From an uncultured Bacteroidales bacterium (GTDB lineage Bacteria; Bacteroidota; Bacteroidia; Bacteroidales; Paludibacteraceae): 60,375 bases of DNA. This document shows, piece by piece, positions 1-60,375 of this stretch. The stretch is taken from assembly GCA_900321005.1 (NCBI GenBank), contig ONUF01000020.1, positions 1 to 60,375 on the forward strand, read 5' to 3'. The first letter of the stretch is position 1. Every line of letters begins with the position of its first letter. The notes under the pieces are model-generated. The model did not search any database. It was not told the origin of the DNA and saw only the letters and a list, made by a program, of their open reading frames with translations. Position numbers and translations under genes: made by a program.

Positions 1-2
1 AA

Positions 3-122
3 GCATGGCGGACTGTCACCACTTCCGCAACTTACGTTCAGCAAAACGACTCCACGCAAAGCAAAACCACGACCACCATCTCTACCAAAACGGTGGAGGA
101 GTATCAAGGGGTCAAGAAATAA
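3..122 (+). CDS. C-terminal end of an unknown protein (cut by window start)
   Basis: The third forward frame is open from the window edge and ends at TAA 120-122. The last 39 residues are rich in Thr, Ser and Gln and end in EEYQGVKK. The composition looks like real coding sequence, and the gene would be co-directional with the next one 88 bp downstream. I do not recognise the family. The other two frames also stay open for a while here, so the call rests on composition only. Confidence 0.4.
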   Translation, partial: AWRTVTTSATYVQQNDSTQSKTTTTISTKTVEEYQGVKK

Positions 123-209
123 CCTGAAACACGGATAGGTTGAACGAAGAATCTGTGAACGCACCGGACGTTTTCCGGTAATGTCTAACACCATGAAAAA
201 CACACGATT

Positions 210-602
210 ATGGCAAAAGTGGAATGGAATGACGCCGTGAAGACTGTTTCCGGCGCATTGGTGAAGATCAACAAGAAGTCGCAGCACGCGGCTGACCAGA
301 AGATGGTCTTGGCAACTCACCGCACCGCGGCAACCACCAGCACTTGTTGCAGCCGCTTGTACCTCCGCGGTTTGAGCGCAGTAAGCCGCTCGACCTTGCC
401 GAAGGCGAAAGAGCTCGCAGCTCGCTCGCGCTTCACGGAAGTGAGCGCAATGGTTCGCACGCGCAGCAAAGACCTGATGCAGATTGCAGCCGACCAGGCA
501 GCCTTCCTCGCACAGAAGGACACTGCCGGTGGCAAAAAGACCATGAAGGCGTACTACTGGCACATCTGCGGCGAGGAGTACGATCAGCAGCACGGCAACT
601 AA
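210..602 (+). CDS. Small conserved Bacteroidales protein of unknown function
   Basis: This is a 130-residue, basic, soluble protein with no signal peptide or membrane segment. It starts MAKVEWND and ends near YYWHICGEEYD. As far as I recall, proteins of this length with the same elements (AKVxWND start, VLATHRTA, a run of Arg/Lys-rich helix, a QAAFxAQK motif, then GGKKTMKxYxWxICGxEYD) are widespread in Bacteroidales genomes, without a known function. The first ATG fits that family's start. A strong terminator follows 21 bp after the stop, so the gene is probably a short monocistronic unit or the last of a unit beginning left of the window. The function cannot be inferred. Confidence 0.75.
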   Translation: MAKVEWNDAVKTVSGALVKINKKSQHAADQKMVLATHRTAATTSTCCSRLYLRGLSAVSRSTLPKAKELAARSRFTEVSAMVRTRSKDLMQIAADQAAFLAQKDTAGGKKTMKAYYWHICGEEYDQQHGN

Positions 603-623
603 GCCGAGCCGCATGGCAAAGGA

Positions 624-652
624 GAGTCTTTCTTCGGAAAGGCTCTTTTTTT
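624..652 (+). terminator. Rho-independent terminator after the 130-residue gene
   Basis: A 9-bp stem (GAGTCTTTC with GAAAGGCTC, one G-U pair) is closed by a TTCG loop and followed by seven T. Confidence 0.85.
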
Positions 653-692
653 GTTATCTTAGGAGATAGATTTTTTCGCTGTCTCTACTTAT

Positions 693-744
693 GCTTGTTC
701 CCTTTTTACTAAAAATAGGAAAAGAAACAAGCAAAAAGGGAACA
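693..744. repeat. 52-bp palindromic repeat, copy 1 (downstream of the 177-residue gene)
   Basis: The unit begins GCTTGTTCCCTTTT and ends AACAAGC-AAAAA-GGGAACA. Its ends form a 12-bp inverted repeat (TGTTCCCTTTTT with AAAAAGGGAACA). A nearly identical copy in the same orientation lies at 1326-1378, so the two flank the gene at 747-1280. This copy ends three bases before the complement of that gene's stop codon. No T-run follows on either strand, so it is not an ordinary terminator. Confidence 0.8.
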
Positions 745-746
745 TG

Positions 747-1280
747 CTATTTGGGGTGAGATGAGTATGTGGAAGACTTGATAATCTGGGCGAGGAGATC
801 CAGACCGTTGGCGGTGAGACGGTAGGCCTGTTCCGGCAATTTCGGATGAGCAGGATGAGCCATCACTACAAACCCCTTTGCAACAGCGGGCTTGAGGTAA
901 TGATAAATGAACACACGGCGACTGCCTTGCTGAAGACCTAATGCATCCAAGATATACGTGCGTGGCACGGTCATTTTGCCGATAGCCTTCACAAGCCGGC
1001 ACACACGGGCATCCACCTTGTCTATAGTAACGGAACGCATATCCTGCTCGTTCTTCAATCTCTGTTCACGCACTTTCTCCATATGTTTCCAATACTCCGG
1101 TTCCTTCTTCAGTTGACCACCCTTGCGAACGTCTATGCATAGATGAGCCATCTCAGCGCCATCCGTTTCGTTCGTCGCGTCGGTCTTTTTGACCACCTCA
1201 ATACCTGCTTTCCGCAAGGCTTTTTCCACCTTCGCGATGTATACCTCGCATTCTTCGGTGTTTCTTAAAAATACTTTCAT
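747..1280 (-). CDS. Unknown protein with a likely C-terminal winged helix, flanked by repeats
   Basis: This 177-residue soluble protein begins MKVFLRNTEE. The N-terminal half is charged and helical. The C-terminal 80 residues (from about KAIGKMTVPRTYIL) alternate helix and turn like a winged-helix DNA-binding domain: VPRTYILDALGL, SRRVFIYHYLKPAVAKGFV, then YRLTANGLDLL. That is a fold guess from pattern, not a recognised family. A good promoter lies at 1394-1424, leaving a leader of about 110 nt that contains repeat copy 2; the stop codon abuts copy 1. A gene framed by two copies of one palindrome could be a small mobile or autoregulated cassette, with the protein binding the repeats. That is inference. 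Confidence 0.7.
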   Translation of the reverse strand: MKVFLRNTEECEVYIAKVEKALRKAGIEVVKKTDATNETDGAEMAHLCIDVRKGGQLKKEPEYWKHMEKVREQRLKNEQDMRSVTIDKVDARVCRLVKAIGKMTVPRTYILDALGLQQGSRRVFIYHYLKPAVAKGFVVMAHPAHPKLPEQAYRLTANGLDLLAQIIKSSTYSSHPK

Positions 1281-1325
1281 AACTATATTTTATGAACGAT
1301 TTATAATCTGGTAGTGTTGTACTTA

Positions 1326-1378
1326 GCTTGTTCCCTTTTGTATAAAAAACGAAAAATAAACAAGCAAAAAAGGGAACA
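1326..1378. repeat. 53-bp palindromic repeat, copy 2 (in the leader of the 177-residue gene)
   Basis: Same unit and orientation as 693-744, with one extra A in the A-run. Its 13-bp arms CTTGTTCCCTTTT (1327-1339) and AAAAGGGAACAAG (1368-1380) pair perfectly. It lies between the promoter at 1394-1424 and the start codon at 1280. Confidence 0.8.
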
Positions 1379-1393
1379 AGTGAAATATGGCTG

Positions 1394-1424
1394 CAAAGGT
1401 ACAACGAAAAAATGACATACGCAA
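1394..1424 (-). promoter_or_regulatory. Bacteroidetes-type promoter for the 177-residue gene
   Basis: On the minus strand, TTG (1424-1422) is followed by a 20-nt spacer and TACCTTTG (1401-1394). The -33 box is extended (CTTGCGTATGTCA), as in several other promoters of this window. Confidence 0.8.
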
Positions 1425-1459
1425 GCACGCATGTCACTTTTTTGTAATTTTTGGGAGGT

Positions 1460-4400
1460 TTACTTTACTTCCTGTCCGGTGAGGGTATATACCTTCTCCC
1501 CGCGGAGGATGTAAATATGGCCATTGTAAAGGATTTTCGTTGCAGGTTGTGCATCGTTGGTAAGTATGGTCGGGATGTCTTCGGTATCCTGCTCAATCGC
1601 CTGGATTTCGAGGAAGTCTTGCCATTGGTTAGCGGTCTGATAAGCAGGTATCGAATTCTCGGGCACGCTCAACAAACCGGACGGATCTATTCCTCCGAAC
1701 GCGTCTGTTCCGCAGGTGGGCGGCTCGACGGCATAACAGGTAATGGACTGGATGTTGGTACAGCCGTAGAAGGCGTAGTCGCCGATGTGCGTGATGCCAC
1801 TCTCGATGACGATGTACAGGATCTCAGACAAGTACGGATACCACGGTGCTGTCGGGTCCTCCGTCGGCAGGTAGTGCTTGCCTACCGACTTGGGAGCCGG
1901 CTTGGTCCAGTCCGGCAAATTGCCTGCTCCACGGATTGTGAGAATACCGTTGGAGTCCAGTTCCCAAGTGATGTCGCCGATCGTACCGGAAGCGATGATG
2001 TGCGTACCGGGGGTCTTTTCGAGCGGCAGGATTTCTTCAAACTCTTTCCATATATTAGCGGCTTTGTACTTGTTGACCGATTCAGCCGGTACATAGAGCG
2101 TGTGACCGCCTACTTCGGTACTTTGGTGGCTAAGAAATCCCTGCCCGCATACAGGAGGTTGGACGGCCAGACAAATCATATAAGGGTGATTCTTATAGCA
2201 CTCGGCAAACACGAACTCACCCATCGTTTTTACGCCATAGCCCAAGATGATAGAGCGCACATGTATGCAACCGGAGAAAGCACCGTCTCCTATGGTCGTG
2301 ACGCTGTTGGGGATAATGATCGTTTCCAAATCCATACTACCCCACCAGTTGAAAGTATAGGCGCCGATAGTCTTGAGACTGTTAGGAAGAAGCAAAAACT
2401 CCGCATTGTAAAGATTACCGAATGTACGCTCGCCTATTTCGGTAATACCTTCACTTATAACCACCTTTTTGATGATATCACGGTAGTCATCCCATTCCAT
2501 CACATACGGTTTTCCGACCGCAGGAATGATTCCGTTGCCTTCAATCATCAGGGCACCCTTGCAGGTAATTCTCCAACTGATTTGGTTGTTGTAGGCCAGC
2601 ACGCCGGAAGCGATATCGCATTTCACGCCCTTTATGTTGGTAAAATCTTCCCACTCTTTGGCATTCGAATAATCCTCCACATATTCCTCCGGCACATTGA
2701 GCGGGATGGATTTGTCCACGCCGGAGAAACACTCCGCACCGCACTCCGCAGGTACGCCTATGCAGGTGATAGAGCTCAGGCCGGAACAGTTGTTGAACGC
2801 CTTTTCGCCTATCCGGGTCACATTATCGGGAATCTCGATCGTGGTCAAGGCGGCACAACCGGAGAAGGCGTATTTGCCTATTTCGATAACGCGTGCAGGG
2901 ATTACAAAATCACTCAGTTTGCTGCATCCGCTGAAAGCACTGCTGCCGATGCGGGTTACGCTGTTGGGGACGGTTACGGAAAGCAGATTTGCGCAATCAG
3001 CAAAGGCTTCATTGCCGATGCTTGTAGCTCCGTCCTCTATTACTATCGACTTGATGTCTGCCCGGAAAGGTATCCAGGAAGACACATTATCTGCCATGGC
3101 TCCTTCGCCGGAAATGGTAAGAACGCTATCTATATTCAATGTCCATTGGAGGTTCTTACCCTCTGCTCCGCAGAAACCGGAAGCTGCAATAGGGTTGACT
3201 TGGATGTTCGTGAAGTCTTTCCAACCGTCTGCTGATTCATCCTGATATTTCTCCAGCGAGCCTTTCGGCACGAGCACGGGGATGGATTTGTCCACATTAT
3301 AGAAACAATTGGCTCCGCATGTAGGCGGCTCAACGGCATAGGAGATGATTGATTTCAGACCCTTGCAACCGTTGAAGGCGGTCTTTCCCAGTTCGGTGAC
3401 GCCGGCGGGGATAGTGACGGTAGTCAATTTGTCGCACCAATAGAACGCATTCTGACCGATACTCGTGAGGGATTTGGGCAGATCAACCGAAATCAAAGCG
3501 GGGTAATTGGAAAAAGCAGAAGTTCCGACGGTGGTGATACCGTCTTCAAGCACTACCGATTTGATAAATTCTCTATAGGCGCTCCACGGAGCCCAGAAGC
3601 CCGTACATAGCATTTCGCCCGTGCCGGAGACGGTAAGGATGCCGTTGGCGTAGTTCCAACTAAGGTTATCTTCGCAAGTGCCGGAAGGGGCGGTGATAGC
3701 ACTAATGTACTTAAACTGACTCCAAGGTTCGGTGTTCTTATAGGTCTCCACCGATTGTTCGGGTACATAGAGATCTATATGCGCAACGTCCGTGTAGCCA
3801 AAAGCGTCAGTTTCGCAAACTGGCGGTTCTGCGGCTTTGCACATAATGGCTTCCAGACCGGAGCAGTAGTAGAAAGCCTCTTTCCCGATATTGGTCACTT
3901 TCTCGGGAATGGTTACAGAGACAAGACCTTTACATTCATAGAACGTACTCTCCTCTATCGTCTTGACGCTATCGGGAATAATGATTGAACTTAGACCGGT
4001 ACAATAACTGAAAGCACCACTTCCTATGGTAGTGACAGTAGCGGGGATGTCGAAATCGGTCAGCAGTTTACAACTGCCGAAAGCACCTCCACCTATGCTT
4101 GTCACCTCGCCTTTTATGGTAACCGAAGCTAATTTGGAGCAGCCGGAGAAAAGACTTTTACTGATAGTGGTAACGCCTTCGGGGATAACGGCGGATGTCA
4201 AACTTTTACACCACTTGAAAGCCCCTTCCCCAATTGATGAGAGGTTTTTGGGGAGGGTAACGGAGGCCAATTTGTCGCAATCACGGAAAGCCTCCTTTCC
4301 GATGGTTGTGACCTTGTTGGGAATATCCATGGAGGTCAAACCGCTGCAAAAACAGAAGGCACTTTCGCCGATGCTGGTGACGCTGTTGGGAAGAACTACA

Positions 4401-6643
4401 TCCGCCAAAGCGGTGCAACCATAGAAGGTGGAAGCCTCGATGCTTGTGATGCCGTCGGGGAGGTTTATGGAGGTCAAGTGCGTGCAGTACTTAAACGCAC
4501 CGGCTTGAATAGCAGTAACGCTCTTTGGTATTTCAAAAGAGGTCAGACCATGACAATCGGCGAAGGCATAAGCCCCTATACTGTTGAGGGTTTGAGGAAG
4601 TGTCACAGCGGTCAGATTGTCAGCTCCTTCGAAAGCGCGGTCTCCGATGGAGGTGACGGCGCTCGGCACCGTGTATTCGGTGCTCTTAATGCCGGCAGGA
4701 TACTGAACAAGCGTGGTCCGGTCCTTGTTGAACAACACGCCATCAACAGAGCAGAAATTCGGATTATCGGCTGCGACATTGATATCCGTCAAGGCGGGGC
4801 AGTGAGTGAAGGCTTTTTCTTTGATGCTTGTGACGGTGTTGGGTATCTCGACGGAGGTGAGATAATCGCCGCCATAGAAAGCACATCTTCCTATGGTAGT
4901 GACACCGGATTCAATGACCACCGCTTTGATGCTGTTTATCGCCCAGGGGACGGGATTAGTATGTTCGTCAGACCGATAATCTCCCATATCTCCTGTGCCT
5001 GCGATGGTAAGTACACCGTCGCAGGACAATTCCCATGTGACGTTGGTGTAATTTCCACTTGCTCCGCAATAGCCGGAAGCGGAGATGCAGTGATACCGGA
5101 TATTAGTGAATTCGCTCCATCCGGGAGCCTCTTTGTATGCCTCTACCGATCCTTCCGGCACATTGACCGGAATATCTTTGTCCACTTTGTCGAAACGGTC
5201 ATTACCCTCGCCACAGTCAGGCGGGGTAACGGCGTTGCTGGTAATAGAGGTCAAACCGGAACAATTATCGAAGCCGTTCCAGCCGATACTTTTGAGGCTC
5301 TTGGGAATAGTGACAGAAATCATGCCGGTACAGTTCTGGAACGCATATTCGCCAATACTATCGACACTGTTTGGAATGACATAGGCGTAGGAGCCTGATC
5401 TGCCGGCAGGGAAGCGCATCAGTGTCTTTTGGTCTTTATCAAACAAGACGCCATCTGTAGAAGAACTGTAATTAGTGTTGTTTTTATCTACGTTAATAGA
5501 GGTCAAACCGTTACAGCCGACGAAAACATTATCGCCGATGTGTGTAATGTTTTGGGGAATCGTTATAGTAGGCAGATTTTTGCAATTAAAGAAAGCTGCA
5601 TCTCCGATACTTGTGACGCCTTCTTCTATTACTACCGATAGAATGGATTCCCGATGTTTATACCACGGGATATCCAAAGTGCTCTCCCAGTTTGCCATGG
5701 CTCCTGTTCCGCTAATGGTCAGCACACCCGCTGTACTCAACGTCCATGTGAGGTTGTTGTATGTATCACCACCGCACGTGCCACTATCTACGAACACCGG
5801 TCCCTGTCTGAGAACCAAGCGAACTGAACTGCCGTTATATGCATCGCTCCATTCCGTTTTGATGTTGTCCGCAGTGAACTGAAAGTAGTACGCGGAGGCA
5901 GTACCCATCTTCGTAGATGACCAGTATTGACCGTAAGTGCCGGCTGCATAGACATTCGTGCCTGAACGCCTGCCCGCAGCGGGCAGGAAGACACACCCCT
6001 TCGTTTCCAAAGCCGTCCACTGCGCATCCGTACAGGTCGTAACATCATACGCTGCAGTAGCCTCATTCAGAGAAGCAACAGCCGTGAACTCACTCGCAGC
6101 AAAAGTTCCGCCGTCAGGGAACAAAATAACACCTGTGACGTTATGAACGGTTGCTTTCACGTAACGGACATCCGCCGTTCCTGCCACTGTAGAGGCTTCG
6201 TCTCCGGTTCGGGTGTTGAACAAATACAGCCATTCAGCTTTGCTCAATGTGCTCCAACCGTTACCGATGACATCGCCCCAATCTTTAAAATTACCGCCAA
6301 AGTCGGAACCATGCGTGCTTTTATTGATACCATAGTAGGTAGCACCTGTACTCCAGCAGAATAGATCGACCGTACCATTTTTAGTTACAGTAGAGCCGGA
6401 TCCGATAGTAGTATTGGCGACTGCTTTACCTACATAGTCCCACTGGTTCTCGGCAAAAGACCAAGCCCAGTTGGCACCGAGGTCAGTGGTTGTTGCTTGC
6501 AAGTTACCTTTCGAGAAGACAACTTGTTCATCATCGGAATTGATGGTGAAAAGACCGGAAAGGGCACCTTCAGCGTCGCTCACGGCAAACAATGTTCCCG
6601 CCCCGACTGTCAGGGCAAGGAAGAATGTAAAAATTCGTCTCAT
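1460..6643 (-). CDS. BspA-like secreted leucine-rich-repeat protein (1727 aa) with DUF1566-like N-terminus
   Basis: A signal peptide (MRRIFTFFLALTVGAG...LFA) is followed at about residues 30-290 by a module resembling DUF1566/FISUMP-type domains: a KGNLQ start, a WSTLSKAEWLYL core, FLPAAGRRSG, QYWSST, ending SSVRLVL. From about 290 on there are several copies of a BspA module. Each begins SGTCG..LTWTL...GVLTISGTG and continues as LRR_5 repeats of about 23 residues (VTIPxSVTSIGxxAFxxCxxL), then a PVYVPxGSVExYKxAxxWxDF linker. The protein ends with a 26-residue tail (YILRGEKVYTLTGQEVK) shared with other proteins of the window, resembling the end of a type IX secretion C-terminal domain but much shorter. 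It is probably exported and surface-bound, binding host or matrix ligands. It is last in a tandem run of three LRR genes, 90 bp after the previous one. Confidence 0.9.
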   Translation of the reverse strand: MRRIFTFFLALTVGAGTLFAVSDAEGALSGLFTINSDDEQVVFSKGNLQATTTDLGANWAWSFAENQWDYVGKAVANTTIGSGSTVTKNGTVDLFCWSTGATYYGINKSTHGSDFGGNFKDWGDVIGNGWSTLSKAEWLYLFNTRTGDEASTVAGTADVRYVKATVHNVTGVILFPDGGTFAASEFTAVASLNEATAAYDVTTCTDAQWTALETKGCVFLPAAGRRSGTNVYAAGTYGQYWSSTKMGTASAYYFQFTADNIKTEWSDAYNGSSVRLVLRQGPVFVDSGTCGGDTYNNLTWTLSTAGVLTISGTGAMANWESTLDIPWYKHRESILSVVIEEGVTSIGDAAFFNCKNLPTITIPQNITHIGDNVFVGCNGLTSINVDKNNTNYSSSTDGVLFDKDQKTLMRFPAGRSGSYAYVIPNSVDSIGEYAFQNCTGMISVTIPKSLKSIGWNGFDNCSGLTSITSNAVTPPDCGEGNDRFDKVDKDIPVNVPEGSVEAYKEAPGWSEFTNIRYHCISASGYCGASGNYTNVTWELSCDGVLTIAGTGDMGDYRSDEHTNPVPWAINSIKAVVIESGVTTIGRCAFYGGDYLTSVEIPNTVTSIKEKAFTHCPALTDINVAADNPNFCSVDGVLFNKDRTTLVQYPAGIKSTEYTVPSAVTSIGDRAFEGADNLTAVTLPQTLNSIGAYAFADCHGLTSFEIPKSVTAIQAGAFKYCTHLTSINLPDGITSIEASTFYGCTALADVVLPNSVTSIGESAFCFCSGLTSMDIPNKVTTIGKEAFRDCDKLASVTLPKNLSSIGEGAFKWCKSLTSAVIPEGVTTISKSLFSGCSKLASVTIKGEVTSIGGGAFGSCKLLTDFDIPATVTTIGSGAFSYCTGLSSIIIPDSVKTIEESTFYECKGLVSVTIPEKVTNIGKEAFYYCSGLEAIMCKAAEPPVCETDAFGYTDVAHIDLYVPEQSVETYKNTEPWSQFKYISAITAPSGTCEDNLSWNYANGILTVSGTGEMLCTGFWAPWSAYREFIKSVVLEDGITTVGTSAFSNYPALISVDLPKSLTSIGQNAFYWCDKLTTVTIPAGVTELGKTAFNGCKGLKSIISYAVEPPTCGANCFYNVDKSIPVLVPKGSLEKYQDESADGWKDFTNIQVNPIAASGFCGAEGKNLQWTLNIDSVLTISGEGAMADNVSSWIPFRADIKSIVIEDGATSIGNEAFADCANLLSVTVPNSVTRIGSSAFSGCSKLSDFVIPARVIEIGKYAFSGCAALTTIEIPDNVTRIGEKAFNNCSGLSSITCIGVPAECGAECFSGVDKSIPLNVPEEYVEDYSNAKEWEDFTNIKGVKCDIASGVLAYNNQISWRITCKGALMIEGNGIIPAVGKPYVMEWDDYRDIIKKVVISEGITEIGERTFGNLYNAEFLLLPNSLKTIGAYTFNWWGSMDLETIIIPNSVTTIGDGAFSGCIHVRSIILGYGVKTMGEFVFAECYKNHPYMICLAVQPPVCGQGFLSHQSTEVGGHTLYVPAESVNKYKAANIWKEFEEILPLEKTPGTHIIASGTIGDITWELDSNGILTIRGAGNLPDWTKPAPKSVGKHYLPTEDPTAPWYPYLSEILYIVIESGITHIGDYAFYGCTNIQSITCYAVEPPTCGTDAFGGIDPSGLLSVPENSIPAYQTANQWQDFLEIQAIEQDTEDIPTILTNDAQPATKILYNGHIYILRGEKVYTLTGQEVK

Positions 6644-6701
6644 AATATATTGTTTTGATTGTTATATGGCATACCATTTTTTGCCCGTTCGGGCTTTGTA
6701 A

Positions 6702-6727
6702 CTCTGCGGGCGATCAAACCCGCAGAG
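6702..6727. other. Intercistronic hairpin between two LRR genes
   Basis: Perfect 9-bp arms CTCTGCGGG and CCCGCAGAG enclose an 8-nt loop in the 90-bp gap. A smaller palindrome, GCCCGTTCGGGC, lies at 6683-6694. Neither has a T-run in the direction of the flanking genes, so this is more likely an mRNA stability or processing structure than a terminator. Confidence 0.5.
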
Positions 6728-6733
6728 CCAGGG

Positions 6734-9700
6734 TTACTTCACCTCTTGTCCGGTGACGGTATAGGTCTTGCCGTCGCGGAGGATGAAGATCATGCCGTTC
6801 CGGTAGATCTTGACGCTTTGTACTTCGTCTTTTGTCGTTTCATAACCTTGCCCCTTAACGGTGACCTCGAACTGCGGTCCTTCCGCCCAGTCGCTGATAG
6901 CATGGCCGAGAGCATCCGTAGAGCGGACGAACCATGTCATCGTGTACGTGCCCGGGGTGATCTTATAGGTGTTCACGATGTCTGACAGCGGGCTTGAGAT
7001 AATGTTCTGCGTCATCGTGTTCTGCGAGAACAACTCCACATCGTCGGCAAGCACACGCAGTTCGTACGACACAGCGCCTTCCACTTTGTCCCAGGACAGC
7101 GTGATCTGTACATCGTCAGCCTTCGGTACCAAGAGTGCATTCAGGTTTGACGGAGTGTAGTCTTTCACTTCCTCGTAAAGCGCTTTCACCGTCAGATCCG
7201 ACTTGACTGCATCGAACGGGGTATCCCAGCCGATGAAGACGTAGCCTTCCACTTCGGGTGCTTGGGGAGCGACAGCCGCCTCGTTATACAGCACTTCCTG
7301 CACCTCGATCTCCTTACCGTCCTTGTCGAGGAAGGTCACCTTGTAACTGCGAACGGTCGCCTTGAACACTGCCGTGTAGGTCGCGTCTTCGGTTACAGGA
7401 ACAATAGCCGGATTCCAGCCCGAGAAGGTGTAGGTGTATTGCGCCGTCTGTTCTTTGACAGGTGCTGCTTGGCTCGGCATGTCGCCGTAAGCGTAGGTCT
7501 CCTTCGCGATGACAGAACCGTCGTCCATCTTCCAGGTAATGGTGTAAGTCTGACCGGTTGCGCTGAACTGTGCCTTGTAGGTCACATCGCCGCTGACAGG
7601 TGCTATGGCAGGACTCCAGCCCGTGAAGGTGAAGGTGTTCTGTGCCGTGGCGGGGCGTGACGGTGTTGCCCCCTTGAACGACGGAGTAGCGCCGTACTTA
7701 TAACTCTCCTTGGCGAGTTGCGAGCCGTCCCAGTTGAGCCAGGTCACGGTGTAGCTGCGCTCCGTAGCGCTGAAGACTGCCGTGTAGGTCGCATCGCCGG
7801 TTACGCTTGTCAATGCCGGAGTCCAGCCCGTGAACGTATAGGTGTACTGCGCCGTGGCTTCCTTGACGGGAGCAGCATGGCTCGGCATGTCGCCGTAGTT
7901 ATAGTTCTCCTGTGCGATGACCGAACCGTCGTCCATCTTCCACGTAATGGTGTAACTGTTCTTCGTCTCTTTGAAGACCGCCGTGTAGGTCGCATCGCCG
8001 CTTACGGGAACGACCGCAGGTGTCCAACCAGTGAAGGTGTAGCTGAACTGCTCCGTAGCGGGGCGTACAGGAACAGCGCCGTTGTAGGAAGGCGTCAGGC
8101 CGTAAGCGTAGGTCTCTTTGGCGAGTTCGGCGCCGTCCCAGTTGAGCCAGGTCACGGTGTAGCTGCGCTCCGTAGCGCTGAAGACAGCCGTGTAGGTCGC
8201 ATCGCCGGTTACGCTTGTCAATGCCGGAGTCCAGCCCGTGAACGTATAGGTGTACTGCGCCGTGGATTCCTTGACGGGTGCTGCATGGCTCGGCATGTCG
8301 CCGTAAGCGTAAGTCTCTTTGGCAATGACAGAGCCGTCGTCCATCTTCCATGTAATGGTGTAACTGTTCTTCGTCTCCTTGAAGGTTGCCGTGTAAGTCG
8401 CATCACCGGTTACGGCTACTACTTTCGGCTCCCAACCTGCGAAGGTGTAAGTGTACTCTGCCGTAGCAGCTTTGGTCGGGTCAGCATGCGTCGGTACCAC
8501 ACCTGCCTCCACTTTGGTCTGATCGATGACAGTGCCATCGTCCATCTTCCACGTAATCGTGTACTTCACTATTTTCTTGCGATAGAGTTTCGGCAGGGTG
8601 TACAGGTTATTGCTGTACATACGGAAATAGTTACCGTTATGCTTAAGGACATACGTCTTACTCTCCGATGGGAGGTATTTGGCGATCTCCACGTCCTTGT
8701 TACCTCCGTCGGTGATAGCAAACGCGGAGGCCGTTGCAGATGTAGCGACAGAGTTCTTCTTTTGCAGGTCAAGGTACGTGGTACCATCTGCCAGACGGAT
8801 AGAGAAACTATCGGTGCCAAGCGGTGCAATCGTTACGGCGCAAGCGGTCTCTTTCGGCACATATGCCACATCGCCAACAATGGTCAGTTCGTCCGACGAA
8901 GCGGCAAGGTCACTACCGCTAACCTTCGCATGGGCTTTGTTGTCATCAAAGACGATGAGGTATTCGCCCTCAGCAATGCTCTCTTTGCTGAGATCCACAA
9001 GTTCATATGCCACTTGATCGGCTCCGATCTCCTGAATATTATCACCGAAGTCTTTCCAGCCGTCTTTAGCCTTATAATCCGCTACTGTGCCTGCCGGTAC
9101 ATAAACCGGAATGGTCTTGGGTACATAGTAGAAACAATTCGATCCGCAAGCAGGCGGTGTAGCAGCTCGGCTCGTGATGGATTGTATGCCGGTGCACTCA
9201 TAGAAAGCACCCTTGCCAAGACTTGTGACGCTGTTAGGAATCGTTACAGAGCTTATCTTATTGCAACCGCTAAAAGCGTATCCCGCAATGGACTTGATTC
9301 CTTCCGGTACAACAAATGCGCCTGAGTAGGAAGTCGGCATGTAGGCCAATACATTCTCATTATATAAAGGAGAAGTCAAACTGCTGCAATAACGGAAGGC
9401 ACCCGCTCCAACGCTTATGACGCTGTTGGGAAGGGTTACGGAAGTCATATTGCTGCAATTTTCAAAAGCAGACTCTCCGATGCCCGTGACACCATCGCTG
9501 ATCACAACGGAGTTGATACTTGCTTTATGCGCATTCCACGGAGCCGAAGAAGAGGTATAATCCGCCATTTTTCCTGTTCCGCTGATGGTGAGTACACCGC
9601 TGCAGGGGAGACTCCATGTAAGATTGTCGCCGCTTGCGCCGCAAGTGCCGGAACCAAGATAGCAAGACATCTCCTGAATATTGGTAAAGTAATTCCAATA

Positions 9701-12097
9701 GTTTTCATTATTATAAGCATCTACTGTTCCATATGGCACATAAACCGGAATGGACTTGGTCACGCCAACGAAACATTCGTCGTCACAGTGTGGCGGCGTG
9801 GTGGCTTCACAGGTAATAGACTGCAAACCGGAACATCCGGACAGTGCATTCTCTCCAAGGGTATTGACGCTTGCCGGAAGAGTGATCGTTGTAAAGCCTG
9901 TGCAAGCTTGGAATGCTCCTTCATCTAATGTGGTGACGCCGTCAGGGATGGTTATTGATTTCAAACCGGTACAACCATAGAAAGCGTATGACCCGATATT
10001 TGGGATGCCGGCAGGAATAGTAACAGAAGTGATACTGCTGTACCCGTTGAAAGCAAGGCTTCCGATGCTTGTTACGCCAGCTTCGATTACTACTGACTTA
10101 ATGGAAGCACGGTAGTCATACCACGGAACGTTTTTACCTTGCACCCATTCCGTCATTTTTCCTGTACCTTTGATGGTAAGTACGCCGTCTCCGTCCAATA
10201 CCCAAGTCAGGTTATCACCGCAGGTGCCGGAAGCAATTATTATATTATAAAAATCTGCCCATTCTCCTTTCTTCTTATAACTTGCTACTGACCCTACCGG
10301 TACATAAACTGGAATCGACTTGTCCACGCCGAAGAAGCATTCAGTACCACAGGTAGGCGGCGTAACTGCCAAACTGGTGATAGAGGTTAAACCGCTGCAG
10401 CCATAGAAAGCTTGGTGTTCAATGCTTGTGACGCTGCTGCCAATCGTTACAGATTTCAAACCGGAGCAACTAGTGAAAACAAGATCTCCAATAGTTGTAA
10501 CGCTATTAGGGATGGTAATTGTCGTGAGTTTGCTCATCTGGATGCAGAGATTGTCAGGGATGCTCTCCACTTCGTTGCCGAATGTGAATGACGTTATATT
10601 TCCTTTCGCAGAGTTGAACGGCTCTGTTGCGCTACAGTTTTTTGCATTCCAAACGATAGTTTTCAAGCCGGTGCAATTATCGAAAGCTTGATTTCCAAAA
10701 CTTGTAACGCCTGTGCCAATCGTTACATCGGTCAAACCGGTGCAACCACTGAAAGCTTTGTATCCAATGGTTGTAACGCTGTTCGGGATGGTAATTGTTG
10801 TGAGTTTGCTCATATCCATACAGAGATAAGCAGGAATATTCTCCACTTCGTTGCCGAATGTAAATGAGGTTATATTTCCTATCACAGCAGAGAAAAGATC
10901 TACTGCACTACAGTTTTTTGCATTCCAAACAATCGTTTTTAAGCCGGAGCAATTAGTGAAAACATCGGCGCTCATGCTGGTAACGTTTTCGCCAATAGTA
11001 ACCGATGTTAAACCACTGCAATTAAGGAAAGCCTGCTTTCCAATGCTTGTGACACTATTCGGAATAGTGATAGCGGTCAAACCGGTGCAACCACTGAAAA
11101 CTTGGTCTTCAATGGTTTTGACGCTGTTACCAATCGTTACAGATTTCAAACCGGTGCAATCACTAAAAGCATTGTGTCCAATACTTGTGACGCTGTTGGG
11201 AATGGTTATAGAGGACAAACCAGTGCATTTATAGAAAGCAGCGCCTCCAATACTTTTTACACTATTAGGAATCGTAATTTCTGTAAGTCGGTTCATGTTT
11301 TGGCATATATTAGAAGGAATACTTTCCACTTCGTTGCCGAATGTAAAAGATGTTATATTTTCTGCCGCAGAACTGAAAGGCGATGCACTACAGTTTTTTG
11401 CATTCCAAACGATAGTGGTTAAGCCGGTGCAATTATTGAAAGCAGCACCCCCAATGCTTGTAACGTTGCTCGGGATGGTAATGCTTTTTAGTTTGGTCAT
11501 GTAGTAGCAGATATACCCGGGAATTTTTTGCACGTTGCTTCCGAAAGTAAATGAACGTATATTTTCTCTCACATCAGTAAATGGAGCACTAGGACCATCT
11601 ATTGCATTCCAAACGATTGATTCAAGATTATTGCAATCTTGGAATACATTTGTTCCCCAGCCCGTACTCGTAATGCCTTCTCCGATGGATACAGCAGCCA
11701 GACTGCTGCAAGTATGGAAAGCCTCCTTACCAATGCTTGTAACGCTATTCGGGATAATTACAGAGAGTAGATTGTAACAATTCTTGAAAGCATAATTTTT
11801 AATACTCTTGACACTACTGCCGATAGTGACAGAACTTATATTGTTACAATTATAGAAAGCATATCTTCCGATACTTGTCACGCTATTTCCAATTTTAACT
11901 GTCTTGATGGACGAACGGGAGGAATACCACGGGGCATCTTCAATCACCCAATCCGTCATGTCTCCTGAACCGCTAATGGTAAGCACACCGCTGCTGTTCA
12001 ACTCCCATTTGAGGTTGTCACCGCAGGTGCCGCTTTCGGCGAATAGTGTTCCCGCGCTTGCTACAAGCGCAAGGAAGAAAGTAAAAATCTTTTTCAT
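6734..12097 (-). CDS. Giant BspA-like LRR protein with InlB B-repeats (1787 aa)
   Basis: The start chosen is the ATG at 12097, giving MKKIFTFFLALVASAG...FA as signal peptide; a TTG four codons upstream is also in frame but is not needed. Three BspA modules (SGTCGDNL... opening followed by LRR_5 repeats) fill about residues 20-1000. A lectin-like insert of about 130 residues comes next, then six InlB B-type repeats (YTITWKMDDGSVIA...YTYTFTGW.P....GDATYTAVF) and a seventh divergent one. Then comes an Fn3-like segment (SWDKVEGAVSYELRV...TWFVRS) and the shared tail (FILRDGKTYTVTGQEVK). The family is extracellular, known from Bacteroides, Tannerella and Trichomonas adhesins. Its start lies 37 bp downstream of the relic tail of the preceding LRR gene. 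One operon with the genes at 1460 and 12220 is likely. Confidence 0.92.
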   Translation of the reverse strand: MKKIFTFFLALVASAGTLFAESGTCGDNLKWELNSSGVLTISGSGDMTDWVIEDAPWYSSRSSIKTVKIGNSVTSIGRYAFYNCNNISSVTIGSSVKSIKNYAFKNCYNLLSVIIPNSVTSIGKEAFHTCSSLAAVSIGEGITSTGWGTNVFQDCNNLESIVWNAIDGPSAPFTDVRENIRSFTFGSNVQKIPGYICYYMTKLKSITIPSNVTSIGGAAFNNCTGLTTIVWNAKNCSASPFSSAAENITSFTFGNEVESIPSNICQNMNRLTEITIPNSVKSIGGAAFYKCTGLSSITIPNSVTSIGHNAFSDCTGLKSVTIGNSVKTIEDQVFSGCTGLTAITIPNSVTSIGKQAFLNCSGLTSVTIGENVTSMSADVFTNCSGLKTIVWNAKNCSAVDLFSAVIGNITSFTFGNEVENIPAYLCMDMSKLTTITIPNSVTTIGYKAFSGCTGLTDVTIGTGVTSFGNQAFDNCTGLKTIVWNAKNCSATEPFNSAKGNITSFTFGNEVESIPDNLCIQMSKLTTITIPNSVTTIGDLVFTSCSGLKSVTIGSSVTSIEHQAFYGCSGLTSITSLAVTPPTCGTECFFGVDKSIPVYVPVGSVASYKKKGEWADFYNIIIASGTCGDNLTWVLDGDGVLTIKGTGKMTEWVQGKNVPWYDYRASIKSVVIEAGVTSIGSLAFNGYSSITSVTIPAGIPNIGSYAFYGCTGLKSITIPDGVTTLDEGAFQACTGFTTITLPASVNTLGENALSGCSGLQSITCEATTPPHCDDECFVGVTKSIPVYVPYGTVDAYNNENYWNYFTNIQEMSCYLGSGTCGASGDNLTWSLPCSGVLTISGTGKMADYTSSSAPWNAHKASINSVVISDGVTGIGESAFENCSNMTSVTLPNSVISVGAGAFRYCSSLTSPLYNENVLAYMPTSYSGAFVVPEGIKSIAGYAFSGCNKISSVTIPNSVTSLGKGAFYECTGIQSITSRAATPPACGSNCFYYVPKTIPVYVPAGTVADYKAKDGWKDFGDNIQEIGADQVAYELVDLSKESIAEGEYLIVFDDNKAHAKVSGSDLAASSDELTIVGDVAYVPKETACAVTIAPLGTDSFSIRLADGTTYLDLQKKNSVATSATASAFAITDGGNKDVEIAKYLPSESKTYVLKHNGNYFRMYSNNLYTLPKLYRKKIVKYTITWKMDDGTVIDQTKVEAGVVPTHADPTKAATAEYTYTFAGWEPKVVAVTGDATYTATFKETKNSYTITWKMDDGSVIAKETYAYGDMPSHAAPVKESTAQYTYTFTGWTPALTSVTGDATYTAVFSATERSYTVTWLNWDGAELAKETYAYGLTPSYNGAVPVRPATEQFSYTFTGWTPAVVPVSGDATYTAVFKETKNSYTITWKMDDGSVIAQENYNYGDMPSHAAPVKEATAQYTYTFTGWTPALTSVTGDATYTAVFSATERSYTVTWLNWDGSQLAKESYKYGATPSFKGATPSRPATAQNTFTFTGWSPAIAPVSGDVTYKAQFSATGQTYTITWKMDDGSVIAKETYAYGDMPSQAAPVKEQTAQYTYTFSGWNPAIVPVTEDATYTAVFKATVRSYKVTFLDKDGKEIEVQEVLYNEAAVAPQAPEVEGYVFIGWDTPFDAVKSDLTVKALYEEVKDYTPSNLNALLVPKADDVQITLSWDKVEGAVSYELRVLADDVELFSQNTMTQNIISSPLSDIVNTYKITPGTYTMTWFVRSTDALGHAISDWAEGPQFEVTVKGQGYETTKDEVQSVKIYRNGMIFILRDGKTYTVTGQEVK
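7165..8572 (-). repeat. Tandem InlB B-repeat coding array
   Basis: Six units of about 67-72 codons plus a divergent last one. Two subtypes alternate: WKMDDGSVIAKETYAYGD and WLNWDGAELAKETYAYG. Their DNA is nearly identical over long stretches, for example around 7880-7990 and 8270-8390. Such identity between copies favours recombination and change of copy number. Confidence 0.85.
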
Positions 12098-12099
12098 AT

Positions 12100-12139
12100 T
12101 CTGTAACAATTTAACAGTTTAACAGCTTAACGGTTTAAC
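12100..12139 (-). repeat. Octamer tandem array just upstream of the 1787-aa LRR gene
   Basis: On the minus strand five 8-nt units run into the start codon: GTTAAACC, GTTAAGCT, GTTAAACT, GTTAAATT, GTTACAGA, then ATATG. The first unit contains the stop codon of the relic tail. No promoter or ribosome-binding sequence is evident in it. Confidence 0.75.
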
Positions 12140-12219
12140 GGACTTCATGTCCCAGAACATTGTACATCTTCCCGTCCCGGAGTATGTATAGTTGTCCGTT
12201 GCGGATTATTTTCGCATTT
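12135..12219 (-). pseudogene. Detached C-terminal tail of the 595-aa LRR protein (out of frame)
   Basis: Directly after the stop codon of the 595-aa protein, another frame reads IIRNGQLYILRDGKMYN and then VLGHEVR and a stop (TAA at 12135-12137). It is clearly the same tail that ends the neighbouring LRR proteins. A one-base shift therefore separates the protein from its tail. One 8-nt unit inserted, or one 7-nt unit removed, in the array at 12204-12242 would restore the frame. Confidence 0.8.
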
Positions 12220-12242
12220 TCACATTTGGTCATTTGACATTT
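12204..12242 (-). repeat. AAATGNNN array spanning the frameshift of the 595-aa LRR gene
   Basis: On the minus strand the units are AAATGTC (7 nt), AAATGACC, AAATGTGA, AAATGCGA and AAATAATC (8 nt each). The stop codon TGA (12222-12220) lies inside the third unit. The single 7-nt unit marks a plausible place for the one-base slip. Confidence 0.75.
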
Positions 12243-14007
12243 CGATGGCGGTTACGGGACCTTGCTCCACAATCGTACCGAACAGCTTCCAGCATTCAGC
12301 ATTTTTGTAGGCATCCAAGATGCTATGATCCGGCGACGACGGCACAATCAGCGTAGCGTCTATACCCGACGGAGACGGATCATAATCGTACCAGTACGAT
12401 TCTTCATAGCCCTCTGGATTCCACTTGACAGCAGGAGGAGTTTTAGCCAGAATCTTCACCGTTTTGAGTTTTGAGTCTCCTCCAAAACTGCCACTGTTGA
12501 CAAACTCGACATTCTCACCTATCACTACATATTCCAGATACCACACACTACGCAGGCAGTTCGTGTTAAACATCTTCACTGCCGGACCGGTAACTACTTG
12601 TTTCATGTAACTATTTCCTAACACCACATATTCTTCCAATGAGGTTGCGCCGCCAAAGTCAATTTCCGACAAGTTACAATCGCGGAACGCCCATTCGCCT
12701 ACTGCCGAGCAAGAAATAGGCACAACCACTTTGCCGTAAATTCCTCTACATAACATAAACGCTGAAGCGCCGATAGTAGTTATGCCTTCCGGAATAGAAA
12801 CGGAGGTAATTTTACCGCAATCGCAAAAAGCCATAGTATCGATAGCGGTCACGGTATAAGTTTGTCCGTCATGCTTGATGGTAGTCGGGATAATCAAATC
12901 TCCCTTGGGTTGCAAGTCAACGGATGCCTCCCATACTCCCTCTCCATTCTTCTCAATATAGGCGTGTTGCTGGCGACCGGCATAACCCCTGCCACCGGAC
13001 TGATTGACAATCTCCACCTCACGATTCGCCTTATCGGTTATCATAAAATAGAGGGTTTGTCCGCTCGCGACCTTTTCAGCAAAATCGTACGGAGTGGTCG
13101 GTTGGTACCATTGGACTTCCAAGGTAGCATCCTCTGTTACCGTCACGTCTGCTTTGTTTTCCACCACTTTGTCGGTGATATCTACACCATTGAGTAGCAG
13201 CTTCTCTATTGCCCAGAATTGCTGCGGTTCGAAACGCAAATGGACGGGTTCACCGGCTACCACCTTCAGGCTTTCCCCGTCGCTGACATACTCATCGTCC
13301 GCATAGACAACACAATCATCATTTATCGCATAATTCAAATTGAGATTGAAGGTCAGTTTATTAAATTTCACTTCCGTTCCGATAGCAAAGATATACTTGA
13401 AATCTCCCCATCCTTCTGCATTTTTGTAGTTCTCCACACTCGCTGCGGGAACATAGACCGGAATAAATTTGTCCACTTCGTAAAATGCCAGATACATGCA
13501 AGTCGGAGGAGTCACAGCCTTGCAAGTAATACTTGTCAGACCTTTGCAACCGGAAAAAGCACAACTCCAAATGTTTTCAACACCCTCACCTAAAGTCACA
13601 CTTGTCAGACCGGTGCAATCATAGAAGGCATAATCTTCAATGTCTGTGACACTGTTAGGAATGGTAACGCTCGTTATACCGGAGCAATTGGCGAAAGCAT
13701 AAACTCCAATGCTTTCGAGGCTGTTGGGAAGCTCAACAGTTGCTAAAACGCTGCAATCACCGAATGTACAATCTCCAATGCTGGTGACACCGTCGCCGAT
13801 GATTAAACTTGTAATACTTTCCCGATTTGCATACCAAGGACCACCCCATTCATAATCCGCCATTTCTCCTGTTCCACTAATCGTAAGCACTCCGTCCGTC
13901 AAGTCCCATGTAAGGTTGTCGCCTTCGGCACCACATGTTCCGCTTTCGGCGAAGATTGTTCCTGCCCCTGCAATGAGGGCGAGGAAGAAAGTAAAGATTT
14001 TTTTCAT
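12220..14007 (-). CDS. BspA-like LRR protein (595 aa), C-terminal tail lost by frameshift
   Basis: The signal peptide (MKKIFTFFLALIAGAG...FA) is nearly identical to those of the next two genes. A BspA module follows (SGTCGAEGDNLTWDL..GVLTISGTGEM, LRR_5 repeats to about residue 190, then a PVYVPAASVENYK linker). A middle region of about 200 residues contains an InlB-like segment (NLNYAINDDCVVYADDEYVSDGE...) and a PYDFAEKVASGQTLYF stretch of a kind found in Bacteroidales surface proteins, and more LRR-like repeats come after it. The ORF stops at EMSNDQM, just before the common tail, which lies in another frame (12135-12219). If the tail is needed for export or anchoring, this form would be mislocalised or released. 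It is the first large gene of the LRR run. Confidence 0.88.
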   Translation of the reverse strand: MKKIFTFFLALIAGAGTIFAESGTCGAEGDNLTWDLTDGVLTISGTGEMADYEWGGPWYANRESITSLIIGDGVTSIGDCTFGDCSVLATVELPNSLESIGVYAFANCSGITSVTIPNSVTDIEDYAFYDCTGLTSVTLGEGVENIWSCAFSGCKGLTSITCKAVTPPTCMYLAFYEVDKFIPVYVPAASVENYKNAEGWGDFKYIFAIGTEVKFNKLTFNLNLNYAINDDCVVYADDEYVSDGESLKVVAGEPVHLRFEPQQFWAIEKLLLNGVDITDKVVENKADVTVTEDATLEVQWYQPTTPYDFAEKVASGQTLYFMITDKANREVEIVNQSGGRGYAGRQQHAYIEKNGEGVWEASVDLQPKGDLIIPTTIKHDGQTYTVTAIDTMAFCDCGKITSVSIPEGITTIGASAFMLCRGIYGKVVVPISCSAVGEWAFRDCNLSEIDFGGATSLEEYVVLGNSYMKQVVTGPAVKMFNTNCLRSVWYLEYVVIGENVEFVNSGSFGGDSKLKTVKILAKTPPAVKWNPEGYEESYWYDYDPSPSGIDATLIVPSSPDHSILDAYKNAECWKLFGTIVEQGPVTAIEMSNDQM

Positions 14008-14094
14008 TGTATTATAATTTTTTTAACGATTGCTTGTGTGGGTATGCGCTGCGCACACTCGCGCAAAAAGAAATAAAAACAAAAACGGGTAAGA

Positions 14095-14250
14095 TTACTT
14101 CGTATGCCCGGGTGAATCGGACGTATCGGAAGAAGAAGAGAGCTGCTCCTCTATTAACTCGCGCGTAAATTCCCTCGCCTGTTTATGACGAGGATGCACT
14201 TCTGACAATGATTCCTGCCCTGTTTGTTTGTCGTTTTTTGCGTCTTCCAT
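14095..14250 (-). CDS. Possible 51-residue small protein
   Basis: ATG at 14250 to TAA at 14095-14097 encodes MEDAKNDKQTGQESL..., a highly charged, Ser-rich peptide ending SPGHTK, without a membrane segment. It is the only sizeable minus-strand ORF in the 364-bp gap between the AraC-type regulator and the LRR cluster, and it begins 45 bp after a TACCTTTG box. Nothing in it is recognisable. It may be a real small protein leading the LRR operon or just part of a leader. Confidence 0.4.
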   Translation of the reverse strand: MEDAKNDKQTGQESLSEVHPRHKQAREFTRELIEEQLSSSSDTSDSPGHTK

Positions 14251-14267
14251 ACCTCAACGGGCAATAC

Positions 14268-14295
14268 AAAAAAGCACCCGATCGAATTCGGGTGC
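14268..14295 (-). terminator. Terminator of the TPR/AraC regulator, overlapping a promoter box
   Basis: Perfect 8-bp arms (GCACCCGA with TCGGGTGC) and a 6-nt loop are followed on the minus strand by six T. The 5' arm starts at the last base of the -7 box at 14302-14295. Confidence 0.75.
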
Positions 14296-14302
14296 AAAGG
14301 TA
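14295..14302 (-). promoter_or_regulatory. Candidate -7 box for the LRR cluster
   Basis: TACCTTTG on the minus strand. The best upstream TTG (14330-14328) is 25 nt away instead of about 20, so the -33 part is weak. It is the only promoter-like site between the regulator gene and the three LRR genes. Confidence 0.45.
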
Positions 14303-14371
14303 ATGGAAATTCACGAAAGTGCTTTTGCAAAAGCGGACAGAAATTTTACAAAATCGGACAAACTGGCGTTT

Positions 14372-16045
14372 CTACCCCTGTCCGCGGGTCGTTCGATAGT
14401 TTGAAGGGGACATTCCGAAGTAACTACTGAAGGTGCGAGTGAACGAACTATGGTCCTCAAATCCACACCGATAAGCTATTTCCACGATGGGTATCTCCGA
14501 GTCTCTGAGGAGTATGATACGCGCCTGCTCCAACTGGATACGCATCATATAACGCTTCGCTCCTTCGCCGGTCAGATACTGAACCCTACGGTTCAGCGTC
14601 TTGGGAGACATGCACATCTTATCCGCCACCTGCGTCACCGTAACCGCCTGATGGTCCATCATCTGCGTGACGGTTAGGATGAGTTTTTTCAGGAATTGCT
14701 TATCCTCCTTGGTCAGATATTCCTCCTGTTCTTCAGCCGGTGAGTTTTCTTGCGCCTTGACCGAAGATTGCCGCGCTTCATTCAGTTCCTCCATCATAGA
14801 ACTCAACTGCTGGTTTATCTTCTCTTGACGTTTGCGGCGCATGATGAGCGAAATCAGAATACCGATTAGGACAATGATGGCGCCGGCTATACCATACCAT
14901 ATGAGGCGGTGATTGCGCTTGGTCAAGACTTCTTTCTCTTTCTCTAACTCATCCCTGCCGAACTCGGCATTAAATCGCGCTAACTGCTCCGCTGTCGCGT
15001 GCGAATAGAGCGAGTCTTTGAGCAGATGATATCGCTCCATATGCAAGCGCGCTTCATCGGGGTTCTCTTTGAACAAGATCTCATACACCTCGCGTTGCGC
15101 GTACGCTTCATTATATATATCGCCTATGTGCCCGCATATGTCTATGACCTCGTAGAGGTAACGCAACGCCTCGTCGTCCTTACCGAGACTATGGGCCGCG
15201 AGTCCCGCCTTGTTGAGTGAGATAACGAGCGACATCTGGTCGCCTACGGTACGGAAGAACGGTACTACTTCACGGAAGATGACGTATGCCTCGTCATAAC
15301 GTCCCAGACCTGCGAGAATAGACGCTTTCTGTGAGAGACGGACCATCATCTTATAGGTGTTGCCTGTAGTGGCTTCTACGGCATACGCACTGTCGGCGTA
15401 CAGCAGCGCTATCTCATCCTTATGCAGTGCATGCTCTATCTCGCTCGCCATGCCATAAATAATCGCCATGCGCGAGGGGTTATTCGCCTGCTTGGCATAA
15501 CTGATTGCCCGGAGAATATATCCCTCCGCCTCGGTGGGATTACCCGCCGCCATCAGCGTTCCGGCTATCGTGTTCAGGGACGAACTGATACGATCCGGAT
15601 CGCCGCTCTTGACATCCAACTGGTAGCATCGGCGCATATAATGCAGCGCCTCTTCGTATTTAGATTGGCGCATGTAGGTCAATCCTAACATTGCCAAATT
15701 ATCCGAGATGGATATATCGTCCGCATACTCCATGAGATCCAGCGCACGCAGCAGGTTCTTCTCCGCACGGGGATAATCCTGCTCGGCATAATACCATTCG
15801 CCCGCCCAATACCAGACAAGCGCTTTCATCGTATCCACAGGAGTAGAGGCGGTGAACACCACCGGCTCATCCATAAAATCCTCTTTGTCCATGTAAGCGA
15901 AAAACTCTCGCGCTCTCTCAAGCCCCGGTTTTCGGTCAAATCGCTCCAGCAAAGTATCTATCGGCTCCGGTATCCTATCCCCCGTTTCCATAGCAGACAA
16001 CACACCGACAGCCAACACAAGAAAAAGAGTAAAAATTTGTTTCAT
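14372..16045 (-). CDS. Membrane-bound TPR sensor with cytoplasmic AraC-type DNA-binding domain
   Basis: The start used is ATG 16045 ([14 protein letters not shown]...), because the longer frame crosses the promoter at 16072-16102. The 557 residues comprise a signal peptide, TPR-like helical repeats over about residues 40-350, one membrane segment at about 380-400 ([18 protein letters not shown]), a coiled coil ([16 protein letters not shown]) and an AraC helix-turn-helix domain in the last 100 residues ([19 protein letters not shown] ... [18 protein letters not shown]). This TPR-membrane-AraC layout is common in Bacteroidetes, where such proteins respond to periplasmic cues. It sits immediately upstream of the LRR cluster and its signal peptide resembles theirs, so control of that cluster is a reasonable inference. 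Confidence 0.88.
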
Positions 16046-16071
16046 GCTCTTATTTTTTGATTTTGCGACTG

Positions 16072-16102
16072 CAAAATTACACAAAAAAAATGACATACGC
16101 AA
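16072..16102 (-). promoter_or_regulatory. Promoter of the TPR/AraC regulator
   Basis: TTG (16102-16100), 20-nt spacer, TAATTTTG (16079-16072) on the minus strand, with the extended -33 CTTGCGTATGTCA. Confidence 0.8.
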
Positions 16103-16130
16103 GAGAAAAGAAAAAAAAGCGCCCAAAATC

Positions 16131-16161
16131 TTGCACATGTGCAATTTTTGTAGTACCTTTG
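16131..16161 (+). promoter_or_regulatory. Promoter of glyA
   Basis: TTG (16131-16133), 20-nt spacer, TACCTTTG (16154-16161). The palindrome TTGCACATGTGCAA lies at the -33 box. Confidence 0.85.
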
Positions 16162-16188
16162 CACCATCAATTGATAAATCATTCGGAT

Positions 16189-17469
16189 ATGAATCGTGAC
16201 AATGAGATTTTTGACGTCATCCGGCGGGAGCGGGAGCGTCAGACCAAAGGTATCGAACTGATCGCCAGTGAGAACTTCGTGAGCGACCAAGTGATGGAGG
16301 CGATGGGCAGCGTGTTGACCAACAAGTACGCAGAAGGCTACCCGGGTCACCGTTACTACGGCGGGTGCGAGGTAGTGGACATTGCAGAGAATATCGCCCG
16401 CGACCGTCTCAAACGCCTCTACGACGCCGAGTATGTGAATGTGCAGCCGCACAGCGGTGCGCAAGCGAACATGGCGGTGTTCATGGCCTGCCTCCAAGCC
16501 GGCGACACGTTCATGGGACTCAACCTCAGCCACGGTGGTCACCTCAGTCACGGTTCGGCGGTTAACTTCTCCGGCCTGCTATTCAACGCTATCGGTTACG
16601 ACCTGGACGAAGCGACAGGACGCGTCAACTACGACGACCTGGAGCTCAAAGCCCGCACGCACAAGCCGAAGCTCATCATCGCCGGCGCGAGTGCGTACAG
16701 CCGCGAGTGGGACTACGCCCGTATCCGTCGCGTGGCGGATGAGATAGGCGCGATCTTCATGGTCGATATGGCCCACCCTGCCGGCCTCATCGCTGCCGGT
16801 CTGTTGGACAACCCGCTGAAGCACGCACATATCGTGACCTCCACCACTCACAAGACCCTGCGCGGTCCGCGCGGCGGTATCATCCTCATGGGCAAGGACT
16901 TCGACAACCCCTGGGGCAAGACCACGCCGAAAGGCGAGATCAAAAAGATGAGTGCGCTGCTCGACTCCGCCGTCTTCCCGGGTACGCAGGGCGGACCGCT
17001 CGAGCATGTGATAGCCGCCAAAGCTGTGGCTTTCGGCGAAGCACTGAGTCCGCAGTTCAAGGTCTATCAGCAGCAGGTGAAGAAAAACGCCGCCGTGATG
17101 GCACAAGCGTTCATCGACAAGGGCTATAAGGTTATCTCCGGCGGCACGGACAACCACTCCATGCTCATCGACCTGCGCACGAAATTCCCGGACCTGACGG
17201 GTAAGGTAGCGGAACAAGCGCTCGTAAGCGCCGACATCACGACGAACAAGAACATGGTGCCGTTCGACAGCCGCTCGGCCTTCCAGACCTCCGGTCTGCG
17301 CTTCGGTACGCCGGCTATCACCACCCGCGGACTGAAAGAAGATCAGATGCCGTGGATCGTCGATCTCATCGACCGCGTTCTACTCGACCCGACCAGCGAA
17401 GCGGTCATCGCCGCGGTACGCGAAGAAGTGAACCGCGAGATGACGAGACATCCGCTGTTTGCATGGTAA
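16189..17469 (+). CDS. glyA: Serine hydroxymethyltransferase
   Basis: This PLP enzyme interconverts serine and glycine while loading tetrahydrofolate with a one-carbon unit. The ATG at 16189 ([11 protein letters not shown]) is 27 bp after the -7 box; a longer frame would include the promoter. At 426 residues it has the usual length. Diagnostic segments: [72 protein letters not shown] (PLP lysine about residue 222) and [17 protein letters not shown]. It stands alone between two minus-strand regulators and ends at a bidirectional terminator. It feeds one-carbon units to purine, thymidylate and methionine synthesis. Confidence 0.98.
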
Positions 17470-17474
17470 AAATA

Positions 17475-17499
17475 AATCCTCCGCGAGTTGCGGAGGATT
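17475..17499. terminator. Bidirectional terminator between glyA and an AraC regulator
   Basis: Perfect 10-bp stem AATCCTCCGC / GCGGAGGATT with a 5-nt loop. T-rich sequence follows on the plus side and the A-rich flank gives T on the minus side. It serves both convergent genes. Confidence 0.85.
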
Positions 17500-17502
17500 A
17501 TT

Positions 17503-18360
17503 TTAGCTCTTGTGTTCTTTACGGAACTTGTTCGGCGTGAGGCCGGTGTGCTTCTTCGTATATTGACAGAAGAAGCTGGCGTTGGGGAACTCCATCTGCT
17601 CGGCGATCTTATGAATAGGTATCGTCGTTTCGCGCAGCAGGTGCTTGAGTTCGGCGATCGTCACGTCGGCAATCCACTCGCTGGCGGACTTGCCGCTGCG
17701 ATCCTTGCAAATCTCCGACAGATACTTGGGCGTGATACCGATCTGCTCGGCAAACCATTGCACCTCGCGTTTGTGCGGGTGCTCGCGCAGCAAGTTGGTG
17801 AAGGTATGGAAGGTATAATCACCCGTATTGGACGCCAGACGCGTGACATTCAGATCCTCCGTCGAGATCTTCTTATCCAGATATGCGAGAATCTCCAAGG
17901 TCGCGGCGCGCGCCATGAGTTTGAGGATCTGACGGCGGTAGTCATTGAGCGGCTCAGACATCTGCAACTTCAGCAGGTGGAAATAAGTCTCGCAGAACTC
18001 CATCGACACCTCGTTGAGTTGGAACAAGGGATGGGCCTTCAGGTACTCCTGCTTCTGCCACCACATCGGCTCGACACGCATCAGTTCGTACATCAACTCC
18101 TCGAAAATCTTATTCGGGATAGCAAGCTCCAGGAACTCAAAGTCCTCGGAGAACTCGTACGGGCCCAATTCGGTCGCACGGGGAATACGGATGAGTAACT
18201 CGTTTTGGCTCACGCGCAGCATCTCGCCGTGGAAAAAGACATCGACATAGCCCTTCTTACACAGCACCATCGTCGTGGATGTCTCAGAAAGCGTCTCGCG
18301 GAATTGACGGAAACCTGCCACCTCATCGGTCAAGAACAGGTATTCGTTGTGTAAAATCAT
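17503..18360 (-). CDS. AraC-family transcriptional regulator
   Basis: The 285-residue cytoplasmic protein has a cupin-like N-terminal sensing half (residues 1-140; MVLCKKGYVDVFFHGEMLRVS) and a C-terminal AraC double helix-turn-helix (about 185-285; WFAEQIGITPKYLSEICKDR and IHKIAEQMEFPNASFFCQYT, ending HTGLTPNKFRKEHKS). It starts 34 bp after a good promoter and converges on glyA. The ligand and targets are unknown. Nothing links it to glyA except position. Confidence 0.93.
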   Translation of the reverse strand: MILHNEYLFLTDEVAGFRQFRETLSETSTTMVLCKKGYVDVFFHGEMLRVSQNELLIRIPRATELGPYEFSEDFEFLELAIPNKIFEELMYELMRVEPMWWQKQEYLKAHPLFQLNEVSMEFCETYFHLLKLQMSEPLNDYRRQILKLMARAATLEILAYLDKKISTEDLNVTRLASNTGDYTFHTFTNLLREHPHKREVQWFAEQIGITPKYLSEICKDRSGKSASEWIADVTIAELKHLLRETTIPIHKIAEQMEFPNASFFCQYTKKHTGLTPNKFRKEHKS

Positions 18361-18393
18361 AGTACTTTGCGGTATTAATTATCAATTTGGGGG

Positions 18394-18424
18394 CAAAAGT
18401 ACAACAAAAATCGCATATATGCAA
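18394..18424 (-). promoter_or_regulatory. Promoter of the AraC regulator
   Basis: TTG (18424-18422), 20-nt spacer, TACTTTTG (18401-18394), minus strand. The -33 region is the palindrome TTTGCATATATGCGA. Confidence 0.8.
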
Positions 18425-18442
18425 ATTTTTTGGCGATTTTTT

Positions 18443-18472
18443 TTGTTTTTTTAAGAAATATGTGTAACTTTG
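18443..18472 (+). promoter_or_regulatory. Promoter of the DUF4837 lipoprotein gene
   Basis: TTG (18443-18445), 19-nt spacer, TAACTTTG (18465-18472). The start codon follows 21 bp later. Here the -33 box lies in a T-run and lacks the extended motif. Confidence 0.7.
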
Positions 18473-18493
18473 CACCCTAATCTGAACAAAGTC

Positions 18494-19516
18494 ATGAAAA
18501 AAACTCTCTTTTTTGCATTGGTCGCACTGGTATGCGTAGCGTGCGGTAAAAACGACCGTTTGCTCACTTCCGCTACGGGTTCTATCTATGAGTGTCTGGT
18601 CGTCGCTCCGACGGGTGAAGTGTTGCAAGCCGTGAGTCAGACCATGGGCGCGGACCTATACGGTCTGCCGCAGATGGAGCCGGTGTTCTCCGTGTCGAGT
18701 GTGCCCGCTTCGCAGTTCGACGACTTCTTCAAGTCCACGCGAAACATCCTGCTCGTCGATATCAACGAGCACAAGTACACCCAAGTCAAGGCGCAGCAGA
18801 GCCGCGATGTATGGTCCAAACCGCAGGCGATGGTGCGTATCCAGGCGCCGAGTGCGGAGGAGTTCCTGGCCTATTGGGGCGAGAACGGCGAGACGATCCG
18901 CGAGTGGTTCGTACGCGAAGAGCAGGCGCGTCAGATCCGTTTCTATCGCGCGAGTACGAATAAGGAAGCGCGCGCGCACCTGAACAAGCGCGGGTACGAC
19001 ATATGGGTGCCGGAGGATTTCATGCTCATCATGGACACGACATTCGTGCTGAACGAACAGGATATCCATGTGCTATGGACCTGCAACAACAAAGGCCCGA
19101 TGCGCAAGGACGTGCTGGTATATGACTATCCTTATACGGCGCAGGAGCAGTTCTCCGGCGAGTCGATCATCGAGATGCGCAATGAGATAGAGGGCCGCCT
19201 CATCACCGCGCAAGTGCCGGGCAGCCACATGGGCACGGAGTACAAACACTTCCCGCCGGTGAGCCGTCAGGTAGCGGCGCTGCGCGACAGCGTCGGCGGG
19301 TTCTACGCGATCGAGACGCGCGGTCTATGGAAGATGCTGGACGGCGAAGCGATGGGCGGTCCGTTCGTGAGCCTCACGCGACTCGACCAAGTGAACGGAC
19401 GCGTGGTCACCGCCGAAGCGTTCCTCTTCGCGGCAGGACAAAAGAAGCGCAATGCCTTACGGCAGATAGAAGCTATTCTTTATACCTTAGAGATGCCTAA
19501 TGAACGCCAACGGTGA
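18494..19516 (+). CDS. DUF4837-family lipoprotein
   Basis: The ATG at 18494 gives MKKTLFFALVALVCVACGK, a lipoprotein signal with Cys17; the longer frame would overlap the -7 box. The 340-residue protein carries the features I associate with DUF4837 of Bacteroidetes: TGSIYECLVVAP start, NILLVDINEHKY, GYDIWVPEDFMLIMD, WTCNNKGPMRKDVLVYDYPY, GTEYKHFPPVSRQV and YAIETRGLWKMLDGEAMGGPFVSL. The function is unknown; it is anchored in the inner or outer membrane facing the periplasm. Its last 37 bp overlap the convergent pnuC gene. Confidence 0.85.
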   Translation: MKKTLFFALVALVCVACGKNDRLLTSATGSIYECLVVAPTGEVLQAVSQTMGADLYGLPQMEPVFSVSSVPASQFDDFFKSTRNILLVDINEHKYTQVKAQQSRDVWSKPQAMVRIQAPSAEEFLAYWGENGETIREWFVREEQARQIRFYRASTNKEARAHLNKRGYDIWVPEDFMLIMDTTFVLNEQDIHVLWTCNNKGPMRKDVLVYDYPYTAQEQFSGESIIEMRNEIEGRLITAQVPGSHMGTEYKHFPPVSRQVAALRDSVGGFYAIETRGLWKMLDGEAMGGPFVSLTRLDQVNGRVVTAEAFLFAAGQKKRNALRQIEAILYTLEMPNERQR

Positions 19517-20163
19517 AGACCGTAGAGGCAGTTCATGCACCAGAAGACATACTGGGCGGCCATGCAGTAGTCGCCGGCGCGGAGCCACAAAGCGACACTA
19601 AGAATGTCGATCGCCAACCAGATAAACCAATGCTCGCGATAGACGAGAATCATCAGTACCTGTGCCACGAGCGCAGGTACTGTCGTATATGCGTCCAGGT
19701 ACGGCTGGGTATCATCCGTCCATGCGGACAGCCCCCATCCTACTAAAGTCGAGGCGCAGACCGTGGCACCGAGGATCGCTGTCATCACCGCCGGCGTGAG
19801 CGACCGCGGCACTACCCTTCTCTCGGCTCCTGACTCTTGGTTCTCGGCTCTCAGCCTTTTCTTCCACACGAAGATACCGTACACCATCGTGCCGAAATAG
19901 TAGGCATTGATGGCGATGGTGCCGTAGAAGCGTTGGGTCCAGCAGAGCCAGGTGAAAGTCAGTACCTGGCCGAAACCGAAGGCATAAGTCCATATATTGC
20001 CCTGCGCCGCGAGACAGACGGAGCAGACGCCCAAACAGCCTGAGATCAGGCTGACGAGAGTGAGGGAATGAGGGTTGAGGGAATTAGTGATGAAGTACGT
20101 GACTACTTGTACGAGCAGTCCGAAAGCGATGAAGCTAAAATCAAAGATTTTATTGCGCGTCAT
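19480..20163 (-). CDS. pnuC: Nicotinamide mononucleotide (or related vitamin) transporter PnuC
   Basis: This 227-residue polytopic protein has about seven membrane helices and PnuC marks such as WTYAFGFGQVLTFTWLCW, YFGTMVYGIFVWKK, REHWFIWLAIDILSVALWL and VFWCMNCLYGLHRWR. The family moves nicotinamide riboside, or in variants thiamine or riboflavin, by facilitated diffusion. No riboswitch is visible that would point to another vitamin. It overlaps the upstream lipoprotein gene by 14 bp, so it is translated in the pheS operon. Two 7-8-nt repeat arrays lie in loop-coding parts (19821-19855 between helices, 20061-20090 after the first helix), adding LNPHS and AENQESGAE stretches. Confidence 0.9.
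   Translation of the reverse strand: MTRNKIFDFSFIAFGLLVQVVTYFITNSLNPHSLTLVSLISGCLGVCSVCLAAQGNIWTYAFGFGQVLTFTWLCWTQRFYGTIAINAYYFGTMVYGIFVWKKRLRAENQESGAERRVVPRSLTPAVMTAILGATVCASTLVGWGLSAWTDDTQPYLDAYTTVPALVAQVLMILVYREHWFIWLAIDILSVALWLRAGDYCMAAQYVFWCMNCLYGLHRWRSLGISKV
19821..19855. repeat. Heptamer array inside pnuC
   Basis: Five 7-nt units in exact register: TCTCGGC, TCCTGAC, TCTTGGT, TCTCGGC, TCTCAGC. They encode part of a hydrophilic loop (AENQESGAERR) between membrane helices. Confidence 0.8.
20061..20090. repeat. Second 7-8-nt array inside pnuC
   Basis: Units TGAGGGAA, TGAGGGT, TGAGGGAA, TTAGTGA. They encode the short loop TNSLNPHSL after the first membrane helix. Confidence 0.7.
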
Positions 20164-21844
20164 AGGTCCAGGTCTCCTCGAAATCCCAGTTGGACTTCGT
20201 TTGTATCTTCGTCGGGTTCACATAGACCTTCTCCGGCTGGCGCTTGTCATCCCAACTACCGGTGGTCCACTTCCCGTCGCCGTTGACATCCTTGTACATG
20301 CGCAGGTAGTACGCGTCGGGTTTGAGGTAGCGGAAGAGGGCTCCGTCGGATTGGGCGGACTGCTCTTGCAGCACTTGCTCCCTCCCGTTGAGTACCTGGA
20401 TTCGCATACTCGGGTCGAAGGGCTCGATCGTCACGCGGATAGTCGAGTAGTCTTCGGGGGTCTTGAGGGTCAGCGAATAACTGCCGGCGACATGCGTGAT
20501 ACCATACACATCCGTCAAAGCAGCGCTGTCGAGGCACAGTTCGTATTTCTTGCCGGGCTCCAGTTTGGCGACGAACAGCAGTTGCAGCGGCAGCGTGTCG
20601 TGCGGCGCGATAGTGAAAGGCACAGGATGATCGACCGTATCCTTTTCCTTGCGTTCGTACAAGTGCATGGCCTCTTCGCGGATGAACGCGAGCGGTGTAG
20701 CAGCGGTGAGCCGCAGCGTGTCGTAGAGTTCGAAGTTCTTGGAAGCATTGGTCTTGATGACCAAGCGTCTGTTGCGGCGGTTGCGTTCCTGCGCTGCCTG
20801 TGCTTTGGCGGAGAGCCGCGGTGCGCGCCAGCGAGCCAAGACGGTGTCGGTAGCCCACTCCAAGTGGAAGAGGCTGTCCGTACGGCGGTAACGCACCTCG
20901 AAATAGAGCGAGTCGGGTCGGATGGACGCGCTGTCCAACAGCCAGAGCGTCACCGTGTCGTTGTTTCTCGAGAAATAGGTGTTATAGTTCAGGCTGTCGA
21001 TGAGCGGACGGATGGTCGGCAGGCTGTCCGGACCGGTAGAGAAAGCGATGCGGATACGGTGCTGCTCGTCGCGCGTGGTGCGCTGCAGATAGAGCCGTTG
21101 CTGCTGGGGCATGAAGAGATAGAGCGTGTCGCGATGCGCCGGCAGGCTGTCCGTAGCCGCGGTGTCAGGTGCCGTGACCGTGATGGTATGTTCCGCAAAA
21201 GCGACGGACTCGCCCGGCGTGAGGCGATTGTCACGGCTCACGTCATCGACGGCATAGAGGCGGTAGGTGCCCGCGTGCATGTTCGCAATGCGGTACAGAC
21301 CCATCGAGTCCGTGCGGGCGATGCGCAGGAAAGGCAGTTTGGTGAAGGCCGTGTCGCTCAAGTCATCGTGGATACCGACGATGATACCTTTGCGCGGCTT
21401 GAGGTTCTCCGCATCCAGTACGACACCCGTCGTCTCCAAAGTGTCGATCGTCGGGCCGGTAGAGAATCCGAAACAATAGCCATGGATGGGATTTTTCTCG
21501 GTATAGTCGCATATGGCGTCGCCGAAGTCGATGGTATAGGTCGTGCTGTCGCGCAGGCTGTCGGTAAACTGTATGAGCACGCGTTTGCCGCGCGCCTTGA
21601 CATCCGGCGGGCGCTGCTGCGGAGGAGACATCAGCAGGTTCGCGCTGATGTTATCCAGTTGAATATACTCATTGAAAGTGATCTCGATGCGCCGGCCCGT
21701 GAAGTTCACGGTGCCGTTCTCCGGCACCGACTTGACAGCCGTAGGCGGGATAGAGTCTTTGGGTCCTCCCTGCGGCCCTACGCCGCGGTTCGCACACCCC
21801 ACCAACACCAAGGCCGTCAACAGTATAGACAGGCTCTTGCGCAT
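20150..21844 (-). CDS. Lipoprotein with N-terminal Ig-like (SbsA-type) domain
   Basis: MRKSLSILLTALVLVGCAN is a lipoprotein signal with Cys17, followed by GPQGGPKDSIPPTAVKSVPENG, the typical opening of a Bacteroidetes lipoprotein family with a bacterial Ig-like domain (residues about 30-120). A prealbumin-like or carboxypeptidase-regulatory-like segment follows (TTGVVLDAENLKPRKGIIVGI ... GLYRIANMHAGTYRLYAVDD). A similar fold closes the protein (YLRMYKDVNGDGKWTTGSWDDKRQPEKVY). Length 564 residues. The family is usually outer-membrane associated with no defined role. It lies 6 bp after pheS and overlaps pnuC, indicating one operon. Confidence 0.85.
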   Translation of the reverse strand: MRKSLSILLTALVLVGCANRGVGPQGGPKDSIPPTAVKSVPENGTVNFTGRRIEITFNEYIQLDNISANLLMSPPQQRPPDVKARGKRVLIQFTDSLRDSTTYTIDFGDAICDYTEKNPIHGYCFGFSTGPTIDTLETTGVVLDAENLKPRKGIIVGIHDDLSDTAFTKLPFLRIARTDSMGLYRIANMHAGTYRLYAVDDVSRDNRLTPGESVAFAEHTITVTAPDTAATDSLPAHRDTLYLFMPQQQRLYLQRTTRDEQHRIRIAFSTGPDSLPTIRPLIDSLNYNTYFSRNNDTVTLWLLDSASIRPDSLYFEVRYRRTDSLFHLEWATDTVLARWRAPRLSAKAQAAQERNRRNRRLVIKTNASKNFELYDTLRLTAATPLAFIREEAMHLYERKEKDTVDHPVPFTIAPHDTLPLQLLFVAKLEPGKKYELCLDSAALTDVYGITHVAGSYSLTLKTPEDYSTIRVTIEPFDPSMRIQVLNGREQVLQEQSAQSDGALFRYLKPDAYYLRMYKDVNGDGKWTTGSWDDKRQPEKVYVNPTKIQTKSNWDFEETWTYDAQ

Positions 21845-21850
21845 GAAGAA

Positions 21851-22891
21851 TTAACAACTCTCGAACTGACGAAGGAAGCGCACATCGTTCTCGGAGAACA
21901 GACGCAGGTCCTTCACGCGGTATTTGAGGTTCGTGATACGCTCTACGCCCATGCCGAAGGCAAAACCGCTGTACTCCTTGCTGTCGATACCGCAAGCCTC
22001 CAGCACATTCGGGTCCACCATGCCGCAGCCGAGGATCTCCACCCAACCGGTGCCTTTGCAGAACGAGCAACCCGTGCCGCCGCAGATGTTACAGCTGATA
22101 TCCATCTCAGCGCTCGGCTCCGTGAACGGGAAATAACTCGGGCGCAAACGGATCTTCGTATCCGGACCGAACATCTCTTTACTGAAATAAAGCAGCGCTT
22201 CGCGCAGGTCGGCGAACGATACATTCTTGTCGATATACAATCCTTCTACCTGGTGGAAGAAACAATGCGCACGCGCCGAGATGGCCTCATTGCGATAGAC
22301 GCGGCCCGGGCAGAGCACACGGATCGGCGGCTTCTGGCTGGTCATCACGCGGGTCTGTACGGACGAGGTATGCGAGCGCAGCAGCACATCCGTCGGCTTC
22401 TGTACACCGACTTCTTTCTCGATGAAGAAAGTGTCCTGCATGTCGCGGGCAGGGTGCTCCGGGGCGAAGTTCAGCATACCATACACGTGCTTGTCGTCCT
22501 CTACCTCCGGTCCTTGCGCGATGGTGAAACCGATGCGGGAGAAGATATCCTCTATCTCCTCGCGCACGAGCGACAGCGGGTGACGCGTGCCGAGTGCGAT
22601 AGGATCCGGCGTGCGGGTGAGGTCGAGTTTGTCCGCCTCCGCCGCTTTCTCTTCGAACTGCTCACGGAGCTCGTTGATACGCGCTTCCGTAGTCTGACGC
22701 AACTGGTTGAGCAACTGGCCCAACTCACGCTTCTGATCGTTCGGCACATTACGGAACTCATTGAACAGCGCCGTGATCTCGCCTTTCTTACTGAGGTATT
22801 TGATACGCAGCGCCTCCAACTCCTCGGCGTTATTTGCCTTCAACTCATTCACCTGCGCAAGCAAGGATTGTATATTTTCTTTCAAAGCCAT
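21851..22891 (-). CDS. pheS: Phenylalanine-tRNA ligase alpha subunit
   Basis: This is the catalytic alpha chain of the alpha2-beta2 enzyme that charges tRNA-Phe; the beta gene is not in the window. The ATG at 22891 (MALKENIQSLLAQ) lies 24 bp after the -7 box; the longer frame runs through the promoter. At 346 residues it has the usual size. An N-terminal coiled coil (1-90) precedes the class II core: HPLSLVREEIEDIFSRIGF, LRSHTSSVQTRVM, VYRNEAISARAHCFFHQVEGLYI, and CNICGGTGCSFCKGTGWVEILGCGMVDPNVL with a Cys-rich loop common in this phylum, and FGMGVERITNLKY (motif 3). Confidence 0.98.
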   Translation of the reverse strand: MALKENIQSLLAQVNELKANNAEELEALRIKYLSKKGEITALFNEFRNVPNDQKRELGQLLNQLRQTTEARINELREQFEEKAAEADKLDLTRTPDPIALGTRHPLSLVREEIEDIFSRIGFTIAQGPEVEDDKHVYGMLNFAPEHPARDMQDTFFIEKEVGVQKPTDVLLRSHTSSVQTRVMTSQKPPIRVLCPGRVYRNEAISARAHCFFHQVEGLYIDKNVSFADLREALLYFSKEMFGPDTKIRLRPSYFPFTEPSAEMDISCNICGGTGCSFCKGTGWVEILGCGMVDPNVLEACGIDSKEYSGFAFGMGVERITNLKYRVKDLRLFSENDVRFLRQFESC

Positions 22892-22915
22892 AATACGACA
22901 TTTTAAAAAACGCCG

Positions 22916-22946
22916 CAAAGTTACGACTTTTTTCTGACATATGCAA
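22916..22946 (-). promoter_or_regulatory. Promoter of the pheS operon
   Basis: TTG (22946-22944), 20-nt spacer, TAACTTTG (22923-22916), minus strand, extended -33 TTTGCATATGTCA. It begins 20 bp after the stop of the TPM-domain gene. Confidence 0.85.
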
Positions 22947-22965
22947 AAAAAAGTGTAACTTTTCT

Positions 22966-23922
22966 TTACCAACGTCCACCGGCACCGCCGCCGGAGGTAG
23001 AACCGCCGCCCCAGGAACCGCCACCGCCGGAGCTGCCTCCACCGAAGCTGCCGCCGCCAGAAGAGGAAGAAGAGGACGACGATGAATGTTCTAATTTCGG
23101 GATGATCTCGCGGCGCGTGAAGACATGTCCGCAGTGCTTGCAGCGATAGGTTATTTCTTTCTCTCCGCTATGCGAATAGGTGGCTTTGGTGATGGTCTTG
23201 TATTGGATAGCGCGGGCTTTGCGTTTGCCGCATTTCGGGCATTTCTTAACCGCCGCGAACCAGCAGGCGATGATGATGAGCACAACGCCGAGTCCCATGA
23301 TCCAAAGGACGATGATCTCGCCTGTAGTCCACTCTATCTCCTCATCTTCCCAGGCATACTGCCCGCGGTTGGTGAACGACCGGACGGCAAGCAGTTCTTC
23401 GGGCGCTTCGCCGTCGGTACAGATTTCATAGACAGCGAGTGCTCCGAGGCACAATCCTTCGTCATAGTCTCCGGCACGGAAGGCGGGAACCATCTCATCC
23501 TGTATGATGCGCGAGCAGACGGCGTCCGTGAGGACACCTTCTATACCCGTACCCGTCATGATACGCACATCATGGCTGTCGAGCACGAAGAGGATGAGCA
23601 CGCCTGTGTTCTGTCCCTCGCGTCCTATTCCCCATCGTTGGAAAAGCTCGTAGGCGAAGTCGAAGGCGTCGGAGGTCTCTTCGATAGCGGAGAGGGCGAC
23701 GATAGCCATCTCGACGTGGGTCTTCTCATCAAGCATCGCCGCACAGCTGTTGAGCCATTGGACGGTGGAGTCCGCGAGAAGCGAATCGGGGTCAGCGACA
23801 TAGTACTCCTGTCCCTGCTTCTTCGGGCTCGGCACCTCAGACGGCGTATAGACCGCCGCAGCGAGGGGAGTCAAGAGTAGAGATATGAAAGCTAAAAGAC
23901 AGAGTTTTTTAAATGATACCAT
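22966..23922 (-). CDS. TPM-domain membrane protein with zinc ribbon and Gly/Ser-rich tail
   Basis: The start chosen is ATG 23922 (MVSFKKLCLL...); a TTG four codons earlier is less likely. After a signal peptide, residues about 30-160 form a TPM (TLP18.3/Psb32/MOLO-1) domain: VEMAIVALSAIEE, FAYELFQRWGIGREGQNTGV, DVRIMTGTGIEGVLTD. A membrane helix comes next (EIIVLWIMGLGVVLIIIACW), then a cytoplasmic zinc ribbon (CPKCGKRK ... CKHCGHVF) and a low-complexity Ser/Gly tail, as in YgcG-like proteins. The role is unclear; some members are linked to membrane stress or repair. It overlaps the response-regulator gene by 14 bp, so it belongs to that operon. Confidence 0.88.
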   Translation of the reverse strand: MVSFKKLCLLAFISLLLTPLAAAVYTPSEVPSPKKQGQEYYVADPDSLLADSTVQWLNSCAAMLDEKTHVEMAIVALSAIEETSDAFDFAYELFQRWGIGREGQNTGVLILFVLDSHDVRIMTGTGIEGVLTDAVCSRIIQDEMVPAFRAGDYDEGLCLGALAVYEICTDGEAPEELLAVRSFTNRGQYAWEDEEIEWTTGEIIVLWIMGLGVVLIIIACWFAAVKKCPKCGKRKARAIQYKTITKATYSHSGEKEITYRCKHCGHVFTRREIIPKLEHSSSSSSSSSGGGSFGGGSSGGGGSWGGGSTSGGGAGGRW

Positions 23923-24535
23923 GCTCGATTGCAAAACGGACCATCTCCACGGAGGAGTTCAGACCGAGTTTATTGAATATATTCGTCTTGTGGCTGTTGA
24001 CGGCGCGGAGGGAGATATGGTATTTCTCCGCTATCTCCTTGCCCATGAGTCCGTCGCAGCAGGCTTTGATGATTTCTATCTCGCGTTTGGAGAGCGCGGC
24101 TATATTCCTGTTATTAAGTTTGGCATCGGTGATGTCCCGTATAAGGATGGCGATATCCCGTCCGTAGAAGGGCACATCGTTGGCGACGGAGTCGATGGCA
24201 AGGGGTATTTCGGATAGCGGAGAACTCTTGCTGACGAAGCCGTCCATGCCTATCTTGAGGAGTTGCATAAGGGTAAACTCCCGATTGTCGATAGAGAGGA
24301 CGATGATCTTGATATCCGGATACTCACTACGCAGCCGTTCTGCAACATCTACGCCGTTGGTGTCGGGCATGAGGATGTCCAGTAAGACGATGTCGCAGGG
24401 CGTGCCGGCTTCTAGCGCCTCGAAGAGTTGCGCCGCGGTTGGTACGCTGATAGTGATGGTATGAGGAGTGGACTGCAGCGTACCGGAGATGCCGACGCGT
24501 ATCAGTTCATGGTCATCGAGTATAGCGATTTTCAT
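23909..24535 (-). CDS. LuxR/NarL-family response regulator
   Basis: From the ATG at 24535 (MKIAILDDHELIRVG) the protein has 208 residues. Residues 1-120 are a receiver domain with the acidic pair DD (7-8), phospho-acceptor Asp53 in VLLDILMPD, and a lysine near 103 (GFVSKSS). Residues about 140-205 are a LuxR helix-turn-helix (LSKREIEIIKACCDGLMGKEIAEKYHISLRAVNSHKTNIFNKLG). It overlaps the kinase gene upstream by 23 bp and the TPM gene downstream by 14 bp, so the three are translationally coupled. The kinase is the obvious partner. Targets are unknown. Confidence 0.95.
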   Translation of the reverse strand: MKIAILDDHELIRVGISGTLQSTPHTITISVPTAAQLFEALEAGTPCDIVLLDILMPDTNGVDVAERLRSEYPDIKIIVLSIDNREFTLMQLLKIGMDGFVSKSSPLSEIPLAIDSVANDVPFYGRDIAILIRDITDAKLNNRNIAALSKREIEIIKACCDGLMGKEIAEKYHISLRAVNSHKTNIFNKLGLNSSVEMVRFAIEHGII

Positions 24536-26351
24536 ATTTGTTGATTGGGTAATAAGCGTGTTGTAAATCAATGGTAAACGTAGTGCCCTCGCCTTTGACA
24601 GATTGGATATCCATCTTACAGTGGCAGAGGTTAAGCAGTTCGCGACAGAGGATGAGTCCGTAGCCTGTACCGCTCTCGCCGTCGGTCCCGACAGACGACT
24701 CCAGCTGCTTTTGATCAGTGAGGATACGCCGGATCTGCATGCGTGTCATTCCTACGCCGTGGTCTCGCACATAGAAGGCTGCCGGTGCTATTGTGCCCGC
24801 TTCGATGGTACTGCCTCGGGGCGAGAACTTGATAGCGTTGCTGAGCAGGTTGCGCAATACGGTACGGATCATCTCGCGGTCGGTTTCCACGAGCAGTCGC
24901 TCAGCATGCATATCGATGGTCACGTTTTTGAGCAGGGCCGCGCTCTGTACGTCCGGGATGGTGTCACGCAGTACGGCTGCGAGATCGAGTTGAGCGGTTC
25001 GGAAGCATCGTGCCTGACGATCCAGCTGCACGATCTCCTGCAGGTTACGCAAAAGCGCCAACTGGTTATCGCTGCCGGCAAGGAGTTGTCCGACAAGGGT
25101 ATGCACTTCCTCGGGTTTGTAGGAAGCGTAGTTGGTGTAGAGCATTTGCAGCAGTTGTTGCTGCGCCATGACAGGGTTACGCAGGTCATGACTGAGGATG
25201 CCGTACTGACGTTTCTTATCTGCCGCCTGTTGGGCGATGAGCGTGTTGCGATGACGAAGCAGAACGACCAAGCCGACGAGTAAGGCGATGACGAGCAGAG
25301 CAAGGATGGAGAAGAAGAGCAGTGCTTTCAGTCGTGCCTGTTTCCGCTGTATCTCCTGCTGCTGGTCCGCCAGCTGCTGTTCCTTGCGATAGGTGTCGTA
25401 TTGGACTTGCGCGATGGTCAGTTGCCGCTGGCTCTCTTCGCTCATCAGTTGTTCGTGGAGCACACGTGCTCTTTCGAGCCAAGCCAGGGCCTGTTCGAAC
25501 CTACCGGCGTTCTTGGCGCGAACGTAGAGTTGGTCGCAGGCTTCGAACTCCTGCTTCTTGAATCCGAGTTGGCGCGCTTGTTGCGCTGCTTCTTCGTAGC
25601 GCTCCAGTTGCAAGAGACACAGCACTTCGGTCATCTTGTTTCCCGTCTCGCGGGCGATGGCAAGGGCTTGTGAGGTATAGTCTTTCGCCTTACGCGCGTC
25701 ACCCAAGGCCTCGTAAATATGTCCGAGTTGTGCAAGCCGCATTCCTTCCTGCAGTCTGCGTCCGAGCGAACGGTCGATAGCGAGCGCATCTTCGGTCAAC
25801 TGCAACGCTCTTTGCAGGTTGTCTTCAGATGGCTGATTGCTGCCGTCTGACAGCTGACGGCTTTTCGCCAACAGTACTTCGCCTAACATCGCCTTGCGGA
25901 TGGCGAGGGATTTCGGGGAATGCGTGGTGTCGGATGCCAGAAGAGACTCCTCAATGGAGATGGCGCGCTCGAGATAAGCGATGGCTATGTCCTGCTGTCC
26001 GGCGGACGAGTAAATGCCGGCGAGGTTGCCCAAAGAGGCGGATATATTCGCCGGATCGTCTTGCTGCTCGTCAAACGCCAAACATTGCTCCCCATAATAG
26101 AGTGCCTGCTGATAATCGCCCAGGCGATGATAACAGTATAGGAGACAGGAGTAGAACTCGCATCGTATATCCATTGAGTCCTCGGGCACGGCAGACAGGC
26201 CGTCGTTATTGAGGGCTACCGCCTGCTCTATCTCCCCCGCCATGGCGAGGGAGTATGCACTATCTACTACGGCAAACGCCTCCTCTCGCGTCATGGCGGG
26301 AGTCGCCATGACGGAGAAGAATGCAAATACTATGAGAATAAACCTTTTCAA
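24513..26351 (-). CDS. TPR-containing membrane sensor histidine kinase
   Basis: I place the start at TTG 26351: it gives MKRFILIVFAFFSVMATPA, a clean signal peptide, whereas the in-frame ATG at 26390 lies inside the promoter and the next internal ATG loses the signal. The 612 residues hold periplasmic TPR repeats (about 25-330), a membrane helix (about 340-365; FFSILALLVIALLVGLVVLL), the phospho-acceptor H box (SHDLRNP, about 388), and an ATPase domain with N box (NLLSNAIKFS), G1 (VRDHGVGM) and G2 (GTGYGLIL). The spacing from -7 box to start is only 8 nt, so the message should be nearly leaderless. A heptamer array lies in the TPR part (25826-25860). Confidence 0.9.
   Translation of the reverse strand: MKRFILIVFAFFSVMATPAMTREEAFAVVDSAYSLAMAGEIEQAVALNNDGLSAVPEDSMDIRCEFYSCLLYCYHRLGDYQQALYYGEQCLAFDEQQDDPANISASLGNLAGIYSSAGQQDIAIAYLERAISIEESLLASDTTHSPKSLAIRKAMLGEVLLAKSRQLSDGSNQPSEDNLQRALQLTEDALAIDRSLGRRLQEGMRLAQLGHIYEALGDARKAKDYTSQALAIARETGNKMTEVLCLLQLERYEEAAQQARQLGFKKQEFEACDQLYVRAKNAGRFEQALAWLERARVLHEQLMSEESQRQLTIAQVQYDTYRKEQQLADQQQEIQRKQARLKALLFFSILALLVIALLVGLVVLLRHRNTLIAQQAADKKRQYGILSHDLRNPVMAQQQLLQMLYTNYASYKPEEVHTLVGQLLAGSDNQLALLRNLQEIVQLDRQARCFRTAQLDLAAVLRDTIPDVQSAALLKNVTIDMHAERLLVETDREMIRTVLRNLLSNAIKFSPRGSTIEAGTIAPAAFYVRDHGVGMTRMQIRRILTDQKQLESSVGTDGESGTGYGLILCRELLNLCHCKMDIQSVKGEGTTFTIDLQHAYYPINKYENRYTR
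25826..25860. repeat. Heptamer array inside the histidine kinase gene
   Basis: Five units in exact 7-nt register: CAGATGG, CTGATTG, CTGCCGT, CTGACAG, CTGACGG. They encode the loop RQLSDGSNQPSED between two TPR helices. Confidence 0.8.
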
Positions 26352-26359
26352 TTCCGGTG

Positions 26360-26390
26360 CAAAGATACACATTTCTTGCGATTTGTGCAA
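26360..26390 (-). promoter_or_regulatory. Promoter of the kinase / regulator / TPM operon
   Basis: TTG (26390-26388), 20-nt spacer, TATCTTTG (26367-26360), minus strand. It overlaps the end of the 1013-aa gene (stop at 26393) by nothing more than 2 bp. Confidence 0.8.
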
Positions 26391-26392
26391 AT

Positions 26393-29300
26393 TTATTTTA
26401 CATTTGCGCCTTGCGCGTTATAGATTTTGCCTTCGCGGAGGATGTAGAGCACGCCGTCAACGAGCACCTTCGTACATTGTACATCGTCAGGTTGTATATC
26501 CTCGATGCCGGTGGCGGAGCCTTTTTCGTAGAAGAGGGCGGTGAGGGAAATGTTCTTACCGTCTTGTACGGTCAAGTAGTATGGGTTCGCGGTGTTGCCA
26601 TCCGACCATTGCACGAACTCATAGCCTTCTGCGGCATGCGCCGTGATGGTCAATTCCGTACCCTCGGCATACCAGCCGGAAGTGAAGTCGCTAATCGAAC
26701 CTTGTCCTTCGGTAGCATCGGCGCTGATGATCGCGCCTTTCGGTGTCTGGCTATCGTCCACTTCTACGATCGGGTCGAGGTAGAGATTATGCGCCGGCAT
26801 GATGATCAGACGCGGGTTATCCGTATTGCCGTCACTCCAGCTAACGAACTTATATCCCGGAGCCGGATAAGCATACAAGTTAAAGTGTGTTCCTTCAAAG
26901 AAGGAAAGGCCAAACACACTGGTCAGACAGAGACTCTCCAGCGAAGGCGTGATATAATTGATCTCGTATTTGGGCGAGTCATCCAAGATACCCAGATCAT
27001 GGCTGCTTATCGAACCCCATTGTATACTCGCGTTGTTCAGACTAAGGTTCGCTGCCTGGTCAGTCTTGTTGGTAGCCTTATAACCCGACCCGGCACTTTC
27101 ACCTACGCCGGAGTTAATGTACAAGTTCGCTCCGTCAACGATCAGAGACGGAGTAACACCTGCCAGCAACACTGCGGTTTTGAAATTGTCTTTACCCCAG
27201 TCCGTGGTGTTCTTGAGGTTGAGCGTCAAGTCCATATGCCCGGTCACGGTAAGCGGTTTGCTAAAGTTCGCCGCGTACATATTCTGTGCCGTGAGGGTAA
27301 CACCATGATACGTAGTACCGGTAAAAGTCATACCTTTGGTGCCTACGATGGCATTACGAAGGGTATTGTCTGTCGTGGTACAGATTGCCTCAACCTTATG
27401 GTTACCCACATTGACGATTAACGGTTCATCCGTGCCGCTTCCGGCCCAATCTTCGATGAAGCCATCATTAGTGATGTTGTACGTAGCATCCTTCATGACT
27501 GTCAGCGTACGGGTAGCATCGTCATAACTCCAAACGCCGTCTCCGAGGATGTCGTTGGAGTTGGATGCCGTTACTTGCGTACCGCACACCCAGAGCATGT
27601 ACGCATCAGCGGGCGGCTGAACGCGGAAGTGCGCCGTATAGGTCTCATCGCCGCTAACCGTCACTTCATAAATGGCCTTACCGGAAACCACTTGTTCACG
27701 GGAATCCATCCAGTAGAGGAACTGATAGCCGGATCTCGGATACGCCTTGATATTTACTTTCTGTCCTTCTTCCAATTGGAGCGCACCGCCTTCTACCCAA
27801 CCCATGGTCTCGTCGGCAGAAGCAACGCGGATGTCGTAGTAATTAATCACTACTTCTTTCTCGAAGAGCGCCCAAAGGACGGTATCTTGCGTCACCACGA
27901 AAGTGTACGGATTTTGGGTTACGCCATTCGACCAACGGAGGAAATAATAACCGCTATTAGGCGTTGCAGAAGCAGTATGTTCGTCACCTTCTTTGACTAC
28001 TCCGTCACCGGTCGCCGTACCGGCATTCTTGTCATAGGCATCTACCCATACCACGTACTCCTGACGGATAGGTTCTATTTGTACCACGTCATCATTCTTC
28101 AGGCTACCGCTCTTGATGGTAGCTTTCGAAATCGAACTATTCGTGCAATCCACTATCGGCTTCTTGCCCCACGCGTCGAACCATGCATTGGTGATGACGA
28201 ACATGCCGCAGGATACGGCTGTTTGCGTATTGGTATTGTTATCATCGATAACAACGCGTACTCTGTTTTTTGCGCAGAAAGATTTACCGTTCAGCGAAAC
28301 AGCGGTTGAGTTTTGCGAGTGGAGACTCAGTAGGTCACCATCTTCTTCGGTCAATGCGTAATGCGCCGGCGAAATGATGAGGTCACCGTCATGGCCGACG
28401 ATACGGCCGTTGATCTTCCATTTGCCGTCCACAACGATATTCAGTTTGAAATCGTCAAAGACGATATTGCCGTTGATGGTGTTGAAGACGCTCGCATTTT
28501 TGGTCTCGAGATAGAGGGTGTTTGTCAGATAATCAAAACGCACCTTGCCGTCACCGAGGAGGTCATCGCAGTTAGCTTCCGAAACCGCTACACCTGCTAC
28601 CGTAAAATTCGGCGTCTGAAGAACACGGAGCGATACCTCTTGCAGATCCGTCATTGCCGCCACTTGTGCACGAGTGATTGCGGTTGCAACACCGCCACTG
28701 ATGGTGTAGTATTCACTTCCTTTTTCAGGGATACGCGCTAAGAGTTGCGCCGCCGAGAGGTTGGTACCGTGTATATCCCCTTCTATGAACGCTCCGCGCA
28801 GTTTATCGCCGTTATCGACTTTCAGGCCGTGGCCATTCTCTTTGGTCTTGCGCTCCTCATCACCCAAGGTAACGTGGTACATATTGAGTGTGTGGGTGTA
28901 TGCGCTATTCTTCGAACGGATGCCTTTGATGTCTGAGAAACGCGCATTGACGGTCAGGTTATTCTGTTCGCCCAGAGCTAGACCGTAGTTACTTGGTTGA
29001 GCAGAACCTCTTAATAAGCCGACGAGGCTCACCCCGTCCAGATTCAGCACGGCACCCTTCTCTGCCAGATACACAGCACCTACCGTCTGGATGAGCGCGA
29101 AGAACGAGTCGCTGATGGTGTTGTTGCAAGCCACCTCACCGTTGATAAGCGTCAGGTTGGCATCACTTCCCAACTTAATGGCATAAAGGAAGTCGTCTGA
29201 CCTTTTGCTGATGTCGCATCGAATGGAGTGATTATTCAAGTCGATGACGCAGGTCTTCTTCGCTGGAATAGACAACGCTCCGTCTTTTATGACGATATCA

Positions 29301-29434
29301 TTCCTTAGGCGAATGGTGTCTGATGAGTACGCTACCGCATTTGTCAAATCATCGGTCGTGTACACGTTAATAACGGCTGCATAAGAAGCAGCACATAGCA
29401 GCAACGCGGCTGCAAAAGTGATAAACTTTCTCAT
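26393..29434 (-). CDS. Secreted repeat protein (1013 aa) with InlB-like segments and the shared tail
   Basis: The signal peptide (MRKFITFAAALLLCAASYAA) is followed by a beta-helix-like N-terminal part (DDLTNAV...DTIRLRNDIVI...). A module GVAVSEANCDDLLGDGKVRFDYLTNTLYL recurs further on as GTQVTASNSNDILGDGVWSYDDATRTLTV. Several divergent InlB segments have the form GYYFLRWSNGVTQNPYTFVV and GYKFVSWSDGNTDNPRLIIM. It ends with the tail LVDGVLYILREGKIYNAQGA-NVK, in frame. It is probably an exported surface or extracellular protein. It lies 32 bp downstream of a truncated relative (29467-29810), which shares the first module and tail, and is likely transcribed with it from 30224-30254. Confidence 0.85.
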   Translation of the reverse strand: MRKFITFAAALLLCAASYAAVINVYTTDDLTNAVAYSSDTIRLRNDIVIKDGALSIPAKKTCVIDLNNHSIRCDISKRSDDFLYAIKLGSDANLTLINGEVACNNTISDSFFALIQTVGAVYLAEKGAVLNLDGVSLVGLLRGSAQPSNYGLALGEQNNLTVNARFSDIKGIRSKNSAYTHTLNMYHVTLGDEERKTKENGHGLKVDNGDKLRGAFIEGDIHGTNLSAAQLLARIPEKGSEYYTISGGVATAITRAQVAAMTDLQEVSLRVLQTPNFTVAGVAVSEANCDDLLGDGKVRFDYLTNTLYLETKNASVFNTINGNIVFDDFKLNIVVDGKWKINGRIVGHDGDLIISPAHYALTEEDGDLLSLHSQNSTAVSLNGKSFCAKNRVRVVIDDNNTNTQTAVSCGMFVITNAWFDAWGKKPIVDCTNSSISKATIKSGSLKNDDVVQIEPIRQEYVVWVDAYDKNAGTATGDGVVKEGDEHTASATPNSGYYFLRWSNGVTQNPYTFVVTQDTVLWALFEKEVVINYYDIRVASADETMGWVEGGALQLEEGQKVNIKAYPRSGYQFLYWMDSREQVVSGKAIYEVTVSGDETYTAHFRVQPPADAYMLWVCGTQVTASNSNDILGDGVWSYDDATRTLTVMKDATYNITNDGFIEDWAGSGTDEPLIVNVGNHKVEAICTTTDNTLRNAIVGTKGMTFTGTTYHGVTLTAQNMYAANFSKPLTVTGHMDLTLNLKNTTDWGKDNFKTAVLLAGVTPSLIVDGANLYINSGVGESAGSGYKATNKTDQAANLSLNNASIQWGSISSHDLGILDDSPKYEINYITPSLESLCLTSVFGLSFFEGTHFNLYAYPAPGYKFVSWSDGNTDNPRLIIMPAHNLYLDPIVEVDDSQTPKGAIISADATEGQGSISDFTSGWYAEGTELTITAHAAEGYEFVQWSDGNTANPYYLTVQDGKNISLTALFYEKGSATGIEDIQPDDVQCTKVLVDGVLYILREGKIYNAQGANVK

Positions 29435-29466
29435 ATCAAATAGTTTTTGTTAGTTATTTATTCCTA

Positions 29467-29810
29467 TCATTTTACCTCTGCGCCTTGGGCGTTATAAGTT
29501 TTTCCATTCCGCTCGATGAAATACCTGAGTAGCCGACGTTAGAGTGGTTGAGTGTAATGGTGTTGTTACCCAACAACTGAATCTTCATCTCCGCCATTAT
29601 AAAAATCGCAGTACCTGATGTAACGGTAATGGATGCATTGTTGAGCGTCAGCGTTTTTGTCGCATCGTCGTAACTCACTTTGCCATCATTCAGAATGTCG
29701 GAGCAGTTAGCGTCCGTTACTTGTATGCCTGCCACTTGCAGGCTGTAAGTAGCGGCGTTCATCATTGTGCAGCAGCAGAGGGCTGCGAGGAAAAGAGTAA
29801 ATTTTTTCAT
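29467..29810 (-). pseudogene. Internally deleted remnant of a secreted repeat protein, tail out of frame
   Basis: ATG 29810 opens MKKFTLFLAALCCCTMMNAA (signal peptide) and one module, GIQVTDANCSDILNDGKVSYDDATKTLTL, matching the 1013-aa neighbour. After GYSG the frame runs into ISSSGMEKLITPKAQR and stops at 29472. In the next frame the same DNA reads YFIERNGKTYNAQGAEVK and stops at 29467-29469: the family tail. A deletion has joined the first module to the tail in the wrong frame. The 112-residue product may still be made and exported but would lack the tail. Confidence 0.75.
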
Positions 29811-29969
29811 AACCAATAGATTTTAATTGTTAATAATTAGTTCTACTTTCATAATGTTTTGCTTATTCGTTGCTTTCTTTTTGCTGTTAAACCCGCGACC
29901 ATCTCGCGACCATTACGGACGTCTCTGTACGGTCCCTGTCATCGTATGCCGGTTTACGTCGTCCGTTGT

Positions 29970-30078
29970 GCGAGATGCCATCTCGCGTTTGACAGGTCCC
30001 CCTATCGTTCTTTAGTACGTACGTTACCCCCCTCTATAGGGGGGCTAACAGTACTAAACGAACAGGGACCTCGTCAAA
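29970..30078 (-). other. Highly structured leader region with alternative pairings
   Basis: Within the 555-bp gap, 29988-30078 is an imperfect hairpin with arms of about 40 nt: TTTGAC, AGGTCCC, GTTC, TTTAGTAC, GTTAC and a C-run on one side pair in order with their complements on the other. A separate hairpin GCGAGATG-c-CATCTCGC is at 29970-29986. In addition GGTCCCTGT (29931-29939) is a perfect complement of ACAGGGACC (30062-30070), competing with the AGGTCCC/GGGACCT pairing. A promoter at 30224-30254 would transcribe this as a 5' leader of about 400 nt for the genes at 29810 and 29434. It could be a regulatory leader, a small RNA or a decayed mobile hairpin. Confidence 0.6.
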
Positions 30079-30223
30079 AATGTGTATTAGGGGCTTAGTT
30101 CATAGTCGTTTAATTATATTTTTTAGGGCTCCCAATGATTTTTAATCCTTGGGAAGAGGAGGAATTGCGGCAACCTATCTGAGTCACAGAGTGACGAAAC
30201 GTGTTGCGAGCCAATTCCGACGA

Positions 30224-30254
30224 CAAAGGTACTACTTCTTGTTGACATACTAAA
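30224..30254 (-). promoter_or_regulatory. Candidate promoter upstream of the structured leader
   Basis: TACCTTTG (30231-30224) on the minus strand, preceded after a 20-nt spacer by TTT instead of TTG, with AGTATGTCA matching the extended -33 of other promoters here. Confidence 0.6.
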
Positions 30255-30372
30255 TTCCATTGGCCACAAAATGCATCCCAGCGAAAATCCGGAGTATAAA
30301 GAACCGGCAAATACCCCATGTGAGAGGGTGGATATTGAGCTTTCTTTAGGGCGGCAGTCCGCTCGGTCTACA

Positions 30373-33300
30373 TCACTTCACCTCTGCGCCTTGGATGGTG
30401 TAGATCTTATCCCCGCGGAGGATGTAGAGCACGCCGTCCATCATCACTTTCCGTGTTTGGTTATCCTCTACGCGGATGTCCTCGATGCCTTGTTCATTCT
30501 TCTTAACAGTTACCTCGAACGGTTCACCTTCGGCCCAATCGCCAATAGGATTGCCATCGGCATCCACGCCGGCTACGAACCAACGGATGGTATAGGTGCC
30601 GGGCTGGATTTGGTACTTAGCAACGATAGCGGAGAGCAGGAATGAGAGGCTGTTAGTCGGAGCGGAAAGCGTCTGCGCCTGTTCGCCATAACCAAGACCT
30701 ACGGCATAGCCGGTAGCGCCTTCCAAGACATCCCAACTGAAGTCAATCTTCGTGTCGCCGTCTATTTCCGTCAGTACCACTTTCAGGTTCTGCGGTTGGT
30801 TAACCGCATCGGCTTCGTAGATAGCGGTGACGGTGGTGTTCTCCCATATCTCGTTGAACGGCGTGTCCCACTCCACGAAATGGTAGCCTTCCACGATCGG
30901 CGGTTCGGGCGCGGTGGCGGCTTCACCTGCCGGCACTTTCACTACATCGATCACCGCTCCTTCGAAGCCGATGAAGGTGACTTCAAATTGCTTCTTGACA
31001 AAGGTAACGCTGACGGTGGTGTCGCTGGTGACGACAAGTGTTCGCGTGTCTCCTTCGCCATCAATAGACCAGTTTTCCACTTCGTAATACTCTTCGGGCA
31101 ACGCCACCAGCATGATGGTTTCACCGGATGGCACCGCATCCAAGTCTTCGATATCTGCTACCACGGAACCATGTTCGCCGACGATGAGTTCCACTTTAAA
31201 GCGTTCGAGTTCGTATAGGGCATACACATCGAGGTCCGACTCAATATAGTCAAGGAACTTGTCCCAAGCAACGAAGACATACCCTTCCACTTCGGGTGCG
31301 TCGGGAGCGGTAGCGGCTTTGCCGTACTCGATTTGCTGGTCAGCACCTATCTGCACACCTTCCATGTCAAAGAACCGCACGGTAAAGGTGTTGATCTCGA
31401 ACTGCGCTTTGACGACGAGGTCGGCGGTGACGTTGGTGAAGTCTTTGTCCCAGCCGGTGAAGGTATATCCCTGACGATAGGGTTGTTCCGGTTCTTGCGC
31501 GTCTTCGCCGACAAACACTTTTTCCTCTTTAAGCACTTCATCGTCCCAGTCGAGGAAGGTGACGGTGAAATATTCGGGATACACAAACTCTGCCTGCAAA
31601 TCAATATGTTTCCCTGCTTCAATAGTGATGTAACGAGGATTGTCGGTGTTGCCATCAGACCACTTTGCGAAGACGAATCCGTTTTTTCCTACCGCTTTGA
31701 GTGTGATCTTGGTACCATTAGGAAACCATTCACCATTATAAACACTTTCGTCATTTTCATTCACGACGTATCCTCTCAACCACTGCCCTTTTGCATATAC
31801 GATAGCTCCATCCGGGTCGATTTCTTCGCCGAAGACAACCGGATCAATGAGCACGTCGTGCGCGGGCATGATAAAGGTATAAGGGTTGTCGGTAACATCA
31901 TTGGACCAGCTGACGAACTCATAACTGGTTTCCGGCTGAGCGCGGAGCGTCACTTGTTCTCCCTCGTAGAACGAGCCCATGCCTGATACATAGCACATGT
32001 TCATTGCCTCCTCGGTTTGATACGTGACATCATATACCGGTGTCAAGTCATGAATCTCCATATAGGTATCATCCATCGAGCCGGCTGCTTCGGCATTGGT
32101 CAATTCCAGTTTCTCGTCGGTTACATTACTTACCTTGCCGTTGTTGAACGCATAGAACTGCGCCCAAGCGCTGTTCACGCGCAGCGCCGGTGTACCCGTG
32201 AGCCACATGATTTTATCGAAATTCGTCTTACCGAATTCCGTTGTATTATCCAGCGTAACAGAGAGTCTTACGTGATTTTCAAGGGTCAGGGTCTTACTCA
32301 TTTGGATGGGTCGCATATTATGTACCGTCAGCCAGATGCCCTGGTTCTTCGAGCCGATGATTCTCATACCATTGGTCGCGCCCATCATTGCCGTGCGCAT
32401 CGTTTCGTCAGTGCTTGTCACTTCCGCTGTTATATGGTGATTCACCACCACGGTCAATGCACCGAGCCCCGTTTCCCAGTCTTGGATGAACTCTACGTTC
32501 TCTTTCTTATAGGTAGCATCCTTCATGGTAGAAAGGGTGTGCGTAGCGCGGTCATAACTCCAAACGCCATCTCCAAGGATATCATTGGCATTCGAAGATG
32601 TGACTCGTTCGCCCAGAACATAGACCAGATACTCGTCGTAGTCGGGTTTAACGCGGAAGTGCGCGGTCAACGTCTCGTCGGCGCTTACTGTCCATTCGGT
32701 AATTTTGCCCCAATAAGTGCCTTTCGAATCGGTCCAGTACTGGAACTCACAACCGCTCTTGGGCGTTGCCGAAATGGTAGCAACAGTACCTTTCTCGATA
32801 TGCGTGCCACCGCCGCTTACCGTTCCGAGCGTTTCATCATCGGATTGCAAGTTAAGATCGTAGTAATAATGAACCACATTCTCTTCGAACACCGCATACA
32901 ACCACTTGTTCGCAGTCAATTTGAAGGAGTACGATGCTTTGGTCTCGCCGTCTGACCAGCGCACGAATTTATAGCCTTCTTTCGGTGTGGCAGTAACGGT
33001 CACAACGGTGCCTTCTTTGTACAAACCCGCACCGGAAACAGTACCGAACTTGTCGTCCGCTTTCAGATAAACAGCGAAATATTGTACTTCTTCGGGGATG
33101 ATCTGGATGTTATAGTCCTTCCATCCGTCAGCAGCTTTGAACGCCTCGTAGCTGGTACGATGGACATAAATGATGAATTGGGATTTGTCGATATCATCGA
33201 AGAGTTTGTCAGGGAAAGTTTGCGGTTTATCCGCGAGGTTCGTTACTTTCTCCAGTTTCGTACAAGCTTTGAAAGCCGCTTGGCCTATATCCTCCACCTG

Positions 33301-34797
33301 AGTACCGATAGTGATTTCTGTCAATGCCGTACATCCGCGGAAGGCTTCTTTGCCAACGGAGGTGACGGAAGACAGCCACAACTTCGGCAGTTTGGTGCAG
33401 CCTTTGAACGCCGCTTCACCTATCCGGTCAAGGTTAGGAAGGAATTCCTTTTGTGTATTCGTGAGAGCAGGTATATACTCCAATGCCGTACAGCCTTCGA
33501 ATGCTCCGTCCTCTATACTTGCTACGGTCTTAGGAAGAACGGCATCCGTCAGTTTGGTCGCATTGGCAAAAGCATGTTTGGACACGCTCACGATCTCGCT
33601 CTCAATGGTAATGCGCGCTATCGGCGCATTGGCGAACGCGTCCTCCTCCATGTCCGTTATTTTGAATTTGTCCAATTCGTCCATAACGTTCTTCGGGATA
33701 GTCACGACTCCGGTCAACGCCGCGTAATTATCTTTGCCTTCTTTCTCCCGAAGGATAGTTGCCGTACGATTCCTACCATTCATATCATAGTAGATGCCGT
33801 CTTGCTCAAAAGGTTGGAAATCAAAGGCGAACCCCTTCCATTTATTTTGGTAGAAACTTCTGTACCTTGACGGCGTGTGGACCGTTATTTTTGAAAAGTC
33901 CAACCCACGGAAAGAGTGATTAGTTCTATCATCGTTATAGTTTACTTCAGACGAACAGTAAATATCCTGTAGCGCATTACATTCTGCAAATGCGCTCGGA
34001 CCAATCGTTTGTATATTTTTAGAAAACGTGATGGATCTCAGTTCGTAACATTTATTGAAGGTGTTTTCCTTAATTTCTTTCACCAGAGGCGGAATGTTTA
34101 TGGCTGTTAAGTTTTCGCAACCATTAAAAGCACATGCATTTATTTCTGCTACCGTATTGGGCAAAACAACCTCTGTCAAACCAAGACATGGTTCATCGGT
34201 TCCCCAGGATTTATCAACAAAAGCTTTATAAGCAATAAGGCGCGTACCCGCTTTGACGGATAGTTTCCCTTTTATATCAGTGTCCGCTTTGATAAGACAG
34301 TCTCCGATATAAAAACATCCGTCCACCCAATTGGATTCATCTTTGATCATAGCGGTATAATCAAAAGCATTTCTCGCAATATATTCAACACTTGTAGGAA
34401 TCTTTAAACCCTCTACCTTTAGACTAACACAATTCGCAAATGCATTCGACTCAATGTCAGTTACCGTATTCGGTATTTCAATGTGCTTCAATTGATAACA
34501 ATACCGAAAAGCTTTGTTTCCTATCTTTTTTACGATATATGTCTTCCCTTGATACCTTACCTCAGAGGGAATAACTATTTCCTCCGCATCATACTCGGAA
34601 CCAAAAGTGCGTTCAATAAACCCAATCCAAAAGAAATGAGACTTGATCTCGGCATACCTACTGTCTTCGGACTCGATAAGATCATAATACAGATCTCCGA
34701 TTTTGATGTCTTTTTCATCTGCATACGCCTTCGGCGTGAAACCTACGAGCGACAGGATGGTCGCAAAGAGGAATAAAAAGAGATGTTTTGTTTTCAT
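30373..34797 (-). CDS. Giant secreted LRR protein with InlB B-repeats (1474 aa)
   Basis: MKTKHLFLFLFATILSLVG is the signal peptide. Residues about 30-590 carry LRR_5/BspA repeats in two blocks (VLPNTVAEINACAFNGCENL..., TIGTQVEDIGQAAFKACTKL). Next come InlB-like segments (GYKFVRWSDGETKASYSFKL, YEFVSWSNDVTDNPYTFIM) around a module ERVTSSNANDILGDGVWSYD also found in the 1013-aa protein. Three to four canonical B-repeats follow (TFLDWDDEVLKEEKVFVGE...GYTFTGWDKDFTNVT), then an Fn3-like segment (SWDVLEGATGYAVGLGYGE), and the tail MMDGVLYILRGDKIYTIQGA-EVK. It starts 27 bp after the small membrane-protein gene, so it probably ends the operon that begins at 38297. It is likely a surface adhesin or matrix protein. 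Confidence 0.92.
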   Translation of the reverse strand: MKTKHLFLFLFATILSLVGFTPKAYADEKDIKIGDLYYDLIESEDSRYAEIKSHFFWIGFIERTFGSEYDAEEIVIPSEVRYQGKTYIVKKIGNKAFRYCYQLKHIEIPNTVTDIESNAFANCVSLKVEGLKIPTSVEYIARNAFDYTAMIKDESNWVDGCFYIGDCLIKADTDIKGKLSVKAGTRLIAYKAFVDKSWGTDEPCLGLTEVVLPNTVAEINACAFNGCENLTAINIPPLVKEIKENTFNKCYELRSITFSKNIQTIGPSAFAECNALQDIYCSSEVNYNDDRTNHSFRGLDFSKITVHTPSRYRSFYQNKWKGFAFDFQPFEQDGIYYDMNGRNRTATILREKEGKDNYAALTGVVTIPKNVMDELDKFKITDMEEDAFANAPIARITIESEIVSVSKHAFANATKLTDAVLPKTVASIEDGAFEGCTALEYIPALTNTQKEFLPNLDRIGEAAFKGCTKLPKLWLSSVTSVGKEAFRGCTALTEITIGTQVEDIGQAAFKACTKLEKVTNLADKPQTFPDKLFDDIDKSQFIIYVHRTSYEAFKAADGWKDYNIQIIPEEVQYFAVYLKADDKFGTVSGAGLYKEGTVVTVTATPKEGYKFVRWSDGETKASYSFKLTANKWLYAVFEENVVHYYYDLNLQSDDETLGTVSGGGTHIEKGTVATISATPKSGCEFQYWTDSKGTYWGKITEWTVSADETLTAHFRVKPDYDEYLVYVLGERVTSSNANDILGDGVWSYDRATHTLSTMKDATYKKENVEFIQDWETGLGALTVVVNHHITAEVTSTDETMRTAMMGATNGMRIIGSKNQGIWLTVHNMRPIQMSKTLTLENHVRLSVTLDNTTEFGKTNFDKIMWLTGTPALRVNSAWAQFYAFNNGKVSNVTDEKLELTNAEAAGSMDDTYMEIHDLTPVYDVTYQTEEAMNMCYVSGMGSFYEGEQVTLRAQPETSYEFVSWSNDVTDNPYTFIMPAHDVLIDPVVFGEEIDPDGAIVYAKGQWLRGYVVNENDESVYNGEWFPNGTKITLKAVGKNGFVFAKWSDGNTDNPRYITIEAGKHIDLQAEFVYPEYFTVTFLDWDDEVLKEEKVFVGEDAQEPEQPYRQGYTFTGWDKDFTNVTADLVVKAQFEINTFTVRFFDMEGVQIGADQQIEYGKAATAPDAPEVEGYVFVAWDKFLDYIESDLDVYALYELERFKVELIVGEHGSVVADIEDLDAVPSGETIMLVALPEEYYEVENWSIDGEGDTRTLVVTSDTTVSVTFVKKQFEVTFIGFEGAVIDVVKVPAGEAATAPEPPIVEGYHFVEWDTPFNEIWENTTVTAIYEADAVNQPQNLKVVLTEIDGDTKIDFSWDVLEGATGYAVGLGYGEQAQTLSAPTNSLSFLLSAIVAKYQIQPGTYTIRWFVAGVDADGNPIGDWAEGEPFEVTVKKNEQGIEDIRVEDNQTRKVMMDGVLYILRGDKIYTIQGAEVK

Positions 34798-34824
34798 AAT
34801 ACGTGTATTTTGATTGTTACTATT

Positions 34825-35079
34825 TCAGAACAAAAAGTGAATACAAAGCCAGACGGCGAGGGCGATAAGGAGGAAGACTCCCGACATGCCCCAGACGCCG
34901 AAATGTTCGCGCAGGAACACCGATATCTCATTCATATTGATGAGCGCCCATATACACAGCCCGGTGAAAATGATCACCATTATGCCGTACACAAGGGTCT
35001 TGCCGCGATAGCCCAAGAGGATGAACCACGCAGTGAGCAGTAACCCTATGGCTGTTATGATTAATGCGGATAATCTCAT
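34825..35079 (-). CDS. Small three-helix membrane protein
   Basis: The 84 residues form about three hydrophobic helices (LSALIITAIGLLLTAWFILL, LVYGIMVIIFTGLCIWAL, MSGVFLLIALAVWLCIHFLF) separated by short polar loops. No family is recognised. Its start overlaps the end of the 299-aa gene by 4 bp, showing translational coupling. Confidence 0.7.
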   Translation of the reverse strand: MRLSALIITAIGLLLTAWFILLGYRGKTLVYGIMVIIFTGLCIWALINMNEISVFLREHFGVWGMSGVFLLIALAVWLCIHFLF

Positions 35080-35975
35080 AATTTATAGTTGTTTTCTAAT
35101 TCACGAAGGGTAAAATCTTTCTTTCCGGAACGAAGGGCATAGGCCATCATGGTGCAGAAGGTCTGGGTGTTGCAAGGCCGACCGAAAGGTGTGAAGGTCT
35201 TCCCGCTTTTCCAATCATCGGCATAGGCTGCCAGAACGGCACCTCGGGTGCCATGGATACGCAGTTTGGCTTGTTTGCGTCCGTAGTATCCGGGAATGAA
35301 GAAATAGAGTGCATCGGCTTCTTCGACATTATCGCATAGGTGGTATTTATGGCCATCGACAATCATATAGAGTATCTCGTGCTCATAGTGGTGCTCTTCC
35401 CTACCCCCTTCTTCTTCGCCATACCTGCCGAACTCAATGCCGTCGTTTTTATACCATACTTCGCGCGTCTCAAAGCGTGTCAACTCATCTACCTTGCTTT
35501 CTAACTCATCTATCTGCCAATCATAGCCGTCGTCTATCGCCGTCGTGAGCAACAGGCAGAAATGTTCGGCGCCGTGCTTCCGACCGGTGATGGTGCTGCA
35601 CCGGTAGTCCGGATTCTTGCAGAACTGCGTACACTCGTACTCCACGTCAAACGCATTGTGGATATACGCCACCGCCTCGCCGCGCTTCAGGATGATTGCC
35701 ATCGGTTCGTGGCCGTCACAACCAAAGCGGTATGTCTTACCCTTATAGCGCAGACTCAGTCCGTCGGGTTCGAAAGACAAGAGCCGCGAGTTATCATTCC
35801 AGATGACATTGGAGGGCTTCTTTGCTTCCGTATTCGGCGCAGGTTTCGACTTAGCCTGTTCCTTTTTTGCGGGCTGGGGCTGCTGTTGCTCGGATTTCTG
35901 CACTTTCTTTTTTTGGTGCTCCCGATACCATAGGACCGCCGCGATGATTACTATGAGAGTCAGGATGAAGATCAT
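35076..35975 (-). CDS. Membrane-anchored unknown protein (299 aa)
   Basis: A single N-terminal helix (MIFILTLIVIIAAVLWYREH) is followed by a Lys/Gln/Pro-rich linker (residues 22-55) and a globular domain of about 240 residues rich in aromatic and Cys residues (FCKNPDYRCSTITGRKHGAEHFCLLL, YLCDN, IPGYYGRKQAKLRIHGTRGAVL). I do not recognise the fold. It overlaps both neighbours by 4 bp, inside a six- or seven-gene operon. Confidence 0.75.
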   Translation of the reverse strand: MIFILTLIVIIAAVLWYREHQKKKVQKSEQQQPQPAKKEQAKSKPAPNTEAKKPSNVIWNDNSRLLSFEPDGLSLRYKGKTYRFGCDGHEPMAIILKRGEAVAYIHNAFDVEYECTQFCKNPDYRCSTITGRKHGAEHFCLLLTTAIDDGYDWQIDELESKVDELTRFETREVWYKNDGIEFGRYGEEEGGREEHHYEHEILYMIVDGHKYHLCDNVEEADALYFFIPGYYGRKQAKLRIHGTRGAVLAAYADDWKSGKTFTPFGRPCNTQTFCTMMAYALRSGKKDFTLRELENNYKL

Positions 35976-36331
35976 AATCCGCCGGGTTTATCCGTCGGCA
36001 ACTCTGCCGGACGGGCATGAATGGTTGTAATGGGTATATCCTTGAGCGGTGTATCCGCAGGGATGTTCGCATAACTGCACTCGCGGCGATTATCGCACAC
36101 ACGCACCAAAGTGCCTTTGTCATAGAACAGATGCCACCATATATTGGCGCCGCTATTGGGAATCGCTTCGTAGCCGTCTTCCTTATAAGTCATGATAAAC
36201 TGCACGAGGTCCTTCACCGTCGCATCCTCCTGCATCTCAATGGACACGGGATGGTTGGTAGTGTCCGCCGCGCAGACATTCGCACGTTCAAATCGGATCA
36301 TAATCGTCAATATTAGCAGAACGGTATTCAT
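35972..36331 (-). CDS. Unknown short exported or membrane-tethered protein
   Basis: I take the ATG at 36331 (MNTVLLILTIMIRFERANVC), which directly overlaps the upstream stop by one base, rather than the ATG 51 bp earlier inside the upstream gene. The product of 119 residues has a hydrophobic start and a small soluble domain (VSIEMQEDATVKDLVQFIMTYKEDGYEAIPNSGANIWWHLF). No family is recognised. Confidence 0.65.
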   Translation of the reverse strand: MNTVLLILTIMIRFERANVCAADTTNHPVSIEMQEDATVKDLVQFIMTYKEDGYEAIPNSGANIWWHLFYDKGTLVRVCDNRRECSYANIPADTPLKDIPITTIHARPAELPTDKPGGL

Positions 36332-37689
36332 CACGGGCACGTGGTTAAAAGGTTCGCGCAAATCCACTCTTCGTCCATCCATCCATAGACGGAGTAGTAC
36401 TGCGGGGACTCCTCCCAGCTCCAGTTATTCGGGTTCGTCCGGCATAGGACGCGGCGCGTCTTGGGGTCGGCATCCACCACATCCAGATGACAGGACACTT
36501 TCAGTTTGTCCCACACTTTCTTGCCCTCGGACTCTTTGTATAGCTTAATGACCTGCCCGCCGTAGTTGCGGGAGATGAAACTAACCGAATCGGTCTTGAT
36601 GATCGGATAGCGCATACCCGCAAACGGGTCTTTATAGCGCGAGGCGGCAGGAACAGGTTCGCCGTTCTCGTCCTCTTCATCGAGGTACATCGTCAACTCT
36701 TCATCCAGGCACCAGTGACTCAGCACAACCCACCAACCGTTATGCAGCGGATAGAGACTGCCCTCGAAGGCGTAGCCCATATAGTCGAAACAGAGGTAGA
36801 AAGCATCCTTCTCATTGACCTCTGCCGGTAACGTCTTCAGTTCACCCAAAGTGGCGGCGGACCAGTATTCCACCTCACGCGCCTTGTCGTTAGCTTCCGG
36901 CACAATGAAATCGCTGCCTAACTCCTCATCCGTCGCGGGGTTCCATTCGTACAATGCCTCGTCATCCACCCATGAACGGAAAGCCGTCATGTTGCCTTCG
37001 CGGTCAAACTCATAGCGGTTGCCCCATTGTCTGCCGTCCGACTGCCAATGATGGCTGACCGCCTTGACGCCTGCCGGCAGGTCGAAGAGCTCTATATCCT
37101 TATAATACCTTATTTCGCGCACGATCACACTCGCGCACGTGTAGCCATCCTCGCTGGTATGCACCATTTCGAACCAGTTGCCCTTACGGTCGTAGCGGAT
37201 GCCGAAATAATTGCTTGACTCGCCGTCTGGCGTCCATTGATTATAACAGAACGTCGTGTCGCCGTATTCTTTCTCCGTTTTATCCCGGAAAGTTGCGCCC
37301 TTGTATTGCGGCGGGAAGAGTTCGAGCGTCAGATCCGCCCACTCATCCACCTTGTTATGATCGGCATTATAGGTCTCGATGAACTGAATCTTCCCTTGGT
37401 CATCATAGGCATAGCGATAATGCGCCCATAGGCCGAAAACACAACCGCCGTTCTCGAAGAAAGGATGGGTGTATTCGATATACTCCGTCAGGCGGCCGCG
37501 CGTGTCGAAACGCCGGATGGTCTTGCCGTAGTTATTATAATCGTACTCCACCACCTCCTTCACCGCTCCGCGCAGACCGAACCACGCCAAGTGGTCCTCC
37601 GGCACCGAGTCACGAGGGATAGCCAACTCTGCCTTTGCTGCCATGAAGAACAAAGAGCAGAGCACAAAGACGGATAGACGCTTCATCAT
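36331..37689 (-). CDS. Secreted unknown protein with RHS-like YD segments (452 aa)
   Basis: The signal peptide (MKRLSVFVLCSLFFMAAKA) is followed by beta-rich sequence containing segments resembling short YD/RHS-type repeats: YNNYGKTIRRFDTRGRLTEY, YAYDDQGKIQFIETY, IRYDRKGNWFEM, YEFDREGNMTAF. The C-terminal half (about 270-452) is a different, Trp-rich domain with no recognised family. ATG 37689 overlaps the previous stop by 4 bp and is followed by a second ATG. The protein is probably periplasmic or outer-membrane associated. Confidence 0.75.
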   Translation of the reverse strand: MMKRLSVFVLCSLFFMAAKAELAIPRDSVPEDHLAWFGLRGAVKEVVEYDYNNYGKTIRRFDTRGRLTEYIEYTHPFFENGGCVFGLWAHYRYAYDDQGKIQFIETYNADHNKVDEWADLTLELFPPQYKGATFRDKTEKEYGDTTFCYNQWTPDGESSNYFGIRYDRKGNWFEMVHTSEDGYTCASVIVREIRYYKDIELFDLPAGVKAVSHHWQSDGRQWGNRYEFDREGNMTAFRSWVDDEALYEWNPATDEELGSDFIVPEANDKAREVEYWSAATLGELKTLPAEVNEKDAFYLCFDYMGYAFEGSLYPLHNGWWVVLSHWCLDEELTMYLDEEDENGEPVPAASRYKDPFAGMRYPIIKTDSVSFISRNYGGQVIKLYKESEGKKVWDKLKVSCHLDVVDADPKTRRVLCRTNPNNWSWEESPQYYSVYGWMDEEWICANLLTTCP

Positions 37690-38297
37690 TTCTGTACTTC
37701 AGGAGTGATACGTACACGTTTAGCGGGGATACTGTCTCCAAAACATATCCTGCCGCTCTCTGCATCGACGATGCCGCCCTTCGGTTTCTCCAGCCAACTG
37801 CCGTTGAGGTTCAGCCGCTCGGTCTTGACCGCCATATTAGCCGTGGTCACCTCGGAGATAAGGGTGCCGCCGTTCACCGTGATATCCGGACAGTCGAGGG
37901 CATACATGCCATCCTGCGAGTTGCGGGAGAGTAGTTCCAATTGCACTGCCTTGTTCACCGTCAATGCCGGGCACTTAACCGCTGAGCCGCTGACATTAGA
38001 CGTGACGGAAAGTTTATGGTCGCCTTCACTGTCAACAACCACCTTGTCCTCAAACACCAACGAGGCGCGGAACTCCGCATTGCCTTTCAGCAAGATACGC
38101 AGGTCCTTGCCCGTATTGAATACCACCAGCCCTTTGCCCTGACGAAAGAGAAAACCATCCTCCAGCACAAGGGTGTTGGTCGATTTGAGGTACTTGGCTT
38201 TGCCGTCTTTGAAGATCTCGGAAGGAATACCCTTGTTCGCTGCAAACATGGTTGTCGCAGCCATCATAAGTGCAAAAAAGAGAATAAATTTACGCAT
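37686..38297 (-). CDS. Small secreted beta-solenoid-like protein
   Basis: The signal peptide (MRKFILFFALMMAATTMFA) starts at ATG 38297; a second ATG two codons earlier (38303) is possible. The mature part of about 180 residues repeats short hydrophobic strands (KYLKSTNTLVLEDGFLF, LRILLKGNAEFRASLVFED, PALTVNKAVQLELLS, CPDITVNGGTLISEV), as in the DGKVxYDxxTxTLTL modules of the larger secreted proteins of the window, but without their tail. It is first in an operon running to 30373. Function unknown. Confidence 0.75.
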   Translation of the reverse strand: MRKFILFFALMMAATTMFAANKGIPSEIFKDGKAKYLKSTNTLVLEDGFLFRQGKGLVVFNTGKDLRILLKGNAEFRASLVFEDKVVVDSEGDHKLSVTSNVSGSAVKCPALTVNKAVQLELLSRNSQDGMYALDCPDITVNGGTLISEVTTANMAVKTERLNLNGSWLEKPKGGIVDAESGRICFGDSIPAKRVRITPEVQK

Positions 38298-38322
38298 ATA
38301 CATGGTGTTTTAGGGTTAGTAC

Positions 38323-38349
38323 AAAAAAAGCAGCATCAAACGACGCTGC
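38323..38349 (-). terminator. mtaB terminator overlapping the next promoter
   Basis: On the minus strand an 8-bp stem (GCAGCGTC with GATGCTGC, one G-U pair) is followed by seven T. Its 5' arm starts at the final base of the -7 box 38356-38349. Confidence 0.7.
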
Positions 38350-38379
38350 AAAATTACTGCTTTTCAGGCACATACGCAA
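38349..38379 (-). promoter_or_regulatory. Promoter of the secreted-protein operon
   Basis: TTG (38379-38377), 20-nt spacer, TAATTTTG (38356-38349), minus strand, extended -33 CTTGCGTATGTGC. Confidence 0.8.
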
Positions 38380-38399
38380 GTACCTAAAACTCGCATTTT

Positions 38400-39686
38400 T
38401 CATATCACTACCTGCTCAAAGGTGTTGACGCGGAATTTGTCGTAGGGACGGGAGAGCTTGATGTAGTTTTCGGTGAAGCCGAACATGAAGCCGTCTTTCT
38501 TCGCAGACTCCCAGAGGACGGTAGCCGTCTCGCCTTTATGCGCGGCATAGAAAGCTTCGGTCTTGCGGGTGGAGATAGCATGCAGTTCTTTACTGCGGCG
38601 TTCGCGTTCGCGTTGCGGGACAATTTCTAAATCCATCTCGAGCATACGCGTGTTGGCGCGCTCGGAATAAGTGAAGACATGCAACTGGCTCACCGGCAGG
38701 GACTCGATGAAGTCTATGTATTCCGCCCAACATTCTGCCGTCTCACCGCGTACGCCGACCATGCAGTCCACGCCGATGAAAGCGTTGGGCATGACGGACT
38801 TGATATGCGCCACGCGCTCGGCAAAGAGCTCGCGGGTATAACGGCGCCCCATGATCTTGAGCACCGTGTTACTGCCGCTCTGCAAGGGAATATGGAAGTG
38901 CGGGGCGAAATGACGACTATGCGCCACGAAATCGATGATCTCATCGCTCAGCAGGTTCGGTTCGCAACTCGAGATGCGGATGCGATAATCCGCAATTGAT
39001 GATGGATGATTGATAATTGATAATTGGTCCAGGGCCTTTAGGAGGTCGATGAAGGTCTCGCCGGTGGAGCGGCCGAAGTCACCGATGTTGACGCCGGAGA
39101 GGATGATCTCTTTTGCGCCGCCTTCGAGGGCTTCCTGCGCCTGCTTCACGAGCGAGGCGATAGACGGGTTTCGGCTCTTGCCGCGCGCCAGAGGGATAGT
39201 GCAGTAAGAGCAGAAATAATTACAGCCGTCCTGGACTTTCAGGAAACACCGCGTGCGGTCGTCTTTGCTATAAGCAAAATGGAAGTCATCGACCTCACGG
39301 ATGGGAACGGTTTGGATTTTCGGAATGTCGGTATTGCGGGACACCGATATTTCGAGTTGATCTATAAACTCCTCCAAATGGAATTTCTCTTCTTGTCCGA
39401 GGACATAGTCCACGCCTTCGATATGCGCGATCTCGCCCGGCTTGAGTTGGGCGTAGCAGCCTGTGACGATGAGGATGGCATTGGGGTTCTGACGCCGGAT
39501 ACGATGAATCATCTGCCGGTCCTTATGGTCCGCTGCGTCCGTGACGGAGCAGGTGTTGATGATGCAGATATCCGCTTGTTCACCACGTTGAGCGCGCATA
39601 TGACCACGCGCAACGAGTGCCTTAGCTAAGGCACTACTCTCCGCGAAATTGAGTTTGCAACCTAATGTGGTAAATGCGAATAACAT
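38400..39686 (-). CDS. mtaB: tRNA t6A37 methylthiotransferase MtaB
   Basis: This radical-SAM enzyme adds a methylthio group to threonylcarbamoyl-adenosine 37 of tRNA. From ATG 39686 (MLFAFTTLGCKLN) it has 428 residues. The N-terminal UPF0004 domain carries the auxiliary cluster cysteines (GCKLNFAES, INTCSVTDAAD, VTGCYAQ). The radical-SAM motif is CNYFCSYCTIP, and a TRAM domain ends the protein. Marks such as SGVNIGDFG, HIPLQSGSNTVLKIMGRRYT and VGVRGETAECW are typical. A loop after LKALDQ (LSIINHPSSIAD) appears longer than in homologues I remember and is encoded by a heptamer array. Its start overlaps the HprK-like gene by 25 bp. Confidence 0.96.
   Translation of the reverse strand: MLFAFTTLGCKLNFAESSALAKALVARGHMRAQRGEQADICIINTCSVTDAADHKDRQMIHRIRRQNPNAILIVTGCYAQLKPGEIAHIEGVDYVLGQEEKFHLEEFIDQLEISVSRNTDIPKIQTVPIREVDDFHFAYSKDDRTRCFLKVQDGCNYFCSYCTIPLARGKSRNPSIASLVKQAQEALEGGAKEIILSGVNIGDFGRSTGETFIDLLKALDQLSIINHPSSIADYRIRISSCEPNLLSDEIIDFVAHSRHFAPHFHIPLQSGSNTVLKIMGRRYTRELFAERVAHIKSVMPNAFIGVDCMVGVRGETAECWAEYIDFIESLPVSQLHVFTYSERANTRMLEMDLEIVPQRERERRSKELHAISTRKTEAFYAAHKGETATVLWESAKKDGFMFGFTENYIKLSRPYDKFRVNTFEQVVI
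38995..39022. repeat. Heptamer array inside mtaB
   Basis: Four 7-nt units in register: ATTGATG, ATGGATG, ATTGATA, ATTGATA, then a degenerate ATTGGTC. They encode the apparently inserted loop LSIINHPSSI. Confidence 0.8.
39616..39635. other. Perfect 20-bp palindrome within mtaB
   Basis: AGTGCCTTAG is followed directly by its reverse complement CTAAGGCACT, with no loop. It encodes SALAKAL near the N-terminus, a segment of ordinary length for the family. Confidence 0.7.
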
Positions 39687-40528
39687 ACTTCCGCCGCGTC
39701 GGTGTTCGGTAAACAATCGAGGAAATAGACGGGTGTGGACTCCAGCAGCGCCGCTATCGTCTCATAGAGACGGTCCATCATCGCCGGCAGGATCTTCAGT
39801 CCGCTCACGGACGAGAGGATATAGGGATAAGCCTGCGTGGGACGCAGGAGTCGAATGGTATTCTCCGGGGCTTGCGCCAGTTGCACGAGTGCCATCACAC
39901 GGGCGTCCGCGGCCTTATAGCACGGGGTCTTACCGCTCCAAGGCGAACCATAGACGATGACTCTTCCGTCTTCGAAGACCCGCACCACGGGGTTGTCGTC
40001 ATTCAGTCGTTCGGCGTCCGCAAAAGCTTTCAGCCACTGCTCGGCATGCGTGCTCTTGCCTGTGCCGGACTTGCCAAGGAACATATACCCCGCCCCTTCA
40101 CGCACAATCACCGAGGCATGGAAAAGCAGCGTGCGGCTGTTCGCCGTGGCAAAAGCATAGAGGAGCATCAGGGTGTTGTCGATCGCAAACCGCGTGGGCT
40201 CGCCGTAGAACACCGCCTGCGTCATCCGTCCGTCACACACGAACGCACCTACTATCTCTCCGTCCCTGCTTTGCGAAAAACGGAACATCCACTCCTCCTC
40301 GCGGCGGTACATCTCGATACGCGGCATGTCGTCGTCCGAGCGGTCGGTATAGACATTCTCCCAACCCTCGACAGCAGGCAGTTCTCCTTCGTCGAGACGA
40401 AGGGTGAATAAGGGCAATTGGTCATTGCTATGCTCAATGGTGAAGGGCGCATAATTCGGACAACACGCGAGGATGTCGCGCGTCGTGTCGATACCAAAAA
40501 TATGTTCGGCTACGCGGAAATAAAGCAT
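39662..40528 (-). CDS. HPr kinase-like P-loop protein
   Basis: The 288-residue protein carries a P-loop GKSGTGKST at about residues 155-163, preceded by LLFHASVIVREGAGYMFLG, and downstream VVRVFEDGRVIVYGSPWSGKTP. This arrangement is shared by HprK-like (HPr kinase/phosphorylase C-terminal domain, COG1493-type) proteins of unknown substrate. The N-terminal 130 residues match nothing I know. It starts one base after the dnaA stop and overlaps mtaB, so it is cotranscribed with them. No HPr or PTS gene is near, so phosphorylation of HPr should not be assumed. Confidence 0.7.
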   Translation of the reverse strand: MLYFRVAEHIFGIDTTRDILACCPNYAPFTIEHSNDQLPLFTLRLDEGELPAVEGWENVYTDRSDDDMPRIEMYRREEEWMFRFSQSRDGEIVGAFVCDGRMTQAVFYGEPTRFAIDNTLMLLYAFATANSRTLLFHASVIVREGAGYMFLGKSGTGKSTHAEQWLKAFADAERLNDDNPVVRVFEDGRVIVYGSPWSGKTPCYKAADARVMALVQLAQAPENTIRLLRPTQAYPYILSSVSGLKILPAMMDRLYETIAALLESTPVYFLDCLPNTDAAEVCYSHLPH

Positions 40529-40529
40529 G

Positions 40530-41894
40530 TTAATGATGTAACGCGGACTGCAGTTGCGCGATGTGTTGACGCAGTACCGGATCTTCCTCCAGCATACCGT
40601 TCACATAAGCGATGGAGTGCAGCATAGTGGCGTGCGTGCGGCGTCCCAGGCGGAAACCGATCTCGGTGAGCGAACTCTGCGTGAGTTTCTTGCACAGGTA
40701 GGCCGTGACATGGCGCGCCTGGCTGATCTCCTTCGAGCGGTTTGACGAGAGGATGGCTTTCTGCGAGACGTTATAGTGCTTCGACACCTCTTCCAGCACG
40801 TCGTCCACCGTCGTGCGGTGCGGCTGAACGGCTACGATATGACTCACTACCTTCTCCGTCAGCGCCAGGTCAATCTCCTGGTCCGTCAAGGTCGAGTGCG
40901 CCAAGAGCGAAGCTAAGATGCCCTCCAGGTCGCGTACCGAGTCACGGACATTCAGCGCAATGAAATCGACGATCTCATCGCTCAGCGTGATACCGTCGCG
41001 GCGCATCTTCGACAGCAGGATATCCTTGCGCAACTGGTAATCCGGACGCTGGATCTCCGCCGCCAGACCCCACTTGAAACGGGTCAGCAGACGCTCCTCG
41101 ATATCCTTCAACTCAATAGGAGGTCTGTCGGACGTGAGGATGAGTTGTTTGCGGCTTTGCTGGAGGTAGTTGAAGATGTGGAAGAACGTATCCTGGGTTC
41201 CCTTCAAGCCGGCGAAATACTGGATGTCATCTACGATGAGTACATCCACCGACTGATAGAAATTGAGGAAATCCGGGATACGATTGTCCTTCCGCGCATC
41301 TTGGTACTGCAACTTGAACGTGTTTGCACTGACGTACAACACACGTGCTTGCGGGTGCAGCGCCTGCACCTGGTGGCCTATCGCACAAGCAAGGTGGGTC
41401 TTACCTACTCCGCTGCCTCCGTAGATGAAGAGCGGGTTGAAAGCGGTATAACCCGGTTGCTTGGAGATAGCCAGACCAGCTGTGCGGGCCAATTTGTTCG
41501 GTGCTCCGGCGACGAACGAGTCAAAGGTATAAAGCTCGTTTAACGTTGGCAGATCGTTATTGCTCACCGCCGGTTGTGCAATCGGACGTGCGTTGACGGG
41601 TGCACCGGCAGAAGGTAAGGTCGTACCCGCGCCCGAGGTGGAGTCCACTAACACGCGGTATTCCAGGCGCGTGCCTTGCCCGAACACACGTATGATCGCG
41701 GCCGATAATAAAGGAATGTAGTTCTCCTCAATATACTCCGCCACGAACTGCGATTTGACCTGTAACACCAGCGTACCCTCCGCGAAACGCAGGGGCACAA
41801 TGGGAGCGAACCATGTCTGGTACGCACTCGACGTCAGGTTGTCAGCCAAAATGGTCTGGCACTGAGCCCATTGTTGTTGAATCGTAGGTGTCAT
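40530..41894 (-). CDS. dnaA: Chromosomal replication initiator DnaA
   Basis: The AAA+ initiator binds DnaA boxes and melts oriC. ATG 41894 (MTPTIQQQWAQCQTIL) is 18 bp after the -7 box; the longer frame runs into the promoter. 454 residues: domain I (1-85; WFAPIVPLRF), a short linker, AAA+ domain (about 118-330) with Walker A GGSGVGKTH (about 158-166), Walker B VDVLIVDDIQYFAG and sensor LTSDRPPIELKDIEERL, and DNA-binding domain IV (360-454; SRSKEISQARHVTAYLCKKL and EIGFRLGRRTHATMLHSI). The usual GGRDHTT box is GRRTHAT here. It is followed by the HprK-like gene and mtaB. Confidence 0.98.
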   Translation of the reverse strand: MTPTIQQQWAQCQTILADNLTSSAYQTWFAPIVPLRFAEGTLVLQVKSQFVAEYIEENYIPLLSAAIIRVFGQGTRLEYRVLVDSTSGAGTTLPSAGAPVNARPIAQPAVSNNDLPTLNELYTFDSFVAGAPNKLARTAGLAISKQPGYTAFNPLFIYGGSGVGKTHLACAIGHQVQALHPQARVLYVSANTFKLQYQDARKDNRIPDFLNFYQSVDVLIVDDIQYFAGLKGTQDTFFHIFNYLQQSRKQLILTSDRPPIELKDIEERLLTRFKWGLAAEIQRPDYQLRKDILLSKMRRDGITLSDEIVDFIALNVRDSVRDLEGILASLLAHSTLTDQEIDLALTEKVVSHIVAVQPHRTTVDDVLEEVSKHYNVSQKAILSSNRSKEISQARHVTAYLCKKLTQSSLTEIGFRLGRRTHATMLHSIAYVNGMLEEDPVLRQHIAQLQSALHH

Positions 41895-41912
41895 TTTTGT
41901 CAAAAGCGAGTG

Positions 41913-41943
41913 CAAAGGTACTACATTTTTTTGAATTGACCAA
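41913..41943 (-). promoter_or_regulatory. Promoter of dnaA
   Basis: TTG (41943-41941), 20-nt spacer, TACCTTTG (41920-41913), minus strand. The -33 extension differs (TTTGGTCAATTCA). Confidence 0.8.
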
Positions 41944-42015
41944 ATTTTGTCTTTTCGACCCAAATGGCTAAAACACGTAACTTACGCATTTACAAGCACT
42001 TAGGCGTAACATTCT

Positions 42016-42072
42016 GATTTTCAGCAACTTAGCTACAGTTATCAACATGCAACTTGTTGAAAATCAGCAACT
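42016..42072. other. Candidate replication origin segment upstream of dnaA
   Basis: A perfect DnaA-box variant TTATCAACA lies at 42039-42047, and a near match TGTTGAAAA (inverted) at 42055-42063. They sit between imperfect inverted copies of GATTTTCAGCAACTT (42016-42030) and AACTTGTTGAAAATC (42051-42065). The 324-bp gap between dnaA and mlaD is AT-rich. Genes left of here run mostly minus and right of 44.4 kb plus, as expected around an origin. Only one exact box is visible, so the case is incomplete. Confidence 0.4.
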
Positions 42073-42114
42073 TCCGTTTTTGCAAGAGTCCGATGCATTT
42101 TTTTTGTAAAAAAA

Positions 42115-42146
42115 GCGTAACGCCCGTATTTTTCGGGGCGTTACGC
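42115..42146 (-). terminator. Terminator downstream of mlaD
   Basis: Perfect 11-bp arms GCGTAACGCCC and GGGCGTTACGC; on the minus strand seven T follow. It isolates the mlaD transcript from the dnaA upstream region. Confidence 0.85.
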
Positions 42147-42218
42147 AAAAGTGATTTTTTTTGCTATTTAGAAAATCTACAAATAAGAAAATGTCTTATT
42201 TCTCGCGTGTGGAACGGA

Positions 42219-43133
42219 TTATTTATCTTTTTTGCCGAAGAGCGAGAAGTGCACATAGCGTTTCGGGTGTGCCTTCAGATCGACGAGCAGACTGTCAGCC
42301 GAAACGACGGTAGCGTCGATGTGGTTATAGAGCGATTTGTTGTAGATCAACTGACCGATCGTGCCGTCTTGCGAGCGAACGTCGGATACAAGTCCGTTGA
42401 CATTATCCACAGCGTTGTCCACACGTGCTACGGTGGCCTTCAGGTCCGCCTGCTTGATATCCGCCACGATCGTATTGAGGTTGGCGATCGCCGTATCGGC
42501 ATTGTTGACGATGGTCGGTACTTGGGTCTTCATCATGTGCTTGAGGTTCGACGAGACGGAAGTCAGGTCACCGGAGATTCGATCGACATTCTCCAGCGAG
42601 TTCTTGATATGATCGCCTTCTACCTGCGTACGCAGCGCCGCTACGAGTGAGTCCACTTCCTGTACCGCTTCGTCCACGTGCGCCAACAGTTCGTTCTGCA
42701 GGCTCTCTATCAGTCCCGGCACATAGGTGGTATTGAGAAAGGCGCCTTTCTCAATCATTTGTGATTGGTCATTGGTCATTGATGATGACTCCGGGAACTG
42801 CAGTTCTATCGCCATGCCGCCGAGCATGCCGTCAGAGACGAGCGCCATCTTCGTACCTTGCGGCAGGGCGATGTCCTTGCGGATGGAGATATCCACGAGG
42901 AAGGCGCTGTCACGGGTGAAGTCATAGTGCAGTCGGTCCACTTGCCCCACTTTATGACCGCGGATATACACCGCTGCCTGCTCTTCCAATCCGTGCAGGT
43001 GGCAGAAAACACCGTGGTAACTGTTCGTCGGCGAGAAGATGTTCACGCCTTTGAGGAAGTTGAAACCAAAAAACAAAAGGAAAAGACAGACGGTGGCCAA
43101 AATGCCTACCTTTATCTCACGTGCGTACTTCAT
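42219..43133 (-). CDS. mlaD: MlaD/MCE-family lipid transport protein
   Basis: The 304-residue protein has one N-terminal membrane helix (VGILATVCLFLLFFGFNFL), an MCE domain at about residues 35-115 (YHGVFCHLHGLEEQAAVYIRGHKVGQV ... DIALPQGTKMALVSDGMLGGMAIEL) and a long helical C-terminal half (KAEV-like coiled coil with ADIKQADLKATVARVDNAVDNV). MCE proteins of this layout carry lipids between the membranes in an ABC system; the permease and ATPase are not nearby. It is 30 bp downstream of the amidase, a pairing common in Bacteroidetes. Residues SSSMTNDQSQM after the MCE domain come from a heptamer array (42752-42786). Confidence 0.92.
   Translation of the reverse strand: MKYAREIKVGILATVCLFLLFFGFNFLKGVNIFSPTNSYHGVFCHLHGLEEQAAVYIRGHKVGQVDRLHYDFTRDSAFLVDISIRKDIALPQGTKMALVSDGMLGGMAIELQFPESSSMTNDQSQMIEKGAFLNTTYVPGLIESLQNELLAHVDEAVQEVDSLVAALRTQVEGDHIKNSLENVDRISGDLTSVSSNLKHMMKTQVPTIVNNADTAIANLNTIVADIKQADLKATVARVDNAVDNVNGLVSDVRSQDGTIGQLIYNKSLYNHIDATVVSADSLLVDLKAHPKRYVHFSLFGKKDK
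42752..42786. repeat. Heptamer array inside mlaD
   Basis: Five units in exact 7-nt register: CAATCAT, TTGTGAT, TGGTCAT, TGGTCAT, TGATGAT. They encode the loop SSMTNDQSQMI at the end of the MCE domain. Confidence 0.8.
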
Positions 43134-43134
43134 A

Positions 43135-43166
43135 TCTCTTTAACTCTTTAATTCTTTCACTCTTTA
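43135..43166. repeat. Octamer array in the amidase-mlaD junction
   Basis: Units TCTCTTTA, ACTCTTTA, ATTCTTTC, ACTCTTTA fill the gap between the amidase stop (43164-43166) and the mlaD start codon. Confidence 0.75.
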
Positions 43167-44249
43167 CTCTGTCCACTTCGTGATCCAACAATCGGGGAAG
43201 AGCGGTTGCAGTTCTTTCTGCTTCGCCACCACCTTCTCGCGGTCGGTGTCGATGATAGCGTAGTATTTGTACCAGTCGCCCACTTTCCTGCTCTCGCATA
43301 CGACACCTTTGAGTTTCGGATCGGACGCGTCAAGGGGTGCGCGGGAAGCGCTTATCTGCAGAGCGTAGTAGGTCTGGGGCTTCGCGGGGGCTTGAGGCTT
43401 TGCCTCGTTTACAGGCTGCTCCGCAGCGTTTATTTGTGGCTCTGCCACGTTTATAGGCGCCTCCGGCGCGTTTAGTTGCGGTTTCTCCACTTTCTTGACT
43501 TCCTGGCGGTGGGTGTAGGCCGCAAAGGCGTTGACGAGGGCGGTAGCCATCATGTCCATCGTCGTGTCGGCGTTCAGGAACTTCTCCTCCTCGGCATTGG
43601 AGATGAAGCCCATCTCGAAGAGGATAGCCGGGCAGGCGGTCTTGAGCAGCACCCAGAACGAAGCCTGTTGCACGCCGCGGTCGGAGCGGTTGAGGTGACC
43701 GACGAAATGTTTCTGCACTTGCGTGGCAAACTGCAGCGACTGGTCCATGAAGTTATTCTGCATCAACTCGAACATGATATACGAGTCGATAGAGTTGGGG
43801 TCAAAACCCTGATAGGTGGTCTTGTAGTCCGATTCGAGTTTCATCACGGCATTCTCGCGCATCGCGACGTCGAGGTTCTTCTCTGCCTTCTCTGTTCCGA
43901 GGATGAAGGTCTCCACGCCTTTGGAGTTCTTGTTCTCCGAAGCGTTGGTATGGATGGAGATAAAGAGGTCGGCATTGTTCTTGTTCGCGATGTCGGCGCG
44001 GGTCTGCAGGGGGATGAACACGTCCGTCGAGCGGGTATAGACAATGTTCAGATCGGGGTACTGCGCCTTAAGCAGTTCGCCCATTTTGAGCACGAGAGAC
44101 AGGTTAAGGTCTTTCTCTTGCGAGAACTTACCTACTGCACCCGGGTCCTTTCCGCCGTGACCGGCATCGAGCACCACCGTGTACCCCTTCGCCGCCATCA
44201 TCGACAGCGCGCAGAAGAGAACCAATATGATCGTCAGCGTCTTACGCAT
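43164..44249 (-). CDS. N-acetylmuramoyl-L-alanine amidase with SPOR domain
   Basis: This periplasmic zinc amidase cleaves the bond between muramic acid and the stem peptide. Signal peptide to about residue 20; Amidase_3 domain about 22-245 with zinc ligands in VVLDAGHGGKDPGAVG and SIHTNAS and the catalytic Glu in ILFEMGFISN. A linker of about 50 residues made of heptapeptides xAExxxN/xAxxP (APEAPIN, VAEPQIN, AAEQPVN, EAKPQAP) follows, then a C-terminal SPOR-like domain (about 290-361; YYALQISASRAPLDASDP) that binds denuded glycan at division sites. The linker DNA (43394-43477) is an array of four 21-nt hairpin units. The gene leads an operon with mlaD. Confidence 0.95.
   Translation of the reverse strand: MRKTLTIILVLFCALSMMAAKGYTVVLDAGHGGKDPGAVGKFSQEKDLNLSLVLKMGELLKAQYPDLNIVYTRSTDVFIPLQTRADIANKNNADLFISIHTNASENKNSKGVETFILGTEKAEKNLDVAMRENAVMKLESDYKTTYQGFDPNSIDSYIMFELMQNNFMDQSLQFATQVQKHFVGHLNRSDRGVQQASFWVLLKTACPAILFEMGFISNAEEEKFLNADTTMDMMATALVNAFAAYTHRQEVKKVEKPQLNAPEAPINVAEPQINAAEQPVNEAKPQAPAKPQTYYALQISASRAPLDASDPKLKGVVCESRKVGDWYKYYAIIDTDREKVVAKQKELQPLFPDCWITKWTE
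43394..43477. repeat. Array of four 21-nt hairpin units in the amidase linker
   Basis: Each unit has 5-nt arm, 3-nt loop, complementary 5-nt arm and 8-nt spacer. Arms: GAGGC/GCCTC (43394), GCTGC/GCAGC (43415), GTGGC/GCCAC (43436), GCGCC/GGCGC (43457). Loops TTT, TCC, TCT, TCC. Spacers GTTTACAG, GTTTATTT, GTTTATAG, GTTTAGTT. The arms differ but all 20 pairs are Watson-Crick, and GTTTA is constant. The unit length keeps the reading frame (7 codons). Confidence 0.9.
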
Positions 44250-44299
44250 AATCTTACCGTTTTTTATCCTTCAGCAAAAGTCCCACACCTTTGCCGCTG

Positions 44300-44330
44300 C
44301 AAAGGTACTGCTTTTTTTTGACATATGCAA
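44300..44330 (-). promoter_or_regulatory. Promoter of the amidase-mlaD operon
   Basis: TTG (44330-44328), 20-nt spacer, TACCTTTG (44307-44300), minus strand, extended -33 TTTGCATATGTCA. The -7 box is one arm of the palindrome ACCTTTGC-N4-GCAAAGGT. Confidence 0.85.
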
Positions 44331-44401
44331 ATAAAAATGAAAAAATGCCGCACATAGTTGCTGCCAATAGGTGATAAAAATGCATAATATTTAAAAAATA
44401 T

Positions 44402-44432
44402 TTGCATATATGAAAAAAAAGTTGTACTTTTG
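44402..44432 (+). promoter_or_regulatory. Promoter of rel
   Basis: TTG (44402-44404), 20-nt spacer, TACTTTTG (44425-44432), extended -33 TTTGCATATATG. The 226-bp gap between the divergent amidase and rel genes holds these two promoters and AT-rich sequence (AATATTT-aaa-AAATATT near 44386), nothing else. Confidence 0.85.
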
Positions 44433-44475
44433 CACGGTATTTTGGGTGCGTATGCACAAAGCGCACGTATAACGT

Positions 44476-46743
44476 ATGCAGAAAAGTGAGTTTACTCAGG
44501 CCGAAGAGCAGATGATCCAACGCGAGTTTGAAGCGCTGTTGGACGACTATGCACACACGCCGCACCGCCAAAAGGTGGAGCTGATCACGCATGCGTTTAA
44601 CTTTGCGCATCGCGCGCACTACGGCGTGCGTCGCCTGAGCGGAGAACCGTATATCCTGCACCCGATAGCCGTCGCGCGTATATGTGTGAAAGAGATCGGT
44701 CTCGGGTCCACAAGTATCTGTTCGGCGCTGCTGCACGACGTAGTGGAAGACACGGACTACACGGTGGAGGACATCCGCGGACTGTTCGGCGACAAGATCG
44801 CTCAGATAGTAGACGGACTGACGAAGATCAGCGGCGGCGTGTTCGGCGACCAAGCCAGCGAGCAGGCGGAGAACTTCCGCAAACTGCTGCTGACCATCAG
44901 CGACGACATCCGCGTGGTGCTCATCAAGATTGCCGATCGCCTGCATAACATGCGGACCCTCGGCGCACAACCCAAAGACAAGCAGTACAAGATCGCCGGC
45001 GAGACGCAGTATATCTACGCGCCGCTCGCCCACCGCCTGGGTCTGTTCCCCATCAAGACCGAGCTCGAGGACCTGAGTTTCAAATACGAGCACCCCGAGA
45101 CCTGGCAGGAGATTCACGACAAGTTAGAGAAGATCAAAGAGCGCCAGTTGGTGAGTTTCGAACAGTTCGCCGCACCTATCCGCGAGCGTCTGACGAGCAT
45201 GGGTTACCAATATACGCTCAAGGCCCGCATCAAATCCGTCTATTCGATATGGAAGAAGATGATGAAGCAGCAGTGCTCCTTCGAGGACGTGTATGACCTG
45301 CTGGCCGTTCGTATCATCTTCACGCCCAACGAGTCGATGAGTGAGAAAGACCAGTGCTGGATGATCTACTCCGCCATCACGGAAATCTACCGCCCGCACC
45401 CCGAGCGAATCCGCGACTGGATTTCCACGCCGAAAGCCAACGGCTACGAGGCGCTGCACGTGACGGTCATGGGAAAAGACGGCCAATGGATAGAAGTGCA
45501 GATACGCACCGACCGCATGCACGAGATAGCCGAACGCGGTTATGCCGCGCACTGGAAATACAAGACCGGCGAGTCGGACGACAGCGAACTCGACAAGTGG
45601 CTGCGCGAGATCAAAGAGATACTCGCCCACCCCGAGAAAGACTCGATGGAGTTCTTGAGCACATTCAAACTCAACCTCTTCGCGCAGGAAGTGTTCGTCT
45701 TCACGCCGAAGGGCGAGATCAAGACCATGCCGCTCGGTTCGACCGCTCTTGACTTCGCCTTCATGCTTCACTCCGAACTGGGCGAACACTGTATCGGCGC
45801 GAAAGTGAACCATGCCTTGGTGCCGCTGTCCTACCGTCTCAAAGGCGGTGACCAGATAGAGATCCTGACGTCCAACAGCCAACATCCGCAGAAAGAATGG
45901 ATGGACATGGTGACGACCGCCAAGGCACGTAATTGTTTGCAGCAGTATTTCCACCGAGAGGAACGCCGGTATATCAAGCACGGCGAGCGGCTGGTGGACG
46001 AGGCGATTCAGATGGATCAGGAGCTGAACGCGAACCGCGACACCGTTTTGGCACGATTGTTGAACTACTACCAGATGACGCAGCCTTCCGAACTGTATGC
46101 GGACGTAGGGCAAGGCGCTATCCGGCTGGATAACATCCGCGAAATCGTCTTCCCCAAACGCGGGTGGAAATCGTATATACCGTTCCTTGGAAAGAATGAT
46201 AAAATGAGCGCGGCTAAGCCGCTCAATGATACGCCTGCGGCGTCTAATGATAAAGAGAAAGAGAAGCCGAAGAAGAAAGTGCCGCATGCGGTGGTACTGA
46301 CGGATGATGAGTTAGGGAAGAAATTTGTGCTCAGCAACTGCTGTCATCCTATCCCGGGCGATGAAGTGCTGGGATACATGGACGAGAAAGGACTGCTGCA
46401 CATCCATAAGATCGACTGTCCGGAGGCAAACCTGTTGAAGACCAGTTACGGCAAGCGCATCTACTCCGCGAGTTGGAACACCCACCGCGTGCAGTCCTTC
46501 GTAGAGACGATCGAACTGAAAGGAATTGACAAATTCGGTGTGTTCATCCACGTGCTGCAAACCATCACGACGGATTTTCACATCAACATACGCTCCATCA
46601 ACATCTCCAGCGAAGACGGCATCTTCAAAGGCACGATGGAAGTCTATGTCTATGATCGCAAAGAGTTGGACGACCTGCTGAAGGCGCTCCGCAAGATCGA
46701 AGACATCAAAGACGTGAAACGAATTAATGAGTTAGGAAATTAA
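44476..46743 (+). CDS. rel: Bifunctional (p)ppGpp synthetase/hydrolase (RelA/SpoT family)
   Basis: The 755-residue stringent-response enzyme makes (p)ppGpp from GTP/GDP and ATP and hydrolyses it. The HD hydrolase domain (about 45-200) keeps the metal pair in LLHDVVEDTDY. The synthetase domain (about 235-350) has ARIKSVYSIWKKM, YDLLAVRIIF, STPKANGYEALHVTV and VQIRTDRMHEIAERGYAAHWKYK. TGS at about 405-465 (VFVFTPKGEIKTMPLGSTALDFAF), a CC/zinc region (LSNCCHPIPGDEVLGY) and an ACT domain at the end. Both active sites look intact. A Lys-rich linker near 575-605 (MSAAKPLNDTPAASNDKEKEK) is encoded by two 21-nt hairpin units. Confidence 0.97.
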   Translation: MQKSEFTQAEEQMIQREFEALLDDYAHTPHRQKVELITHAFNFAHRAHYGVRRLSGEPYILHPIAVARICVKEIGLGSTSICSALLHDVVEDTDYTVEDIRGLFGDKIAQIVDGLTKISGGVFGDQASEQAENFRKLLLTISDDIRVVLIKIADRLHNMRTLGAQPKDKQYKIAGETQYIYAPLAHRLGLFPIKTELEDLSFKYEHPETWQEIHDKLEKIKERQLVSFEQFAAPIRERLTSMGYQYTLKARIKSVYSIWKKMMKQQCSFEDVYDLLAVRIIFTPNESMSEKDQCWMIYSAITEIYRPHPERIRDWISTPKANGYEALHVTVMGKDGQWIEVQIRTDRMHEIAERGYAAHWKYKTGESDDSELDKWLREIKEILAHPEKDSMEFLSTFKLNLFAQEVFVFTPKGEIKTMPLGSTALDFAFMLHSELGEHCIGAKVNHALVPLSYRLKGGDQIEILTSNSQHPQKEWMDMVTTAKARNCLQQYFHREERRYIKHGERLVDEAIQMDQELNANRDTVLARLLNYYQMTQPSELYADVGQGAIRLDNIREIVFPKRGWKSYIPFLGKNDKMSAAKPLNDTPAASNDKEKEKPKKKVPHAVVLTDDELGKKFVLSNCCHPIPGDEVLGYMDEKGLLHIHKIDCPEANLLKTSYGKRIYSASWNTHRVQSFVETIELKGIDKFGVFIHVLQTITTDFHINIRSINISSEDGIFKGTMEVYVYDRKELDDLLKALRKIEDIKDVKRINELGN
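46210..46251. repeat. Two 21-nt hairpin units in the rel linker
   Basis: Same architecture as in the amidase gene: GCGGC-taa-GCCGC plus TCAATGAT, then ACGCC-tgc-GGCGT plus CTAATGAT. AATGA also precedes the first unit at 46203. The units encode AAKPLN and TPAASN heptapeptide steps in a disordered linker. Confidence 0.85.
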
Positions 46744-46757
46744 CAGTTAATGTTTAA
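46721..46757. repeat. Degenerate 7-8-nt array across the end of rel
   Basis: TTA recurs at 46724, 46732, 46740, 46747 and 46754, inside units such as AATTAATG, AGTTAGGA, AATTAACA, GTTAATG, TTTAACG. The array contains the rel stop codon and runs to 13 bp before the next ATG. Confidence 0.55.
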
Positions 46758-46769
46758 CGATAAAAGATA

Positions 46770-47849
46770 ATGAAAAAGATTTTGAGTACTCTCTGCATGG
46801 CTCTCGCAGCAGTAGCCATGATGGCTCAACAGCCTGTGATTACGTTTGAGAAGACCGAGCACGACTTCGGCAAGATTAACGAAGGTGACGGTCGCGTGAG
46901 TGTGGACTTTGTTTTTAAGAACGAAGGTATGGCGCCGCTCGTATTGAGCAACGTTCGCGCCAGTTGCGGTTGCACCACCCCGTCGTGGACCAAAGAGCCG
47001 GTAGAACCGGGTCAGAGCGGAACGATCACCGTGACCTATAACCCCAACGGTCGCCCGGGACGTTTCCAGAAGACCGTGACGATCACCTCCAACGCTTCGG
47101 AGGCAACGAAGAAAGTGTTTATCAAAGGTGAGGTTATTCCGAAACAAGCCAAGCCGGTGAACAAATACACGCTGGCGGTAGGTGAACTGAACATGAAGAC
47201 CAAAGTGCTCGACCTCGGCACCATCAAGAAAGGGGACGTAAAGAGCGGCGAGTTGGAGTACACCAACCTCAAGAGCGTTGATCACAATGTGGACCTCGCT
47301 GTTAACCAAGCCGAGTCGTTCCTGGTGAACCAAGTGACGCTCCCGACCGTTAAACCCAACGAGATCGGTAAGTTCGTCTTCGCGCTCGACACCAAGAAGA
47401 CCCGTCTCTACGGACCGGTAGAGGTCTTTGCATACGTAGTGATCGACGGCAAGAAAGAGATCAGCGAGACCTTCAAACTCATCATCAAGGCCGACATCGT
47501 TGAGGACTTCTCGGAACTGAGCGTAGAGGCTAAGCAGAACGCGCCGATCCTGGAGACTGCAGCCGAGTTTGACCTTGGCAAAGTAGCCGCAGGCAAGACC
47601 CTCAAGCATATGCTCCCGCTCAAGAACAGCGGTCTGAATCCGCTCGAGGTACGCCGCGTCTATAGCGCGGACCAGAACATCCGCACCAAGGCGCCGAAAG
47701 CCATCAAGTCGGGTAAGAAAGGTGCCGTGACCGTTGAGGTGGACACCAAGGGTCTGCAGCCCGGTGCATACAGCCGTGAGTTGCTCGTCATCAGCAACGA
47801 CTATGCGAGCCCGAGAAAGAAAGTGACGATCAAGTGGACCGTTGAATAA
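46770..47849 (+). CDS. Secreted DUF1573 protein (359 aa)
   Basis: The signal peptide (MKKILSTLCMALAAVAMMAQ) is followed by an N-terminal DUF1573 domain at about residues 22-115 (FEKTEHDFGKINEGDGRVSVDFVFKNEGMAPLVLSNVRASCGCTTPSW), an Ig-like fold related to ASPM/hydin domains. Two more beta-sandwich domains follow (LDLGTIKKGDVKSGELEYTNL, FDLGKVAAGKTLKHMLPLKNSG, KVTIKWTVE end). The SCGCT motif is the family mark. These proteins are periplasmic or surface associated with no defined role. It lies 26 bp after rel and 12 bp before meaB. Confidence 0.9.
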   Translation: MKKILSTLCMALAAVAMMAQQPVITFEKTEHDFGKINEGDGRVSVDFVFKNEGMAPLVLSNVRASCGCTTPSWTKEPVEPGQSGTITVTYNPNGRPGRFQKTVTITSNASEATKKVFIKGEVIPKQAKPVNKYTLAVGELNMKTKVLDLGTIKKGDVKSGELEYTNLKSVDHNVDLAVNQAESFLVNQVTLPTVKPNEIGKFVFALDTKKTRLYGPVEVFAYVVIDGKKEISETFKLIIKADIVEDFSELSVEAKQNAPILETAAEFDLGKVAAGKTLKHMLPLKNSGLNPLEVRRVYSADQNIRTKAPKAIKSGKKGAVTVEVDTKGLQPGAYSRELLVISNDYASPRKKVTIKWTVE

Positions 47850-47861
47850 ATCGTAGAAAGC

Positions 47862-48953
47862 TTGATAGACCATCCGGAAAATAGTGCCGAATACAAGGGT
47901 TTGACGGTGAATGCAGGCGTAGAGAACCTGCCGTCCGTCAATCCTTACGCGACCTTCCGACGCAAGAAGACCGTGCTGAGTCCCGAAGAGTACTTCGAGG
48001 GCATCCGTCGTGGCGACATGACGGTGCTGAGTCAGGCGGTGACGCTCGTGGAGAGCAACCTGCTGGCGGACCAGGAGGTGGCGCAGAAAGTGATTGAACT
48101 CTGCCTACCCTTCGCCGGCAACTCCATCCGCGTAGGTATCACGGGTGTGCCCGGCGCAGGTAAGTCCACGTTCATCGAAGCCCTCGGCAGCGAACTGTGC
48201 GACGCGGGGAAGAAACTCGCGGTGCTGGCTATCGACCCTTCGTCCGAACGCAGCAAAGGATCTATCCTCGGCGACAAGACGCGTATGAACGAACTGTCCG
48301 TCAAGTCGAACGCCTTTATCCGTCCCAGCCCGAGTGCGGGTTCGCTCGGCGGCGTGGCGCGTAAGACACGCGAGACGATCGTGCTCTGCGAAGCTGCGGG
48401 ATTTGACACGATCCTCCTGGAGACGGTCGGTGTGGGTCAGTCGGAGACGGCGGCACACTCGATGGTGGACTATTTCCTACTGCTCCAAGTGACGGGCACA
48501 GGCGACGAGTTACAGGGTATCAAACGCGGTATCATGGAGATGGCGGACGGCATCGCGATTAATAAATGCGACGGTAATAATATAGAACGTGCGCGCGCCG
48601 CGCGTGTGAGCTTCAAGAACGCCTTGATGCTCTTCCCGCCCCCCGCTTCCGGCTGGACTCCCGACGCTATCTGTTGCTCGTCTATCGACCACAGCGGCGT
48701 GATGGAAGTATGGAAAAATATCGAAGACTACATCGCGTTCACCAAGAAGAACGGGTTCTTTGACGCCCACCGTACGGAGCAAGCCAAATACTGGATGTAC
48801 GAGACCATCAATCAGGCGCTGTTGGACGGATTCTACAAAAACGAAAAGATGGAGCACCAGATAGAAGTGGCAGAACGCCAGGTGCTCAATAACGAGATAA
48901 GCAGTTTTATCGCTGCGCATAATTTATTAGCCGCATATGGCAGGAACAAGTAA
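47862..48953 (+). CDS. meaB: MeaB/ArgK-family GTPase, methylmalonyl-CoA mutase chaperone
   Basis: This G protein guards adenosylcobalamin loading of methylmalonyl-CoA mutase, used in propionate metabolism. The start is TTG 47862, giving MIDHPENSAEYKGLTVN, which matches the family's beginning (M.HPEN..YYKGL in homologues I recall). 363 residues: P-loop GVPGAGKST (about 94-102), AIDPSSERSKGSILGDKTRM, FIRPSPSAGSLGGVARKT, ETVGVGQSE (switch/Walker B), NKCDG (base recognition). The mutase genes are not in the window. It overlaps dnaB by 17 bp. Confidence 0.96.
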   Translation: MIDHPENSAEYKGLTVNAGVENLPSVNPYATFRRKKTVLSPEEYFEGIRRGDMTVLSQAVTLVESNLLADQEVAQKVIELCLPFAGNSIRVGITGVPGAGKSTFIEALGSELCDAGKKLAVLAIDPSSERSKGSILGDKTRMNELSVKSNAFIRPSPSAGSLGGVARKTRETIVLCEAAGFDTILLETVGVGQSETAAHSMVDYFLLLQVTGTGDELQGIKRGIMEMADGIAINKCDGNNIERARAARVSFKNALMLFPPPASGWTPDAICCSSIDHSGVMEVWKNIEDYIAFTKKNGFFDAHRTEQAKYWMYETINQALLDGFYKNEKMEHQIEVAERQVLNNEISSFIAAHNLLAAYGRNK

Positions 48954-50457
48954 AAACAGCAAACGTACCCCGCAGACGACGATCATCAAGGTCGGCGCGA
49001 ATGAGTTGGGCAAGTTACCCCCTCAGGCGCCTGAACTCGAGGATTCGGTGCTCGGTGCGCTGATGATAGAGAAAGATGCGTATGGCACGGTAGCAGATTT
49101 GCTGCGTCCGGAGGTATTCTATAAGGACCAGAACCGCATGATCTTTGAGGCTATCCGCGAGTTGGCCGCGAAAGACCAGCCTATCGACGCGCTGTCGGTA
49201 GGTGAGAAACTCCGCAGTCTCGGCACGCTGGAGAAAGCCGGCGGCGTGGTCTATATAGCCGAACTGACACGCCGTGTGGCGTCGACGGCACACCTTCGCT
49301 ATCACGCACAGGTCATCGCGCAGAAAGCGACCGCCCGCGACCTCATCGCCATGGCCGCACAGATAGAAGAGAAGGGATTTGACGAGACGCAGGATGTAGA
49401 GGAGTTGATGCAGGAAGCGGAGGCCGGGATCTTCGAGATCAGCCAACGCAGCCAGAAACGCGACGTCACGCAGATAGACCCTGTCATTGAAGAAGCTTTC
49501 GCGCGCATGGACAAAGCCGCGAAGAACGACGGCTCGATATCCGGTATCCCTTCGGGCTTCCATGCCTTGGATAAGATCACCTCGGGTTGGCAGACACCGG
49601 ACCTGATCATCATCGCGGCCCGTCCGGCGATGGGTAAGACCGCGTTCGTGCTCTCTATGGCAAAGAACATGGCGGTGGACCGCAACATCCCCGTAGCTAT
49701 CTTCTCGCTCGAGATGAGTAACGTCCAACTGGTGAACCGTCTGATCATGAACGTATGCGAGTTAGAGGGCGACAAGATCAAGACCGGCAAGATGACCAAA
49801 GAGGACACGCGGCGTCTGAACACGAAGATCAACATCATGAAGGGCAAACCGCTCTACTTGGACGACACCCCTTCGCTCTCGATCTTCGAACTGCGCTCCA
49901 AAGCCCGCAAACTCGTGCGTGAGCACGGCGTTAAGATGATCATCATCGACTACCTGCAGCTGATGAACGCCCAGGGTTCGTCTTTCGGCAGCCGTGAGCA
50001 AGAGGTAAGTATTATCTCGCGAAGCCTCAAGGCCCTCGCCAAAGAGTTGGACATCCCCATCATCGCCCTCTCGCAGCTCAACCGTGGTGTCGAGGCGCGT
50101 CAAGGCGTGGAAGGCAAGACCCCGCAGTTGGCTGACCTCCGTGAGTCAGGTGCTATCGAGCAGGATGCCGACCTCGTATGTTTCATCCACCGACCGGAGT
50201 ATTACCACCTCTATAACGACGACAAGACCGGCAAGGATTTGCGCGGTCTGGCACAGATCATCGTCGCCAAGCACCGTAACGGCGCCACCGACAGCATATG
50301 GCTTCGTTTCCGCGGCAAGTACGCGAAGTTCCAGAACGAGGACGAGGCGATCGATGCCGATGAGATGAACAGCGGTGCGACCTTAGAACCGGAGACGGTT
50401 TCTATTCAGTCAAGCATGAATAGTTTAGGAGAAGATATCAGTCAATTTATGTTATAA
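48937..50457 (+). CDS. dnaB: Replicative DNA helicase DnaB
   Basis: The hexameric 5'-3' helicase of the replication fork. 506 residues: N-terminal domain (about 25-130; PQAPELEDSVLGALMIEKDAY), linker, RecA-like C-terminal domain (about 200-470) with Walker A ARPAMGKTAF (about 226-235), Walker B KMIIIDYLQLM, ALSQLNRGVEAR, DLRESGAIEQDADLV and KHRNGATDSIWL. No intein interrupts it. It lies 7 kb from dnaA on the opposite strand, consistent with a replication-related neighbourhood, though rel and meaB lie between. asnS starts 4 bp after it. Confidence 0.98.
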   Translation: MAGTSKNSKRTPQTTIIKVGANELGKLPPQAPELEDSVLGALMIEKDAYGTVADLLRPEVFYKDQNRMIFEAIRELAAKDQPIDALSVGEKLRSLGTLEKAGGVVYIAELTRRVASTAHLRYHAQVIAQKATARDLIAMAAQIEEKGFDETQDVEELMQEAEAGIFEISQRSQKRDVTQIDPVIEEAFARMDKAAKNDGSISGIPSGFHALDKITSGWQTPDLIIIAARPAMGKTAFVLSMAKNMAVDRNIPVAIFSLEMSNVQLVNRLIMNVCELEGDKIKTGKMTKEDTRRLNTKINIMKGKPLYLDDTPSLSIFELRSKARKLVREHGVKMIIIDYLQLMNAQGSSFGSREQEVSIISRSLKALAKELDIPIIALSQLNRGVEARQGVEGKTPQLADLRESGAIEQDADLVCFIHRPEYYHLYNDDKTGKDLRGLAQIIVAKHRNGATDSIWLRFRGKYAKFQNEDEAIDADEMNSGATLEPETVSIQSSMNSLGEDISQFML

Positions 50458-50460
50458 AAT

Positions 50461-51858
50461 ATGCAAAGAACAGTTATCATAGATGCTTTGAAGCGAACGG
50501 ACTTCGGCGCGACGATCAATGTGCGCGGATGGGTTCGCAGCCGTCGCGGCAACAAACAGGTTTCGTTTATCGCCCTCAATGACGGCTCAACCATCAAGAA
50601 CATTCAGATCGTGGTGGACCTCGAGAAGTTCGACGAGGAGCGTCTCAAACCCGTCACCACCGGTGCATGTATCTCCGCCACCGGTGTGTTGGTAGAGAGT
50701 CAGGGAGCGGGTCAAGCCGTGGAGATACAACTGACGGAATTGGAGGTGTACGGCACTGCCGATCCGGAGAAATATCCGCTGCAGAAGAAAGGTCTGAGTA
50801 TGGAGTTTCTGCGCACCATCGCGCACCTCCGTCCCCGCACCAACACTTTCGGCGCCGTGTTCCGCATCCGTCACAACATGGCCATGGCTATTCACACCTA
50901 TTTCCATGAGCACGGTTACTTCTATTTCCACACGCCGCTCATCACGGCTTCGGACTGCGAAGGCGCCGGACAAATGTTCCAAGTAACGACCAAGAACCTG
51001 TACAATCTCAAGAAAGACGAGAACGGACAGATCGACTATAGCGACGATTTCTTCGGCAAACAAGCGGCCCTCACCGTGAGCGGTCAGCTCGAGGGCGAGT
51101 TAGGCGCCATGGCCTTAGGAAAGATCTACACCTTCGGTCCTACCTTCCGCGCGGAGAACAGCAACACCCCGCGTCACCTCGCGGAGTTCTGGATGATCGA
51201 GCCGGAAGTGGCGTTTATCCAGAAGGACGAACTGATGGACCTCGAGGAGGATTTCATCAAATATTGTGTCCGCTGGGCACTCGACCACTGCATGGACGAT
51301 TTGGAGTTCCTCAACCAGTTTGTGGACAAGGGTCTCATCGAGCGTCTGAAATCGGTGGTTGACACGGAGTTCGTGCGTCTGCCTTATACCGAAGGTATCA
51401 ACATCCTGCAAGAGGCTATCAAGAACGGCAAGAAATTCGAGTTCCCGTGCAACTGGGGCGATGACCTGAGTTCGGAGCACGAGCGTTTCCTCGTAGAGGA
51501 ACACTTCAAGAAACCCGTCATCATGACCGACTATCCGAAGGATATCAAGGCCTTCTACATGAAGATCAACGAGGACGGCAAGACCGTACAAGGCACCGAC
51601 GTTCTCTTCCCGCAAATCGGCGAGATCATCGGCGGTAGTGTACGTGAGGAGAGTCTGGATTTGCTGAACGCCGAGATAGAGCGCCGTCACATCCCGATGA
51701 AGGACATGTGGTGGTACCTCGACACCCGTCGTTTCGGTTCGGCTCCGCACGCAGGCTTCGGTCTGGGTTTCGAGCGACTGATGCTCTTCGTGACCGGCAT
51801 GCAGAACATACGCGACGTCATACCTTTCCCGCGTACACCGAAAACAGCTGAATTCTAA
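50461..51858 (+). CDS. asnS: Asparagine-tRNA ligase
   Basis: This class IIb synthetase charges tRNA-Asn. 465 residues: an N-terminal OB-fold anticodon-binding domain (about 15-105; [23 protein letters not shown]), then the catalytic core with motif 1 region ([33 protein letters not shown]), motif 2 ([26 protein letters not shown]) and motif 3 ([30 protein letters not shown]). The asparaginyl type is supported by the motif-2 ENSNTPRHL and VREESLD elements. It closes the dnaB unit; the 42-bp gap after it has no clear terminator. Confidence 0.97.
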
Positions 51859-51900
51859 TTCACAATAATATTAACCATAAAAACACTAACAAACAATCGT

Positions 51901-54900
51901 ATGAGAAAAGCATTGCTACTTTGCATGTTGTGGCTGGCGACAAGTATCGTTTTCGCGCAAGAGCAACAGCAACAACCACCTCAACTGCAGGTGGGAGACA
52001 CCATTACGGTGAACAAGGATGCGACGCATTATCTGACGGGAGAGAGAATCTCCAAGTGGGTTTATCGCGTCACGCATCGTATCCGTCAAATCGGCACCAA
52101 GCAATGGAAAGACGGTATCCTGATCCGTGGTATCAATTCCTGGCTAGCACCGACAGACGTCACCCGAGTAGGCGAAGAACGTCCTGCTGTTGTGGAGCAA
52201 CCCAAAGAGGCAGCGCCTGTTGTTGCGGAGCAGCCGCAAGAGGAGGCACCCGTAGTAGCGGAGCAGCCTAAAGAGGAAGTTCCTGCTGTTGCAGAGCAGC
52301 CTGAAGAGGCAGCGCCCGTGGTTGCGGAGCAGCCGCAAGAAGAGGTGAAGAAAGTGTATATCCAGACCGCTCTCCGGGGACGCGTGATTGCCAACAACAC
52401 CAACCAACCTATTATCGGTGCCAAAGTAACGCTCGCTAACCAGAACATTTCTACTACCACCAATGTGGACGGTGAGTTTATGCTCAGTTACCTGGAGCCG
52501 ACGGACGAAGAGGTGATCGTTGAGGCAGACGGTTATGTGGCTGCGCTCGAGTTGGTCAACCTGCAAGAGAACCAAATCAATGACATGGAGGACGTACTCA
52601 TGGGTCCGGATGTGGTTGCGCTGGCGCAGGAGGAGATTCTTCTGAACCTCACGGAAGAAGAGATGACGGACGATGAAGGTCGTTCGCAGTCCCAAGCATC
52701 CTCGTCTTCGGCTTCGACGGATGTGTTCAACTCCACGACCTCTTTCGCATGGTCCAGCGCGCGTTACCGCAACCGTGGTTACCAATCGAACGTAGAGAAC
52801 TACTACATCGAAGGTCTGAACTTCAACTCGCAAGAACGCGGTAACTTCAACTTCTCCGCTATGGGAGGTCTGAACGACGCCAGCCGCTACAAAGAGGTGC
52901 TGAACCCGATGGAGGCAAGTAACTTCACCTTCGGCGGTATCGCCGGTTCGACGAACTACCTGATGGGAGCGAACCTGTATGCAGCCGGATGGAAAGTAGG
53001 TGTAGCGGGTACGAACCGTAACTACAAGGCCCGTGTGAACGCGACTTACGCCAGCGGAGTGATGTCCAACGGATGGTCCGTCATCGCGCAGTTGGCTTAC
53101 CGTTTCTCCCCGTATATCGACCATAAAGGTATCATCGGCGAAGGTATCAAGTACTACTCGCTCGGTTATTTCCTGTCGGTACAGAAGATGTGGAGTAACG
53201 CCGCGCTGAAACTGATCACTTTCGGTGCTCCGACCGAGCGCGGCCAGAACGCAGCCGTGACGCAAGAGGTGTATGACCTCACCGGTTCGATTTACTACAA
53301 CCCCTATTGGGGCTACCAGAACGGCAAGGTGCGCAACTCGCGTATCGTGAAGTCGTACGACCCGACGTTCATTGCTTCCTTCGAGTACAAGATCGATGAG
53401 AACCAACATCTCCACGCAGCTGTCGGCTATCACTACTCGCTCTACTCGAACTCGGCGATTAACTTCTACAACGCACCGGATCCGCGCCCGGACTACTACC
53501 GCAATCTGCCGTCATTCATGTGGGACGGTCAGATCGCTAACCCGAACGCGAACGCCAAGTATACCGAGGATCAGCTCTACGACGAAAACGGTAACCACTA
53601 CCCATGGGGTCTGTTCATCGGCGAGGACCTGAACGGCCGTAACCTCGGCTCCGGTTTCATTGGCGATGACGGCAACCTCGTTGGTCCGTCGGTGGACAAA
53701 GATGCATACAACGACCTCGTACACCTCTGGCAGACGCGCGACAACAAGACCACACAGATCGACTGGGAGTCTATCTACGCTGCGAACTACTCCAATAACG
53801 CGAGTGATGCCGCACGCGATACCATCACGTCGTCCCGTTATATCCTGGAGCGCCGTCATAATGACATCCAAGAGGCCAGTGCTTCCTTCCTGTATTTCAA
53901 CGACAAGTATGATCATCTGAAGATGACCCTCGGCGTAGAAGGCAAGTTTGCGCAAGGCATCCACTACAAGACGATCGACGACCTATTAGGCGGAAACCAA
54001 TGGATAGACTTGGATGCATTCGCTGAGCGCGACATCAAAGAGTTGGCGAATAATACCGGCTTCACGCAGCAAGACATCAATATTATCATGCAGAACGACT
54101 TGTATCACCCCAACAAGCAGATCCGCACAGGCGAACGCTTCGGCTACGACTACCGTATGAACATGGGTCATGCCAAAGTGTGGTTCCAGAACGAATGGAA
54201 CTTCAATGAGGTGGATCTGTACTATGCACTGGCTTTTGACTACAACTCGATGCAACGTACAACGCGTATGTTCAACGGCCGTCAGGCTTACTTGGCTACC
54301 TTGGCATACCAACGTGGTACAATATGGAAATACCTTGGTCACGATACACAACAATACTTTGAAGTTCGTCCTATGTATTACGGCGACACCCACCACTTCG
54401 TGGATCCGTCGTTCAAGTTAGGCGCGACGTATAAGATCAACGGCCGTAACCGCCTGAAACTGAACGCACTGGCTCAGACGCGCGCGCCGTACAGCCGCGA
54501 TGCCTATATTTCGCAGCGTGTACACGACCGCGTAGTGGATAACATCTATACGCACGATCAGGCAAAGAACATCACGGATTTCTATGCAGCCAGTGAGCGC
54601 GTCGCGTCGGCTGACCTCACCTACGAGTTCAACTACCCGATCGTTCGCGGACGTGTCACCGGTTTCTACACCCGTTCGTGGAATGGTACGGAGCTGAACA
54701 GCTACTATGACGATGAGTCCCGTACCTTCGTCAACCAGGCTATTACGGGTATCGGCAAACAGCACGTCGGAGCGGAAGCTGCTATCGCTGTCAAACTCGG
54801 TACATACTTCACCCTCACCGGTGTTGCTTCGGTAGGCGATTACCGCTATACGAACGACGCTATGGCGCTGACTTCGGCCGAGAACGGTATGCCGATGGCG

Positions 54901-55599
54901 CAAAGAGACGTAACCAAAGAGCTCATCTATGAGGTGCGCGACAAAGTGCTGCTGAAAGGTTTACACCTCTCTACCGGTCCGCAAGCGAGTGCCAGCTTGA
55001 AGCTCTCGTTCTTCCACCCGAAGATGTGGTTTGCTGACGTGACGGTTAGCTACCACGACTGGAACTACCTCTCTGTAGCGCCGAGTCGTCGTATGCAAGG
55101 TCTGTACACCGGTATTCGTACGGACGGCACGCCGGTCAACGGTTGGTTCGGAGACGCATACGCGAACGCTATCCAGACGACCGATGACAAACAGGTACGT
55201 TATGAAATGGACGAGAATGGAAACGTGACATACGAGAACGCAGTACTTGACGCTAACGGTGTTCCGGTACTCAAATATCCGTATAACATTATGACGATGC
55301 AAGAGTCGTTGGCAGCAACCAATCCGCTCAACCGCTTCATCATCGATGCATCGGTAGGTAAACTGATCTATCTGCCGAAACGTCAGTCTATCTCGATCAA
55401 CCTCAGTGTGTCGAACTTGACGAACAACACGCATTTCAAGACAGGCGGTTACCAGCAGGCTCGTTTGCCGCGCGGTGTGCTCCAAAAAGAGCCGGATTAC
55501 CACAACTCGGTTATCACCGCTAACGCTTGGAAATACCCGTCTAAGTACTACTACGCTTGGGGCGTGAACTTCTTCTTATCTGTAACCTATAAATTCTAA
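51901..55599 (+). CDS. Large TonB-receptor-like outer-membrane protein with unusual N-terminus (1232 aa)
   Basis: Signal peptide to SIVFA. Residues about 28-95 are a small domain (LQVGDTITVNKDATHYLTGERI...IRGINSWLAPTDV). Then come five repeats of 11 residues rich in Pro/Glu/Val (EQPKEAAPVVA, EQPQEEAPVVA, EQPKEEVPAVA, ...), and a carboxypeptidase-regulatory-like domain (about 158-240; LRGRVIANNTNQPIIGAKVTL...VDGEFMLSYL). After an acidic/Ser-rich stretch, a region YQSNVENYYIEGLNFNSQERGNFNFSAMGGLNDASRYKEV stands where the plug would be and is hard to match to a full plug. The remainder is a beta barrel ending LSVTYKF. It is probably an outer-membrane receptor for a polymer or ligand, partnered with the DUF5689 lipoprotein 5 bp downstream. 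Confidence 0.85.
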   Translation: MRKALLLCMLWLATSIVFAQEQQQQPPQLQVGDTITVNKDATHYLTGERISKWVYRVTHRIRQIGTKQWKDGILIRGINSWLAPTDVTRVGEERPAVVEQPKEAAPVVAEQPQEEAPVVAEQPKEEVPAVAEQPEEAAPVVAEQPQEEVKKVYIQTALRGRVIANNTNQPIIGAKVTLANQNISTTTNVDGEFMLSYLEPTDEEVIVEADGYVAALELVNLQENQINDMEDVLMGPDVVALAQEEILLNLTEEEMTDDEGRSQSQASSSSASTDVFNSTTSFAWSSARYRNRGYQSNVENYYIEGLNFNSQERGNFNFSAMGGLNDASRYKEVLNPMEASNFTFGGIAGSTNYLMGANLYAAGWKVGVAGTNRNYKARVNATYASGVMSNGWSVIAQLAYRFSPYIDHKGIIGEGIKYYSLGYFLSVQKMWSNAALKLITFGAPTERGQNAAVTQEVYDLTGSIYYNPYWGYQNGKVRNSRIVKSYDPTFIASFEYKIDENQHLHAAVGYHYSLYSNSAINFYNAPDPRPDYYRNLPSFMWDGQIANPNANAKYTEDQLYDENGNHYPWGLFIGEDLNGRNLGSGFIGDDGNLVGPSVDKDAYNDLVHLWQTRDNKTTQIDWESIYAANYSNNASDAARDTITSSRYILERRHNDIQEASASFLYFNDKYDHLKMTLGVEGKFAQGIHYKTIDDLLGGNQWIDLDAFAERDIKELANNTGFTQQDINIIMQNDLYHPNKQIRTGERFGYDYRMNMGHAKVWFQNEWNFNEVDLYYALAFDYNSMQRTTRMFNGRQAYLATLAYQRGTIWKYLGHDTQQYFEVRPMYYGDTHHFVDPSFKLGATYKINGRNRLKLNALAQTRAPYSRDAYISQRVHDRVVDNIYTHDQAKNITDFYAASERVASADLTYEFNYPIVRGRVTGFYTRSWNGTELNSYYDDESRTFVNQAITGIGKQHVGAEAAIAVKLGTYFTLTGVASVGDYRYTNDAMALTSAENGMPMAQRDVTKELIYEVRDKVLLKGLHLSTGPQASASLKLSFFHPKMWFADVTVSYHDWNYLSVAPSRRMQGLYTGIRTDGTPVNGWFGDAYANAIQTTDDKQVRYEMDENGNVTYENAVLDANGVPVLKYPYNIMTMQESLAATNPLNRFIIDASVGKLIYLPKRQSISINLSVSNLTNNTHFKTGGYQQARLPRGVLQKEPDYHNSVITANAWKYPSKYYYAWGVNFFLSVTYKF

Positions 55600-55604
55600 C
55601 AACA

Positions 55605-56924
55605 ATGAGAAAGTCCATATATACATACGCAATGTGGCTGGTATTACCGCTCATTGCCCTTATGACCTCTTGTGAGCCGTACGCTATCCCAGAGAATACG
55701 ATTTTCTTCCCGTCCGACACGACGACTGAAGGAGAGGCTAATCTGCATAAATGGCTGGACGAGACTAATCCCGAGGGATGGAAAATATTCACGCTGGATG
55801 ATTTCGTGGATACATTCATGACGGAAGAAGGAAACTTCCTGAGCGACACTTGTCCTTACCGTACGCGTTCTACAAACGGCAACGGCATCTATCTCTTCTC
55901 CGTGGACACCCTTCCGGTAGCAGGTAGAGGTATTTATATCCGCGGCCGTGTCACCACTGACGACTATGCCGGTAACTTCTACAAAGCGATGGTCATCCAG
56001 CAGATCGTTAACGGCGAACAACAGAACCTGCGTATCTCCGTGGATATCGGTTCAAGCGGCGGTCTGTTCCAACTCGGTCAAGAGATTCTCATCCGTTGTA
56101 ACGGCTTCGCCATAGGACGTTATGCAAACCAACCGCAGCTTTGCGTGCCCTCGTATAACGACAACGCGTTCGCGAACAAAGCCAATGAGAAAGTGGGATG
56201 GGCTCCGGGTCGTATCCCCGGTTCGAAATTCCGCCTCGCGACGAAGATGATCGGCACTCCGGATCCGGACCTGCTCCAATACGACGAGGTGACTTTGGAT
56301 AAATTGTTTACGATGATACCTCGCAAACCGGCCATGACCAAGGAGGACATGAAGAAAGTGCGCCATTTCGACGGTCGTCTTATGCGTCTGCAGAAAGTGC
56401 ATTTCTCCGGCGAGTACTACACGCAAGACGGCGAATTGGCCAACTGCGTATATAGACACCCGGATTCGGTATCAGAGGCCAACGTGTTTGCGCCAACCAC
56501 CCAGAATGTCGGCTACCCGCAAAGCCACGTGCTCTGCAATAGTTCCAACGAAAAAGACAAGGCTATCTGCTGCTCTTGTTCGGAGTACGCAAAGTTCGCA
56601 TATTTCTTCCTTCCGGGAGCACAACCGGATAGCACCAAAGCAGTCTCCAACTGCAAACGTTGGGATGGAACAGTCTCCGGTATCGTAGGATGGTATGCCG
56701 ATAACGCCTCATATATCCCGCCGAAGAGCGATCTCAAGGGCTCGGAGTGGTCTATCACGCCGCGTGGTGTTCCGGGAATAGGTATTCCGGATATCCAATT
56801 CAAGAGTAACTATCCTCTGCCGGGTATTCCGCGCGGAACAGAATGGGTTCCGGAGGAATTCGATCCGGTTTACTACTTGGACTACTACTATCCTGATAAA
56901 GACATCAGTAATTCGGACGAATAA
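55605..56924 (+). CDS. DUF5689-type lipoprotein
   Basis: The lipoprotein signal ends ALMTSCEP (Cys23). The following 415 residues contain a DUF5689-like domain: TLDDFVDTFMTEEG, GIYIRGRVTTDDYAGNFYKAMVIQQ, LRISVDIGSSGGLFQLGQEILIRCNGFAIGRYANQPQLCV. A second OB-like or domain part has many Cys residues (LCNSSNEKDKAICCSCSEYA). Such proteins usually accompany TonB receptors in Bacteroidetes and are thought to sit on the cell surface. It is coupled to the receptor gene upstream and 3 bp from cvpA downstream. Confidence 0.85.
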   Translation: MRKSIYTYAMWLVLPLIALMTSCEPYAIPENTIFFPSDTTTEGEANLHKWLDETNPEGWKIFTLDDFVDTFMTEEGNFLSDTCPYRTRSTNGNGIYLFSVDTLPVAGRGIYIRGRVTTDDYAGNFYKAMVIQQIVNGEQQNLRISVDIGSSGGLFQLGQEILIRCNGFAIGRYANQPQLCVPSYNDNAFANKANEKVGWAPGRIPGSKFRLATKMIGTPDPDLLQYDEVTLDKLFTMIPRKPAMTKEDMKKVRHFDGRLMRLQKVHFSGEYYTQDGELANCVYRHPDSVSEANVFAPTTQNVGYPQSHVLCNSSNEKDKAICCSCSEYAKFAYFFLPGAQPDSTKAVSNCKRWDGTVSGIVGWYADNASYIPPKSDLKGSEWSITPRGVPGIGIPDIQFKSNYPLPGIPRGTEWVPEEFDPVYYLDYYYPDKDISNSDE

Positions 56925-56927
56925 TCC

Positions 56928-57410
56928 ATGAATTGGCTGGATGTCTTTATCCTCCTGCCGCTTCTTGTAGGCCTTGTCAGAGGCCTGATGCGCGGGCTTA
57001 TCTCCGAGATCATCGCCTTCGTGGTGGTGATTCTCGGAGTGCTCGGCTCGCGATTTGCTGCCCCGCCTTTCTCCGCATGGTTCTTGACTCGGTTTGGCTG
57101 GCCGGAAGGCGTATGTAACGTCGTGGCGTACGTGATTATCTTCTTGGCGATAGCGATCGTCTTATCTTTTCTGGCTCGACTGCTCACGAAGTTTTTGCGT
57201 GCCATCCACCTCGGTTGGGCAAACCGCATCCTGGGAGGAGTATTCGGCGTACTCAAATACGGCCTGCTCGTGCTCATCGCCGTCTTCATCATGGATAAGA
57301 CCGATGAGGCTTTCCATTGGCAGGAGAATGAACCCATCGTAAAGACATCCGTCCTCTACCCGTACGCGGTGAAAGCAACCCATGATTTATTATCTCTCTC
57401 TGGGCGCTAA
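56928..57410 (+). CDS. cvpA: CvpA-family membrane protein
   Basis: 160 residues with four membrane helices: WLDVFILLPLLVGLVRGLMRG, IIAFVVVILGVLGSRFAA, VVAYVIIFLAIAIVLSFLARLL, and GVFGVLKYGLLVLIAVFIMD. The GLxRGLxxEI/LxxGxxxG pattern and LGWANRILGGVFGVLK are typical of CvpA, linked to colicin V production in E. coli and to envelope stress or cell-surface functions elsewhere. It overlaps folK by 29 bp. Confidence 0.9.
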   Translation: MNWLDVFILLPLLVGLVRGLMRGLISEIIAFVVVILGVLGSRFAAPPFSAWFLTRFGWPEGVCNVVAYVIIFLAIAIVLSFLARLLTKFLRAIHLGWANRILGGVFGVLKYGLLVLIAVFIMDKTDEAFHWQENEPIVKTSVLYPYAVKATHDLLSLSGR

Positions 57411-57798
57411 TCTCGGCGAACGCGAACAGACGCTTCGCCGGGCGATGCGAATGATCGAGCAGCAGATAAGTCCTATCCTACGTTGCTCTTCTTTTTATTA
57501 TTCCGAACCCTGGGGCTTTGATTCTCCGAATCCTTTCTGCAACCTCTGCTGCGCCGTAGAAACAACGCTCCCTCCCATAGAAGTGCTGCATACCACGCAA
57601 GCCATCGAACGCGCCTTAGGACGAAAAGAGAAGTCAGACGGACACTACTCAGACCGCCCGATAGACATCGATCTCATACGGGCCGTTGATGAGCAAGGAC
57701 TGGAAGTCTTTGTGGATACACCAGAATTAACTCTTCCGCATCAATTATGGCAGCAACGGGACTTTGTAAAGGTGCCATTAGCGGAAATAATGCAATAG
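57382..57798 (+). CDS. folK: 2-amino-4-hydroxy-6-hydroxymethyldihydropteridine pyrophosphokinase
   Basis: The enzyme transfers pyrophosphate from ATP to 6-hydroxymethyl-dihydropterin in folate synthesis. 138 residues, slightly short. Marks: YYLSLGANLGEREQTLRRA, SSFYYSEPWGFDSPNPFCNLCCAVET, IERALGRKEKSDGHYSDRPIDIDLI (metal-binding Asp pair), LTLPHQLWQQRDFVKVPLAEI. It ends just before the tRNA-His promoter. Confidence 0.95.
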   Translation: MIYYLSLGANLGEREQTLRRAMRMIEQQISPILRCSSFYYSEPWGFDSPNPFCNLCCAVETTLPPIEVLHTTQAIERALGRKEKSDGHYSDRPIDIDLIRAVDEQGLEVFVDTPELTLPHQLWQQRDFVKVPLAEIMQ

Positions 57799-57822
57799 AC
57801 TTGCATTTTTTTGCACGAAAAT

Positions 57823-57853
57823 TTGCACAATTCAAAAAAAAGCAGTACCTTTG
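57823..57853 (+). promoter_or_regulatory. Promoter of the tRNA-His locus
   Basis: TTG (57823-57825), 20-nt spacer, TACCTTTG (57846-57853). Confidence 0.85.
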
Positions 57854-57880
57854 CACCCGCTTTTGAAAAAAAGCCACATG

Positions 57881-57935
57881 GTGGTCTTAGCTCAGTTGGT
57901 AGAGCATCGGATTGTGGTTCCGAGTGTCGTGGGTT
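57881..57935 (+). pseudogene. tRNA-His (GTG) 5' portion, interrupted in the T arm
   Basis: A normal tRNA begins at 57881: acceptor strand GTGGTCT, D arm GCTC-AGTTGGTA-GAGC, anticodon arm TCGGA-TTGTGGT-TCCGA with anticodon GTG (57914-57916), variable loop and first T-stem strand GTGGG. After GTGGGTT the expected CGAGCCCCA and acceptor complement AGACCAC are absent; instead TTATGGGGAAAACGAC follows. No CCCAC-type partner for the T stem occurs nearby. The right part was presumably displaced by the element carrying the integrase. Confidence 0.85.
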
Positions 57936-58032
57936 TTATGGGGAAAACGACATAAACGCCACAAAATCAGTAACTTAGGGCGAAATTTGGCAACAAGCTC
58001 AGCCAAAATCTAGCCAGCAAGTCATATAGCTT

Positions 58033-58065
58033 AGGAGGTTGATTTTCACAATCAATCTCCTTTTT
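58033..58065 (+). terminator. Terminator directly before the integrase start codon
   Basis: A 12-bp stem AGGAGGTTGATT / AATCAATCTCCT (one G-U pair), 5-nt loop, then T-run. It ends 5 bp before the ATG at 58071 and would stop read-through from the tRNA promoter. The stem's AGGAGG could also act as a masked ribosome-binding site. The preceding 57936-58032 shows no other feature. Confidence 0.8.
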
Positions 58066-58070
58066 AAAAA

Positions 58071-59306
58071 ATGACTTTTACCCATGATTTTTCCCCCACG
58101 GAATTGCCCTATTCCCCCGCAATTTTGAAACACCTCCCGCAAGCCGGATGGCGCATTGATTACTACGCATACAACCCTGCTACGGGTGAAAGAGAACGTG
58201 TGCGTATGTGCCTTAATGACATGAAGAAACGCTTCCGTACTACTGCGGAATTTCGCACGTATGCAAACAAAATGGTCTGCGCTATCAACGCCAAATTATT
58301 CTCCGGATGGACTCCCTTCATGGAGACCCAAAACGTGCGCAACTATGAGACTATCCATGACGTGATGGATAAGTACATCAAAGAGAAAACGCGTGATAAA
58401 CTCGCTCCCGATTCTCTCAAGAATTACAAGAGCGTAAACGCGCTGCTCCTCAAATGGCTCAAGAGTAAAAAATGCGATGAGTTGGAGATGAAGAACTTCA
58501 CCAAAACGCTTGCTATTCAGTTCATGGATTGGGTATATAACGACTATACCTATACAGGGCCGAAAGAAGGCTCTGCCCGCAAGTATGGCAAGGCGCTCCA
58601 ACATGAGGAAAAGCATATCGGTGCAAACCGTTATAATAACATCCTCAAGCAGATCCGCGCATTCTTCTCTTGGGCGCTCCAAAAGGAATACTGCACGATG
58701 AATCCTTTCGTGGATATCAAGCTCAAGAAGAAGGAAGAAAAGAAGCGCACACTGGCTTCTGCAGAAGACCGTAAGAAGATACGTGAGTACTTCATGGAGA
58801 AGAACCCGCGCTACATGATAGTGTGCGAGCTTGTTTTCAATGCTCTCATCCGTCCGGTTGAGATCAGCCGTATCAAGGTTGGGCAGGTTGACCTTGCTAA
58901 CAAGGTAATCCACCTCGACGCCGGACAAACCAAGAACGGCTATGCGCGTGACTGCGTGCTCTCTAATGAACTGATACAGATTCTGGCCGATACACTCGCT
59001 CCCGGCTATCCTAATGATTACTTCTTAATAGGACCTAAATTCGCTCCGGGCAAAGAAGCAATCACTACGAAGATGTATCAAAAGGAATGGCAGAAAATGC
59101 GCTACAAGACCGGCATTGATCAGACCATCCAGCTCTACTCGCTCCGCGATGGCGGCTTGACCGGACTCTTTGACAATGGCTTGGATGCGAAGACTGTCAT
59201 GAAGGCTGCAGATCACCACGACCTGAACATCACCACAAGATATGTCCGCAAACATGCCGACAAAGACCTTGTAGAGAAACTGAACACCCACGCTGTGGAG
59301 TTCTAA
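58071..59306 (+). CDS. Tyrosine recombinase / integrase of a mobile element
   Basis: 411 residues in the layout of Bacteroidetes phage-type integrases: an N-terminal arm-binding domain (WRIDYYAYNPATGERERVRMCLNDMKKRF), a SAM-like core-binding domain (IHDVMDKYIKEKTRDKLAPDSLKNYKSV) and a catalytic domain. Box I Arg is in NALIRPVEISRIKV (about residue 260). Box II reads YSLRDGGLTGLFDNG, where the common HxxRH is YSLRD, as I recall for a subgroup of this phylum. ADHHDLNITTRYVRKH holds the later His and the nucleophile Tyr (about 390). It lies beside the broken tRNA, as expected for the enzyme that inserted the element. Confidence 0.93.
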   Translation: MTFTHDFSPTELPYSPAILKHLPQAGWRIDYYAYNPATGERERVRMCLNDMKKRFRTTAEFRTYANKMVCAINAKLFSGWTPFMETQNVRNYETIHDVMDKYIKEKTRDKLAPDSLKNYKSVNALLLKWLKSKKCDELEMKNFTKTLAIQFMDWVYNDYTYTGPKEGSARKYGKALQHEEKHIGANRYNNILKQIRAFFSWALQKEYCTMNPFVDIKLKKKEEKKRTLASAEDRKKIREYFMEKNPRYMIVCELVFNALIRPVEISRIKVGQVDLANKVIHLDAGQTKNGYARDCVLSNELIQILADTLAPGYPNDYFLIGPKFAPGKEAITTKMYQKEWQKMRYKTGIDQTIQLYSLRDGGLTGLFDNGLDAKTVMKAADHHDLNITTRYVRKHADKDLVEKLNTHAVEF

Positions 59307-59324
59307 GAGCAATGGCGGTCGAGG

Positions 59325-60375
59325 TTAATCCTCGACCAGCCAAAACTCTCCTTTCATCAGCTCCGACATTCCGTTTTCCGTGAAGTTGGCGGTTATCTTC
59401 TCGCAGATATACCGCTGACCATGGATGATAAACAGTGAGCGAACATTGGGAATGTCCTTCGCAAGGAAGCTAAACTTATATTTCTTATTGGAAGCGATAG
59501 CGTGCGTCCTGCCATTGGTGCCAATGATCGACGACCGTAAACGCATACTGAAATACGTCAGTTCAAAGTCCATTTGACGCGGATAGGTCAACACATGGTC
59601 AATGACCGGATGGGTATATTTCCCGTACATCGAGTAATATGTTGAGCCGTTCCAGAAACCCATATACAACTTATCAAAGTACTCTACAGACCGAGAACTT
59701 TCCCCTGCTGACAGCTTCTTGTCGGCATAATCCCAAGGTATAGTCTGATTTGAATTATTCACGTACTCGCCACACTCCAAGAAGAAGGCATTTCCCTTGA
59801 AATTACCGTCGGCATAAGCCTCATCAATCCACGCCGGAACTATCTTTATCTCAATCGTCTCTGCACTCTCATCAACGATGGAGTCACCGAACATATTGAT
59901 AGGCTCCAAGGTGTTCAGATAGCGGGTGTTACCCTCCAAGTTAGCAGGCTGCGAAGAGTCCACGATATACGACCCGTAATTTCGCAAGATAAAATAGGTA
60001 TTCTCTGCCCTACAATAGTACAAGAAACAGGTACTCCAGCCGTTATAATACTCTTGCACATAGTCAGCTGCGCCAGCCATCTCGATATAGAGCCGCTGCG
60101 CCCCATTAACTTCCTTGTAAAATATGCCGTTATTATAGGTGCCCAACGAATAAGACAGAACAACGTCCTGCGTTTTCATCATGTCAACGAACCATTTGCA
60201 GGAGTAGTACTTCCATTTCCGATGGCTGCACTCCGAAAATTTGAGGTTGACGTATTCCCTGTACTTGCAAGAACCTGCATCCTCCACGGTTGAGGAGAAC
60301 TCGTCCACGACGTTCGTTAACTCAACTGTACCAGCCCCCTCTATTGCTTCTTTGGAGAAGCAGAAAGAAATATGC
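59325..60375 (-). CDS. Unknown protein of the integrated element, possibly a phage structural protein (5' end outside window)
   Basis: The frame is open from the right edge (ISFCFSKEAIEGAG...) to the stop at 59325-59327, at least 349 residues; a GTG at 60308 is not needed as a start. It is soluble, rich in Tyr, Asn and Ser. The last 60 residues (KYKFSFLAKDIPNVRSLFIIHGQRYICEKITANFTENG) have a compact look reminiscent of tail or baseplate-associated proteins of Bacteroidetes phages, but I cannot name a family. It converges on the integrase with 18 bp between them, so the element may be a prophage. Confidence 0.65.
   Translation of the reverse strand, partial: HISFCFSKEAIEGAGTVELTNVVDEFSSTVEDAGSCKYREYVNLKFSECSHRKWKYYSCKWFVDMMKTQDVVLSYSLGTYNNGIFYKEVNGAQRLYIEMAGAADYVQEYYNGWSTCFLYYCRAENTYFILRNYGSYIVDSSQPANLEGNTRYLNTLEPINMFGDSIVDESAETIEIKIVPAWIDEAYADGNFKGNAFFLECGEYVNNSNQTIPWDYADKKLSAGESSRSVEYFDKLYMGFWNGSTYYSMYGKYTHPVIDHVLTYPRQMDFELTYFSMRLRSSIIGTNGRTHAIASNKKYKFSFLAKDIPNVRSLFIIHGQRYICEKITANFTENGMSELMKGEFWLVED

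Follow-up and report, generated by a model that had tools for sequence, protein, structure and literature searches.

TAMAC-tagged mini-hairpin arrays with variable, usually matched arms in genes and intergenic regions of a Bacteroidales genus

The DNA analysed here (the window, 60,375 nucleotides from an uncultured Bacteroidales bacterium) carries an N-acetylmuramoyl-L-alanine amidase gene on its minus strand. Four consecutive 21-nt units are found within this gene, with a period of exactly 21 and 20/20 Watson-Crick pairs. The array encodes part of the region between the Amidase_3 domain (aa 25–241) and the C-terminal part of the protein. The features are as follows, with letters in gene sense.

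43164..44249, minus strand, N-acetylmuramoyl-L-alanine amidase gene (Pfam Amidase_3 at aa 25–241)
43369..43474, minus strand, 106-nt stretch identical to L035 (RUG14329), with the whole array inside (alignment)
43470..43474, minus strand, leading tag TAAAC, where the 106-nt identity with the sister species starts (alignment)
43457..43469, minus strand, hairpin 1, GCGCC-GGA-GGCGC (sequence, pattern match)
43449..43456, minus strand, 8-nt spacer CTATAAAC (sequence)
43436..43448, minus strand, hairpin 2, GTGGC-AGA-GCCAC (sequence, pattern match)
43428..43435, minus strand, 8-nt spacer AAATAAAC (sequence)
43415..43427, minus strand, hairpin 3, GCTGC-GGA-GCAGC (sequence, pattern match)
43407..43414, minus strand, 8-nt spacer CTGTAAAC with the tag TAAAC, + strand GTTTA (sequence; TAAAC is the commonest pre-hairpin pentamer)
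43394..43406, minus strand, hairpin 4, GAGGC-AAA-GCCTC, 5 bp and a 3-nt loop (sequence, fold)

On the + strand the hairpins read GAGGC-TTT-GCCTC (43394–43406), GCTGC-TCC-GCAGC (43415–43427), GTGGC-TCT-GCCAC (43436–43448) and GCGCC-TCC-GGCGC (43457–43469), and the spacers are, in order, GTTTACAG, GTTTATTT, GTTTATAG and finally GTTTA. In mRNA sense the unit consists of TAAAC, an arm, a loop (GGA, AGA, GGA or AAA) and the second arm. Because the arms differ between units, Tandem Repeats Finder detects the array only faintly, with weak calls at period 42 (80% match) and period 21 (67%). An Rfam search of positions 42900–44400 showed one sub-threshold match only, situated outside the array.

The pairing could in principle be an accident of codon bias in an Ala/Pro/Glu linker that is selected at the protein level. 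The amidase peptide permits much pairing, and synonymous draws with the peptide fixed and local codon usage average 13.7 of 20 bp. However, these draws reach a maximum of 19, and 20 bp is attained in 0/200,000, which rules out chance and codon bias as the source. The joint probability of four perfect hairpins under such draws is 6.5e-6, and shuffling of the segment's own synonymous codons gives P = 5.1e-4 for the array pairing. Thus the peptide alone is insufficient. In addition, hairpins of the same kind occur in another reading frame and between genes, and linker selection at the protein level alone is therefore rejected as a highly improbable explanation. A preliminary description of this DNA had claimed four units of the same build with every pair intact, which is exact in the sequence, and had held protein-level selection on the linker to be inadequate, which agrees with the rarity of equal pairing in codon-preserving draws and permutations. 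The fold of the whole array stretch on the gene strand is only moderately unusual, with z = −2.0 as RNA (8/200 shuffles equally good) and z = −2.5 as DNA (4/200).

The amidase array is a member of a dispersed family with the gene-sense form 5′-TAMAC-[G..C](loop, mostly GNA)[G..C]-AN. The pattern TAAACGNNGCNRAGCNNC, which leaves pairing free, gave 5 matches in the window's own genome and 5/5 are paired; three lie in the amidase array and two in other genes, a DHH phosphoesterase gene and, in a different frame, an MMPL transporter gene. A wider pattern with three pairs free gave 26 matches vs 9 for the reversed pattern. Pairing is perfect in 18/26, 14 of these outside the amidase array, with 0.4 expected. 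In an own-genome sample of 361 kb of non-N sequence, consisting of the window and further stretches picked around matches, TAAAC is the commonest pentamer preceding 5-3-5 hairpins, with 22 occurrences; the next pentamers reach at most 6, and about 0.8 are expected excluding N-masked positions. Arrays are found in genes for the amidase, DHH phosphoesterase, Mur ligase, DAHP synthase, MMPL, MurG, a GltD-like protein, pseudouridine synthase and RsgA, and further arrays are intergenic.

Two TAMAC anchors enclose 103 distinct 13-nt cores, collected with pairing not required, of which 43 are perfect hairpins (0.1 expected), although 2 of the 43, with TTTAA arms, resemble plain heptamer repeats. Three control anchors gave 0/50, 0/77 and 0/38, a total of 0/165. 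TAMAC-hairpin-TAMAC places with a stem of at least 3 bp number 200, duplicates counted and from loci mostly selected by matches, vs 0–1 for seven control anchors. Stems of 3, 4, 5 and 6 bp between the anchors exceed expectation. Stems of 2 bp (4/49 cores vs 3.1 expected) and of 7 bp (0/30 cores) are not above chance, and the family is therefore claimed for stems of 3–6 bp. Stems of 3 bp with 4-nt loops are found in 8/53 cores with TAMAC and also in 2/36, 4/33 and 2/41 with control anchors.

The hairpin family is wider than 21-nt coding units, with stems of 3–6 bp, mostly 7-nt spacers and many intergenic arrays. The two bases AC, AA or AT stand before TAMAC (a 7-nt spacer) in 98/141 distinct units; the amidase array uses 8 nt. 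Exact tandem repeats in the own-genome sample have period 7 in 32 cases, and each of the remaining periods between 5 and 12 accounts for at most 6. The same spacer is present in hairpin-free arrays (L294, L128). Hairpins of varying length sit between the spacers, and the family units are not head-to-tail heptamers.

Three-nt loops on the TAMAC strand are GNA in 99/143 and TNC in 1/143. The base preceding the loop is C in 137/143 and the first arm base is G in 132/143; both are partly fixed by the search patterns, and the loop was free except with TAAACGNNGCNRAGCNNC. C(GNA)G is an extraordinarily stable DNA mini-hairpin, e.g. d(GCGAAGC). At 12/12 sites (genes with a Pfam family or genus-wide orthologs), TAMAC of the main array lies on the coding strand, and an extra hairpin that ends the Mur ligase array carries an antisense tag. 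The tag appears antisense in 11/42 longest frames listed; one of the 11 is the DHH gene, for which Pfam backs the sense reading. Intergenic arrays in G092 show both orientations. The antisense reading of the arrays is an Arg/Leu-rich peptide, and for this reason the sense-strand bias of TAMAC may be a protein-level filter. The fixed tag, the loop polarity and the terminal pairs suggest specific recognition.

Although the arms differ between copies, the two sides are usually complementary, and this suggests copying or retention of the hairpin shape as such. Covariation was counted without alignment. Over the full set of 103 cores, regardless of pairing, the paired fraction of cells is 68.3% vs 42.2% after shuffling of the 3′ letters, with 142 double-change cells vs 58. 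For the 47 cores with a first G and a last C (40 perfect), the values are 94.5% vs 66.1% and 67 double changes vs 21. The observed paired fraction and double-change count are attained by 0/1000 shuffles in both sets, and pairing in the 47 cores is at most 56% when the partner is slid by 1–3 positions.

An element about 70 bp long with three hairpins, TAAAC[hp]AGTTAAAC[hp]AGTGTAAAC[hp]NGTGTA, is found in the Mur ligase gene, the DAHP synthase gene (twice), the DHH gene and the GltD-like gene of another species. It displays double changes at 9/16 pairs, 13 cells vs 4.0 (0/500 shuffles). At an orthologous site in the gene of locus L296, the first hairpin has GCTCC/GGAGC arms in G448 and G463, GCTTC/GAAGC in G420 and G459, GTTTC/GAAAC in G004, GGTTC/GAACC in G136 and, with one G-U, GGTTT/GAACC in G442. 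Double changes are present at two pairs of this site, and the score is attained by 4/500 shuffles. Weakened or broken hairpins also exist: the middle hairpin of one DAHP copy has one mismatch and two G-U pairs, the outer pair of the third hairpin at the L296 site is G-T in G448, G463 and G459, and the G449 murG hairpin is weakened or broken. Thus pair maintenance is not strict.

A survey of 178 genomes of the genus with a two-anchor pattern, pairing not required, and the reversed pattern as control (counts in parentheses) gave 73 matches in G092 (2), 23 in G000 (1), 19 in G463 (1), 15 in G451 (2), 15 in G448 (0), 13 in G449 (2), 11 each in G064 (3), G029 (4) and G091 (1), 7 each in G084 and G469 (0), and 6 in G115 (0); some matches in other genomes are plain heptamers, and those of G029 are mostly an 11-nt repeat without pairing. 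Most of the 178 genomes are close to background. Perfect hairpins make up 53/59 of the matches of five genomes (G115 5/6, G448 13/15, G451 15/15, G463 17/19, G741 3/4). G741, of the same class but another family, shows the same architecture with tags TAA[ACG]C, and it alone stood out by eye among the matches listed for a phylum sample of 395 genomes. Pattern counts in 295 genomes of the order are not generally higher than those of the reversed pattern. The relatives are assigned to Paludibacteraceae or Bacteroidales and the hosts, where named (L031–L067), are goat, sheep, deer or yak.

Near-identical arrays are present at several intergenic G092 loci. An anchor-free cluster scan of the relatives' loci gave mostly chance-like hairpins, with clear arrays in L035 and L149. 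Small samples were also searched for other tags. In G136, TAACA ranked first (9 vs 1.5), mainly from one murG locus and one AT-rich stretch, and nothing convincing emerged in G029, G465 and G128. Viral contigs, searched with one 21-nt pattern only, have 60 two-anchor places with 0 paired and 0.9 expected by chance, and one array compared with phages and another compared with plasmids gave no match; these searches lend a phage or plasmid origin no support.

Several single sequences were also observed. The G029 11-nt repeats, TAAACGCACAA and TAAACGGACAA, resemble right hairpin arms lacking partners. G301:C29:2823–2861, of the same order but another family, has two tandem TAAAC-GTTTC-NNN-GAAAC units at 21-nt spacing, both paired. 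The intergenic arrays of G092 (L172–L201) include two half-arrays of opposite orientation beside a terminator-like GTGCAG..CTGCAC stem.

The arrays turn over in tolerated slots in a species-specific manner, and the slots of relatives are empty or hold other short repeats. Among 30 orthologs at the L296 site, 6 are empty, 7 have TAMAC hairpins and 17 have different sequence, most of it short repeats of other kinds as judged by eye. A loop of murG (Pfam Glyco_transf_28) carries TAAAC hairpins in 2/30 loci (G000, G067), the same kind of hairpin on a different tag, GGTCTAACA, in G136 (L337), and heptamer repeats, e.g. GAAAGTC, GGTGAAA and GAGTCAA, in many other loci. Among 20 more genomes, chosen partly by length or known matches, G018 has hairpins at the same murG loop, and G036, G451, G449 and G143 (different tag) at a second loop. 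Heptamers also occupy the amidase linker of relatives, GAGTCAA in L066 and CAATCGT in L008.

In the same genes, L362 (G143 murG) shows hairpins of this kind on another tag (GGTCTAACA or GGTCTTACA across L337 and L362). In L355, L358 and L365, the second murG loop, which is the loop with TAMAC hairpins in other species, contains a C/G-run palindrome encoding PLYGG/PLHGG peptides. The amidase linkers of L031 and L032 (about 2263–2362), which are close relatives, display GAGCC(AAA)GGCTC and CCGGC(AAA or TAA)GCCGG hairpins without the TAMAC tag.

Other repeats occur in the window as well. An in-frame TTGGTCA heptamer repeat at 42755–42781 in the neighbouring MlaD-type gene is another repeat slot in a conserved gene, and 7/8-nt CTCTTTAA-like repeats are found at 43136–43170 between the MlaD and amidase genes. 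Tandem repeats of 33 bp (4.6 copies, 52183–52334) apparently encode an Ala/Pro/Glu/Gln-rich stretch. Large tandem repeats of about 204/408 bp (7363–8467) and of about 276/69 bp (10406–11272) perhaps belong to repetitive surface proteins.

The compared part of the amidase gene of L035, a sister species, shows 88.9% identity to the window gene over 874 columns. The fully identical 106-nt stretch starts exactly at the first TAAAC and contains the whole array. An identical stretch of that length is present in 1/20,000 codon-pattern shuffles. Third positions are identical at 28/28 in the array, 134/185 upstream and 46/76 downstream. The identity could reflect either recent copying or constraint.

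Dispersed copies, double changes and turnover together indicate that the hairpin is copied or kept. This had been the central proposal of the preliminary description, and it is borne out by the dispersal of copies to unrelated genes and intergenic sites, by compensatory double changes that are seen between dispersed copies as well as at one site compared across orthologs, by the second reading frame used in the MMPL gene and by empty sites in relatives. The architecture recurs in the window's own genome and in relatives, and the dispersed copies in unrelated genes also back the view that in-frame copies are tolerated.

The units are directional, stand in tandem arrays and are dispersed to unrelated and intergenic sites, with structure kept while sequence differs. 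Repeat copying with fold-back template switching is the favoured explanation. In its complete form, to which we assign somewhat less than an even chance, the arrays of this dispersed hairpin-punctuated repeat family would lengthen and shorten through slippage between TAMAC repeats with the hairpins looped out, and entire arrays would be copied into new places or swapped between species. Fold-back template switching on single-stranded DNA would make and re-match the arms; one arm would template the other, so that both sides would change in one step. Protein-level selection would act just as a filter for frame and for a hydrophilic, linker-like peptide. In the literature, template switching has been described as giving rise to perfect stems and to changes in pairs (PMC8794818). 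However, the generic process leaves the TAMAC preference, the strand of the GNA loop and the G-first arm unexplained. The hairpins of the window's genome are associated with TAMAC and not with the other heptamers found there, and no other pentamer is comparable to TAAAC. Generic template switching accounts neither for the tag nor for the loop polarity and the terminal pairs, which leaves room for dedicated recognition. It is conceivable, though on balance doubtful, that the unit is a minimal selfish or functional nucleic-acid element, a 5-nt tag with a GNA mini-hairpin and a free stem, for which dedicated machinery would read structure and not sequence. Such an element, if real, would move between housekeeping-gene linkers across a Bacteroidales genus and beyond (G741).

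Two other explanations account for some of these features. The arrays may be mobile hairpin elements similar to REPs or to IS200/IS605 ends, in which a putative enzyme would recognise TAMAC at the base of a single-stranded mini-hairpin, inserting or copying units; only tag, terminal pairs and loop would matter, and the mid-stem would therefore be free. This is an unlikely but serious alternative. The fixed tag, the outer G-C and closing C-G (partly ascertained) and the loop polarity of 99:1 argue for it, as do the homologous three-hairpin copies at five places in two species, the near-identical intergenic loci of G092 and the 106 nt shared by the window species and L035. However, adjacent units mostly carry different arms, and a search of 16 genomes for the RAYT-type Y1 transposase (PF01797) gave matches in 4, array-poor ones included, with none in the genome richest in pattern matches, G092 (41 and 73), and a partial one in G000 (49/121 positions). 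That partial match (G000:C30:67784–67936, L264) scores 25 bits and lies in a 441-aa frame.

A nucleic-acid-level regulatory site, where an RNA- or ssDNA-binding protein would read GNA mini-hairpins spaced by AMUAMAC and selection would keep the pairing, appears less probable still. The polarity of tag and loop, the coding-strand position of the main array at all 12 sites, the location of some arrays directly upstream of start codons (by eye) and the conserved third positions in the amidase array are consistent with it. But the arrays lie within many unrelated genes and are missing or replaced in close relatives, those of G092 run in both orientations between genes, and antisense tags occur at the Mur ligase array end and in the 11 listed frames noted above; the sense bias itself may stem from the peptide.

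The TAMAC arrays record, in natural replicates, how arms change in pairs within very small stems, both genic and intergenic, in several related species. This record makes it testable whether compensatory change passes through broken intermediates under selection or occurs by one-step template switching. The arrays are also a route for housekeeping enzymes of a genus to gain and swap short linker peptides, and these peptides may be by-products of DNA structure. Identity-based repeat finders detect such arrays poorly because pairing is more conserved than sequence.

Among known systems, REP/BIME sequences with RAYT transposases share short hairpins, a conserved tag at one end, arrays and a location that is largely intergenic and in part intragenic. 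The REP tag is GTAG or CGTC and the RAYT is the associated tyrosine transposase. In contrast, the tag here is TAMAC, the units are shorter and the arms vary from unit to unit. REPs driven by a RAYT were rejected, the Y1 transposase not tracking the arrays in the 16 genomes tested.

The preliminary description had likened the array to the palindromic elements of Rickettsia. The likeness stands with respect to palindromic DNA inserted in frame within many unrelated genes (here 12 sites in named or conserved genes). It does not extend to tag or arms: the Rickettsia elements are about 150 bp and form defined families with a conserved peptide, as given in the accessible text of PMC10969869, and those of R. 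conorii reportedly end in CGTC (PMC3733652, accessible part), whereas the family here consists of 14–21 nt tandem units with a TAMAC tag, arms that are free in sequence and use of at least two reading frames. Thus by tag and size the hairpin family is neither a REP nor a Rickettsia element.

Heptameric simple sequence repeats (TAACTGA and others) are intergenic and sometimes genic in Bacteroidetes including Paludibacter (PMC4679880, PMC4692102, in the portions available). Period-7 spacing is common to them and the TAMAC arrays, but they are plain direct repeats, and the available portions describe no paired hairpins between heptamers. Coding palindromes in Nematomorpha mitochondria are perfect inverted repeats of up to 284 bp whose arms encode conserved protein regions (PMC6649704, accessible part). 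They likewise are kept within protein-coding genes but, unlike the present family, are mitochondrial and are not small tandem inserts. Among the papers listed by literature searches, judged by title or abstract start, no such arrays are described. The hairpins ascribed to template switching at quasipalindromes (PMC8794818) are described for RNA genes, and the accessible part of that paper reports no tagged, tandem, dispersed family. Common to both are perfect stems and double compensatory changes, which by template switching can arise in one event; the TAMAC arrays display the stems as well as the matched change of both arms.
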